The translations under genes and the position numbers were made by a program. DNA of 39,466 nucleotides from Faecalibacterium longum CLA-AA-H243 (GTDB taxonomy: Bacteria; Bacillota; Clostridia; Oscillospirales; Ruminococcaceae), in NCBI RefSeq assembly GCF_020687245.1, contig NZ_JAJEQG010000023.1, positions 1 through 39,466 on the forward strand, written 5' to 3'. The first letter of the stretch is position 1; every line of letters begins with the position of its first letter. Shown here one piece after another: positions 1 to 39,466 of the stretch. The notes under the pieces were generated by a model. It saw only the letters and a program-made list of their open reading frames with translations. It was not told where the DNA came from and did no database searches.

Positions 1-3
1 CTC

Positions 4-48
4 CGCTGCGGCCATGGCCGCAGCGTCTCCCCTTGCCAAGGGAAGACG
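4..48. repeat. Palindromic intergenic element upstream of coaX
   Basis: A perfect 22-base palindrome (CGCTGCGGCC and its complement, 4-25) is followed by a second imperfect hairpin, TCTcCCCTT-gcc-AAGGGaAGA, at 26-46. A GC-rich variable part followed by a CTCC...GGAG type hairpin also occurs between parB and serS, so this may be one member of a dispersed intergenic repeat class, or the terminator of the gene left of the window. An AT-rich stretch (about 55-80) follows and may hold the coaX promoter, but no clear -35/-10 pair stands out. Confidence 0.4.
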
Positions 49-99
49 AAGGTGTTATATATTATATATACATTATAAGCAAGCAGGGAGGTACCAACC

Positions 100-873
100 A
101 TGATACTTACCGTCAATCTCGGCAACACCCACATCACCATTGGCGGCTACGAGCACGACGACCTGAAATTCTGCGGACGGCTCCACACCGACCCCGCCGC
201 CACCGTCGATGAATACGGCCTGCGGCTGCTGAATCTGCTTTCGCTCCACGGCGCTTCGCCAGAACAAATTGAGGGCGGCATTCTGGGCAGTGTGGTGCCT
301 GCGCTGACGGGGCGGGTACTGGCCGCTTTGCAGATGCTCTGCCCGGTGCGCATCCTGACCGTCGGGCCGGGACTCAAGAGCGGCATCCGCCTCCGGCTGG
401 ACAATCCCGCCCAGCTGGGTGCCGAACTGCTCTGCGGCGCGGTGGCTGCACTGGCTGAGGGTTCTGGGCCTCTGGTGGTCATTTCTGCCGACACAGCCAT
501 CTCCCTGATGGCCGTCAACGAGAAACAGGAACTTGTAGGCGGCGTCATCCTGCCGGGGCCGCAGCTTTCGCTGGCTGCATTGGTGCAGAACACCGCCCAG
601 CTGCCTCAAATCGACCTCTCCGCGCCTGCGCCCACCTCCGTACTGGGCAAGAACACTGCCGCCTGCTTGCAGAACGGCTTTGTCCTCGGCACTGCCGGGA
701 TGCTGGACGGGCTGGCTGACCATTTCTGCGCCGAGCTTGGCCCTGAGACGAAGTTCTACGCCACTGGCAATCTGCCCACGGCCATCCGGGACGCCTGCCG
801 CACGCCCATCCTCTACCGTGAGACGCTCATCACGGACGGCCTGTACTGCATCTGGCTGCGGAATCGCCGCTGA
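100..873 (+). CDS. coaX: Type III pantothenate kinase family protein (CoaX-like), divergent active site
   Basis: A 257-residue protein of normal CoaX length. The family phosphorylates pantothenate at the first step of CoA synthesis in the cytosol. The fold is recognisable: N-terminal LGNT (7-10), GSVVPAL (63-69), [15 protein letters not shown] (89-103), [11 protein letters not shown] (147-157), [11 protein letters not shown] (183-193) and a late ATGN (221-224). Several residues that are normally invariant differ. The DxGNT aspartate is Asn6, the GAD-R aspartate/arginine pair is Glu109-Leu110, and the DxGTAxT loop reads SADTAIS (129-135). The start is the ATG at 100, eight bases after GGGAGG (86-91). 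It stands alone before a tRNA. It may be an altered or inactive kinase; family assignment is firm, activity is not. Confidence 0.85.
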
Positions 874-881
874 AGTTTTAT

Positions 882-910
882 TTGCATTTTGCAAGAGGCT
901 GTGCTATACT
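882..910 (+). promoter_or_regulatory. Promoter of tRNA-Arg
   Basis: TTGCAT (882-887), a 17-base spacer and TATACT (905-910), with an extended -10 TGC at 902-904. It starts just after the coaX stop and lies about 30 bases before the tRNA. Confidence 0.7.
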
Positions 911-940
911 ATATTGTACTGATTCATCAGTACAAATCGT

Positions 941-1017
941 GCGATCGTAGCTCAGCTGGATAGAGCGTTCGGCTCCGACCCGGAAGGCCAGAGGTTCGAA
1001 TCCTCCCGGTCGCACCA
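941..1017 (+). tRNA. tRNA-Arg (anticodon CCG)
   Basis: A 77-nt cloverleaf: acceptor GCGATCG paired with CGGTCGC, D stem GCTC/GAGC, anticodon stem TTCGG/CCGGA with loop CTCCGAC (anticodon CCG, reads CGG), T stem AGAGG/CCTCC with TTCGAAT loop. Discriminator A and an encoded CCA (1015-1017). It has its own promoter upstream and a terminator downstream. Confidence 0.95.
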
Positions 1018-1024
1018 AACAATG

Positions 1025-1069
1025 AAAATCCGAACCTTTTCTCAATGGGAGAAGGGTTCGGATTTTTTG
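1025..1069 (+). terminator. Terminator after tRNA-Arg
   Basis: AAATCCGAACC...GGTTCGGATTT stem with the extra pairing TTCTC/GAGAA around an AATG loop, followed by a T run at 1063-1068. Confidence 0.85.
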
Positions 1070-1079
1070 TTTTCTACTG

Positions 1080-1187
1080 AATTATCTCATCTACAATGAC
1101 CCGCTGGCGTATGCAGACCTGATTCTGAACGGCGAGCCGGAAGAATATTTGAAAAATACGGCTGGGAGCCATGGGTTAGAAGATTAA
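1080..1187 (+). pseudogene. C-terminal relic of an unrecognised protein
   Basis: An open frame without a usable start reads YNDPLAYADLILNGEPEEYL, then a short tail to TAA at 1185-1187. The residue mix looks like true coding sequence. The frame runs back into the tRNA terminator, so the 5' part is lost. The peptide is reminiscent of accessory proteins of Firmicute conjugative elements, but I cannot name the family. It lies directly downstream of a tRNA, a common integration site. Confidence 0.4.
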
Positions 1188-1190
1188 GAG

Positions 1191-1227
1191 AAATGCCGTT
1201 CCAAAAGCAACTGGAACGGCATTTCTT
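1191..1227 (-). terminator. Terminator shared by merR and the upstream relic
   Basis: Perfect 13-base arms, AAATGCCGTTCCA (1191-1203) and TGGAACGGCATTT (1212-1224), at the 3' end of the minus-strand merR gene, whose stop codon overlaps the element's edge. Confidence 0.75.
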
Positions 1228-1693
1228 ATCTTTCGATATTCGGCATCTTCTGTCCCCGAAGCTCCTGCCGGATGGCACGGAACTGCTCCGGCACATCCGC
1301 ATCGGTCATTGCACCGGGGACATCCACTGTCCCAGCGGCTTTGGCGGCTTCATAGAACCAGCATTTATACTCCACGGTCTCCAGCGTGTGCTGTAACTGC
1401 TGGATCTGCTGGGTGAGCACCTCGCGCTGATGCCGGAACATTTCCAGCCGGGTGTCAATGGTGTCGTCTCCCTGCATGGAAAGCTCAATATACTGTCGGA
1501 TGTCCTTGATGGACATTCCGGCTTTTTTCATGCAGCGGATGACCTGCAGCCACTCGAAGTCATTTTCCCGGAACATCCGAATGCCGCCGGAGGAACGCTC
1601 CACAAAGGGAAGTAACCCTTCTTTGTCGTAGTAGCGCAGGGTTGAGGCAGGTACGCCCAGCTTTTGTGCCATTTCACCTACGGTATAGATCAT
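1226..1693 (-). CDS. MerR-family transcriptional regulator
   Basis: A 155-residue regulator. The N-terminal winged helix is typical of MerR (YTVGEMAQKLGVPASTLRYYDKEGLLP, with R at the RMF wing), followed by a dimerising coiled coil (about 80-115) and a CWFYEAAK tail. It has no cysteine-rich metal loop, which fits the subgroup sensing small organic or redox signals rather than metals. The start is the ATG at 1693, six bases after GGAGG on the minus strand; a TTG further upstream lacks a ribosome site. It is divergent from the flavin reductase operon, whose promoter has the 19-base spacer MerR proteins act on. That operon is the likely target. Confidence 0.9.
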   Translation of the reverse strand: MIYTVGEMAQKLGVPASTLRYYDKEGLLPFVERSSGGIRMFRENDFEWLQVIRCMKKAGMSIKDIRQYIELSMQGDDTIDTRLEMFRHQREVLTQQIQQLQHTLETVEYKCWFYEAAKAAGTVDVPGAMTDADVPEQFRAIRQELRGQKMPNIER

Positions 1694-1721
1694 CTGAAAC
1701 CTCCGTTTTTTCAAAAAGCCC

Positions 1722-1752
1722 TTGACTTAAAGTACGCTTTAAGTTGTATGAT
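1722..1752 (+). promoter_or_regulatory. MerR-type promoter and operator
   Basis: TTGACT (1722-1727) and TATGAT (1747-1752) are separated by 19 bases, the over-long spacing diagnostic of promoters untwisted by MerR activators. A perfect dyad, ACTTAAAG-TACG-CTTTAAGT (1725-1744), lies between and over the -35 element. It drives the genes at 1811 and 2350. Confidence 0.9.
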
Positions 1753-1810
1753 AAAATCAAACTTTATCAACATCATAATGCGGATGCACTCTGCTGTCAA
1801 GGAGGTTCCT

Positions 1811-2350
1811 ATGAGCAAGAAGGTATTGATTTTGTCTGGCAGTCCCCGGAAGGGCGGTAACTCTGATATTCTATGCGATGAATTTCTGCGTGGAGCGCAG
1901 GATGCCGGGCACAAAGCAGAAAAGATCCGGGTCGCTGAGAAAAAGGTGGCTCCCTGTTCCGGCTGCTACTACTGCAGCACCCACGGCGGAGCCTGCGTCC
2001 ACAAGGATGATATGGCAGACATCCTGCAAAAGATGATCGATGCCGATGTCATTGTGCTGGCAAGCCCGGTATACTTCTACTCCATCAGTGCCCAGTTGAA
2101 GGCAGTGATCGACCGTACCGTGGCACGGTGGCTTGAGGTCAAAGACAAGGAATTCTACTACATCACCACTATGGCAGACGAGGAAAAATCCTCTGCGGAC
2201 ACTACGCTGGCCTGCTTCCGGGGCTATGCAGACTGCGTGGAAGGAGCCGTGGAAAAGGGCGTCCTTGTAGCAGGTGGTGTCTATGAGCCGGGTGCGGTGC
2301 AAAACACCTCTGCCATGGCACAGGCTTACGAGATGGGGAGGAACGTATAA
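1811..2350 (+). CDS. NADPH-dependent FMN reductase / flavodoxin-like oxidoreductase
   Basis: A 179-residue flavodoxin-fold protein. The FMN phosphate loop is SGSPRKGGNSD (9-19). A CSGCYYCSTHGGAC segment follows near 49-62, then ASPVYFYSISAQLKAVIDR, the usual flavin and dimer-contact segment of the NAD(P)H:flavin oxidoreductase family that reduces quinones or nitro compounds. The cysteine cluster resembles the iron-sulfur flavoprotein subgroup, so it might hold a cluster. The start is the ATG at 1811 after AAGGAGG; an earlier in-frame codon is ignored because it lies across the operator. It is translationally coupled to the next gene (TAATG overlap) and controlled by the divergent MerR. Confidence 0.85.
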   Translation: MSKKVLILSGSPRKGGNSDILCDEFLRGAQDAGHKAEKIRVAEKKVAPCSGCYYCSTHGGACVHKDDMADILQKMIDADVIVLASPVYFYSISAQLKAVIDRTVARWLEVKDKEFYYITTMADEEKSSADTTLACFRGYADCVEGAVEKGVLVAGGVYEPGAVQNTSAMAQAYEMGRNV

Positions 2351-3102
2351 TGGCAGTAAAACAGACCGCAGGGCGGGATGCTCTGGGCGAATTTGCACCA
2401 AAATTTGCAGAACTTAACGATGAGGTACTGTTCGGGCAGGTGTGGAGCCGAGAGGATAAACTCTCCCTCCGGGACCGCAGCCTTGTGACGGTGGTAGCAC
2501 TGATGGCGCAGGGACTGACGGACTCCTCGTTTCGGTATCACCTGACGGCAGCGAAAAACAACGGTATTACCCGGACTGAGATTGCAGAGATCCTGACCCA
2601 TGCGGCGTTTTATGCAGGTTGGCCCAAGGCGTGGGCGGCTTTCCGCATGGCCAAGGAAGTCTGGGCAGAGGACGCTGCAGAGGATGCCAAGGCAAAGCAC
2701 CAGAGTGAAATGGTGTTCCCCATCGGTGCATCCAACGACGGTTTTGCACAATATTTCAGCGGAAAAAGCTATCTGGCCCCCTTGTCCACCGCACAGGTTG
2801 GCATTTACAACGTCACCTTTGAGCCGGGCTGCCGGAACAACTGGCACATCCACCATGCTGCAAAGGGCGGTGGGCAGATCCTTGTCTGCGTGGCAGGACG
2901 GGGCTACTATCAGGAATGGGGCAAAGCGCCACGGGAGCTGCATCCGGGCGATGTGGTGAATATTCCCCCGGAGGTCAAGCATTGGCACGGTGCTGCACCC
3001 GATTGCTGGTTCTCTCATCTGGCAGTGGAAGTACCCGGCGAAGGCACCTCTAACGAGTGGTGCGAGCCGGTGCCGGAAGAAACCTATAAGGAGTTGCGGT
3101 GA
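2350..3102 (+). CDS. Carboxymuconolactone decarboxylase-cupin fusion protein
   Basis: A 250-residue two-domain protein. Residues about 1-110 are a carboxymuconolactone decarboxylase/AhpD-like helical domain (DRSLVTVVALMAQG, then EIAEILTHAAFYAGWPKAWAAF), without the CxxC pair of peroxide-reducing AhpD. Residues about 125-240 are a cupin barrel with metal ligands in HIHHAAKGGGQ and H in PPEVKHWHGA. Such fusions commonly sit next to MerR regulators and flavin reductases in Firmicutes, presumably in handling reactive quinones or aldehydes; the substrate is unknown. The start ATG overlaps the previous stop by one base, so the two are one operon. Confidence 0.85.
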   Translation: MAVKQTAGRDALGEFAPKFAELNDEVLFGQVWSREDKLSLRDRSLVTVVALMAQGLTDSSFRYHLTAAKNNGITRTEIAEILTHAAFYAGWPKAWAAFRMAKEVWAEDAAEDAKAKHQSEMVFPIGASNDGFAQYFSGKSYLAPLSTAQVGIYNVTFEPGCRNNWHIHHAAKGGGQILVCVAGRGYYQEWGKAPRELHPGDVVNIPPEVKHWHGAAPDCWFSHLAVEVPGEGTSNEWCEPVPEETYKELR

Positions 3103-3141
3103 TGCGTTTTGACGTACACCCAACCATGATGAAACAAAAAT

Positions 3142-3170
3142 AGGGTGCGCCCTGCGGACGCACCCTGAAA
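3142..3170 (+). terminator. Hairpin after the cupin gene
   Basis: AGGGTGCG...CGCACCCT (3142-3166) followed by a short A/T stretch. The T run is weak on the plus strand, so termination may be completed by the stronger hairpin at 3197. Confidence 0.5.
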
Positions 3171-3196
3171 AATCCACGAACAATAACGATATGTAC

Positions 3197-3235
3197 AACA
3201 GAGCGTTCCCCGTCGGGAACGCTCTGTTTCTCTTT
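3197..3235 (+). terminator. Strong intrinsic terminator
   Basis: Perfect 14-base arms, AACAGAGCGTTCCC and GGGAACGCTCTGTT, around a CGTC loop, followed by TCTCTTT. It ends the merR-controlled operon. Confidence 0.8.
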
Positions 3236-3367
3236 GCTGGAGGTATGATGCGCCTGTTCCGCCTGCCACGCGGCAAATTCTCTTTGGACTTCCTCGCTGT
3301 TCCAGCAGGCAAGGATGGCTGGGTCGTTGGAGAAGTCTATCTCATTTTTGTTGGAGCTATTTTGCAA
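3230..3367 (-). pseudogene. N-terminal relic of an unrecognised protein
   Basis: On the minus strand a frame opening at TTG (3367) reads NDPAILACWNSEEVQREFAA, then WQAEQAHHTSSKEK, before running into the terminator hairpin, after which the sequence stops looking like protein. The real coding part is about 45 residues. It looks like the start of a small charged protein cut off by rearrangement. Family unknown. With the relic at 1080 it brackets the merR cassette. Confidence 0.35.
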
Positions 3368-3405
3368 CAGACCCTTTTCTATTGTCAGAGGGCCATCTTT
3401 TTATA

Positions 3406-3433
3406 TTGCAAAAAGCAAAAACATCTTTATAAT
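3406..3433 (+). promoter_or_regulatory. Promoter of the MATE gene at 3495
   Basis: TTGCAA (3406-3411), a 16-base spacer and TATAAT (3428-3433), about 60 bases before the start codon. Confidence 0.6.
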
Positions 3434-3494
3434 AGAGCTTGTGCCCCGGTGTGCGCGGGCACTGTTTTGGGATAAGAAAAGGAAAAAAGAAACT

Positions 3495-4862
3495 ATGAGT
3501 TCATCCGCAAAGTCTCTGACCGAAGGGCCTCTGGCCAAACAGATCCTCCTGGTCAGCCTGCCGCTGGTCCTGTCCAATCTGCTGCAGGTGCTCTTTAATA
3601 TGTCGGACGTGGCTGTGGTGGGCCGGTTCGCAGGCTCCACGGCCCTCGGCTCGGTAGGCTCCACCAGCATCTTCGTCACCCTGTTCACCGGTTTTCTCAT
3701 CGGTCTGAGCAACGGCATCAACGTGCTGGTGGCCCGGTTCTACGGTGCGCGCCATGCCGACGATGTGGAGAAGACCGTCCACTCGGCTCTGCTGGTCAGC
3801 ATCGCCGCCGGCGTACTGCTCCTGCTCATCGGCCTGCTGGGTTCTCCGGCCCTGCTCCACCTGCTCAACACCAAAGAAGACCTCTACCCCGGCGCCGTGC
3901 TCTACCTGCGGGTGTACTTCCTCGGTATGCCGGCGCTGGCTCTTTATAACTACGGCAACGCCATCTTCAGCGCCATTGGCGAGACGAAAAAGCCGCTGTA
4001 CTACCTGTGCATCGCGGGCGCGCTGAACATCCTGCTCAACCTCTTCTTCGTCATCGTCTGCCATCTGGACGTGGTGGGCGTGGCGCTGGCAAGTGCCATT
4101 TCCCAGTGCGTCTCGGCCTTCCTCGTTCTGCGGGCGCTGACCCGCGTGCAGGACTGCTACGCCCTGGACTTCCACAAGGTCGCCCTCGACCCTGCCACCA
4201 CCCAGCGCATCCTCGCGCTGGGCCTGCCCGCCGGATTCCAGAACGCCGTCTTCGCCATTGCAAACCTCTTCATTCAGGCCGGTGTCAACTCCTTTGACTC
4301 CCTCATGGTCAAGGGCAACTCCGCCGCCGCCAACGCCGACAATATGATATACGACGCAATGGCCGCGTTCTATATGGCCTGCGCCAGCTTCATGAGTCAG
4401 AACTACGGCGCGGGCAAGCCTGACCGCGTGAAGAAGAGCTACTTCATCGCCCTCGCCTACTCCTTCGGCGTCGGCCTCGTGCTGGGCGGTTCGCTGTTCA
4501 TCTTCGGGCGGCAGTTTCTCGCCCTCTTCACCACCGAGGGCGCCGTCATCGACGCCGGCATGAAGCGTGTGGGCGTCATGGGCTTTGCCTACTGCATCTC
4601 GGCCTTCATGGACTGCACCATCGCGGCCTCCCGCGGCCTGGGCAAGACAGTAGTGCCGACTGTCATCGTCGTCCTCGGCTCCTGCGTGTTCCGGGTCATC
4701 TGGGTCTACACCATCTTCGCCCACTTCCATACCATTCCCTCGCTCTACCTGCTCTACCCCTGCTCCTGGACGCTGACCGCCATCGCAGAGATCGTCTACT
4801 TCATCCACGCCTACAAGGACAGCATGAAGATATTCACTCAGCCCCAGCCCGCAGAAGTCTGA
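3495..4862 (+). CDS. MATE-family multidrug/cation antiporter
   Basis: A 455-residue inner-membrane protein with about 12 hydrophobic segments in two halves, starting at the ATG at 3495 (MSSSAKSLTEGPLAKQILLVS). MATE proteins export drugs or metabolites using Na+ or H+ gradients. Family marks are PLVLSNLLQVLFNMSDVAVVGRFAG near the N-terminus, GLSNGINVLVARFYGA, and in the second half LPAGFQNAVFAIANLFIQAGVN and FMSQNYGAGKPDRVKKSY. The ribosome site is weak (GGAAAAAAG). It has its own promoter and terminator, so it is monocistronic. No local gene shows its substrate. Confidence 0.92.
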   Translation: MSSSAKSLTEGPLAKQILLVSLPLVLSNLLQVLFNMSDVAVVGRFAGSTALGSVGSTSIFVTLFTGFLIGLSNGINVLVARFYGARHADDVEKTVHSALLVSIAAGVLLLLIGLLGSPALLHLLNTKEDLYPGAVLYLRVYFLGMPALALYNYGNAIFSAIGETKKPLYYLCIAGALNILLNLFFVIVCHLDVVGVALASAISQCVSAFLVLRALTRVQDCYALDFHKVALDPATTQRILALGLPAGFQNAVFAIANLFIQAGVNSFDSLMVKGNSAAANADNMIYDAMAAFYMACASFMSQNYGAGKPDRVKKSYFIALAYSFGVGLVLGGSLFIFGRQFLALFTTEGAVIDAGMKRVGVMGFAYCISAFMDCTIAASRGLGKTVVPTVIVVLGSCVFRVIWVYTIFAHFHTIPSLYLLYPCSWTLTAIAEIVYFIHAYKDSMKIFTQPQPAEV

Positions 4863-4872
4863 TAAGACACAA

Positions 4873-4908
4873 AAATGCCATCGCCGCGAGGCGATGGCAT
4901 TTCTTTAT
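4873..4908. terminator. Bidirectional terminator
   Basis: AAATGCCATCGCC-gcga-GGCGATGGCATTT with T-rich flank on the plus side and A-rich flank on the other. It serves the convergent genes ending at 4862 and 4913. Confidence 0.85.
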
Positions 4909-4912
4909 TTCG

Positions 4913-5929
4913 TTACTGATAATCGTGGTTGAGGAACATGGCCTTGATCTGGACGATCTCGTCGTACTCTTCCTGCTCCACCTGAACGTCGGCGTTGACC
5001 TCTTTGAGGCGGTTCTTCACAGCCTCGAGAGCTTCGGGCAGGGTGACGGCCCGGCCCTCCTGAAGAGCATCGGTCATCTGCTTGAGCACCACAGGGTGAG
5101 CGTAAATGTCCGGCACCGGGAAGTTCCCGCCGGGATAGGCTTTGATGTACTCGGCCATGGCCGCTTCGGCCCTGTCGGCACGCTTCATGATGGCATTACG
5201 GTTGTTGTGGGCCGTAGGCATCATGTTGTAGCTGGAGAAGAGGAAGATGGCCGCAAAGCCGAACAGCGCAAAGTAGATGCCGTAGTTTCCGGTGTGGTTG
5301 ATGATGCTCTGGATGCCATAGGCCGCAGACACCACGCCGAACAGACTGATGATGAGCGCCACATATTTATACACCGGCTTGCTCTGCAGCTGGGCGCGCT
5401 TGCGGCGCTCGGCGGCGCTGAGCTCTTTGGCAAGCTCCGGTTTCTTGGCGAGGTAGTCCGATGCGCGCTTGAGCTGGCCCACGCTCTGCTCTGCCTCTTT
5501 CGAGAGCTGGGGCAGCCTCCGGGCAGCTTTCTCGGCCTTCTGGCGGGCAATTTCCGCCTCGCCTGCGGCGCTCAGACGCGGGATGTTGGGCTGTTCTTTC
5601 GCCAGAACTTCCAGCAGGGCGTCCACGTCCCGCTCGTCCTTGAAGTTGCACTGCTTCTGCTTGCCGCCGTCGTACTCCACCACGAGGTAAGCCATCGAGG
5701 CAAACATCCCCTTGCCGGAGAAGCCTCCCTGACTCATGGCCACCCGCTTAAACACACGGCTGATGCTGCCATAGGGCAGATAATACCGGCGGTCGATGTA
5801 AAAGCTGTTGAGGTAGAGGGCCTTTTTGCCCACGCCGCAGGGGCCGATCTTTTTGCAGGCTTTCTTATCGGCTTCCAGCGTTGCTTTGTCCAGATGGGCG
5901 AGGCCCAGTTGTGCAGGATGAAACAGCAT
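4913..5929 (-). CDS. Two-TM protein of unknown function
   Basis: A 338-residue protein, using the ATG at 5929 (MLFHPAQLGLAHLDK) after AAGGGG on the minus strand rather than an upstream in-frame codon. Residues 1-120 form a soluble domain with an YNSFY-like aromatic patch and basic stretches. Residues about 120-180 are Lys/Glu/Ala rich and probably coiled coil. Two membrane segments follow (YVALIISLFGVVSAAYGI and YGIYFALFGFAAIFLFSS) and a charged C-terminal tail of about 100 residues. I recognise no family. It lies 69 bases downstream of a MATE gene on the same strand and may be co-transcribed with it. Confidence 0.75.
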   Translation of the reverse strand: MLFHPAQLGLAHLDKATLEADKKACKKIGPCGVGKKALYLNSFYIDRRYYLPYGSISRVFKRVAMSQGGFSGKGMFASMAYLVVEYDGGKQKQCNFKDERDVDALLEVLAKEQPNIPRLSAAGEAEIARQKAEKAARRLPQLSKEAEQSVGQLKRASDYLAKKPELAKELSAAERRKRAQLQSKPVYKYVALIISLFGVVSAAYGIQSIINHTGNYGIYFALFGFAAIFLFSSYNMMPTAHNNRNAIMKRADRAEAAMAEYIKAYPGGNFPVPDIYAHPVVLKQMTDALQEGRAVTLPEALEAVKNRLKEVNADVQVEQEEYDEIVQIKAMFLNHDYQ

Positions 5930-5998
5930 AGAGAATCCCCTTCTTCCATTTCTTTTTCTCATTCTGCCACTCTGAGCCGAAAAAAGCAAGAGGAAGTT

Positions 5999-7357
5999 TC
6001 AGATGACCTTCTGCTCGAGCCATTTTTCCCGGACAAAACGCACCATAAAGCAGATGGAGCGGAACGCCCAGTCGAGATACATACCCATCCAGATGCTGAG
6101 CAGTCCGCCGCCCATCTTCAGGACCCACAGATAGCAGAAGCCCACGCGGAACACCCACATGGACACGATGCTGACGGTCATGGTGAAGCTGGCGTCGCCG
6201 GCGGCGCGGAGGATGTTGGGCAGGGTGAAGCTGGAGGGCCAGAAGAAGAGGGAGACGATATTGAACCACATCATGACTTCCAGCGCCATGGCCGAAGCCT
6301 CCGGCGAGAGACTGAACCAGGACAGCGCCCAGCGGTCAGCGAAGAAGAAGGCCGACAGGTTCATGACCCAGGCACCGCAGTAGGCCACCAGCAGCAGACG
6401 GCGGGCATACCAGACAGCCTGCTCTTTCTCGCCTGCACCGAGGCACTGGCCCACCACCGTGAGCACCGCCATGCCGACGGCGCTGGCCGGGATGTTCAGG
6501 AAGGTGCTGGTGGTGTTGGCCACGGCATTGGCCGCGATGGCGGCGGTGCCGAGGGTGCTGGTGAGGCTGGCCACAGACAGTTTGCCGATTTGGAACATCC
6601 CGTTCTCGATGCCCGCCGGGATGCCCACCCGCAGGATGCGCCGGATGAGCTTTCCGTCCGGCTTCAGGGCCGACAGGCCGGTGACGCGGAGCATACAACC
6701 CGGCTTCTGGAGCAGGAAGAGGACGGCACAGCAGGCCACCGCGCGGGAGACGAGGCTGGCCAGCGCCGCACCCATGACGCCCATCTTGAAGCCAAAGATG
6801 AGGATGGCATTGCCGCCGATGTTGACGACATTCATCACAAGGCTGGACATCATGCTGATCTTACTGTTGCCCTGCGCCCGGAAGAGGGCCGCGCCTGCGT
6901 TATACAGGCCGATGAAAGGGTAGCTCAGGGCCGACAGCAGGAAATATGTCTCGGCGTACTTCATCACATCGGCGTCGATGGAGCCGAAGATGCCCCGCAG
7001 GATGGCGTGGCGTCCCACCACGACCACCGCTGCCACAAGAATGCTGAAGCTGGACATGATGAACATGATCTGTGCGGCAGCAGCCCGGGCGCTCTTCTCC
7101 TCCCGATGGCCGATGTACTGGCTGGCGACCACCGCGCCGCCGGTGGCCAGCGCCGTCATGATCTGTATCATCAGGGTGTTGAAGGTGTCCACAAGGCTCA
7201 CGCCCGACACCGCCGCCTCGCCCACCGACGACACCATGAGGGTATCGGCTAGGCCGATGGTCACGCTCAGGGCCTGCTCCGCAATGAGCGGCAGCAGCAG
7301 GGCCGTCAGCTGCTGGCGGGTAAACAAAGGCTTCGTTTCAAATTTTGTGCTCGTCAT
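5999..7357 (-). CDS. MATE-family efflux transporter
   Basis: A 452-residue, about 12-TM membrane protein: LLLPLIAEQALSVTIGLADTLMVSSVGEAAVSGVSLVD is the N-terminal MATE signature, and GGAVVASQYIGHRE, ALFRAQGNSKISM and VGQCLGAGEKEQAVWYARRL match the repeated motifs. The start is the ATG at 7357, preceded by GGAGGAGCGA. It is divergent from the pyrophosphatase gene. A GC hairpin with a TTCG loop lies just upstream of the ribosome site. It differs clearly from the MATE proteins at 3495 and 15644, so this is not a recent local duplication. Confidence 0.92.
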   Translation of the reverse strand: MTSTKFETKPLFTRQQLTALLLPLIAEQALSVTIGLADTLMVSSVGEAAVSGVSLVDTFNTLMIQIMTALATGGAVVASQYIGHREEKSARAAAAQIMFIMSSFSILVAAVVVVGRHAILRGIFGSIDADVMKYAETYFLLSALSYPFIGLYNAGAALFRAQGNSKISMMSSLVMNVVNIGGNAILIFGFKMGVMGAALASLVSRAVACCAVLFLLQKPGCMLRVTGLSALKPDGKLIRRILRVGIPAGIENGMFQIGKLSVASLTSTLGTAAIAANAVANTTSTFLNIPASAVGMAVLTVVGQCLGAGEKEQAVWYARRLLLVAYCGAWVMNLSAFFFADRWALSWFSLSPEASAMALEVMMWFNIVSLFFWPSSFTLPNILRAAGDASFTMTVSIVSMWVFRVGFCYLWVLKMGGGLLSIWMGMYLDWAFRSICFMVRFVREKWLEQKVI

Positions 7358-7394
7358 TCGCTCCTCCGCGCCGCCCCCGAAGGGGCTTTTTCAA

Positions 7395-7400
7395 AGTATA
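7395..7400 (-). promoter_or_regulatory. Candidate -10 of the MATE gene at 7357
   Basis: TATACT on the minus strand about 38 bases before the start codon. No good -35 was found at the usual distance, so an activator may be needed or the call may be wrong. Confidence 0.35.
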
Positions 7401-7497
7401 CAGACTTATCCCTATGATACAGCGCCTTTTCCCAAAAGGCAAGAAGATGTATACAAGAATCTCTCAAAATTTTAAGAATCCTGCTCCTCTGCGCCAC

Positions 7498-7526
7498 TTT
7501 ACCCCCATTCCATCTTGTGTTACAAT
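7498..7526 (+). promoter_or_regulatory. Promoter of the CBS-PPase gene
   Basis: TTTACC (7498-7503), a 17-base spacer and TACAAT (7521-7526), with an extended -10 TGT at 7518-7520. It gives a leader of about 105 bases in which no strong structure was seen. Confidence 0.6.
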
Positions 7527-7638
7527 GAAAGTTACCAGAGGGCTTCCCTTTTCCGCGCCGTGCAGGGACGCGGATAAAACGGCGCTCCGGTATCATGATA
7601 AGAAGGACAACCCATGACCCACAAGGGGGAAGGAATCT

Positions 7639-9294
7639 ATGCCAAAGACAGCTCATAAAGTCGTGGTCATCGGACATCGCAACCCGGACACCGACTCTAT
7701 CTGCTCTGCCATTGCGTATGCAGAGCTGAAAAATAAGACAAGCTCCCTCGTCTGCGAGGCCCGCCGGGCCGGACGGATGAACCAGGAGACGGAATTCGTG
7801 CTCAAGCGGTTCGGCGTCGCGCCGCCCCGGATGTGTACCGATGTCAACCCGAAGATCCGTGATGTGGACTACCGCGAGATGCCCGGCATCCCCGGCTCCA
7901 CCAGTCTGCGCAAGGCATGGGAGATCATGCGTGACCAGCAGATCGACACCCTGCCCATCACGAGCGCCGACAACGAGCTGGAAGGCATCATCACCGTGAA
8001 GGACATCGCCACGGCCAACATGGACGTGTTCGACACCGGTGTGCTTGCCACCAGCCGCACCACCTATAAAAATATCCTCGAGACCCTCGGCGGCACCATG
8101 GTCGTCGGCAACGAGAACGCCGTCTGCACCACCGGTCATATCAAAATCGGCACTGCCACCCCTGAGATGCTGGAAAACAACGTCGAAAAGGGCGACATCG
8201 TCATCCTGACCAACCGCTATGAGAGCCAGCTGTGCGCCATCGAGAAGGAAGCATCCCTCCTCATCATCTGCAACGGCGCCAAGGTGGGCCGCACCATCCA
8301 GCGCATTGCCGAGGAGACCGGCGTTGCCATCATGACCGCCCCCTGCGACACCTACGCCGCCGGCAAGCTCATGAGCCAGTGCGCCCCCATCTCCTACTAT
8401 ATGACCCGCGACGACATCATGAAATTCACCCTCGTCACCCCGGTGGCCGACGTCACCCGCGTGATGGCCAAGGTGCGCCACCGCTACTTCCCCATCCTCG
8501 ACGAGGACGGCAAGTACTGCGGCATGGTCAGCCGCCGCAACATCATCGCCCTGCGCAAGCGCCGCATCATCCTGGTGGACCACAACGAGGCCACTCAGGC
8601 CGTGGAGGGCTTCGACCAGGCTGAGATCCTGGAGATCATCGACCACCACCGCATCGGCAGCCTTGAGACCAGCGGCCCGGTCTATTTCCGCAACCAGCCC
8701 GTAGGCTGCACCGCCACCATCATCACCCAGATGTACGATGAGAACGGCGTCGAGATACGGCCTCAGATCGCCGGTCTGCTGCTGGCGGCCATCCTCTCGG
8801 ATACGCTGGTCTTCCGCAGCCCCACCTGCACTCCCGTCGATGTCTCCATCGCCAACCGCCTCGCCAAAATCGCGGGCGTCGAGATCGACGCCTTTGCCTC
8901 CGAGATGTTCGAGGCCGGCGAGAAGCTGGACGGCAAGACCCCGGAGGAAGTCTTCCTGCAGGATTTCAAGGTGTTCATGTGCGGCGACGTCCGCTTCGGC
9001 GTGGCGCAGGGCAGCTACATGACCCGCAAGAACCTGAAAGCGGCCCAGAAGCTGCTCACCCCCTATCTGCCCGAAGCCTGCGGCAAGCAGAACGTGGAGG
9101 ACCTCTATATGCTGCTGACCGATGTGCCGAAGGAAGAGAGCGTCGTCATCTGCACCGGCCGTCATGCCGACGAGATGCTGCGCAGCGGCTTCGAGAAGGA
9201 GCCGGAAGAAGATGGCAGCTGGGTGCTGCCCGGCGTCGTCAGCCGCAAAAAGCAGTTCATCCCCGCTCTGATGAGCGCATATCAGGAGCTGTAA
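7639..9294 (+). CDS. ppaC: Manganese-dependent inorganic pyrophosphatase with CBS/DRTGG regulatory insert
   Basis: A 551-residue family II pyrophosphatase, which hydrolyses PPi from biosynthesis in the cytosol. The DHH-type catalytic core begins GHRNPDTDSICSAIAYA (12-28), continues with the IIDHHRIG motif (about 333-340) and ends with the substrate-binding SRKKQFIP near the C-terminus. Between them is a regulatory insert of about 250 residues: a CBS domain (MRDQQIDTLPITSADNELEGIITVKD), a DRTGG-like part and a second CBS (MAKVRHRYFPILDEDGKYCGMVSRRN). Family knowledge says adenine nucleotides inhibit or activate through the CBS pair. RBS AAGGGGGAAGGA. The acylphosphatase gene follows after seven bases. 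Confidence 0.93.
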   Translation: MPKTAHKVVVIGHRNPDTDSICSAIAYAELKNKTSSLVCEARRAGRMNQETEFVLKRFGVAPPRMCTDVNPKIRDVDYREMPGIPGSTSLRKAWEIMRDQQIDTLPITSADNELEGIITVKDIATANMDVFDTGVLATSRTTYKNILETLGGTMVVGNENAVCTTGHIKIGTATPEMLENNVEKGDIVILTNRYESQLCAIEKEASLLIICNGAKVGRTIQRIAEETGVAIMTAPCDTYAAGKLMSQCAPISYYMTRDDIMKFTLVTPVADVTRVMAKVRHRYFPILDEDGKYCGMVSRRNIIALRKRRIILVDHNEATQAVEGFDQAEILEIIDHHRIGSLETSGPVYFRNQPVGCTATIITQMYDENGVEIRPQIAGLLLAAILSDTLVFRSPTCTPVDVSIANRLAKIAGVEIDAFASEMFEAGEKLDGKTPEEVFLQDFKVFMCGDVRFGVAQGSYMTRKNLKAAQKLLTPYLPEACGKQNVEDLYMLLTDVPKEESVVICTGRHADEMLRSGFEKEPEEDGSWVLPGVVSRKKQFIPALMSAYQEL

Positions 9295-9301
9295 GCCGCT
9301 T

Positions 9302-9631
9302 ATGTTTGATTTTCTGAATGAAAAGGACCGCCAGCCCCCCGCCCTGCCCGAGGGCACCGTCCGGCGGCGGTACTCCATCGAAGGGCAGGTGCAGGGCGTG
9401 GGCTTCCGCTACCGCGCCCGGTACGCCGCCCAGAGCCTTGGCCTCACCGGCTGGGTGGAGAACGAGGACGACGGCTCGGTCACGCTGGAGGTGCAGGGCG
9501 ACCCGGCCCTCTTCCTCAAGCTGTTCGCCCTCATCCAGCGCAGCGACTATATCCAGATCACCTCGCTCCGCCAGCGCGACCTCGCCCCCGACCCATGGGA
9601 GCGGGATTTCCGGGTGCGCGGCTGCTGGTAA
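9302..9631 (+). CDS. acyP: Acylphosphatase
   Basis: A 109-residue protein; the family is usually about 90-100, and the extra residues are a loose N-terminal tail. The core has the loop GQVQGVGFRYRARYAAQSLGL with the catalytic Arg in GFR, then GWVENEDDGSV containing the catalytic Asn, then a QGD turn. It hydrolyses acyl phosphates such as acetyl or carbamoyl phosphate. Its ribosome site (AGGAG) lies inside the end of ppaC, so the two phospho-anhydride hydrolases are co-expressed. Confidence 0.92.
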   Translation: MFDFLNEKDRQPPALPEGTVRRRYSIEGQVQGVGFRYRARYAAQSLGLTGWVENEDDGSVTLEVQGDPALFLKLFALIQRSDYIQITSLRQRDLAPDPWERDFRVRGCW

Positions 9632-9650
9632 ACGCCTCTTATAAACACGA

Positions 9651-9685
9651 AGCCCCCCGGAGTCCTGCATTCCGGGGGGCTGTTG
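9651..9685 (+). terminator. Terminator after acylphosphatase
   Basis: AGCCCCCCGGA (9651-9661) pairs with TCCGGGGGGCT (9671-9681) around a nine-base loop. The following T content is modest (GTTGTG). Confidence 0.65.
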
Positions 9686-9693
9686 TGCATCTA

Positions 9694-9867
9694 TCAGGAG
9701 TAGTTCCGCCTTGTATTTCGAACGAGTACATTATCGGGGAGTTCTTCTGTATTTAAGGCTATCACAAATTCGTGGAAAATGTGTGTAATTTCAGGAAAAG
9801 ATTGGAGAAATCCTTTCACACTTTCTTCTTTTTTCAGCAATTTGGTTGACAGAATGCCAAAGTCGTG
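9694..9867 (-). pseudogene. Low-GC coding relic (57 codons, no start)
   Basis: The minus strand carries an open frame from 9867 to a TGA at 9694-9696 reading FGILSTKLLKKEESVKGF, then LQSFPEITHIFHEFVIALNT, then EELPDNVLVRNTRRNYS. The hydrophobic/charged pattern is protein-like and the DNA is markedly AT-richer than the flanking genes, so I take it as the C-terminal stub of a foreign gene. No ATG is present; TTG or GTG codons exist inside. The family is not recognised. The upstream jet promoter overlaps its 5' end. Confidence 0.45.
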
Positions 9868-9874
9868 CTATCAT
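9846..9874 (+). promoter_or_regulatory. Distal promoter P1 of the jet region
   Basis: Consensus TTGACA (9846-9851), a 17-base spacer and TATCAT (9869-9874). It reads toward jetA but a strong terminator lies about 110 bases downstream. Confidence 0.8.
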
Positions 9875-9880
9875 CGAATC

Positions 9881-9986
9881 AATCATTGTCAGGCTTTTGT
9901 GCGGCATTGCCGCCGGGTCTGGGAATAAGGGAGCGCCGCACGGGCCGGCAAAGGGGTTTTATACCGCTTTGCCGGCCCGTGTTTTT
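9881..9986 (+). ncRNA. Candidate small RNA or attenuator leader before jetA
   Basis: From the predicted P1 start near 9881 to the terminator T run is a noncoding stretch of about 105 bases. GTGCGGC (9899-9905) can pair with GCCGCAC (9935-9941), or locally as GCGGC-att-GCCGC. The first pairing shares CAC with the 5' arm of the terminator, so the two structures compete at the edge. I see no SRP, 6S, tmRNA or familiar riboswitch signature. It could be an independent RNA, or a leader whose read-through adds to jetA expression. Confidence 0.4.
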
Positions 9987-9990
9987 ATTT
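9939..9990 (+). terminator. Strong terminator inside the jet leader
   Basis: CACGGGCCGGCAAAG (9939-9953) pairs perfectly with CTTTGCCGGCCCGTG (9967-9981), followed by TTTTTATTT. Placing it between P1 and jetA is the unusual point. Confidence 0.9.
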
Positions 9991-10019
9991 CCCGGCGGGG
10001 TGCAAATCCCTGTCAACTG

Positions 10020-10028
10020 TGGTACAAT
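10020..10028 (+). promoter_or_regulatory. Proximal extended -10 promoter P2 of jetA
   Basis: TGG-TACAAT (10020-10028) is an extended -10. The -35 position (GTGCAA, 10000-10005) is poor. It lies after the leader terminator and would give a leader of about 30 bases to the jetA start. Confidence 0.6.
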
Positions 10029-10064
10029 AGAAGTCGATATTTACCGATTGAAAGGGGCATACGG

Positions 10065-11498
10065 ATGCAGTTGTTTGAACTGGTCAGCCCGCGGCTGTTC
10101 CGGCCGCTGGCGGGGCCGAACCGGGCATTTTATGCAGAGCTGCTGCTCTTGCTGTGGGAGGAGTGCCGCCACACGGCAGATTACAGCATCCTGCGGGCCG
10201 AGGCCGTATCCCGGGCCGAGGATTACTTCGCCGCGCTGGCAAAGCCTCTGGCACTGGACGCCGACGACGCGGGCGATGAGGCCGAGCAGCCCACCCGCGA
10301 CCCCCACACGCTGGCGCTGGGCTTTCTGCTGCGGCTGCGGCGCACCGGCTGGCTGGCCGAACAGCCCGGCAGCTACGAAGAAGAGCCTGCGCTGGCCTTT
10401 GTGCCGGAGGTGACGCCGCTTCTCGAAGCGCTGGAAGAGATCCTGAACCCCCGGGTCGTCACCTACACCGGCAAGCTCTACAAGGCGTGGCAGCTTTTGC
10501 AGAACGTGGGCGAAGAGAAGAGCCCCTACGAGAACGTCCTGCGGGAGGTAGCCGGCGACCTTGAGGCGCTGAACAAGTCCCTCCGCGCCCTCAACGCCTC
10601 CATCGGCCACTACATCGACCGCCTCACCCGCAACCGCACCCCGCAGGAAGTCTTGGAGCTTTTCGACCAGTACGAAGAAAAGGTGGTGGCGGCCGCCTAC
10701 CACCGCTTCAAGACCAGCGACAACCTGTTCAACTACCGCGCCTTCCTCGAAGAGGGACTGGACGACTGCGAGACGAACTACCTGCCCCAGCTGGCGCTGG
10801 ATTACGCCCGGGTGGAGCGCTGCGCCCCGAGCGAGGCCGCTCCCGCCGTCCGCGCCCTCATCCAGAAACAGCGGGACGCCCTCGAAGAGATGAGCACCCT
10901 CATCCGGGAGATCGACGCCAGCCACGTCCGCTACCGCAAGCGGGCCGTTCAGCGGGCGCAGTTCCTGCTGCTGAGCGACCGCTCGGCCCAGGGCAGCGTC
11001 ACCGCCCTGCTGCGGCGGTACGCTGAGAACATCAAAACGCCCGACCAACTCTTTGAGCCGGACGACGGCCCGCTGGCCGCGCGGCTCAAGCTCTGGCCGG
11101 TGCAGGTCTTCGGCGAAAAGCCGCTCTATCCTCCGGCCGCACCCCGCACCGACGCGCCGCTGGCCCCGGTGCAGGCCGGACAGCTGGACGAAGAGCAGCT
11201 CCGCCGGGAGCAGAAGCTCCTGCTGGACTACGCCCGGATGGCCGTCACCGAGGAGAACGTGGACATCCTCGCCCGGCAGGCGCTGTCCGCACGGCCTTCT
11301 GTCTCGGCGTCCACCCTCGCCGACGAATACCCGAACGACTTCGCACGCATCATCGGACTGCACACCTACTCCCAGTCGCCGCGCCGCTGTTATGACATCC
11401 AGCTCACCGGCGAGTGGGCCACGCGGGGCGGCTTCCGGTTTGAAGAATTTACTCTGACACCCCGCAAGGAGGACGCCGAAGATGACCGAAACGAATAA
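10065..11498 (+). CDS. jetA: JetA-like (MksF/kleisin-type) subunit of a Wadjet/Mks condensin operon
   Basis: A 477-residue protein. The start is the ATG at 10065 (MQLFELVSPRLFRPL) seven bases after AAAGGGG; the frame is open further upstream only because it crosses the leader. The N-terminal segment LFRPLAGPNRAFYAELLLLLWEEC and the GFLLRLRRTGWLAEQPGSYEEEPALAFVPEV part match the JetA (DUF5716-type) family. The middle (about 190-370) is helical and heptad-rich, as in kleisin-like MksF subunits that bridge the SMC heads. The end has the conserved DFARIIGLHTYSQSPRRCYDI. Its last 17 bases overlap jetB. In known Wadjet systems A, B and C form the DNA-loop-extruding part and D is the nuclease. Confidence 0.87.
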   Translation: MQLFELVSPRLFRPLAGPNRAFYAELLLLLWEECRHTADYSILRAEAVSRAEDYFAALAKPLALDADDAGDEAEQPTRDPHTLALGFLLRLRRTGWLAEQPGSYEEEPALAFVPEVTPLLEALEEILNPRVVTYTGKLYKAWQLLQNVGEEKSPYENVLREVAGDLEALNKSLRALNASIGHYIDRLTRNRTPQEVLELFDQYEEKVVAAAYHRFKTSDNLFNYRAFLEEGLDDCETNYLPQLALDYARVERCAPSEAAPAVRALIQKQRDALEEMSTLIREIDASHVRYRKRAVQRAQFLLLSDRSAQGSVTALLRRYAENIKTPDQLFEPDDGPLAARLKLWPVQVFGEKPLYPPAAPRTDAPLAPVQAGQLDEEQLRREQKLLLDYARMAVTEENVDILARQALSARPSVSASTLADEYPNDFARIIGLHTYSQSPRRCYDIQLTGEWATRGGFRFEEFTLTPRKEDAEDDRNE

Positions 11499-12090
11499 AA
11501 TGCTGGAAGAGTGCGCAAATTATCTGCTCAATCACTGCTTTGTGCTGGGCGGCGTGGAGGACCAGCGCGCCAAATATCTTTATGTTCAGGACCACCTCAA
11601 CGAAGTGCGGGCCGTGTTTGCGCCGCTGGGCTACTCGGTGGTGCTCTACCCCGCCCCGCTGCAGGCGGCGGCCCTCGTCAACGAGCATGAGGGCAGTCAG
11701 GCTCGGCTTCTGAAGTACGAGAGCATCCTGCTCTTAGTCCTGCGCCTGCTCTACCTCCAAAAGCGGGAGAGCCTCTCGGCCAGCGCCGACCAGGTTCTGG
11801 TGACGGTGGAAGAGGTACAGGCCGAACTCCAAAAGATGAACCTGCCCCGCCGCCTCGACCAGCCCACGCTGGAAAAGCTGCTGCGCACCCTGCGCCGGTA
11901 CAATCTGGCCCGGCCGGTGGGGCGGCTTTCCGGGCTGGACAGCCGCATCGAAGTATTCCCCACTGTATTGCTCGCTCTGCCGGATTCCGACCTTGCGGAC
12001 GCTGCCGCCGAGGTAACCCGCACCCGCAGTGAGCTTTCGCTTTATGAGCGGCCGGAGGACGGCACCGCTGCCGTGGAGGTGGAAGAATGA
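11482..12090 (+). CDS. jetB: JetB-like (MksE, DUF4194) condensin subunit
   Basis: A 202-residue protein with the DUF4194/MksE pattern: an N-terminal winged-helix segment (LLNHCFVLGGVEDQRAKYLYVQDHLNEVRAVFAPLGYSVV), the RLLKYESILLLVLRLLYLQKRE helix, and a second winged helix (TVEEVQAELQKMNLPRRLDQPTLEKLLRTLRRYNLARPVG). MksE-type subunits bind the kleisin and DNA. The start ATG at 11482 follows AAGGAGG and lies inside the end of jetA; its stop overlaps the jetC ATG as ATGA. The overlaps mean obligate co-expression of the three subunits. Confidence 0.9.
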   Translation: MTETNKMLEECANYLLNHCFVLGGVEDQRAKYLYVQDHLNEVRAVFAPLGYSVVLYPAPLQAAALVNEHEGSQARLLKYESILLLVLRLLYLQKRESLSASADQVLVTVEEVQAELQKMNLPRRLDQPTLEKLLRTLRRYNLARPVGRLSGLDSRIEVFPTVLLALPDSDLADAAAEVTRTRSELSLYERPEDGTAAVEVEE

Positions 12091-15000
12091 TAGAACTGAA
12101 ACGCCTGAAGCTCATCAACTGGCACAACTTTGAGAACGTCACCTTCGACTGCGCCCGGCTGACCTACATGATCGGCGTCAACGCCGTGGGCAAGACCACC
12201 ATCCTCGACGCCATCCGCTACTGCCTGACCACCAACCGCAACTTCAACGCTCTCGGCAACAAAAAGAGCGGCCGCACCCTGCAAGGCTCTGTCCACGCCA
12301 AGCAGCGCGGCGAGAACGCCTACCGCCGCCCGGGCCGCACCGTGGCCTACATCGGCGCGGAGTTCTGGGACAGCGTCAAGCGCACCCACTTCGTCATCGC
12401 CGTCCGGGTCGAGTCGGAAGGCCCCATGCAGGAGCTCCATCCCGGCGACCAGACCTGGTATATCTCCGAGGACGGCTGCACCCTCGAGCAGCTGCCCTTC
12501 ATCGACCCCCGCACCGGCGCGCCCAGCTCGAAGGAGAACTTCAAGCCCGCTGTGGGCCGTCTCTCCTACACCCGCAGCCCCGGCGAAGCCCGCGACCGCA
12601 TCTGCCGGGCGCTGGGCATCGGCCGCGCCGCAAGCCCGCTGGGCAAGAAGTTCAACGAAGTCTTCCAGATGGGTACCAGTATGGACGAGATCCCCAACTT
12701 CCGGGAGTTTTTATATCAGTACATCCTGCCTCAGCCCGAGCTTGATTTGGAAGCTTTGCAGGGCGACCGGGTGGAGTTGGAAAACCTCCACGCCGTGCTG
12801 GCCGAAGCCCAGACCCGCGCCGCCGCGCTGGAACAAATCGTGGACTATGGCCGCGAAGCTGCCCAGAAGGAAACGGAAGCCCTCGTCAACCGAGGCACTG
12901 CCCTGCTGGCCCGTGCTGAGGAAGCCGCCGCCGGGACGAACACCTGGCAGGAGCATCTTGCCGCCGGAAAGCGCCAGCACGAAGAGCTGACAGCCCGCTA
13001 CGCCGCCGCAAAAGACGCCGAAGCCGAGGCCCGCCGGGCCTACCTCTCGGCCCACAGTGCCGCCGCCAGCGGCGAGGGCCGGGCGCTGGACGCCCTGAGT
13101 GAAGAGCTGGCCCGCAAAAAGACCGCACTGGACAAGGCCGGCCGGGACACTTCCAGAAGCGAAGCCGCCGCAGGCAAAGTGCAGAGCCTCTTGCAGAGCT
13201 TGCAGCGCAGCGGCTTTGCCGTCGAAAAATCGCTCTGGCCTGCCTCACTGACGGCGGAGACTCTGCCTCAGCTCCAAAGCGCCCTCGCCGGGCTGGAAAA
13301 GCCGCTGGAAGAGCAGTATTTCGCCGCACGGCAGAGCGCCGACGCCCTCACCGCCGAAGTACAGGAAAAGCAGGCGGAGCTGGCCTCCGTCTCGGGAGGC
13401 CGGTGGGTCTACCCCCACGGCGACGCCGCCACCAGAGTGCGGGACGCCGTGAACGCTGAGCTCAAGAGCCGCGGCATGACGCCGGACGCCAAAATCTTCT
13501 GCGAACTGCTGAGCGTCGAGGACGAGAGCTGGCAGGACTGCGTGGAAGCCTGCCTCGGCGACCGCCGGTTCGACATCCTCGTGCCGCCTGCCCACTACGC
13601 CGCCGCCAAGAGCGCCTTTGTGGCCCTGCGGGACAAGGTCGGCCCCATCAGCCTGCTGGACACCCCCAGCATCCGCACGGCCAACCGCAAGGCCGACGCC
13701 GCCCCTGCCGACAGCCTCGCCGCGCAGGTCCGAAGCGAGAACCCGCTGGCCGCACAGTACGCCGACACCATCCTGCGGCGCATCGTCTGCTGTGACACCC
13801 CCGACACACTGGAAAACTATCCCGACAGCGCTACCCGCGACCTGCTGCGCCACCACCCCTTCCGCCTCGAGCGTCTCCGCACACCCCAGCGGTATATCGG
13901 CCTTGACGCCCGCCGCGCCCGGGCCGAAGCGCTGACGAAAGCTCTGGATGAGCTGACCGCCCGCAGCAAGGAAGCGGCGCAGTCTGCCGCCGCCCTCAAA
14001 GCCGCACGGGACAGCTATCAGGATGTGCTGCACAGCAGCGTCATGGATGAGCTGGCCGCGCTGTGGGACGCCCGCGCCGCGCTGGAAGCGGCCCGCGCCG
14101 ACTGCACCGCACAGGAGCAGAAGCTGGCCGAGTGCCGCGAGAACCCGATGCTGCAGCAGCTTTACAAAGAGGACGAGGCCCGCGAGGCCGCGTGGGACGC
14201 CGCCCGCGCCGCTGTGGAGACAGCCGGCGGCGACATCCGTGTCTGCGAAAAGCAGCTGGCCTCCTGCGAGGCTGAGCAGACCAAGGCAGAAGAGACCGCC
14301 AGGCAGGCAAAGGATGCCGCCGACCGGTTCTTCGGGCAGTACCCGCTTTTGGAGCCGCTGGCACGGGAGCGCTTTGCGGCCCTGAGCAAGGACAAAGGCC
14401 CGCGCTATGCGGCCCAGTCCGCCGAAAAGGCACAGGCCCGGCTGGACGACGCACTGGCCGTCTACCTCACCGGCACCCTCGAGCCTGCCCAGAAAGAGTA
14501 CAACACCCGCTATGTCTGCGATCATCCGCTGGGCCTTACAGGCATCGAGCAGTACCGCGCCCAGCACGAGAGCCTCGTGCGCATTGATTTGGAGCGGTAC
14601 GCCGCCCGCCTCGAGCAGGCACAGCGCGACTGCAAGGACCGCTTCCGCAAGGACATCCTCTTCCGGATGAAGGATGACATCTTCAACGCACGGCGGCAGT
14701 TCCGGGAGCTGAACAAGGTGATGGAACAGCTGACCTACGGCGAAGAGGTCTACCGCTTTGAGCTTGGCCCCAGCCGCGACCCCCAGCTGGCCGCATTCTA
14801 TCAGGTCATCGTGGACAAGGGAAACCAGCAGATGACCGACGGCGACTCGCTGGACAACCTCGCCGCCACCGCCGACCCCGTCTATGAGCGTCAGGTGGAC
14901 GAGCTGATGGAAAAGATCATGGCCGATGTGGACGAGAACACCCGCGCCCGGCAGGAGGGCCGCCGCCCCGAGAATGTCACCCTTTCGGATTATGTAGACT

Positions 15001-15401
15001 ACCGCACCTATCTCGACTACGACATCAAAGTGACCAACACCGTCTCCGGCCAGCAGGCTTCCCTTTCCCGCGTCAGCCGCGATTCCTCCGGCGGCGAGAA
15101 TCAGGCCCCCTTCTATGTAGCTATCTGCGCGTCGCTGCTCCAGATTTACCAGAAGAGCGAGAACAGCATCCGTCTGGTGCTGCTGGACGAAGCGTTCAGC
15201 AAGATGACCAGCGACCGCATCCGTCCCATGATGGAGCTGTTCCGCCGGATGCAGCTGCAGGTCCTGCTCATCTCCACCGTCGAGAAGAGCACCGCCATCC
15301 AGCCCTACTGTGACATCACCTATTCCATCGTGCGCCACGGCGACGTGAACGCCATCGCGCCCTTTTACCGTCTGAATGCATCGGAGGAAATTGGATCTTG
15401 A
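12087..15401 (+). CDS. jetC: JetC-like SMC ATPase (MukB/MksB class)
   Basis: A 1104-residue SMC-like ATPase. The Walker A is GVNAVGKT at residues 30-37, followed by DAIRYCL. Two long Ala/Glu/Arg-rich coiled coils (about 220-450 and 600-800) surround a hinge-like globular segment (about 455-590, containing FCELLSVEDESWQDCVEACL). The C-terminal head has the ABC signature SSGGENQAPF near 998 and the Walker B LVLLDEAFSKM near 1030, followed by an H-like ISTVEK. It should form an ATP-driven DNA-loop-extruding dimer with JetA and JetB. All ATPase motifs are intact, so the machine looks functional. It is coupled to jetB by ATGA and to the next small gene by TTGA. Confidence 0.92.
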   Translation: MIELKRLKLINWHNFENVTFDCARLTYMIGVNAVGKTTILDAIRYCLTTNRNFNALGNKKSGRTLQGSVHAKQRGENAYRRPGRTVAYIGAEFWDSVKRTHFVIAVRVESEGPMQELHPGDQTWYISEDGCTLEQLPFIDPRTGAPSSKENFKPAVGRLSYTRSPGEARDRICRALGIGRAASPLGKKFNEVFQMGTSMDEIPNFREFLYQYILPQPELDLEALQGDRVELENLHAVLAEAQTRAAALEQIVDYGREAAQKETEALVNRGTALLARAEEAAAGTNTWQEHLAAGKRQHEELTARYAAAKDAEAEARRAYLSAHSAAASGEGRALDALSEELARKKTALDKAGRDTSRSEAAAGKVQSLLQSLQRSGFAVEKSLWPASLTAETLPQLQSALAGLEKPLEEQYFAARQSADALTAEVQEKQAELASVSGGRWVYPHGDAATRVRDAVNAELKSRGMTPDAKIFCELLSVEDESWQDCVEACLGDRRFDILVPPAHYAAAKSAFVALRDKVGPISLLDTPSIRTANRKADAAPADSLAAQVRSENPLAAQYADTILRRIVCCDTPDTLENYPDSATRDLLRHHPFRLERLRTPQRYIGLDARRARAEALTKALDELTARSKEAAQSAAALKAARDSYQDVLHSSVMDELAALWDARAALEAARADCTAQEQKLAECRENPMLQQLYKEDEAREAAWDAARAAVETAGGDIRVCEKQLASCEAEQTKAEETARQAKDAADRFFGQYPLLEPLARERFAALSKDKGPRYAAQSAEKAQARLDDALAVYLTGTLEPAQKEYNTRYVCDHPLGLTGIEQYRAQHESLVRIDLERYAARLEQAQRDCKDRFRKDILFRMKDDIFNARRQFRELNKVMEQLTYGEEVYRFELGPSRDPQLAAFYQVIVDKGNQQMTDGDSLDNLAATADPVYERQVDELMEKIMADVDENTRARQEGRRPENVTLSDYVDYRTYLDYDIKVTNTVSGQQASLSRVSRDSSGGENQAPFYVAICASLLQIYQKSENSIRLVLLDEAFSKMTSDRIRPMMELFRRMQLQVLLISTVEKSTAIQPYCDITYSIVRHGDVNAIAPFYRLNASEEIGS

Positions 15402-15631
15402 ACGAACATCTTGTAAAATTCTGGCTCTTTGCCACCCACTGGATCGAGCTGGACACCTTTGACACCGAAGAAGAGCTGAACGACGAGATCGAACTGCTCC
15501 ACCGCCAGAACCTGCCCACCAAGGTGCGTCAGCGCACCAAAAAGGACGGCGGCGAGGAGCTGGTGCTCTACGTCAAGCAGGCAGACCGGGATTATGCCCG
15601 CTACTGCACCGGCTGGCGGCCCGGGATGTAA
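15398..15631 (+). CDS. Small fourth gene of the jet operon, unknown function
   Basis: A 77-residue acidic/basic soluble protein starting at TTG (15398) that overlaps the jetC stop as TTGA, with GGAGG at 15383-15387. It has no signal or membrane segment. Order: FWLFATHWIELDTF (strand), TEEELNDEIELLHRQ (helix), NLPTKVRQRTKK (strand with basic turn), EELVLYVKQADRDYARYC (strand then helix). This alpha/beta arrangement resembles small DUF2007-type proteins, but that is only a visual guess. It occupies the slot where jetD would stand, yet it is far too small and lacks any Toprim-like motif. Tight overlap argues it works with, or modulates, the JetABC complex. Confidence 0.75.
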   Translation: MNEHLVKFWLFATHWIELDTFDTEEELNDEIELLHRQNLPTKVRQRTKKDGGEELVLYVKQADRDYARYCTGWRPGM

Positions 15632-15643
15632 CAAGGAGTACCC

Positions 15644-16999
15644 ATGTCAAAGCAGAAAATACAGTTATCTGACCACTTTGATTACAGCCGCCTTTTGCGG
15701 TTCGTGCTGCCCTGCGTCGGCACCATGCTGTTCACCTCCATCTACGGCATCGTGGACGGCCTGTGCGTCTCGAACTTTGTGGGCAAAACGGCTTTTGCCG
15801 CCGTCAACCTCATCATGCCTGTGCCGATGCTGGTCGGCTCGGTGGGCTTCATGCTTGGCACCGGCGGCAGCGCCATCGTGGGCATCACGCTGGGCGAGGG
15901 CGACCGGGAAAAGGCCGACCGCTATTTCAGCCTTTTTGTCTGGACGGGCCTCCTCGCGGGCATCGTTCTCTCCGCCGTCGGCGTTCTCATCGTCCGCCCG
16001 GCGGCGGCGCTGCTGGGCGCAGAGGGCGAGATGCTGGATTATGCCGTCCGGTATGGCCGCCTCCTGATGCTGTCCCTGCCCTTCTTCATTTTGCAGAATA
16101 TGTTCCAGAGCTTCTTCGTCACCGCCGAAAAGCCGCATCTGGGCTTCGCCTTCACGGTGGCGGCAGGCGTTACCAACATGGTATTGGACGTCGTGCTGGT
16201 GGGTATGCTTCACGGCGGCGTGGAGGGCGCGGCCATCGCCACTTTCATCAGTCAGGCCGTGGGCGGCGTGCTGCCAGTGTTCTACTTCCTTAATAAGTGC
16301 TCCACCAGCTCTATCCATCTGGGCCGCGCCCAGTGGAACGGCGGCGTCATCCGCAGCGCCTGCATCAACGGCTCCTCGGAGCTGATGACCAATCTTTCCA
16401 TGTCGCTGGTCAACATTCTTTACAATTACCAGCTCCTCCGCTTTGCCGGTGAAAACGGTGTCGCGGCTTATGGCGTCATCATGTATGCGGCGTTCCTGTT
16501 TGTGGCCGTCTTCGTGGGCTATGCCGTCGGCAGCGCCCCCATCGTCAGCTACCACTACGGCGCACGCAACCACGCCGAGCTGAACAACCTTTACTCCAAG
16601 AGTCTCCGCCTCATCGGCGTCATCGCCGTCGTTATGACCGCCCTCTCCATGCTGGTCATCCCCTATGTGGCCCGCATCTTTGTGGGCTACGACGCCGAGC
16701 TGCTGGCACTGACCAGCCACGCCTTCCGCGTCTACGCCCTGAACTTCTTCCTCATGGGCTTCAATGTCTACGGCTCCTCCTTCTTCACTGCTCTGGGCGA
16801 CGGCGTGACCAGTGCGCTCATCTCCTTCCTGCGCACTTTGCTGTTCCAGCTGCTGGCCCTCATCTTCCTGCCCATGGTTCTGGGCATCGAGGGCGTCTGG
16901 CTGGCCGTCACGGCAGCCGAAGCCGGTGCGCTCTGCGTCACGGTACTGATGTTCATCACCAAGGACAAAGTTTTCCACTATCGCAAAGCATCCTGTTGA
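15644..16999 (+). CDS. MATE-family transporter (MepA-like) at the end of the jet operon
   Basis: A 451-residue 12-TM protein. The N-terminal half has VLPCVGTMLFTSIYGIVDGLCVSNFVGKTAFAAVN and GTGGSAIVGITLGEGDREKADRYFS, the MepA-like MATE signatures; the second half has INGSSELMTNLSMSLVNILYNYQL and GSAPIVSYHYGARNHAELNNL. Start ATG 15644 after AAGGAG, only 12 bases behind the preceding small gene, with no terminator in between, so it is probably on the jet transcript. Whether it is functionally tied to the condensin genes or merely a passenger is open. Confidence 0.92.
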   Translation: MSKQKIQLSDHFDYSRLLRFVLPCVGTMLFTSIYGIVDGLCVSNFVGKTAFAAVNLIMPVPMLVGSVGFMLGTGGSAIVGITLGEGDREKADRYFSLFVWTGLLAGIVLSAVGVLIVRPAAALLGAEGEMLDYAVRYGRLLMLSLPFFILQNMFQSFFVTAEKPHLGFAFTVAAGVTNMVLDVVLVGMLHGGVEGAAIATFISQAVGGVLPVFYFLNKCSTSSIHLGRAQWNGGVIRSACINGSSELMTNLSMSLVNILYNYQLLRFAGENGVAAYGVIMYAAFLFVAVFVGYAVGSAPIVSYHYGARNHAELNNLYSKSLRLIGVIAVVMTALSMLVIPYVARIFVGYDAELLALTSHAFRVYALNFFLMGFNVYGSSFFTALGDGVTSALISFLRTLLFQLLALIFLPMVLGIEGVWLAVTAAEAGALCVTVLMFITKDKVFHYRKASC

Positions 17000-17003
17000 A
17001 AAG

Positions 17004-17036
17004 AAAGGCCATCGGGTTCTCCCGATGGCCTTTTTG
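17004..17036. terminator. Terminator between convergent genes
   Basis: AAAGGCCATCGGG-ttct-CCCGATGGCCTTT followed by TT. It closes the jet-MATE operon and the minus-strand operon ending at 17040. Confidence 0.88.
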
Positions 17037-17039
17037 CTG

Positions 17040-17579
17040 TTATTCGAACCGGTATTCCACCAACTCACAGTTTTTGATGCCGGCGGCGGAATACTCCTCG
17101 TTGGTCATATCGTGGAAATAGGACTCCACTACACGGGCAATGCCGTTGTGAGCCACGAGAAGATAGGTCTTGTTCTCATCCTGCCGCAGCTCGTCCAGCA
17201 GATTATAAATGCGCTGGGCCAGCTGCATCATGCTCTCGCCGCCGTCGTAGCGGTCGGCAAAATGGGTCTTGGAGATGCGGAACTCTGCGCCGTCCCGGGG
17301 CGTGCCTTCGTATTTGCCAAAGCACTGCTCCCGCAGGCGGGGCTCACAGCGGGCGGGCAGGCCGGTGGCCTCGGCCACGGCCTTTGCGGTGTCGGCGGCG
17401 CGGCTCAGAGGCGAGTACAATATCTCGTCGATGTGGACGCCGCTTTCCTTGACCTTCTGGCCCAGCTCCCGGGCCTGCTGACGGCCTTTTTTGGTGAGGG
17501 GGCTGTCGGTCATGCCGCAGATCTTATTCTCCACGTTCCAGACCGTCTCGCCGTGGCGGGCAAAATAAATGCTGTGCAT
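17040..17579 (-). CDS. Histidine phosphatase family protein
   Basis: A 179-residue member of the phosphoglycerate-mutase-like superfamily. The catalytic RHGET (9-13) begins the protein, LYSPLSRAADTAKAVAE carries the second phosphate-binding Arg, EQCFGKYEG the acid region, and VAHNGIARVVE the second catalytic His. These enzymes remove phosphate from small metabolites; the substrate is not evident. RBS AAGGAGACACC. It is the last gene of a three-gene minus-strand operon, nine bases after the ketopantoate-reductase-like gene. Confidence 0.9.
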   Translation of the reverse strand: MHSIYFARHGETVWNVENKICGMTDSPLTKKGRQQARELGQKVKESGVHIDEILYSPLSRAADTAKAVAEATGLPARCEPRLREQCFGKYEGTPRDGAEFRISKTHFADRYDGGESMMQLAQRIYNLLDELRQDENKTYLLVAHNGIARVVESYFHDMTNEEYSAAGIKNCELVEYRFE

Positions 17580-17588
17580 GGTGTCTCC

Positions 17589-18491
17589 TTATTTATTGTA
17601 ATTGGCCTCGATCTCCCGGATCTTTTCATAGAAGAAATCGTTGGCCGGAGTGGGCATCCCGTGCTTTTGGGCCAGACGGCGGACGACACCTGCAAACTGC
17701 TCCACCTCGGTGGGGCGCTTGGCGAGGACGTCCTGCCGCATACTGGGCATTCCGTCGGGCTTGAAGGTGGGGGCCATGGATTCGAGGAAGGCTTTGTGGT
17801 TGTCGGCAGGCAGATTGACGCCCTCCAGCACCGACAAATCAATGACTTCCTGCATAGCTTCAATCATCTTATCATAGGCCGGGCCGGGCTTGGTCAGGCC
17901 GCCGTAGGGCAGGTCAAAAGCAGCGGCCGCCTGATTGAGGCCGTCGTTGACCATCAGCTTGCTCCACTGCTTGAAGAGGATGTCATTGCAGGGCTCGCTG
18001 GCGATGCCGCAGGCGGTGAGGTATTCGTCCACCGCTTTTACGCGGTCGGTCATCTCGCCGCTCTTCTCACCGAACTGAATGCGGCCTTCGGCACCGAACG
18101 TCAGGCTGCGGCCCACGCGGGTAGCGTCCATCCCGATGGCGACGCTCCACAGGCAGTGGCCGGGATAGACAGCTTCGATGTCATTCTCACTGGTGATGCC
18201 GTTGAGCACGCTGACGATGATAGTGTCGGGGCCGACGAACTTTTTGATGTCCTTGATGGCCTGCTCAAGCACAGTGGCCTTGACGGCCACGAGGACCAGG
18301 TCAACCGGCTGGCCCTGCTCCGGCGTAACATAGTCGAAATGGCACTCTTTGCCGTTGCAGACCACCGGCTGGGCCGAGTAGCGGGCAACGCGCTCCGCGT
18401 CCGCAATGACCTTCACGCCGGGCATCTTCCGGCCAAAGAGGATGCCCAGCGCACCCAGGCCGATGAGGGCAGAAGTCTCGATTTTTTTCAT
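17589..18491 (-). CDS. Ketopantoate reductase family protein (2-dehydropantoate 2-reductase-like)
   Basis: A 300-residue NADP-dependent reductase of the ApbA/PanE family. The Rossmann motif is ALIGLGALGILFGRK (9-23), followed by LVAVKATVLEQAI and VLNGI. The C-terminal domain carries the catalytic-Lys region FKQWSKLMVNDGLNQAAA and the AYDKMIEAMQEV helix. PanE makes pantoate for CoA synthesis, but many paralogues act on other 2-keto acids. RBS GGAGAGG. It lies 34 bases after the small gene at 18735. Confidence 0.85.
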   Translation of the reverse strand: MKKIETSALIGLGALGILFGRKMPGVKVIADAERVARYSAQPVVCNGKECHFDYVTPEQGQPVDLVLVAVKATVLEQAIKDIKKFVGPDTIIVSVLNGITSENDIEAVYPGHCLWSVAIGMDATRVGRSLTFGAEGRIQFGEKSGEMTDRVKAVDEYLTACGIASEPCNDILFKQWSKLMVNDGLNQAAAAFDLPYGGLTKPGPAYDKMIEAMQEVIDLSVLEGVNLPADNHKAFLESMAPTFKPDGMPSMRQDVLAKRPTEVEQFAGVVRRLAQKHGMPTPANDFFYEKIREIEANYNK

Positions 18492-18525
18492 GATGTTCCT
18501 CTCCTTTTCCAGCTCTCTTCCAAAT

Positions 18526-18735
18526 TCAGGCTTTGCGCAGGGTCGTGCCGTCCCAGAGCACAGTGTCTCCCTCGTCGATGCCCTGCCGTGTCAGCTCGGC
18601 GTCGGGGCAGGACAGGGTCTTCCGGATGCCGTCCGCTGCCTCTACCGTCACGTCACAGCAGACCTCGGCCCCTTCGGGCAGCTCTTCGCAGCCGTACATC
18701 TGCTCTTCGATGCGCACAACGCGGTAACGCTCCAT
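18526..18735 (-). CDS. Small hypothetical protein (69 aa)
   Basis: Starts at the ATG at 18735 (MERYRVVRIEE), eight bases after AGGAGG on the minus strand, rather than at an upstream codon lacking a ribosome site. Residues suggest a small beta-barrel: VVRIEEQMYGCEEL, EVCCDVTVEAADG, KTLSCPDAEL, GDTVLWDG. It resembles no family I know. It is the first gene of the operon with the reductase and phosphatase, divergent from a LysR gene. Confidence 0.7.
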   Translation of the reverse strand: MERYRVVRIEEQMYGCEELPEGAEVCCDVTVEAADGIRKTLSCPDAELTRQGIDEGDTVLWDGTTLRKA

Positions 18736-18779
18736 AGCTTCCACCTCCTGCCCTGCTTTTGAGCGGGGCATTTTTCTTT

Positions 18780-18808
18780 ATTATAAGCCCCGCTCTTCGA
18801 GGCGTCAA
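18780..18808 (-). promoter_or_regulatory. Promoter of the minus-strand three-gene operon
   Basis: On the minus strand TTGACG (18808-18803), a 17-base spacer and TATAAT (18785-18780). Its -35 forms an inverted repeat with the LysR -35. Confidence 0.8.
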
Positions 18809-18815
18809 CCGCGGC

Positions 18816-18845
18816 TTGACACGCCTGCCGCCGGGCTGATAAAAT
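18816..18845 (+). promoter_or_regulatory. Promoter of the LysR gene
   Basis: TTGACA (18816-18821), an 18-base spacer and TAAAAT (18840-18845). Only seven bases separate it from the divergent -35, giving GTCAA-n7-TTGAC. Confidence 0.75.
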
Positions 18846-18880
18846 AAAGGAGAATCTGCATTGACCGGGGGAGAAGAGCT

Positions 18881-19801
18881 TTGAACATCACAGAACTGCG
18901 TTATCTCGTTGCCATTAAGAAATGGGGCTCGGTGAGCGCTGCGGCAAAGCAGCTCTACGCCGCCCAGCCCAACGTCAGCAAAGCGCTGAAGAATCTGGAA
19001 GAGGAATACGGCCTGCGCATCTTTGAGCGCTCGTCCACCGGCATGATCCCCACCGAGCAGGGGCGGCGGTTCATCGAGCAGGCCGCGCGGGTGTTGGAAG
19101 AGGTAGACCGCCTGACCGAAGATGCCCACCACGCCCGGGAGCGCTGCGCCGAGCTGCGGGTGATGATCTCCCACGCCACCTACGCCTCCTATGCGGCGGT
19201 GGATTTCTTGAAAGAAGCCGCCGGGGCCGACCAGCTCCGCATCCACATCCGGGAGGGCGGCTCCATGGAGGCGCTGGACTTCGTGCTGCGCCGGGGTTAT
19301 CACCTGGCGCTGCTGCGGTATGCCGCCGAGGACGACGACCACTACATCCACTACTGCGCCCGCCGGGGCCTGAAAATGGAGCCTGTGATGGAGTTCGAGT
19401 ACCGCCTGCTCACCAACCGGGACGGCCCGCTGGCCAAGCACGAGGTGAAAGACCTCTCGGAGCTGAACCATTATATGGAGATCATGCACGACGACTTCCA
19501 GCTCCCCGGCGAAGACGGCGGCGACGGCGTGCGCTGGCACGTCAACGACAGCCGCCGCATCCATGTCTACGAGCGGTGCAGCCAGCTTTCTATCTTGCAG
19601 CAGCTGCCCTCAGCTTATATGTGGGCCTCCCCCATGCCCCAGCGGGCGCTGGACCAGTTCCATCTGGTGCTCAAAAAATGCCCCGCCCAGCGTCAGGTCA
19701 TGCGGGACGTGCTGGTCTACCCCGACCACGGCGCGCTCCGGTCCGAAGAACAGGCATTCATCGACCTGCTCCACCGGGAAGCCGCCCTCACGGTAAAATA
19801 A
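18881..19801 (+). CDS. LysR-family transcriptional regulator
   Basis: A 306-residue regulator starting at TTG (18881) after GGGGGAGA. The N-terminal helix-turn-helix is NITELRYLVAIKKWGSVSAAAKQLYAAQPNVSKALKNLEEEYGLRIFERSS, followed by a linker helix and an effector-binding domain from about 90 (LRVMISHATYASYAAVDFLKEAA). The ligand is not evident. It is divergent from the small protein/reductase/phosphatase operon, the classic LysR layout, so it probably controls that operon and itself. Confidence 0.92.
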   Translation: MNITELRYLVAIKKWGSVSAAAKQLYAAQPNVSKALKNLEEEYGLRIFERSSTGMIPTEQGRRFIEQAARVLEEVDRLTEDAHHARERCAELRVMISHATYASYAAVDFLKEAAGADQLRIHIREGGSMEALDFVLRRGYHLALLRYAAEDDDHYIHYCARRGLKMEPVMEFEYRLLTNRDGPLAKHEVKDLSELNHYMEIMHDDFQLPGEDGGDGVRWHVNDSRRIHVYERCSQLSILQQLPSAYMWASPMPQRALDQFHLVLKKCPAQRQVMRDVLVYPDHGALRSEEQAFIDLLHREAALTVK

Positions 19802-20076
19802 GGACGTTTTTCAGTTCTCGCCATTTTATGCGAAAAAGCCACGAAAAAAGGCAAAAAAGTGCCTCGCCTCAGCACTCTGCACAAAAACGTGCAAGAATTT
19901 TCGGCAAACTGCCCTCCGGACATTTCCGGAATCGTTTCAAAGAGAAACAGCCTCGAAATTCAATCGCATCTTCGTTAAAATATGGCCCGGCATCCCACAA
20001 ACAGGGTGCCGGGCCATATATTTTTTGATATATGACCCATACCAGAAGCATATTATTCATTTTATGAAGAATGTGT
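19802..20076 (+). other. Intergenic region between LysR and CstA genes
   Basis: About 275 bases without a gene. It is AT-richer with poly-A patches and a small TCCGG/CCGGA hairpin near 19915-19931. Apart from the terminator at 19980 and a poor promoter candidate, nothing was recognised. Confidence 0.5.
19980..20027 (+). terminator. Terminator in the LysR-CstA gap
   Basis: ATATGGCCCGGCA (19980-19992) pairs with TGCCGGGCCATAT (20007-20019); inner CCC/GGG pairs extend it with one bulged T. T run 20021-20026. It lies about 180 bases after the LysR stop. Confidence 0.85.
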
Positions 20077-20082
20077 TAACAT
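20074..20082 (+). promoter_or_regulatory. Candidate promoter of cstA
   Basis: Extended -10 TGT-TAACAT (20074-20082) with a poor -35 (TATTCA, 20054-20059). Confidence 0.4.
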
Positions 20083-20152
20083 AAGGCCAAGGATGATTTT
20101 GGCAGTCGGCAGAATGGGGCCGGCTGTAGAAATCAAAAAGGAGGTTTCTGGT

Positions 20153-21655
20153 ATGATTAGTTTCTTACTCTGTTTAGCGATCCTGATCGGCGGTTACTTC
20201 GTCTATGGCAAGATCGTTGACAACACGTTCGGACCCGATGACCGTGAAACTCCCGCTGTCCGCATCAACGACGGTGTTGACTACGTCGTGATGCCCCAGT
20301 GGAAGCTGTTTCTGGTCCAGCTGCTGAACATCGCGGGCCTCGGCCCCATCTTCGGCGCACTGCAGGGTGCTCTGTGGGGCCCTGTGGTATTCCTGTGGAT
20401 CACCTTCGGCACCATCTTTGCAGGTGGTGTCCACGACTACTTCTCCGGCATGATGAGCGAGCGTAATGACGGCGGCTCTATCGCAGAGATCACCGGCAAA
20501 TACCTCGGCCCTGTGATGCAGAACGTCATGCGTGTGTTCTCCGTCGTGCTGCTGATCATGGTCGGTACTGTGTTCGCAGTCGGCCCTGCCGGCCTGATCG
20601 TCACCCTGTGCAAGAACAACGGTATGTCCGGTGTTCTGACCACTACCCTGTTCTGGCTGGTCATCATCCTGGTCTACTACTTCATCGCGACCTTCATCTC
20701 CATCGACGCCGTCATCGGTAAGATCTACCCCATCTTCGGCATCTGCCTGATCATCATGGCTGTCGGCGTTATCTTTGGCATCTTCACCAACCCCGCCTAC
20801 ACCATCCCCGAGATCTGGGAGCACTTCGGCAGCATGCATCCCTCCGGAACTCCTATCTGGAGCTTCATGTTCATCACCGTCGCCTGCGGCGCTATCTCCG
20901 GTTTCCACTCCACTCAGTCGCCTCTGATGGCTCGCTGCATGAAGAGTGAGAAGCAGGGCCACTTCGTCTTCTACGGCGCAATGGTCTGCGAGGGCATCAT
21001 CGCTCTGATCTGGGCCGCAGCTGGCTGCTCCCTGTACGAGATCACCGGTGGTCTGAACACCGGTCTGGCAGCTGCTCTGGCTGAGGGCCAGTCCGCTGCT
21101 ATCTACGACGTCTGCTCCAAGACCATGGGCGGTGTGGGCATCGCACTGGCTATGATCGGCGTCGTCGTCTGCCCCATCACCTCTGGCGATACCGCATTCC
21201 GTTCCGCTCGTCTGACCCTGGCCGACTGGTTCAAGATCGATCAGGACAGCTACGCAAACCGCCTGAAGCTCTGCATCCCCGTTCTGGGCGTTGGCTCTTT
21301 CCTGGGCATCGGCAATGCACTGGGCTTCATCAACTACACCGTTATCTGGCGCTACTTCAGCTGGACCAACCAGACTCTGGCTATGATCGTTCTGTGGGCT
21401 GCTTCCATGTACCTCTTCCAGGAGAAGAAGAACTACTGGATCACCGCTGTGCCTGCTACCTTCATGAGCGCAGTTTCTTCTACTTACTTCATTCTGGCTC
21501 CTGAGTGCCTGGGCAGCATCCTCAACAGCAAGACCGCTGAGGGCGCTACCATCTACAACACCGCTGTTGCATATCCCATCGGCGTTATCTTCGCCATCGC
21601 AATGCTGGCTCTCTTCCTCCATGCGACCAAGAAGCACGCTGCAAAGAATGCATAA
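20153..21655 (+). CDS. cstA: CstA-family carbon starvation / pyruvate-type carrier
   Basis: A 500-residue membrane protein with about 13 hydrophobic segments, the short form common in Firmicutes. The start is the ATG at 20153 (MISFLLCLAILIGGYFVYGK), eight bases after AAAGGAGG. Family motifs include FGPDDRETPAVRINDGVDYV near 25-45, LLNIAGLGPIFGALQGALWGP, GGVHDYFSGMMSERNDG, and GFHSTQSPLMARCMKSEKQG. Relatives import peptides or pyruvate. Codons look more biased (CTG, GGT, GCT, ATC) than in neighbours, suggesting high expression. It is flanked by its own terminator. Confidence 0.92.
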   Translation: MISFLLCLAILIGGYFVYGKIVDNTFGPDDRETPAVRINDGVDYVVMPQWKLFLVQLLNIAGLGPIFGALQGALWGPVVFLWITFGTIFAGGVHDYFSGMMSERNDGGSIAEITGKYLGPVMQNVMRVFSVVLLIMVGTVFAVGPAGLIVTLCKNNGMSGVLTTTLFWLVIILVYYFIATFISIDAVIGKIYPIFGICLIIMAVGVIFGIFTNPAYTIPEIWEHFGSMHPSGTPIWSFMFITVACGAISGFHSTQSPLMARCMKSEKQGHFVFYGAMVCEGIIALIWAAAGCSLYEITGGLNTGLAAALAEGQSAAIYDVCSKTMGGVGIALAMIGVVVCPITSGDTAFRSARLTLADWFKIDQDSYANRLKLCIPVLGVGSFLGIGNALGFINYTVIWRYFSWTNQTLAMIVLWAASMYLFQEKKNYWITAVPATFMSAVSSTYFILAPECLGSILNSKTAEGATIYNTAVAYPIGVIFAIAMLALFLHATKKHAAKNA

Positions 21656-21714
21656 CAGCCCAGCGTACTCATCTGAGTTTCGCCGCCGTCTGAACTTACC
21701 CATTCCGAACGGCA

Positions 21715-21770
21715 TTGCTTGAACTTCAAGCAACAAGCCGCTGCTAACTGGCAGCGGCTTGTTTTTGTTT
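21715..21770 (+). terminator. Terminator of cstA with adjoining palindrome
   Basis: CAAGCCGCTGC/GCAGCGGCTTG (21734-21761) followed by TTTTTGTTT. Directly before it is a near-perfect DNA palindrome, TTGCTTGAA-C-TTCAAGCAA (21715-21733). Confidence 0.88.
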
Positions 21771-21843
21771 GCGGCACAAAAACAGCTCGACTATCTGCAC
21801 AGTTTTTCGCAGGCTGTTTTAGTAAGATTGTCAGATTTTTGTC

Positions 21844-21872
21844 TTGTTTTGTTCATGATTGGGGCGTATAAT
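21844..21872 (+). promoter_or_regulatory. Promoter of the PAP2 gene
   Basis: TTGTTT (21844-21849), a 17-base spacer and TATAAT (21867-21872). Confidence 0.7.
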
Positions 21873-21924
21873 GCTATGAAGCCGGGGCGAAATGGAATAC
21901 TGCCCCTAAAAGGAAGTGTTACTG

Positions 21925-22584
21925 ATGCGCAGCTGGATCGCACGCCATCCCATCTCTTTCATGGCTCTTTATACTGTATTTTATCTGACCGCGTTCCACT
22001 GGCTCGAGGTGAATATCACCGTCCCTGCCATCTGGGTACACTGCCAGCTGGACGATGTCATCCCTTTCTGCAAGTACGCCATCGTCCCCTATTTTGCATG
22101 GTTCGCGTGGATCCCCTTTACCCTGTTCTATCTGCTGCGGCACGGCGAGCGCAGCGACTTCTGGCGGGTCTGCCTGTGCCTCTTCGCCGGTATGACCATC
22201 GCGCTGAGCTGTTATGTCCTTCTGCCCACAGGGCTTGCTCTGCGGCCCTACCGGGTGTATGGCAGCGACATCTTCGCCCGTCTGGTGCGGATGCTCTATG
22301 CCGTTGACAGCTCCAAGAATGTCTGCCCGTCCATCCACGTCCTCAACACGGTGACGTTGATGATAGGCTACCGCCGGAGCCGCTGCTTCGACGAGCCGGG
22401 CCGCCGCTGGATGCGGCCTGCCGCGAATGTTCTGGGCATGGCCATCATCCTGTCCACCATGCTGCTCAAGCAGCACAGCTGCATCGACGTGGTGCTGGGC
22501 GCAGCGCTGGCCTTTGCGCTGGATGCTGCCGCCAGCAGCCTCGAGCGCTCGGGAGAGATGCGCCGCGTTCCGCAGCGGCTCTGA
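21925..22584 (+). CDS. PAP2-superfamily membrane phosphatase
   Basis: A 219-residue protein with about six TM segments, starting at the ATG at 21925 after AAAGGAAG (a GTG three codons earlier overlaps that site). Phosphatase motif C2 is CPSIHVLNT (His) and C3 is LKQHSCIDVVLGAALA with the catalytic His and Asp; the C1 lysine/arginine stretch (LALRPYRVYG) is degenerate. The family removes phosphate from phosphatidate, undecaprenyl-PP or related lipids at the membrane. It has its own promoter. Confidence 0.85.
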   Translation: MRSWIARHPISFMALYTVFYLTAFHWLEVNITVPAIWVHCQLDDVIPFCKYAIVPYFAWFAWIPFTLFYLLRHGERSDFWRVCLCLFAGMTIALSCYVLLPTGLALRPYRVYGSDIFARLVRMLYAVDSSKNVCPSIHVLNTVTLMIGYRRSRCFDEPGRRWMRPAANVLGMAIILSTMLLKQHSCIDVVLGAALAFALDAAASSLERSGEMRRVPQRL

Positions 22585-22600
22585 TTAGCTGCGAAGCAGC

Positions 22601-22766
22601 AAATCGGAGAAACGAGAAAAAAGCGTTTAGCGAAGCGGCTAGCTTTTTTCCGTTTCGACTTCCCCTTCGGGGTCTGAAAGGGGCGAGCCGCCCCTTTCTC
22701 GTGCCTCCCGCGCCTCGAAAGTAGCGGGTGCTTTTCTGGTTCTCTTTTGGCACGCAAAAGAGAACT
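22601..22766 (+). repeat. Dispersed repeat X, copy A (lacks insert Y)
   Basis: Nearly identical to 37265-37544 in the same orientation: the AAATCGGAGAAACGAG start, the GTTTAGCGAAGCGGCTAGC part, the CCCCTTCGGGG hairpin, the GCGCCTCGAAAGTAGCGGG box and the TTCTCTTTTGGxxCGCAAAAGAGAAC inverted repeat end. Copy A lacks about 114 bases present in the other copy. On the minus strand both copies keep an open frame, which could be annotated as small proteins; I treat that as a by-product. Confidence 0.85.
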
Positions 22767-22796
22767 AAGCTCTCCGCAAAAGCAATTTATAAATAT

Positions 22797-22841
22797 AAAA
22801 AGACCTTCAAGTTCTCTTTATGAAAACTTGAAGGTCTTTTT
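22797..22841. terminator. Bidirectional terminator in the repeat region
   Basis: AAAAAGACCTTCAAGTT (22797-22813) pairs with AACTTGAAGGTCTTTTT (22825-22841), with A and T runs on both edges. It serves the PAP2 gene and gluQ. Confidence 0.85.
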
Positions 22842-22843
22842 GT

Positions 22844-22875
22844 TCTCGTTTCTCCCATTTACGGCTTCGCCGAGG
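22844..22875 (-). repeat. Inverted fragment of the repeat X left end
   Basis: Reverse complement matches the left edge of copy B (about 37250-37281) with two differences, including TTCTCGTTTCTCC and TTTACGGCTTCGCCGA. With copy A it makes a widely spaced inverted pair around the terminator. Confidence 0.7.
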
Positions 22876-22888
22876 GTGTTACGCTGCG

Positions 22889-23848
22889 CTAAAACAGCCC
22901 TTCCGGCAGACAAATATCCTTCTTCGGCACCTTATCCCACGAAAAGTCTTTGATGAGGCTTTCCGGCGTCCGAGGTGCAGGCTCTTCCTGCAAGCCGTAG
23001 GCATAGGCCAGACGGCCCACGATGTCCTCGGCCGTATAGCGGGCGCGAAGGTTCTCAAGGCTCTGGTCGCCGTCCCGCTTGGAGAGCCGCCGCCCATCCG
23101 ACGCCAGCAGCAGCGGGCAGTGGGCGAACTTCGGTGCAGGCAGATCCAGAAGCCGGTATAGATAGAGCTGCCGCGCCGTAGAGGAAAGCAGGTCGGCCCC
23201 GCGCACGACTTCGGTGACGCCCATCCGGGCGTCGTCCACCACGACGGCCAGCTGATACGCAAATACGCCGTCGGCGCGGCGGAGGTAAAAGTCACCGCAG
23301 TCGCGCAGAAGGTTTTCTGTATGTTCGCCCATACAGCCGTCGGTGAAGGTGATGTTCTCGTCCGGCACCATGAGGCGGTAGGCCGGGGCTTTCTTCTTCC
23401 GCTTTTCGGCGATTTCTTCGGCTGTCAGCCCCCGGCAGGTACCTGGATAGATGACATTGCCATCCGAGGTATGGGGCGCACTGGCGGCATGGAGCTGGCT
23501 GCGGGAGCAGAAGCAGGGATAGACAAGCCCCATGGCTTCCAGCTTTTTGTAGCTCTCGGTGTAGATGCCGCTGCACTCGCTCTGGTAATATGGCTCATGG
23601 GGGCCGCCCTTGCTGCCGCCCTCATCCCAGAAAAGGCCCAGCCACCCAAGGTCTTCTTCCAGCTGGTCGGCGTATTTGCGGGGGCAGCGCTCCGCGTCCA
23701 GGTCCTCGATGCGGAGAACGATTCGCCCGCCCCGGCTCCTGGCGCTCAGCCATGCAAGGAGGCTGCACGCGAGGTTGCCCAGATGGAGCCGCCCGCTGGG
23801 GCTGGGGGCGAACCGCCCGACGACAGCGCTCACAGGCTCAGCTTCCAC
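22889..23848 (-). CDS. gluQ: Glutamyl-Q tRNA(Asp) synthetase
   Basis: A 319-residue truncated glutamyl-tRNA-synthetase paralogue that attaches glutamate to queuosine of tRNA-Asp. It has the class I HIGH motif as HLGN (APSPSGRLHLGNLACSLLAW), RIEDLD, a zinc-site remnant (CFCSR ... YPGTC), VVRGADLL and the KMSKS equivalent RLSKRDGD. It lacks the anticodon-binding domain of GltX, as expected for this length. The start is a GTG at 23848, after AAGGA, inside the end of the aminopeptidase gene (19-base overlap). Confidence 0.93.
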   Translation of the reverse strand: MEAEPVSAVVGRFAPSPSGRLHLGNLACSLLAWLSARSRGGRIVLRIEDLDAERCPRKYADQLEEDLGWLGLFWDEGGSKGGPHEPYYQSECSGIYTESYKKLEAMGLVYPCFCSRSQLHAASAPHTSDGNVIYPGTCRGLTAEEIAEKRKKKAPAYRLMVPDENITFTDGCMGEHTENLLRDCGDFYLRRADGVFAYQLAVVVDDARMGVTEVVRGADLLSSTARQLYLYRLLDLPAPKFAHCPLLLASDGRRLSKRDGDQSLENLRARYTAEDIVGRLAYAYGLQEEPAPRTPESLIKDFSWDKVPKKDICLPEGLF

Positions 23849-25143
23849 TCCCCGTCCTTCGGCTGGAAGATGGGGGTGTTGTAATACTCTGCCACGGCCT
23901 TTGCCATGTACTCGGCGTCGGCGCAGCTTGCCGTCTCCATGGCGGAGTGCATGGCCAGCTGGCCCAGACCGATGTCCACCATAGGCATCAGGATCTGATG
24001 GCCCAGCAGATTGCCCAGCGTGGAGCCGCCCGGCACATCGGCGCGGTTCGCGAACACCTGCACCGGCACACCGGCCTTCTTGCAGATGGCGGTGAAGGCT
24101 GCACCGGTGAATCCGCTGGTGGTGTAGGTCTGGCGGGCATTATACTTCAGCAGGACGCCGCCGCCCATCACGACAGGGTTGGCGGGGTCGCTCTTTTCGG
24201 GGTGGTTGGGATGGGTGGCGTGGCCGTTGTCGGCACTCAGCACCAGAGAGTTGGTGCGGGCGCGGATGCTCTGCTCCCTGCTGACGCCCATGCTCTCCTC
24301 GATGCGGGTCAGCACGTCGGCCATGAGGGTACCCTGCGCGCCCTGACGGCTGGAAGAGCCGACCTCTTCGTTGTCGAACATGACCCAGATGTCTCCGCGG
24401 CCTTCCTCTTCGCCGCGGCCCTGCAGGAAGCCCCACAGAGTGGTGTAGGCGCACTCGAGGTCGTCGATGCGGCCGGACATGAAATACTCGCCGTTCAGGC
24501 CCATGCGGACAGCCTTCTCACGGGTGGCGAGGACCAGGTCAGCGTCGAGGATGTCCTCGGCCTTCACGCCGGCCTCCGCGGCCAGAACCTCTTTCAGGTT
24601 TCCGCCCTTGCCGCCGAAGATGGGCTGCAGATCGACCTGCGGGTTATACTTCATGCCGTTGTTCAGGTCGCGGTTGAAGTGGATGCAGAGGTTGGGGATG
24701 CAGGCCAGCGCACGGTCGGGGCAGACCAGACGACTCTCGATGCCGCTCTCGGTGCGCACCAGCAGACGGCCTGCCACGGTCAGCGGACGGTCGAGCCAGG
24801 AGGGCATGATCATGCCGCCGTAGCCCTCGACCTCGGCCTTGGCGAAGACCTTGTCCTCCGTGTCGAACTGCTTGATGCGCCAGGTGGGTGAGTCGCTGTG
24901 GCTGGCGGCTGCGTGCCAGCCGGTCAACTCACCCTTGGGCATACGCCATGCCAGCACGGCAGAGCCGTTGCGGGTGGTGTAATACTTGCCGCCGGGGGCC
25001 AGCTCCCACGCGGCGCTCTCAGGGCAGTTCACATAGCCCTCGGCTTCCAGAATGGCGGCCGCAGCAGCCGTGGAGTGGAAAGCACTGACGCCGGCGTCCA
25101 GAAAACGGAAAAGCTCCTCTATCGAAAAAGCTGCATTCTTCAT
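23830..25143 (-). CDS. apeB: M18-family aspartyl aminopeptidase
   Basis: A 437-residue zinc aminopeptidase removing acidic N-terminal residues in the cytosol. Metal ligands are visible in SHSDSPTWRIK (His and Asp), VMFDNEEVGSSSRQGA (the Glu pair), SADNGHATHPNH and the C-terminal LAMHSAMETASCADAEYM. The length is normal. RBS AAGGAG before the ATG at 25143. It is the first gene of a pair with gluQ. Confidence 0.93.
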   Translation of the reverse strand: MKNAAFSIEELFRFLDAGVSAFHSTAAAAAILEAEGYVNCPESAAWELAPGGKYYTTRNGSAVLAWRMPKGELTGWHAAASHSDSPTWRIKQFDTEDKVFAKAEVEGYGGMIMPSWLDRPLTVAGRLLVRTESGIESRLVCPDRALACIPNLCIHFNRDLNNGMKYNPQVDLQPIFGGKGGNLKEVLAAEAGVKAEDILDADLVLATREKAVRMGLNGEYFMSGRIDDLECAYTTLWGFLQGRGEEEGRGDIWVMFDNEEVGSSSRQGAQGTLMADVLTRIEESMGVSREQSIRARTNSLVLSADNGHATHPNHPEKSDPANPVVMGGGVLLKYNARQTYTTSGFTGAAFTAICKKAGVPVQVFANRADVPGGSTLGNLLGHQILMPMVDIGLGQLAMHSAMETASCADAEYMAKAVAEYYNTPIFQPKDGEWKLSL

Positions 25144-25185
25144 GGTTATTTTCTCCTTGGTATTTTAACGATTCATGTACCCTTT

Positions 25186-25214
25186 ATTATAGCCCGCTGC
25201 GCCGGAAAGGTCAA
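25186..25214 (-). promoter_or_regulatory. Promoter of the aminopeptidase-gluQ operon
   Basis: On the minus strand TTGACC (25214-25209), a 17-base spacer and TATAAT (25191-25186). Confidence 0.82.
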
Positions 25215-25262
25215 TCCGGCCCCACTGCACGGCCCCTTAAAATTTGTTCGTGACAAGGCCGA

Positions 25263-25291
25263 TTGACAACCGCGCGGCAGAACAGTATACT
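25263..25291 (+). promoter_or_regulatory. Promoter of the lipoprotein gene
   Basis: TTGACA (25263-25268), a 17-base spacer and TATACT (25286-25291). Confidence 0.85.
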
Positions 25292-25354
25292 AGTCTCAGA
25301 GAGATATTTTCCCCGGCCTGCAGGCCGGGCGCAGATAGAAGGAGGACATCCCCT

Positions 25355-25957
25355 ATGACTCAAAAGCACATCCTTTCGCTCCTTGTGAGTGCTGCTCTGC
25401 TGTGCGGCCTGCTGGCAGGCTGCTCCAATACAAACGGCGACGCCTCCCACGCAAGCTCTTCGGCTTCTGAGCCGTCCAGCGTCAGCAGCGAGAGCATCCC
25501 CAGCAGCACCGCGCAGGCCGACACCTCCGGGCTGTTCAATAAAGATTTCGACGAAAACTCACTGTTCAGCGTAGACGGCACTGCAGCCGCCTTTGAGCCC
25601 AGCCTCGGCTGGGGTCCCGGCGTGTCCGGCTGCTCCCTCAAGAGCGTGCAGGCCGCAGCCACCCTGCTGGTCTGGGCCGACGAGGCAAACCTCTCGGCCC
25701 GCACGGAAACGGCCATTGAGGACGCCTACACCCAGTGGTACGACAACCTCTCCGACTCGGAGCAGGAGGGCTTTGCCGAGGCATGGCCCATGATAAAGGA
25801 CGATGCCGCTGCCCTGCTGGAAGACAAGGACGCCATGGCAGGCCGTCTGGAGGACGTGGGCCTCGACGCCAAGAAGCTGTCCTTCTCTGAGAAGGACTGG
25901 AACGCCCTCGAGGATGTCGTTGACCCCCTCGTGCCGGAGGCAAAGGGCGAGTATTAA
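25355..25957 (+). CDS. Predicted lipoprotein, unknown function
   Basis: A 200-residue secreted protein starting at the ATG at 25355 after GAAGGAGG. The signal peptide MTQKHILSLLVSAALLCG ends in a lipobox LLAGC, so the Cys is lipidated on the outer face. A Ser/Ala-rich linker follows (about 25-60). The mature domain is acidic and helical (ETAIEDAYTQWYDNLSDSEQEGF, then repeated KD-rich helices). No family recognised. It is monocistronic. Confidence 0.8.
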   Translation: MTQKHILSLLVSAALLCGLLAGCSNTNGDASHASSSASEPSSVSSESIPSSTAQADTSGLFNKDFDENSLFSVDGTAAAFEPSLGWGPGVSGCSLKSVQAAATLLVWADEANLSARTETAIEDAYTQWYDNLSDSEQEGFAEAWPMIKDDAAALLEDKDAMAGRLEDVGLDAKKLSFSEKDWNALEDVVDPLVPEAKGEY

Positions 25958-25967
25958 ATCACAGAGA

Positions 25968-26020
25968 AAAGGCCGGACACCTTTCCGCTTTGGTGCGGGA
26001 GGCGTCCGGCCTTTGTTTTA
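25968..26020. terminator. Terminator between lipoprotein and DUF362 genes
   Basis: AAAGGCCGGAC (25968-25978) pairs with GTCCGGCCTTT (26004-26014), then GTTTT on the plus side and TTTTCTCT on the minus side. Confidence 0.82.
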
Positions 26021-26026
26021 TCGGGA

Positions 26027-27151
26027 TCAGACTTTCTTGAGGGTGTAGGCGCGGGTACCCATGCCGACCTTCTCGGCCTGCTCGAGGGTGGCCTTCCACT
26101 CGATGTTGGGGTTAGAGTCCTTGAAGTTGTCGTGGTGGCAGTTCCAGCCCGGGGTAGCAAGGTTCTGGCCCAGCTGGCTGTTGGGCAGCGGAGCGGCGTT
26201 CAGGCAGGCGTCGGCACAAGCCTGGTCGAGGGCCACCGGGTCGAAGGAGGCGAACATACCGATGTCCGGCAGGATGGGCGCGTCGTTTTCGCCGTGGCAG
26301 TCGCAGTTGGGGCTGATGTCCTGCACAAGGCTGATGTGGAAGGTCGGGCGGTCATGGCAGACGGCAGCGGCATACTCGGCCATCTTGCGGTCCAGCATCT
26401 CGTTGGCACTGTCGCACAGAGCATAGATGGCGTCGAAGTTGCAGGCACCGATGCAGCGGCCGCAGCCCTTGCACTTGTCCTGGTCGATGACGGCCTTGTT
26501 CTTCTCGTTGTAGCTGATGGCGTCGGAGCCGCACTCCTTGGCGCAGCGGTGACAGCCGCGGCAGAGGTCTTCCTGCACCGCCGGGTGGCCGGAGGCGTGC
26601 TGCTCCATCTTGCCGGCGCGGGAGCCGCAGCCCATGCCGATGTTCTTGATGGCACCGCCGAAGCCGGTGGACTCGTGGCCCTTGAAGTGGCTCAGGCTGA
26701 TGAAGATGTCGGCGTCCATGATGGCGCGGCCGATTTTAGCGGTCTTGCAGTATTCGCCGTTCGGCACAGGCACTTCGACTTCATCGGTGCCGCGCAGGCC
26801 GTCGGCGATGATGACCTGACAGCCGGTGGTCATGGGCCAGAAGCCGTTCAGCTGGGCGCAGGTCAGATGCTCGAGGGCGTTCTTGCGGCTGCCAGGGTAC
26901 AGGGTGTTGCAGTCGGTCAGGAAGGGCATACCGCCCTGCTCCTTGCACAGGTCGGCCACGACTTTGGCGTAGTTGGGGCGCAGATAGGCCAGGTTGCCCA
27001 GCTCGCCGAAATGCATCTTGATGGCGACGAACTTGCCCTCCATGTCGATATTCTTGATGCCTGCCGCGATGCACAGGCGGCGCAGCTTATCGGTGAGGCT
27101 GGTACCCACGGGACAGCGGAAATCGGTATAGTAGACGGTCGATGCTTCCAT
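26027..27151 (-). CDS. DUF362-domain 4Fe-4S protein
   Basis: A 374-residue cytosolic protein. The N-terminal DUF362 domain (about 30-190) has KMHFGELGNLAYLRP, LSHFKGHESTGFGGAIKNIGMGCGSRAGK. Two ferredoxin-type 4Fe-4S motifs follow, CRGCHRCAKECGSDAI and CKGCGRCIGACNFDAI. The C-terminal part has DISPNCDCHG and LDQACADACLNA. Such proteins are common in anaerobes and thought to shuttle electrons; the reaction is unknown. Start ATG 27151 after AGGAGG. Single gene. Confidence 0.88.
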   Translation of the reverse strand: MEASTVYYTDFRCPVGTSLTDKLRRLCIAAGIKNIDMEGKFVAIKMHFGELGNLAYLRPNYAKVVADLCKEQGGMPFLTDCNTLYPGSRKNALEHLTCAQLNGFWPMTTGCQVIIADGLRGTDEVEVPVPNGEYCKTAKIGRAIMDADIFISLSHFKGHESTGFGGAIKNIGMGCGSRAGKMEQHASGHPAVQEDLCRGCHRCAKECGSDAISYNEKNKAVIDQDKCKGCGRCIGACNFDAIYALCDSANEMLDRKMAEYAAAVCHDRPTFHISLVQDISPNCDCHGENDAPILPDIGMFASFDPVALDQACADACLNAAPLPNSQLGQNLATPGWNCHHDNFKDSNPNIEWKATLEQAEKVGMGTRAYTLKKV

Positions 27152-27226
27152 CGGCTTTTCCTCCTGTTTTCTTTGACAATTTCAGGTGCGCAGCTCCTGT
27201 TTGCCGCGCTCATACTCTCTGAAAGC

Positions 27227-27255
27227 ATTATAGCACGACGCAGGGGCAGGCGCAA
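27227..27255 (-). promoter_or_regulatory. Promoter of the DUF362 gene
   Basis: On the minus strand TTGCGC (27255-27250), a 17-base spacer and TATAAT (27232-27227). The -35 overlaps the T tract of the uppP terminator. Confidence 0.65.
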
Positions 27256-27284
27256 GAAAAGCCCCTCGCCGGGGCGAGAGGCTC
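27254..27284 (-). terminator. Terminator of uppP
   Basis: On the minus strand GAGCCTCTCGC-cccg-GCGAGGGGC with one mismatch, followed by TTTTCTT. Confidence 0.75.
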
Positions 27285-27303
27285 AGAAGATCTGCGTTCG
27301 ATT

Positions 27304-28134
27304 TTACACCATTGCGGACACCACTGCCACGGCCAGCACCACAAGGCCGAGGGCGATGCGATAGATGCCGAAGAAGGTGAAGTTGTGGCGCTTGACGTAA
27401 TCCATCAGGAAGCGGATAGCCGCCAGGCTGACCACGAAGGCCACCACGCAGCCCACCGCCAGCACAGCCACCTCGGTGCCGGTGATGGCGACACCGGAGA
27501 CGGCGAATTTGAGCACCTTGAGCAGGGATGCACCCGCCATAACCGGGATGGCGAGGTAGAAGGTGAACTCCGCCACGCAGGCACGGGAGAGGCCCAGCAG
27601 CAGGCCGCCCACGATGGTCGCGCCGGAACGGGAGGTGCCGGGGATGATGGCCAGCATCTGCCAGACGCCGATGATGAGGGCGTCACGGTAAGTGATCTGT
27701 TCCAGATGGGTGACGTGGGGCGCAGTGCGGCGGCTCTCCACCACGAGGAACAGCACACCGTAGAGGATGAGCATTGCGGCCACGGTGATGTAATTGTAGA
27801 AGTGAGCCTCCATCCAGTCGTCCAACGGGCTGATGACCAGCACCGGCAGGGTGGCGGCGACCACCTTGAACCAGAGCTGCCAGACGCTGGGCTTGGAGAT
27901 GACGCGGCCATGCCGCAGGCCAAAGGGCCACAGCTTGCCCCAGAACAGCACCACCACCGCAAGGATGGCACCCAGCTGGATGACCACGCGGAACATGGAC
28001 ATGAACTCCTCGCTGGCGTTGAACTTTACCACCTGTTCCAGCAAGATCATATGGCCTGTGGACGAGATGGGCAGCCACTCGGTGATGCCCTCCACGATGC
28101 CCATCAAGATCGCTTTGATGATCTCAAGAAACAT
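27304..28134 (-). CDS. uppP: Undecaprenyl-diphosphatase
   Basis: A 276-residue membrane protein with about eight TM segments. It recycles undecaprenyl-PP, the lipid carrier of peptidoglycan synthesis, at the outer leaflet. The two catalytic regions are GIVEGITEWLPISSTGHMIL (about 12-31) and IIPGTSRSGATIVGGLLLGL. The start is the ATG at 28134 (MFLEIIKAILMG) after AGGAGGAG. It is divergent from the TrkA operon. A minus-strand TATACT (28206-28201) is its likely -10. Confidence 0.93.
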   Translation of the reverse strand: MFLEIIKAILMGIVEGITEWLPISSTGHMILLEQVVKFNASEEFMSMFRVVIQLGAILAVVVLFWGKLWPFGLRHGRVISKPSVWQLWFKVVAATLPVLVISPLDDWMEAHFYNYITVAAMLILYGVLFLVVESRRTAPHVTHLEQITYRDALIIGVWQMLAIIPGTSRSGATIVGGLLLGLSRACVAEFTFYLAIPVMAGASLLKVLKFAVSGVAITGTEVAVLAVGCVVAFVVSLAAIRFLMDYVKRHNFTFFGIYRIALGLVVLAVAVVSAMV

Positions 28135-28200
28135 ATAAGCACTCCTCCTGCCGTACGCCGGGCGCACGGGCTTTTGTGATTCTTATCGTCATACTGTTTC

Positions 28201-28206
28201 AGTATA
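28201..28206 (-). promoter_or_regulatory. Candidate -10 of uppP
   Basis: TATACT on the minus strand, about 70 bases before the start; the -35 position is GTGCGC, which is weak. Confidence 0.45.
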
Positions 28207-28295
28207 CCATATTCCGACTCTCTGCGCACCAGGAATTCAAAAATTTTATCTCTGGAGTCCCCTACAGCTTTTCTATTTATCTGCGGGGGAAAATA

Positions 28296-28304
28296 TGCTA
28301 TACT
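28296..28304 (+). promoter_or_regulatory. Extended -10 promoter of the TrkA operon
   Basis: TGC-TATACT (28296-28304). No convincing -35, as is usual for extended -10 promoters. Confidence 0.65.
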
Positions 28305-28326
28305 GGGATGTAGATTTATCGGAGAC

Positions 28327-28352
28327 GAAGTCCATATATGAAGTCCATATAT
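28327..28352 (+). repeat. Perfect 13-base tandem duplication in the TrkA leader
   Basis: GAAGTCCATATAT occurs twice head to tail (28327-28339 and 28340-28352), just before the ribosome site of the first TrkA gene. Confidence 0.9.
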
Positions 28353-28373
28353 ATTTTACAGCGAGGTAATTTC

Positions 28374-28787
28374 ATGAACATTCTTGTAATCGGCTGCGAC
28401 CAGGTGGGCGCATCGCTGGTGCGGGACCTGGAGCGCATCGGCCACGACATCTCTATCATCGAAAAGGACTCCGAACAGCTCAAGCGTCTGGACGCCTTCG
28501 ACGACTACACCTTCAGCGGCAACGCCCTTGTGGGCGACCCCACCGACCCCGATGTACTGCGTCAGGGAGGCATCGAGAACTGCGACGCCGTGGCCGCCGT
28601 CAGCGAGGACGACTCCCTCAACCTGATGGCCGCGCAGATCGCCAAGAGCCTCTTTCAGCGCGAAAAGGTCATCTGCCGCGTCTCCGACCCCCACCTGCAG
28701 GTACTCTACCACAAGGCTTACGAACTGGACACCATCTGCCCCACCGTCCTCACCGAGCAGGCCGTGTTCCGTTCTCTTGCCAAATAA
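28374..28787 (+). CDS. TrkA-N type K+ transport regulatory protein
   Basis: A 137-residue RCK N-terminal domain. The Rossmann start is MNILVIGCDQVGASLVRDLERIGHDISIIEKD, ending with a typical NAD(H)-binding acidic residue after strand 2. There is no TrkA-C domain. The start is the ATG at 28374 after GAGGT. It is followed after 30 bases by a full TrkA-like protein, so the pair probably forms the cytosolic gating ring of a Trk/Ktr potassium channel whose membrane subunit is not in the window. Confidence 0.85.
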   Translation: MNILVIGCDQVGASLVRDLERIGHDISIIEKDSEQLKRLDAFDDYTFSGNALVGDPTDPDVLRQGGIENCDAVAAVSEDDSLNLMAAQIAKSLFQREKVICRVSDPHLQVLYHKAYELDTICPTVLTEQAVFRSLAK

Positions 28788-28817
28788 CCGATACCATTTG
28801 TATAATGAGGTAGCATT

Positions 28818-29483
28818 ATGAAAGTTTGTATTGCCGGCGGCGGGCGTGTGGGCCGGTATCTGGCCCAGAGCCTGCTGGCCAACCGCCACGAAATCGTCAT
28901 CATCGAGCCAGTGGAGAGCCAGTGCCGGATGCTGGCCGATACGCTGGACATTCCGGTCATCTGCGGCGACTCCATCAGCATGGACACTCTGCGCACCGCC
29001 GACGTCGCCAGCTGCGATGCCTTTGTGGCTGTGACCGGCTCTGACGAAGACAACCTTGTGGCCTGTCAGATCGCCAAGCGGGAGTTCGGCGTAGACCGCA
29101 CCGTGGCCCGGGCCTCCAACCCCAAAAACCGCGAACTGCTCCACACTCTCGGCGTGGACACCGTGGTCTGCGGCACCGACAACCTGAGCCACATTCTCGA
29201 GCGGGAGATCGAGACGGATACCATCCGCCAGCTCCTCTCTCTGGGCGGCGGCACGGCCAGCCTGAATGAAATTTTGCTGCCCGAGAATTTCCTCTACGCG
29301 GGCAAGGCCATCATGGACATCCCCATCCCGGGCGACACCATCCTGATCAGCATCACCCGCGACACCGAGTTCATCATCCCCCACGGCAGCACGATCCTGC
29401 TGCCCTGGGACCACATCCTCTGCCTGACCCGTGACGACAGCCTGCACGAGCTGACCGAGGCCTGGGGCCTCAGCGATAAGTGA
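28818..29483 (+). CDS. trkA: TrkA-like K+ uptake regulator (TrkA-N plus TrkA-C)
   Basis: A 221-residue protein with an N-terminal nucleotide-binding domain (MKVCIAGGGRVGRYLAQSLLANRHEIVIIEP) and a C-terminal TrkA-C ligand domain (about 140-215, GGTASLNEILLPENFLYAGKAI, IPGDTILISITRDTEFIIPHG). It gates a potassium channel in response to nucleotides. It overlaps the next gene as GTGA. Confidence 0.9.
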   Translation: MKVCIAGGGRVGRYLAQSLLANRHEIVIIEPVESQCRMLADTLDIPVICGDSISMDTLRTADVASCDAFVAVTGSDEDNLVACQIAKREFGVDRTVARASNPKNRELLHTLGVDTVVCGTDNLSHILEREIETDTIRQLLSLGGGTASLNEILLPENFLYAGKAIMDIPIPGDTILISITRDTEFIIPHGSTILLPWDHILCLTRDDSLHELTEAWGLSDK

Positions 29484-29911
29484 CGGAGCAGGAACTGCGG
29501 CGCACCGCCGTCATCATCCCGCCCACTGGCCGGGCCGTCCTCTGCGTCTGGGCGGCGGTGCCGGGGCTGTTCGCTGCGCCTTTCGTGTTCTGGCAGAGCA
29601 TTGTCGCCGGAGCGGGTTTCTGCCTGCTCTGGGGCTTTCTGGTCTACTGCCTCTGGGCGCGGGCCTGCAGCTTCGCTGCTGTGCTGGGGGAGCGGACCGT
29701 AACGGTCTACTCCGGCGTTGCGCTGCCAGTGCGTCAGGTGCTTCCCCGCCGGGCTGTTACCAGCGTCCGGCTGCTCCGGACGCCCCTGCTGCGGCTGGGC
29801 GGCGTCTCGCTGCTCATCGTGGCGGCCCCGGGTGCGAAGCTCTTTCTGCCCGCCATCCCGGCCCAGCAGGCCGGGCTTCTGGCCCACATTCTGGCGGAGG
29901 ATGCACCATGA
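29480..29911 (+). CDS. Bacterial PH-domain (DUF304-like) membrane protein
   Basis: A 143-residue protein starting at GTG (29480) overlapping the trkA stop. Two close TM segments (LCVWAAVPGLFAAPFVFWQ and AGAGFCLLWGFLVYCLWA) are followed by a PH-like domain: GERTVTVYSGVALPVRQVLPRRAVTSVRLLRTPLLRLGGVSLLIVAAPGAKLFLPAI. It resembles the YdbS half of the YdbS/YdbT pair. The next gene overlaps as ATGA. Confidence 0.75.
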   Translation: MTEQELRRTAVIIPPTGRAVLCVWAAVPGLFAAPFVFWQSIVAGAGFCLLWGFLVYCLWARACSFAAVLGERTVTVYSGVALPVRQVLPRRAVTSVRLLRTPLLRLGGVSLLIVAAPGAKLFLPAIPAQQAGLLAHILAEDAP

Positions 29912-31287
29912 CCCGACAACGGCATTACCACCCCCTCGCCGCCCTCCACTTTCTGCGCAAGGCGGTCGTCGTCTGCCTGCTGCCGCTGGCGAATGCCCTG
30001 CTGGAGTTCAGCCTGAACGCTCTGCTCACAGCTCTGCGGCAGGACGCCGCGCTTCTGCTCTTCCTCTGCGGGGCCAGCTCCATCCTGCTGGAAGCCAGCA
30101 GCTGGGCGCTGGATGAGGCCGGTGTGCTCCGGCTGCGGTGGGCGTTCATCTCCAAGCGGGAGCGCATCATCCGGGGCGAAGCTCTGGCCGCACTGACCAT
30201 TGAGCGGCCGCTTTTCTTTCGGCTGCTCGGGGCCAGCCGGGTGGTGCTCTACCCGGTGGGCCAGCCTGCCAAGCGAGCCGTCACCCTTTATTTGCACAAA
30301 GAAGACGCGCAGGAGCTTGCTGACCGCCTGATGCCTGTCCGGGACCCGGTCTGCCACCGCGCTGCCGGGGGCGAGCGGGCCGCGCTGGTGGTTTTGGGTG
30401 CTAACGGTCTGTCCACGCTGGCGCTGACCTATTTGGCCATCCGGCAGAGCCGACCATTTCCCCTCACCGCCGAGGCGGTAGCCCTCTCCCGGCTGAACGT
30501 CCTCGTCCGGTTCGCGGCCCACTGGCTGCCCGCCGGTGCGGCGTGGATACTGGTGCTGACCGGGTCGCTCTTCGGCATCAGTCTGGCCCGCAGTTTTGTC
30601 CAGACCGTCCATTATGCGGTCTGGCACACTGCCGACCAGCTGGGCAGCCGGGGCGGCTGGCTGTCCCGGTTCGAGTTTCGGGTGCGGAGCAGTGAAATAA
30701 GCTACGCGGACGTCCGCGTCTCCCCCATCGCCCGGCTCATGAAGCGCTGGCCGGTATTCGTGGTGGCAGGCAGCTGCCGCCCGGAACTGCCGCTTTTCGT
30801 CTACCGCTCCGGGCAGGAAGAGCTGTTCCGGGAGCTGCTGCCCGAGTTCCGGATGCCGCCCGACACCCGGCACGACCTCACCCACCGCAGCGCCGTTTTC
30901 TTTGCGCCTGCCGGCATCCCGTTCGGGCTGTGCCTGCTGCTGGTGCTGGTCTCCCGCAGCGTTCTGCCTGCCCTCACGGGGACATTGCTCATCCCGACAG
31001 CGGTATTTGCCGTCTTTCTGGCGGGCGGGCTGATGGGCTGGCTGAAAGAGGGCATCTGGCTCCGGGAGGGTCGGTTCACCCTGCGGCGGCAGAAGGGTGT
31101 TTATCTCCACTGCATCTGTGTGTTCCACCCGGATGTCTGCCTGCACACCTTCCAATCGCCTTGGGCGGCACGTTATCAGCGCATGACGCTGACGCTGGCT
31201 CTGCCCGGGCAGGTGCGGCTCAAGGTGCGCAGCATCCCCGTGCGGGACGCTGCGCCCTGTCTCAACGCTTTGGAGCAGAAAACATAA
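29908..31287 (+). CDS. PH-domain membrane protein (YdbT-like)
   Basis: A 459-residue multi-TM protein. It begins with a TM pair (FLRKAVVVCLLPLANALLEF), then a PH-like segment (ALDEAGVLRLRWAFISKRERIIRGEALAALTIERPLFFRLLGASRVVLYPVG), a second TM pair (about 180-215) and a second PH-like unit (FRVRSSEISYADVRVSPIARL), and a third TM pair (about 340-385) with a last PH-like unit. Known relatives come in such pairs with unclear envelope roles. It is coupled to the upstream gene by ATGA. Confidence 0.75.
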   Translation: MTRQRHYHPLAALHFLRKAVVVCLLPLANALLEFSLNALLTALRQDAALLLFLCGASSILLEASSWALDEAGVLRLRWAFISKRERIIRGEALAALTIERPLFFRLLGASRVVLYPVGQPAKRAVTLYLHKEDAQELADRLMPVRDPVCHRAAGGERAALVVLGANGLSTLALTYLAIRQSRPFPLTAEAVALSRLNVLVRFAAHWLPAGAAWILVLTGSLFGISLARSFVQTVHYAVWHTADQLGSRGGWLSRFEFRVRSSEISYADVRVSPIARLMKRWPVFVVAGSCRPELPLFVYRSGQEELFRELLPEFRMPPDTRHDLTHRSAVFFAPAGIPFGLCLLLVLVSRSVLPALTGTLLIPTAVFAVFLAGGLMGWLKEGIWLREGRFTLRRQKGVYLHCICVFHPDVCLHTFQSPWAARYQRMTLTLALPGQVRLKVRSIPVRDAAPCLNALEQKT

Positions 31288-31309
31288 AACAAAAGGAAGT
31301 CTGATTCTC

Positions 31310-31966
31310 ATGATAAAAACCATTCTCTTCGATTTGGACGGCACCTTACTGAACACCATCGACGACCTGGCCGACGCGGCCAACTGGGTCTGCACCCAGC
31401 ACGGCTGGCCGACCTTTCCAGTTGAGACCTACAAGCACTTCGTGGGCAACGGCATCCCGAAGCTGGTGGAGCGCTTTTCCCCGGAAAACGCCCGGACGCC
31501 CGAACAGCTTGCCGCCACGCTGGCCGAGTTCTCGGCCCGGTATGACGCCCACAAGGAAGACAAAACGGCCCCCTATCCCGGCATCCCGGAACTGCTGGCC
31601 GCGCTGAAGGCCGAGGGCGTCCAGACCGCCGTTTTTTCCAACAAAGCGGACGCTTTTTGTGGAAAGATCATCGAGCACTACTTCGGCCCGGACAGCTTTT
31701 CGCTGGTGCGGGGCAGCCGCCCCGGTGTTCCCACCAAACCCGACCCGGCTGGCGTCTACTCTCTGATGGCTGACCTCGGCGCAGACCCGCAGAGCACCCT
31801 TTTCGTGGGCGACAGCGACGTAGACATCCTTACGGGACACAATGCCGGTCTGCCCGCTCTGGGCGTTCTCTGGGGCTTCCGGGGCGGAGCAGAGCTGACC
31901 GCCGCCGGTGCCGATGCTCTGGCCGCAAAGCCGGAAGATATTCTGACGTATCTCCACCAGCACTGA
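31310..31966 (+). CDS. gph: HAD-family hydrolase, phosphoglycolate phosphatase-like
   Basis: A 218-residue HAD phosphatase: motif I FDLDGTLLNT (7-16), a helical cap (about 18-85), motif II TAVFSNK, and motif IV LFVGDSDVDILTGHNAG. Gph-type enzymes hydrolyse phosphoglycolate or similar. It is the last gene of the TrkA/PH-domain run, 22 bases after it, and followed by a terminator. Confidence 0.87.
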   Translation: MIKTILFDLDGTLLNTIDDLADAANWVCTQHGWPTFPVETYKHFVGNGIPKLVERFSPENARTPEQLAATLAEFSARYDAHKEDKTAPYPGIPELLAALKAEGVQTAVFSNKADAFCGKIIEHYFGPDSFSLVRGSRPGVPTKPDPAGVYSLMADLGADPQSTLFVGDSDVDILTGHNAGLPALGVLWGFRGGAELTAAGADALAAKPEDILTYLHQH

Positions 31967-31977
31967 AAAACAAAAGC

Positions 31978-32027
31978 ACGGCCCTGCCGGGACTCTGAAA
32001 TGCATCCTGGCAGGGCCGTATTTTTTT
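31978..32027 (+). terminator. Terminator after the HAD gene
   Basis: ACGGCCCTGCC (31978-31988) pairs with GGCAGGGCCGT (32009-32019), then a run of seven T (32021-32027). Confidence 0.9.
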
Positions 32028-32110
32028 GCAAAAGGAAATGATGAAAAAATACCGCGAGTGAGCGTCTGCGCCATTCCTCAAGCAAAGAAAAAACGATTCA
32101 AAAGCGCTAT

Positions 32111-32139
32111 TTTACAATTTTCCGATTTTCTGATATACT
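32111..32139 (+). promoter_or_regulatory. Promoter of the SDR gene
   Basis: TTTACA (32111-32116), a 17-base spacer and TATACT (32134-32139) with an extended TGA at 32131-32133. Confidence 0.85.
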
Positions 32140-32200
32140 CGAGCTATAGAACAACCCCCGGCAGAACACCGAGGGACATCGAAACAGGAGGTTGCAACTT

Positions 32201-33001
32201 ATGGGCTTTTTAACTGGTAAAACCGCCATCATTACCGGCGCAGGGCGCGCTGTCCTGAAGGATGGGAGCTGCGGCTCCATCGGCTACGGCATCGCCACCG
32301 CATACGCCAAGGAGGGCGCGAACCTCGTCATCACAGGCCGCAATGTCAAGAAGCTGGAAGCAGCCAAGCAGGAGCTGGAAAGCCTCTACGGCATCAAGGT
32401 GCTGACCGTGCAGGCCGATGTCTGCGCGGGCGGCAACAACGAGGCCACTGTGGCAAATGTGGTCAAGCAGGCTGTCGATACCTTCGGCGGCATTCAGGTG
32501 CTCATCAACAATGCACAGGCTTCGGCCTCCGGCGTGCCGCTGACCGAGCACACCACCGAGCAGTTCGATTTGGCCATCTACTCCGGCCTCTACGCCGCTT
32601 TCTACTACATGAAAGCCTGCTACCCCTATCTGGCTGAGTCTCACGGCAGCGTCATCAACTTCGCTTCCGGCGCTGGCCTCTTCGGCAACTTCGGCCAGTC
32701 GGCCTATGCTGCCGCCAAGGAGGGCATCCGCGGTATGTCCCGCGTCGCCGCCACCGAGTGGGGCAAGGACGGCATCAACGTCAACGTGGTCTGCCCGCTG
32801 GCATGGACGGCCAAGCTCGAGCAGTTCAGGGACGCCTACCCTGACGCTTTCAAGGCCAACGTCAAGATGCCTCCCATGGGCCACTACGGCAACGCTGAGA
32901 CGGAGATTGGCCGTGTCTGCGTCCAGCTGGCCATGCCGGATTTCAAGTATATGTCCGGCGAGACCTTGACGCTGGAAGGCGGCATGGGCCAGAGACCGTA
33001 A
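32201..33001 (+). CDS. SDR-family oxidoreductase
   Basis: A 266-residue short-chain dehydrogenase. The ATG at 32201 follows CAGGAGG, and MGFLTGKTAIITGAG begins the Rossmann fold. The glycine motif is broken by an insert of about ten residues (TGAGRAVLKDGSCGSIGYG), recalling the looser loop of enoyl-ACP reductase-like SDRs. NNA, the catalytic Ser (INFASGAG) and YxxxK (SAYAAAKEGIRGM) are in place, and SGETLTLEGGMGQ ends the protein. It looks active; the substrate is unknown. It has its own promoter and terminator. Confidence 0.9.
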   Translation: MGFLTGKTAIITGAGRAVLKDGSCGSIGYGIATAYAKEGANLVITGRNVKKLEAAKQELESLYGIKVLTVQADVCAGGNNEATVANVVKQAVDTFGGIQVLINNAQASASGVPLTEHTTEQFDLAIYSGLYAAFYYMKACYPYLAESHGSVINFASGAGLFGNFGQSAYAAAKEGIRGMSRVAATEWGKDGINVNVVCPLAWTAKLEQFRDAYPDAFKANVKMPPMGHYGNAETEIGRVCVQLAMPDFKYMSGETLTLEGGMGQRP

Positions 33002-33031
33002 AACGACATCATCTGCTTCCTTGCATAACGA

Positions 33032-33069
33032 ACCCCCGCCTGCCGGATGGTGCAGGCGGGGGTGATTTT
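33032..33069 (+). terminator. Terminator after the SDR gene
   Basis: ACCCCCGCCTGC (33032-33043) pairs with GCAGGCGGGGGT (33052-33063), followed by GATTTTT. Confidence 0.9.
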
Positions 33070-33076
33070 TGCTCTG

Positions 33077-33349
33077 ATTCCCGTTTGGGTCAAATAAAAT
33101 GCAAACCTGAACATCAGCAACCACGGTAGACATTCCTGAAGATTGGAACCCGCGGGCTAAGCAACAGCCCACTGGGCTGATTGCTTACGGCGCTGCGCGC
33201 CGCCGCCCTGCCGGGTTGTGGCTCCCAGCATCCGCTTCGTGCCTTGGGCGGCGCTCGCGTCTCGCTGGCCACGGCCCCAACAATGACTCCCTGTTTCTGT
33301 CGCAGGCAGCGGTCGTCATTGTTGCAATTCCCGTACGGGTCAAATAAAA
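33077..33349. repeat. 23-base direct repeats flanking a 227-base segment beside tRNA-Glu
   Basis: The 23-base stretch at 33077-33099 recurs at 33327-33349 with two differences (TT versus AC at the centre of CCCGxxGGG). It contains the terminal 16 bases of tRNA-Glu, ATTCCCGTACGGGTCA, in the opposite orientation to the tRNA. The segment between carries repeat Y. This resembles the trace of an integrated or duplicated element, but no integrase is present. Confidence 0.65.
33210..33325 (-). repeat. Dispersed repeat Y, inverted copy
   Basis: Reverse complement aligns with the insert of copy B (about 37364-37484): CGACCGC-GCCTGCG, GAAACAGGGAG, TTGGGGCCG, GCCGCCCAAGGCACGAAG, GCTGGG and ACCCG blocks in the same order. 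No gene is called here. Confidence 0.7.
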
Positions 33350-33380
33350 AATCCTCTGCACATTGTGCAGAGGATTTTTA
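33349..33380 (-). terminator. Terminator of the tRNA-Met/tRNA-Glu unit
   Basis: On the minus strand AAAATCCTCTGCACA pairs with TGTGCAGAGGATTTT, followed by a T run. The hairpin is extended by the inverted copy of the tRNA 3' end on its far side. Confidence 0.85.
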
Positions 33381-33452
33381 TGACCCGTACGGGAATCGAA
33401 CCCATGTTACAGCCGTGAAAGGGCCGTGTCTTAACCGCTTGACCAACGGGCC
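33381..33452 (-). tRNA. tRNA-Glu (anticodon TTC)
   Basis: On the minus strand: acceptor GGCCCGT/ACGGGTC, anticodon loop CTTTCAC (TTC), T loop GGTTCGATTCC, discriminator A at 33381. The 3' CCA is not encoded. It is the second tRNA of the minus-strand unit. Confidence 0.92.
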
Positions 33453-33460
33453 TTAGAAAT

Positions 33461-33539
33461 ACAGAGCTTCGCTAAAACCTCCGACTTTCATCATCCACTA
33501 TTGCGGACGACCGTCCCCCTTATCTTAGCGAAACTCTGT
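33461..33539. repeat. Long-range inverted repeat between the two tRNAs
   Basis: ACAGAGcTTCGCTAA (33461-33475) and TTAGCGAAaCTCTGT (33525-33539) are complementary except one base. They enclose about 50 bases of spacer and may guide tRNA precursor folding. Confidence 0.65.
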
Positions 33540-33543
33540 AATG

Positions 33544-33620
33544 TGGTAGCGGTAACTGGATTTGAACCGGTGACACTTCGGGTATGAACCGAATGCTCTA
33601 GCCAACTGAGCTATACCGCC
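33544..33620 (-). tRNA. tRNA-Met (anticodon CAT, elongator type)
   Basis: On the minus strand: acceptor GGCGGTA/TACCGCT (terminal G-T wobble), D arm GCTC/GAGC, anticodon stem TTCGG/CCGAA with loop TTCATAC, encoded CCA (33546-33544). The T stem ACCGG/CCAGT has a C-A mismatch. The sequence resembles elongator tRNA-Met rather than fMet or tRNA-Ile2. Confidence 0.9.
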
Positions 33621-33654
33621 ATATTTATTTGTTGCACTTGAACAGTGCTTTATT

Positions 33655-33683
33655 ATTATATCCAACAACCCCCGTTTTGTCAA
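33655..33683 (-). promoter_or_regulatory. Consensus promoter of the tRNA-Met/tRNA-Glu unit
   Basis: On the minus strand TTGACA (33683-33678), a 17-base spacer and TATAAT (33660-33655), a perfect sigma-70 consensus. Confidence 0.93.
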
Positions 33684-33742
33684 CAACTTTTTCAAAAAAA
33701 TCTTCAATTTTTTCATTCTTTCTGATTTTATACGTCTGTACG

Positions 33743-33779
33743 CAAAAAGCCCCCGCCATCCTGTATGAATGGCGGGGAC
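33743..33779 (-). terminator. Terminator of serS
   Basis: On the minus strand AGTCCCCGCCAT pairs with ATGGCGGGGGCT (one G-T), followed by TTTTT. Confidence 0.9.
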
Positions 33780-33815
33780 TTTCAACATTTTATTGGTGAA
33801 TGGTGGAAAGCAGGC

Positions 33816-35144
33816 TTACTTCTTGTGGACAGGCACCATGACCTCGAGGCCGCCCATGTAGGGCTGCAGGACCTTGGGGATGGTGACACTGCCATCGGCC
33901 TGCAGATGGTTCTCGAGGAATGCGATGAGCATACGCGGAGGAGCCACGCAGGTGTTGTTCAGAGTGTGGGCCAGATAGGTCTTACCATCCTTGCCCTTGA
34001 CGCGGATGTGCAGGCGGCGGGCCTGTGCATCGCCCAGGTTGGAGCAGGAGCAGACTTCGAAGTATTTCTGCTGGCGGGGGCTCCATGCCTCAATGTCGCA
34101 GCTCTTGACCTTCAGGTCAGCCAGGTCACCGGAGCAGCAGTTCAGCTGACGGACAGGGATCTCCATGCTGCGGAACAGCTCGACGGAGTTCTTCCAGAGC
34201 TTCTCGTACCAGTCAGCGCTCTCCTCAGGACGGCAGACGACGATCATCTCCTGCTTCTCGAACTGGTGGATGCGGTAGATGCCACGCTCCTCGATGCCGT
34301 GAGCGCCCTTCTCCTTGCGGAAGCAGGGGCTGTAGGAAGTCAGGGTCAGGGGCAGAGTAGCCTCGTCCAGAGTCTGGTCGATGAAGCGGCCGATCATGGT
34401 GTGCTCACTGGTGCCGATGAGGTAGAGGTCCTCGCCCTCGATCTTGTACATCATGGCGTCCATCTCAGGGAAGGACATGACGCCCTGCACCACGTTGCCG
34501 TGCATCATGAAGGGAGGGATGACATAGGTGAAACCCTTGTCGATCATGAAATCGCGGGCATAGGCCAGAACAGCCTCGTGCAGGCGGGCGATGTTGCCCA
34601 GCAGGTAGTAGAAGCCATTGCCGGCCACGCGGCCTGCGGCGTCCATATCAATGCCGTCGAAGCTCTCCATGATCTCGGTATGGTACGGGATGGGGAAATC
34701 AGGCACGACCGGCTCACCGAAGCGCTGAGCCTCGACGTTGTAGGTGTCGTCCGGGCCGATGGGTACGCTGGGGTCGATCATCTGGGGGATGGTGTACATG
34801 ATCTCCTGAATGCGTTCAGCCAGCTTTGCCTCCTCGGCTTCCAGCTCTGCCATCTTGTCGGCATCAGCCTTGACAGCGGCGTTGTTGGCGTCGATCTGAG
34901 CCTGCAGCTCAGCCTTCTTGGTCTCGTCGTCGCACTTCTTCAGCTGGCCGAACAGAGGACCGTTGGCCTTGCTCAGCTTGTTGCGGGCAGCCTTCAGGGA
35001 CTCGACTTCCTTCAGGCACTCGCGGTACTTGGCGTCCTTCTCGATGACTTCGTCAACGAGGGGGAGCTTTGCATCCTGAAACTTCTTCTTGATGTTTTCC
35101 TTGACCGCATCCGGGTTGTCGCGGACAAATTTGATGTCAAGCAT
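33816..35144 (-). CDS. serS: Seryl-tRNA synthetase
   Basis: A 442-residue class II synthetase charging tRNA-Ser. The N-terminal long antiparallel coiled-coil arm (about 30-105) contacts the tRNA variable arm. The catalytic core includes the class II motif 2 (FRKEKGAHGIEERGIYRIHQFEKQEM) and motif 3 near the end (NNTCVAPPRMLIAFLENH), and the TSEHTMIGR loop. The C-terminal IPKVLQPYMGG is typical. Start ATG 35144 after AAGGAGAG. It lies downstream of parB on the same strand across a structured 154-base gap. Confidence 0.96.
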   Translation of the reverse strand: MLDIKFVRDNPDAVKENIKKKFQDAKLPLVDEVIEKDAKYRECLKEVESLKAARNKLSKANGPLFGQLKKCDDETKKAELQAQIDANNAAVKADADKMAELEAEEAKLAERIQEIMYTIPQMIDPSVPIGPDDTYNVEAQRFGEPVVPDFPIPYHTEIMESFDGIDMDAAGRVAGNGFYYLLGNIARLHEAVLAYARDFMIDKGFTYVIPPFMMHGNVVQGVMSFPEMDAMMYKIEGEDLYLIGTSEHTMIGRFIDQTLDEATLPLTLTSYSPCFRKEKGAHGIEERGIYRIHQFEKQEMIVVCRPEESADWYEKLWKNSVELFRSMEIPVRQLNCCSGDLADLKVKSCDIEAWSPRQQKYFEVCSCSNLGDAQARRLHIRVKGKDGKTYLAHTLNNTCVAPPRMLIAFLENHLQADGSVTIPKVLQPYMGGLEVMVPVHKK

Positions 35145-35164
35145 GATAACTCTCCTTATACTCT

Positions 35165-35298
35165 ATTGCTTGCACAGGGGGCGTTCCCCGCTGTGCCGTT
35201 CAAAGGCGGTGTTCCCCGCCTTGGTACGCATTTCTAATAACTTTTCTGCTTAGGCTCTCCTATTAGGAGAGCTGTCGAGCGATAGCGAGACTGAGAGG
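35165..35298 (-). promoter_or_regulatory. Structured serS leader / dispersed intergenic element
   Basis: On the minus strand, three hairpins in order: AGCTCTCCT-at-AGGAGAGC (about 35271-35251), AAGGCGG-ggaaca-CCGCCTT and GCACAGcGGGgaacgCCCcCTGTGC (about 35218-35171). The last two share a GGGGAAC loop entry. I see no T-box (no GGTACCGCG core, no serine-specifier stem that I can defend). It may be a leader regulator of serS or a repeated intergenic element; no clear serS promoter was found. Confidence 0.4.
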
Positions 35299-36165
35299 TT
35301 ACTCCACGCTGTACTGCCCCAGCAGATTTGCAAAGGCTTTCAGCTGGTCGTCCGAATAGAAATGGACGGTCAGCTTTCCCTTGCCGTCGTGGTAGGCCAC
35401 GCGGACTTCGCTGCCCAGCGCCTGCTTGAGGCTTTCTTCCACCTCCACCGGCAACGCACTCGGCAGCGGCGCGGCCACAGGCTCTTTTGCGGGCTTTGCC
35501 AGCTTTTTGCACAAAGCTTCGGCCTGACGGACGTTCAGCTGGTTGTCCGCTATCATCTGAGCCGCTTCCTCCTGCAGCTCCGGCGTAGGCAGGCCCAAAA
35601 CGACCTTTGCGTGTCCGATCGTAATGAAGCCGCTTTTCAGCAGTTCCAGCACTGTTTCCGGCAGGCTCAGCAGCCGCAGGCTGTTGGCCAGTGCGCTCCG
35701 GCTCTTGCCCAGCTTGCGGGCGGCCTGCTCCTGGGTCAAATCGCAGCGGGTCATCAGCTCACGGATGCCGGCCGCCTCTTCCACAGGATCAAGGTCTTCG
35801 CGCTGCAGGTTCTCCACCAGCGCAAGCTCCATGGCCTGCTCATCGGTCACGTCCTTGACGATGACCGGCACCTCAGTAAGGCCCGCCATCCGGCTGGCCC
35901 GCCAGCGGCGCTCGCCTGCCACGATGAGGTAGCCGCCGGACGGCTTCGGGCGCACCGCAATGGGCTGCAATAAACCGTGCTCGGCGATGCTGGCCGAAAG
36001 CTCTGCCAGCGTCTCGTCGTCGAAGGTCTTGCGGGGCTGGCCGGGGTCTGGCTCGATCTCCCGCAGGGGCAGCGTCTCGATTCTGGTATCTGACTCAAAG
36101 CTGGGGGCGGCGTCCTCAAACAGACTTTCCAGCCCCCGGCCCAGTCCTCCTCTTCCTTTTGCCAT
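35299..36165 (-). CDS. parB: Chromosome partitioning protein ParB/Spo0J
   Basis: A 288-residue CTP-dependent DNA clamp that loads at parS. It begins GRGGLGRGLESLF, the ParA-contacting tail. The CTPase domain contains LLQPIAVR, GERRWRAS and ENLQREDLDP, followed by the helix-turn-helix (LTQEQAARKLGKSRSALANSLRLLSLP) and a C-terminal dimer domain (HFYSDDQLKAFANLLGQ). RBS AGAGGAGA; 16 bases after parA in one operon. Confidence 0.95.
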   Translation of the reverse strand: MAKGRGGLGRGLESLFEDAAPSFESDTRIETLPLREIEPDPGQPRKTFDDETLAELSASIAEHGLLQPIAVRPKPSGGYLIVAGERRWRASRMAGLTEVPVIVKDVTDEQAMELALVENLQREDLDPVEEAAGIRELMTRCDLTQEQAARKLGKSRSALANSLRLLSLPETVLELLKSGFITIGHAKVVLGLPTPELQEEAAQMIADNQLNVRQAEALCKKLAKPAKEPVAAPLPSALPVEVEESLKQALGSEVRVAYHDGKGKLTVHFYSDDQLKAFANLLGQYSVE

Positions 36166-36181
36166 TGGTCTCCTCTCTCCC

Positions 36182-37033
36182 TCAGCCGTCCATCTTCACA
36201 TCGGCCAGCCCCATCGTCTCGACCGGTTCCGCTGCAGCTTTTCCGCGGCGGCGCTTGGGTGCAGCTTCGGCGGGGCGGTTGCTCTTCACGAACTCGATGG
36301 CAAGGTCCATATATGCCTCGCTGCCCTTGCCCTTCGGCTCATAGAAGTTGATGGGCTGGCCATAGCTGGGAGCTTCCGAGATGCGGATGCTGCGAGGGAT
36401 GGTGGTCTGATACACCTTGTTTCCAAAGTATTTCTTGACCTGCTCCACCACCTGCAGCGTCAGGTTATAGCGGACAGAGAACATGGTGAACACCACGCCC
36501 TCGATGTCCAGATAGGGGTTGTACTTCTTGCGGACGGTCTTAAGAGTGCTGATAAGCTCCGACAGACCTTCCAGCGCATAATACTCGCACTGCACCGGGA
36601 TGAGGATGCTGTCGCAGGCGCACAGGCCGTTCAGCGTCAGCAGGTCAAGGCTGGGCGGGCAGTCGATGAAGATAAAGTCGTAATCTTTCTGGATGGGGGC
36701 CAGCGCCTTGCGCAGGCGGCTCTCGCGGCCCGGCAGATCGATCATCTCAAGGCTGGCACCCGCGAGGCGGGTGTTGGAGCCGATGACGTCGGTGCGAAAC
36801 TCCGTCTTGCGGACAGCCTGCCGCGCGTCGGCCTCGCCGATGAGAATTTCATATGTACCAATATCTACACTCCGCTTGGAAATACCATAACCGGTGGTGG
36901 TGTTGCCCTGTGGGTCGAGGTCTACGATGAGCACTTTTTTGCCCAGCGCCGCCACACAGGACGAGAGGTTGACGGCTGTGGTGGTCTTGCCCACGCCGCC
37001 CTTCTGGTTTGCAACAGCAACGATTTTTGCCAC
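36182..37033 (-). CDS. parA: Chromosome partitioning ATPase ParA/Soj
   Basis: A 283-residue deviant-Walker ATPase. I chose the GTG at 37033 (VAKIVAVANQKGGVGKTTT), with AAGGA upstream; the in-frame ATG at 37072 falls inside a parS site and adds an odd 13-residue tail. Walker A KGGVGKTT, then DLDPQGNTTTGYG and DFIFIDCPPSLDLLT (Walker B). It is driven by a promoter at 37131 and overlain by parS, suggesting ParB-linked autoregulation. The C-terminal Lys/Arg/Ala tail is longer than usual. Confidence 0.93.
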   Translation of the reverse strand: MAKIVAVANQKGGVGKTTTAVNLSSCVAALGKKVLIVDLDPQGNTTTGYGISKRSVDIGTYEILIGEADARQAVRKTEFRTDVIGSNTRLAGASLEMIDLPGRESRLRKALAPIQKDYDFIFIDCPPSLDLLTLNGLCACDSILIPVQCEYYALEGLSELISTLKTVRKKYNPYLDIEGVVFTMFSVRYNLTLQVVEQVKKYFGNKVYQTTIPRSIRISEAPSYGQPINFYEPKGKGSEAYMDLAIEFVKSNRPAEAAPKRRRGKAAAEPVETMGLADVKMDG

Positions 37034-37062
37034 GCTACTTGCTTCCTTCCGGGAAAAAGATT

Positions 37063-37078
37063 TGTTCCACATGGAACA
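37063..37078. promoter_or_regulatory. parS site 1 (parA leader)
   Basis: TGTTCCACATGGAACA, a 16-base perfect palindrome one base from the Bacillus TGTTCCACGTGGAACA consensus. It is located in the parA leader. Confidence 0.92.
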
Positions 37079-37130
37079 TTTCGAGGACGAAGCCCGCCGT
37101 TTTCCCCTCAGCAGGTCCCTTATACAGCTT

Positions 37131-37159
37131 AGTATAGCACATCAGCGCGGCTTTTTGAA
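37131..37159 (-). promoter_or_regulatory. Promoter of parA-parB
   Basis: On the minus strand TTCAAA (37159-37154), a 17-base spacer and TATACT (37136-37131), with an extended TGC just before the -10. Confidence 0.7.
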
Positions 37160-37264
37160 CTGGTTCTTTATAATTTTACGTTCTTTTTGATGGCCACACA
37201 GCTCTTTTTCGCATTCAGATTCAGTTTTCGCCTTGCGTAAACATAAAATCTTCGGCGAAGCCGT

Positions 37265-37544
37265 AAATCGGAGAAACGAGAAAAAAGCGTTTAGCGAAGC
37301 GGCTAGCTTTTTTCCGTTTCGACTTCCCCTTCGGGGTCTGAAAGGGGCGAGCAGCCCCTTTCTTGCAACGGCGACGACCGCCGCCTGCGGCGGAAACAGG
37401 GAGGAGCTGTTGGGGCCGCGGTCAGCAGGGCACGAGTGCCGCCCAAGGCACGAAGTGGACGCTGGGTACCGCAACCCGTCGGATCCCGCGCCTCGAAAGT
37501 AGCGGGCACTTTTCTGGTTCTCTTTTGGTGCGCAAAAGAGAACT
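37265..37544 (+). repeat. Dispersed repeat X, copy B, carrying insert Y
   Basis: Same start and end as copy A at 22601-22766, but with an internal insert Y (about 37364-37484) that raises the length from 166 to 280 bases. The 114-base difference is a multiple of three, so the minus-strand frame stays open through both. Y itself is found alone and inverted at 33210-33325. Located between parA and noc. Confidence 0.85.
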
Positions 37545-37615
37545 TTGCCCCAATGCAAGAACGATTTAATCCACGCCATCGGCGCGCAATCCCACCCACC
37601 TTACCAGAAAGAAAG

Positions 37616-37653
37616 AGAGCCAATGTTCCACATGGAACACTGGCCCTCTCCCC
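37616..37653 (-). terminator. Probable noc terminator containing parS site 2
   Basis: On the minus strand GAGAGGGCCA, then GTGTTCCATGTGGAACAT, then TGGCTCTC, followed by TTTCTTTC. The parS palindrome (37624-37639) forms the stem core, extended by CCA/TGG and GAG/CTC pairs. Confidence 0.6.
37624..37639. promoter_or_regulatory. parS site 2
   Basis: TGTTCCACATGGAACA, identical to site 1. Confidence 0.92.
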
Positions 37654-38448
37654 TCACCTCTGCGCCGCTGCCGTCGGGATGCGCACGGTATACTCAATGT
37701 ACCCATCCCGCTCTTCCCGGTGCGCCGTTGCCGGTACACCGTTGTCCGTCATCAGGCGGATAGCGTGGTCGATGGTATTCACAAAAATGCGGACGTCCTT
37801 CACCATTGAGATGCGGTGACGTCCCGGGGCAGCTGCGTTCAGCAGCTGCTCGATGTACAAGTCTGTAGCCCGGGCGTTCATCTTCCGCTTGGCGATGGTG
37901 ATGAGCGCTTCACTGCGGCGGTTCTCCGGCAGACGCAGCACTGCCCGGGCGTGGCGTTCCGTCAGGCCGTTGTCCAGCACGAACTGCCGCTGGTCCTGGG
38001 TGAGCTGCAACAGTCGCAGCTTGTTGGCCAGTGTCGGCTGAGCCATGCCAAGCCGCTTGGCTGCCTCCGCCTGCGTACAGTCCCACAAGACCATCACATC
38101 CCGCAGGCCCTGCGCCTGCTCGAAGGGGTTCAGATTCTCCCGCTGAAGATTTTCCAGAAGCCCCATCGCCGCCGTCTTGTCATCGGCATAGTCGCAAAGG
38201 ATGGCCGGGATGGTCTGCATCTTTGCCATCTTGCAGGCGCGGAGGCGCCGCTCCCCCGCCACCAGCTCATAGCCGTCTTCTTTTTTGCGCACGGCTATCG
38301 GCTGCAGTAAGCCGTTCTCCCGGATGCTAGCCGCAAGCCCCGCAAGCTCCTGCTCGTTGAAATTCGTCCGCGCCTGAAATGGCGACGGCTGGATGCTCTC
38401 AATCGGGAGAGCGTAGATTTTTCCGGCAGATTTCTTTCTCTCAAACAT
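37654..38448 (-). CDS. noc: ParB-family nucleoid occlusion-like protein (Noc)
   Basis: A 264-residue paralogue of ParB. It has the ParB CTPase motifs (LLQPIAVRKK, GERRLRACKMAK, ENLQRENLNPFEQAQGL) and a helix-turn-helix (TQAEAAKRLGMAQPTLANKLRLLQL). It lacks the GLGRGLESLF ParA-binding start; instead it begins MFERKKSAGKIYALPIESI, as expected for Noc, whose N-terminus binds membrane. Position between rsmG and parA matches noc in Bacillus. Noc inhibits Z-ring assembly over the nucleoid. RBS AAGGGG. Confidence 0.88.
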   Translation of the reverse strand: MFERKKSAGKIYALPIESIQPSPFQARTNFNEQELAGLAASIRENGLLQPIAVRKKEDGYELVAGERRLRACKMAKMQTIPAILCDYADDKTAAMGLLENLQRENLNPFEQAQGLRDVMVLWDCTQAEAAKRLGMAQPTLANKLRLLQLTQDQRQFVLDNGLTERHARAVLRLPENRRSEALITIAKRKMNARATDLYIEQLLNAAAPGRHRISMVKDVRIFVNTIDHAIRLMTDNGVPATAHREERDGYIEYTVRIPTAAAQR

Positions 38449-38490
38449 GATACCGCCCCTTTTCGTCTGGAATCGTCATAGTTTTCAACT

Positions 38491-38504
38491 TTTTCCCAGG
38501 AAAA
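38491..38504. promoter_or_regulatory. Candidate Noc-binding palindrome upstream of noc
   Basis: TTTTCCCAGGAAAA matches 11 of 14 bases of the Bacillus Noc site ATTTCCCGGGAAAT. It lies about 45 bases before the noc start codon, so it could autoregulate noc. Confidence 0.4.
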
Positions 38505-38549
38505 CGTGGAAAAGTCAGTTGCTTACATCCCCAGTTTACCAGAAAATAA

Positions 38550-38590
38550 AAGACCCTGCCAGAAGATTCGTTCGGCAGGGTCTTGCATTT
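38550..38590 (-). terminator. Terminator of rsmG
   Basis: AAGACCCTGCC (38550-38560) pairs with GGCAGGGTCTT (38574-38584); on the minus strand it is followed by TTTATTTTC. It separates rsmG from noc. Confidence 0.85.
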
Positions 38591-38606
38591 TCTATTCGAT
38601 GCTCCG

Positions 38607-39314
38607 TTATTTCAGCGGACTTTTCGCAATTTTTCCGCCGTTTCTGGGGTAGGCAGTCGGAGTTTGCGAAATCTTTTTGCAGAGGATGAGGGTGCGGGTA
38701 TCGCCGCCCGGAAGATGGAGGGTGCGGGTCTCTTTGTACTCGCCGCCCAGCTTCTTGATGGCACCCCGGGCTGCGGCCAGCTCTTCTTCGCCGGAAGCGC
38801 CCTTCATGGCAAGGAAGTTTCCACCCACCTTCACCAGCGGCAGGCAGTATTCTGCCAGCATGGGCAGAGCCGCCACCGCGCGGGCCGAAGCCAAATCGAA
38901 CTGTTCACGCCACGCCTTGCGAGCAGCTTCCTCGGCGCGCTCCTTGGCGAATTCCACACCGGTAAGGCCCAGCTGGCCGCAGGCGTATTTCAGAAACTCC
39001 ACCCGCTTTCCGGTGGGTTCCATCAGGGTCAGCTCCAACTCGGGCTTGAAAATCTTCGTCACGATGCCCGGGAAGCCCGCGCCTGCACCGACATCCACCA
39101 TCTTCCCTGCCACCTCAGGCTGAGAGGCAAAGAGCAGGCTGTCGAGGAAGTGCTTGTCCTCGATGCCCTCCGGGTCAGTGATGGCAGTCAGATTGACCTT
39201 CTGGTTGTACTCCACCAGAATCTCCGCAAAGGCGTCCAACTGGTCGAGCTGGGTTCCGGTGAGCGCGATGTTCCATGTGGAACATTTCTGTTCCAGCCGG
39301 CTTTTATCGATCAT
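38607..39314 (-). CDS. rsmG: 16S rRNA m7G527 methyltransferase RsmG (GidB)
   Basis: A 235-residue SAM-dependent methyltransferase modifying G527 of 16S rRNA. It shows VNLTAITDPEGIEDKHFLDSL, the SAM loop DVGAGAGFPGI, LMEPTGKRVEFL and ARAVAALPMLAEYCLPLVK. RBS GAGGAT. An internal parS site lies in its first codons. Its position at the edge of the noc/par block is the usual origin-proximal layout. Confidence 0.95.
   Translation of the reverse strand: MIDKSRLEQKCSTWNIALTGTQLDQLDAFAEILVEYNQKVNLTAITDPEGIEDKHFLDSLLFASQPEVAGKMVDVGAGAGFPGIVTKIFKPELELTLMEPTGKRVEFLKYACGQLGLTGVEFAKERAEEAARKAWREQFDLASARAVAALPMLAEYCLPLVKVGGNFLAMKGASGEEELAAARGAIKKLGGEYKETRTLHLPGGDTRTLILCKKISQTPTAYPRNGGKIAKSPLK
39269..39284. 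promoter_or_regulatory. parS site 3 (inside rsmG)
   Basis: TGTTCCATGTGGAACA, the reverse complement of sites 1 and 2, in the 5' end of rsmG. Confidence 0.92.
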
Positions 39315-39466
39315 AAACTTATCCTCATTTCACAAAAGCTTATCGCAATTTTCAAAAATAGCATTAATCAAAAAGGTATATTGCTGTCTCTCGCGCCGGT
39401 GGCGCGGGGCAGGTTTTTTCTTTTGGTCAAGCGGCTTGCGCTCCGCGCGGGCCAGAGGTAGGGAGG
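39315..39466. other. Intergenic end of window
   Basis: 152 bases without a gene. A CGCGCC-ggt-GGCGCG hairpin (39392-39406) is followed by GGGCAGG and TTTTTTCTTTT, a plausible terminator on the plus strand. The rsmG promoter was not identified. Confidence 0.4.

Follow-up and report, generated by a model that had tools for sequence, protein, structure and literature searches.

Type I Wadjet systems (JetABCD/MksBEFG) consist of the kleisin JetA, the KITE protein JetB, the SMC-like ATPase JetC and their defining nuclease, JetD. MksBEF of Pseudomonas aeruginosa is an SMC-kleisin-KITE set without a nuclease, and a review (PMC10586767) proposes that it arose through JetD loss, which would have turned a plasmid-defence SMC motor into a chromosome-handling condensin. 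Here, we analyzed a window of 39,466 nucleotides from Faecalibacterium longum CLA-AA-H243 that contains a related operon. The locus shares with type I Wadjet the JetA, JetB and JetC families, the gene order, the gene overlaps and the intact ATPase motifs, but JetD is not beside the operon and had no match in the genome. It shares with MksBEF the nuclease-free composition and the coexistence with another condensin, whereas its JetB scored just under the cut-off of the MksE family (PF21980; 26.5 vs. 27 bits) and higher with DUF4194. The predicted fold of JetA best matched MukBEF-type and JetABC(D) structures, though with low TM-scores; unlike MukBEF, the system is not the sole condensin of its host, and ScpA was found in all 31 Faecalibacterium genomes.

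Organization of the jetABC operon

Positions 10065–15401 hold a jetABC operon of Wadjet type I; its SMC ATPase motifs are intact, and no jetD adjoins it (Table 1). The overlaps of jetA with jetB, jetB with jetC, and jetC with the 77-codon ORF (p77) are 17, 4, and 4 bases, respectively. In Pfam, JetA matched PF18982 (E 7e-78), JetB matched DUF4194 (E 4e-18), and JetC matched SbcC_Walker_B (E 2e-22) and SMC_hinge (residues 473–574). The PADLOC type I models JetA1, JetB1, and JetC1 were matched near full length with 797, 224, and 1924 bits, respectively. The JetC motifs GVNAVGKT, DSSGGENQ, and LLDEAF were invariant in an eight-row alignment including a JetD-bearing relative. The preliminary description, made from the sequence alone, had reported three overlapping genes of these families with intact SMC ATPase motifs and no jetD next to them, and these points were borne out, the downstream positions being occupied by p77 and a MATE gene.

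Table 1. Features of the jetABC locus in the window
Feature	Position	Strand	Remarks
Putative extended -10 promoter element of jetA, TGTGGTACAATA	10018..10029	+	Same 12-mer in orthologues
jetA (kleisin, DUF5716), 477 aa, ATG start	10065..11498	+	PF18982 and PADLOC JetA1
jetB (KITE, DUF4194), 202 aa	11482..12090	+	PF13835 and PADLOC JetB1
jetC (SMC-like ATPase), 1104 aa	12087..15401	+	Walker A, signature, Walker B, and hinge intact; PADLOC JetC1
p77, 77-codon ORF, TTG start	15398..15631	+	Predicted small alpha/beta protein
MATE gene, next after p77	15644-16999		

PDB sequence searches yielded no match for JetC or JetA, and three unrelated matches for the JetC alignment. For the AF2 model of JetA (pLDDT 76.5, pTM 0.39), the 11 best PDB matches were MukBEF/MukEF and JetABC(D) entries, with low TM-scores of 0.19–0.27. 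Upstream, GAAAGGGG precedes the jetA start codon, and the putative promoter 12-mer begins 45–60 bases 5′ of the start (47 in the window), unchanged in 15/15 orthologues. A conserved small RNA before jetA was considered and rejected: in the 300 bases upstream in 14 relatives, nothing aligned with the unit at 9846–9990.

Search for the JetD nuclease

The genome-wide search for DUF3322/DUF2220 proteins proposed in the preliminary description gave no JetD-family match in this draft genome (89 contigs, 99.98% complete). JetD_C (PF09983) had no match at E<=0.001 with a search that gave matches in one of 14 control genomes, and DUF3322 (PF11795) had none at E<=1 with a search that gave matches in four of the 14, over the cut-off in one. 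JetD_C likewise had no match in 11 of the 15 Faecalibacterium genomes carrying orthologues of the operon, including five of the eight single-contig ones. The idea that the nuclease is encoded elsewhere thus found no support from the JetD family in these genomes. Around the 15 orthologues, the JetD profile detected jetD in none (0/15) of the DNA read, which in G218 (genome 79% complete) extended only 309 bases past jetC. No remnant of jetD was detected at the 15 loci in any frame by the JetD profile or by tblastn with 12 JetD proteins, the latter matching 7/7 JetD-bearing control loci and leaving the undecided locus L186 unmatched.

The closest relative outside the group, G081, is 46% identical and carries a jetD that overlaps jetC by 4 bases, at another locus. 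The preliminary description had regarded a jetD beside the operon in sister genomes as evidence against its reading; this was seen in G081 but in none of the 15 closer orthologues.

The operon in the class and in the genus

In a class sample of 393 genomes, JetA exceeded the cut-off in 33, nine of which, including the genome studied here, had no JetD_C. Among these, G441, G627, and G670 had a complete jetABC without JetD, G498 had transposon-like genes within jetC, G428, G648, and G690 had their loci at contig ends, and G729 had a fragment with a stop. G470 carried two copies, one without JetD and one with it, and G492 and G555, with JetD on a different contig, were left undecided. On the class JetC tree, the D-less systems occupied three separate places among JetD-bearing rows, and forcing the D-less rows into one clade was rejected (8 of 27 rows, p-AU 1.7e-5); nine of the 15 orthologues were included in the first JetC tree and in the tests of conserved columns described below, and four in the second tree. 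Given the JetD-bearing relative and these three places, repeated loss is the simplest history.

Orthologues of jetABC (67–100% identity) were present in 15 of the 31 Faecalibacterium genomes and missing from 16, and the operon is therefore dispensable in the latter. In the tree of the neighboring DHH protein (30 of the 31 genomes; G213 has no locus and was left out), one clade with support 99/98 carried the operon in each of its 14 members. The JetD-bearing Wadjets of the genus, present in 8/31 genomes, were scattered on the same tree. In six single-contig genomes, jetC was 32–47 kb from dnaA. The median pairwise dN/dS values of JetA (14 genomes, without the frameshifted G222), JetB (15 genomes), and JetC (15 genomes) were 0.144, 0.096, and 0.174, respectively, individual pairs reaching 0.35–0.41 in some cases, and that of the comparison gene DHH was 0.115 (13 genomes); G222 and G198, the latter with one stop, were left out of the MATE calculation. 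Judged by these values, purifying selection acts on the jet genes much as it does on the neighboring DHH gene.

The operon was also compared with mobile elements. A plasmid DNA search gave no match, and a plasmid protein search gave 14 records, all with less than 60% identity. A phage protein search gave two records, one 84% identical and one distant, and in an IMG/VR scan the pattern matched in 46 stretches, none of them relatives. A phage origin by way of MT835591 was rejected: this record is a piece of Faecalibacterium chromosome that shares about 99% identity with L033 and is collinear with it except for an insert of about 4 kb.

Discussion

We interpret the locus as a type I Wadjet core that lost JetD and whose JetABC now extrudes loops without cutting, in a role resembling that of MksBEF and in addition to Smc-ScpA, a reading to which we assign a probability of roughly 60%. 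The DNA-reeling motor is intact and selected and lacks the cutting nuclease; it therefore probably has another job, such as chromosome organization. After the loss of the nuclease from this lineage of kleisin, KITE, and SMC core, JetA, JetB, and JetC would continue to assemble into a dimer that extrudes DNA loops at the expense of ATP, as JetABC and MukBEF do. The extruded circle could not be cleaved, and JetABC may thus serve as an accessory condensin that folds chromosomal DNA or helps to segregate it, presumably alongside the housekeeping Smc-ScpA. The clade-wide presence, the purifying selection, and the absence of JetD also favor the nuclease-less Wadjet/Mks-like complex put forward in the preliminary description.

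It is also conceivable, with a rather low probability, that JetABC acts as a non-cutting plasmid defence, recognizing small circular DNA by extruding it fully and compacting or silencing it without cleavage. The retained type I core is consistent with this idea, and so are the columns conserved in JetD-bearing rows, which are kept about as well as in the JetD-bearing sisters: 16/21, 6/11, and 59/69 in JetA, JetB, and JetC, respectively, vs. 71 and 86% (two sisters), 58%, and 82% in the sisters, and higher values of 95, 91, and 95% in the median JetD-bearing row (the split JetA of L053 was omitted). The second D-less lineage keeps fewer of these columns (10/21, 4/11, and 52/69) and G670 more (17/21, 11/11, and 65/69), and the column tests gave no clear shared change of a JetD-facing surface in the D-less rows. 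The IFDR motif that the same review (PMC10586767) names at the N-terminus of JetB was uninformative as a marker of lost JetD docking, being missing here and equally in JetD-bearing sisters. A parallel is offered by Smc5/6, which, according to that review, may compact circular viral DNA through entrapment and loop extrusion (PMC10586767). However, the presence of the operon throughout its clade resembles a core function more than a patchy defence gene.

Somewhat less probable still is cooperation of JetABC with an unlinked, unrelated nuclease or effector. The search of the own genome covered the JetD families only, which leaves room for such a protein, and any partner must be encoded elsewhere, since no adjoining gene is common to all 15 loci; however, in the class sample, JetD adjoins jetC at 22/22 of the JetD-bearing loci that could be decided.

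The proposal that the p77 protein replaces or regulates JetD is very improbable. Its gene overlaps jetC in the window and its C-terminus is conserved, but p77 is found in 18/31 genomes of the genus, namely only 7 of the 15 with jetABC (absent from 8) and 11 of the 16 without it, so that the replacement for JetD suggested in the preliminary description was rejected. Ten of the 11 copies in jet-less genomes share a contig with the DHH gene and lie no more than 7 kb away from it, and p77 thus goes with this chromosomal site and not with the jet operon. Searches with the protein gave no match in Pfam and PADLOC (E<=0.1) and none in NCBIfam and PHROGs (E<=0.01). Its AF2 model (pLDDT 83.9) had no PDB match at E<=0.001, and the top-ranking folds, which matched weakly with E values of 0.016 or poorer, were EscJ and ACT-type domains, not nucleases.

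Equally improbable is a decaying remnant: jetA is frameshifted in G222, but the reading frames are open in 14/15 jetA, 15/15 jetB, and 15/15 jetC, the median dN/dS values are low, and a sequencing error is possible in G222 because its MATE gene is also frameshifted. Least probable is the action in trans of JetD from a second Wadjet, a system that does occur in 4/15 orthologue-bearing genomes (G198, G199, G209, and G223), but whose JetC is merely about 25% identical, the other 11 genomes having no JetD_C match.

More broadly, we tentatively propose, at a little under even odds, that JetD was repeatedly lost in the class and that JetABC was domesticated here as a clade-wide non-cutting extruder with a part in organizing the chromosome or in silencing small circular DNA. 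Some genomes of the clade carry the label F. prausnitzii, a commensal that is common in the human gut. "Wadjet" calls based on JetA, JetB, and JetC matches alone would count such cutter-less systems as plasmid defence. Relatives are available on both sides of the JetD-loss step, namely the species with the D-less core, the JetD-bearing sister systems, and two more D-less lineages of the class, and the proposal that a condensin can arise from a Wadjet system is therefore directly testable.

Gene content of the jetABC operon

The locus in the window comprises a full set of SMC genes that is under selection and lacks JetD. As the preliminary description had it, three overlapping condensin-like genes are present: their products matched the families listed in the table, and the top PADLOC models for JetA, JetB, and JetC were all of type I Wadjet. 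On the 3′ side of jetC, a 77-codon ORF (p77), overlapping it by 4 bases, is followed by a MATE transporter gene. The 11 best PDB matches of the predicted JetA model (pLDDT 76.5, pTM 0.39), among them all five at E ≤ 0.001, were MukBEF/MukEF and JetABC(D) entries, with low TM-scores by query length (0.19–0.27), and the matched chains are probably kleisins, judging from their lengths. A promoter-like unit just upstream of the jetA promoter is a possible small RNA candidate on the basis of its sequence; a comparison with 14 relatives found no counterpart in the 300 bases 5′ of their jetA.

Features in and around the jetABC operon of the window
Feature	Position	Length	Family or description
jetABC	10065-15401		Overlapping, co-directional genes
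jetA	First in 10065-15401	477 aa	PF18982 JetA
jetB	Second in 10065-15401	202 aa	DUF4194
jetC	Third in 10065-15401	1104 aa	SbcC_Walker_B + SMC hinge
p77	15398-15631 (+)	77 codons	ORF downstream of jetC
Small RNA candidate	9846-9990	~110 bases after promoter-like element	TTGACA-N17-TATCAT; strong terminator-like hairpin at end

Distribution and retention in Faecalibacterium

JetC matches were found in 19 of the 31 genus genomes: a window-type orthologue (67–100% identity) in 15, a relative of 46% identity in G081, and only divergent copies in G201, G202, and G203. All nine named loci with close relatives were labelled Faecalibacterium, four of the nine F. prausnitzii. The gene 5′ of the operon encodes a DHH/DHHA2 protein (Pfam), presumably PpaC, from which a genus tree of 30 of the 31 genomes was built. 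One clade of this tree (support 99/98) carries the operon in 14/14 members; the fifteenth carrier, G218, lies on a separate branch alongside two operon-less genomes, and Wadjets with JetD occur at scattered positions across the tree.

The DHH gene was found on the jetA side within the examined stretch in 13 of the 15 genomes, lying approximately 11 kb away in G224 and on a different contig in G218, and the MATE gene was on the jetC side in 14, with inverted orientation in some. The median pairwise dN/dS values of JetA, JetB, and JetC were 0.144, 0.096, and 0.174, respectively, compared with 0.115 for the DHH gene; in single pairs, the jet genes reached 0.35–0.41 and the DHH gene 0.15. Ahead of jetA, the promoter element TGTGGTACAATA was identical in all 15 despite widely varying upstream DNA. 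In the six single-contig genomes with the sequence starting at dnaA (Pfam Bac_DnaA), the near end of jetC and dnaA are 32–47 kb apart, assuming a circular chromosome. Frameshifts in both jetA and the MATE gene of G222 (L037) and one stop within the MATE gene of G198 (L031) reflect sequencing error or decay.

Absence of JetD

Profile searches of the window's own genome, a 99.98% complete assembly of 2.96 Mb in 89 contigs, matched neither JetD_C (E ≤ 0.001) nor DUF3322 (E ≤ 1); the initially noted lack of a jetD beside the operon is confirmed. The same JetD_C search detected JetD in 8 of the 31 genus genomes, including G081, and is thus sensitive enough for near kin. Around the 15 orthologues (the window plus stretches of 8.3 to 20 kb apiece; for G218, a 79% complete genome, just 309 bases 3′ of jetC, filled by the 77-codon gene), the JetD profile had no matches. 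Neither tblastn with 12 JetD proteins, which gave two chance-level matches only (E 0.51 and 0.62), nor the JetD profile over all frames revealed a JetD remnant. The preliminary description had also raised a jetD beside the operon in sister genomes; none was detected in the stretches around the orthologues, whereas the 46% relative in G081 does have one, overlapping jetC by 4 bases, at a locus other than that of the window.

The suggestion that a JetD-family nuclease is encoded elsewhere is not supported, given the lack of a genome-wide JetD_C match in the own genome and in 11 of the 15 orthologue-bearing genomes (five of the eight single-contig ones). The other four contain a second Wadjet with its own adjoining JetD and a JetC approximately 25% identical.

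The 77-codon gene

The proposal that p77 replaces JetD is not supported by its distribution: p77 is present in 18 of the 31 genus genomes, namely 7 of the 15 operon carriers and 11 of the 16 non-carriers. In 10 of these 11 operon-less genomes, it is on the same contig as the DHH gene, less than 7 kb apart, and in the three whose context was examined, it follows the acylphosphatase side with no jetABC. The p77 model is a small alpha/beta fold (pLDDT 83.9) that matched no PDB entry at E ≤ 0.001; its best weak matches were to EscJ and ACT-type domains. p77 is therefore part of the site, not of the jet machine. The C-terminus ADRDYARYCTGWRP was invariant across seven aligned rows, with one residue differing in G202. 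L196 (MT835591.1), deposited as an unverified Bacteriophage, is a Faecalibacterium chromosome piece approximately 99% identical to locus L033 except for an insert of approximately 4 kb that separates the 77-codon gene from MATE.

Probable loss of JetD

In the class sample of 393 genomes, JetA exceeded the cut-off in 33, of which 24 had JetD_C anywhere in the genome. Among the retrieved loci with complete jetC and readable downstream DNA, 22 had jetD and five did not (the window, G441, one G470 copy, G627, and G670). On the JetC trees, which are quick trees with long branches, the rows lacking JetD fell in three separate places, a single clade for them was rejected (p-AU 1.7e-5), and the group of the window adjoined the JetD-bearing G081 and G540. 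The count of changes on the JetC tree alone fits gain as well as loss of JetD; we favour loss, since a JetD of one family sits directly behind jetC on the nearest branches.

In G670 (L160 29-8658), the ORF immediately after a jetABC without jetD belongs to the MYG1 exonuclease family (PF03690) and may encode a replacement nuclease in this single case; on the upstream side is an ORF carrying EcoEI_R_C and helicase domains. In G470, jetABC without jetD and jetABCD coexist (L162, L169). In G498 (L157), transposon-like genes interrupt jetC, including an AAA_22 ATPase ORF that we take to be TniB-like.

Functional readings

We found no published report of JetABC without JetD in Faecalibacterium in the literature searched on Wadjet in Faecalibacterium, on condensin and SMC in F. 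prausnitzii, on incomplete or nuclease-deficient Wadjets, and on MksBEF without MksG. One study notes small-plasmid carriers among Bacillota in which at least one jet orthologue is missing, but its focus is on jetD carriers (PMC12287153). According to a review, plasmid suppression in B. subtilis needs all four Jet subunits, JetABC being the sensor, and the MksBEF of P. aeruginosa, which likely originated by JetD loss, contributes to chromosome organisation and segregation (PMC10586767).

At positions conserved in JetD-bearing rows, retention was about equal to that of the two JetD-bearing sisters and below that of a typical JetD-bearing row, with no clear sign of a lost JetD-facing surface. 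JetABC would extrude DNA loops without cutting. Alternatively, it may act on small circles without cutting them, or it may work with an unlinked partner. Because ScpA is present in 31/31 genus genomes and Smc-ScpA thus remains, the JetABC complex would be accessory.
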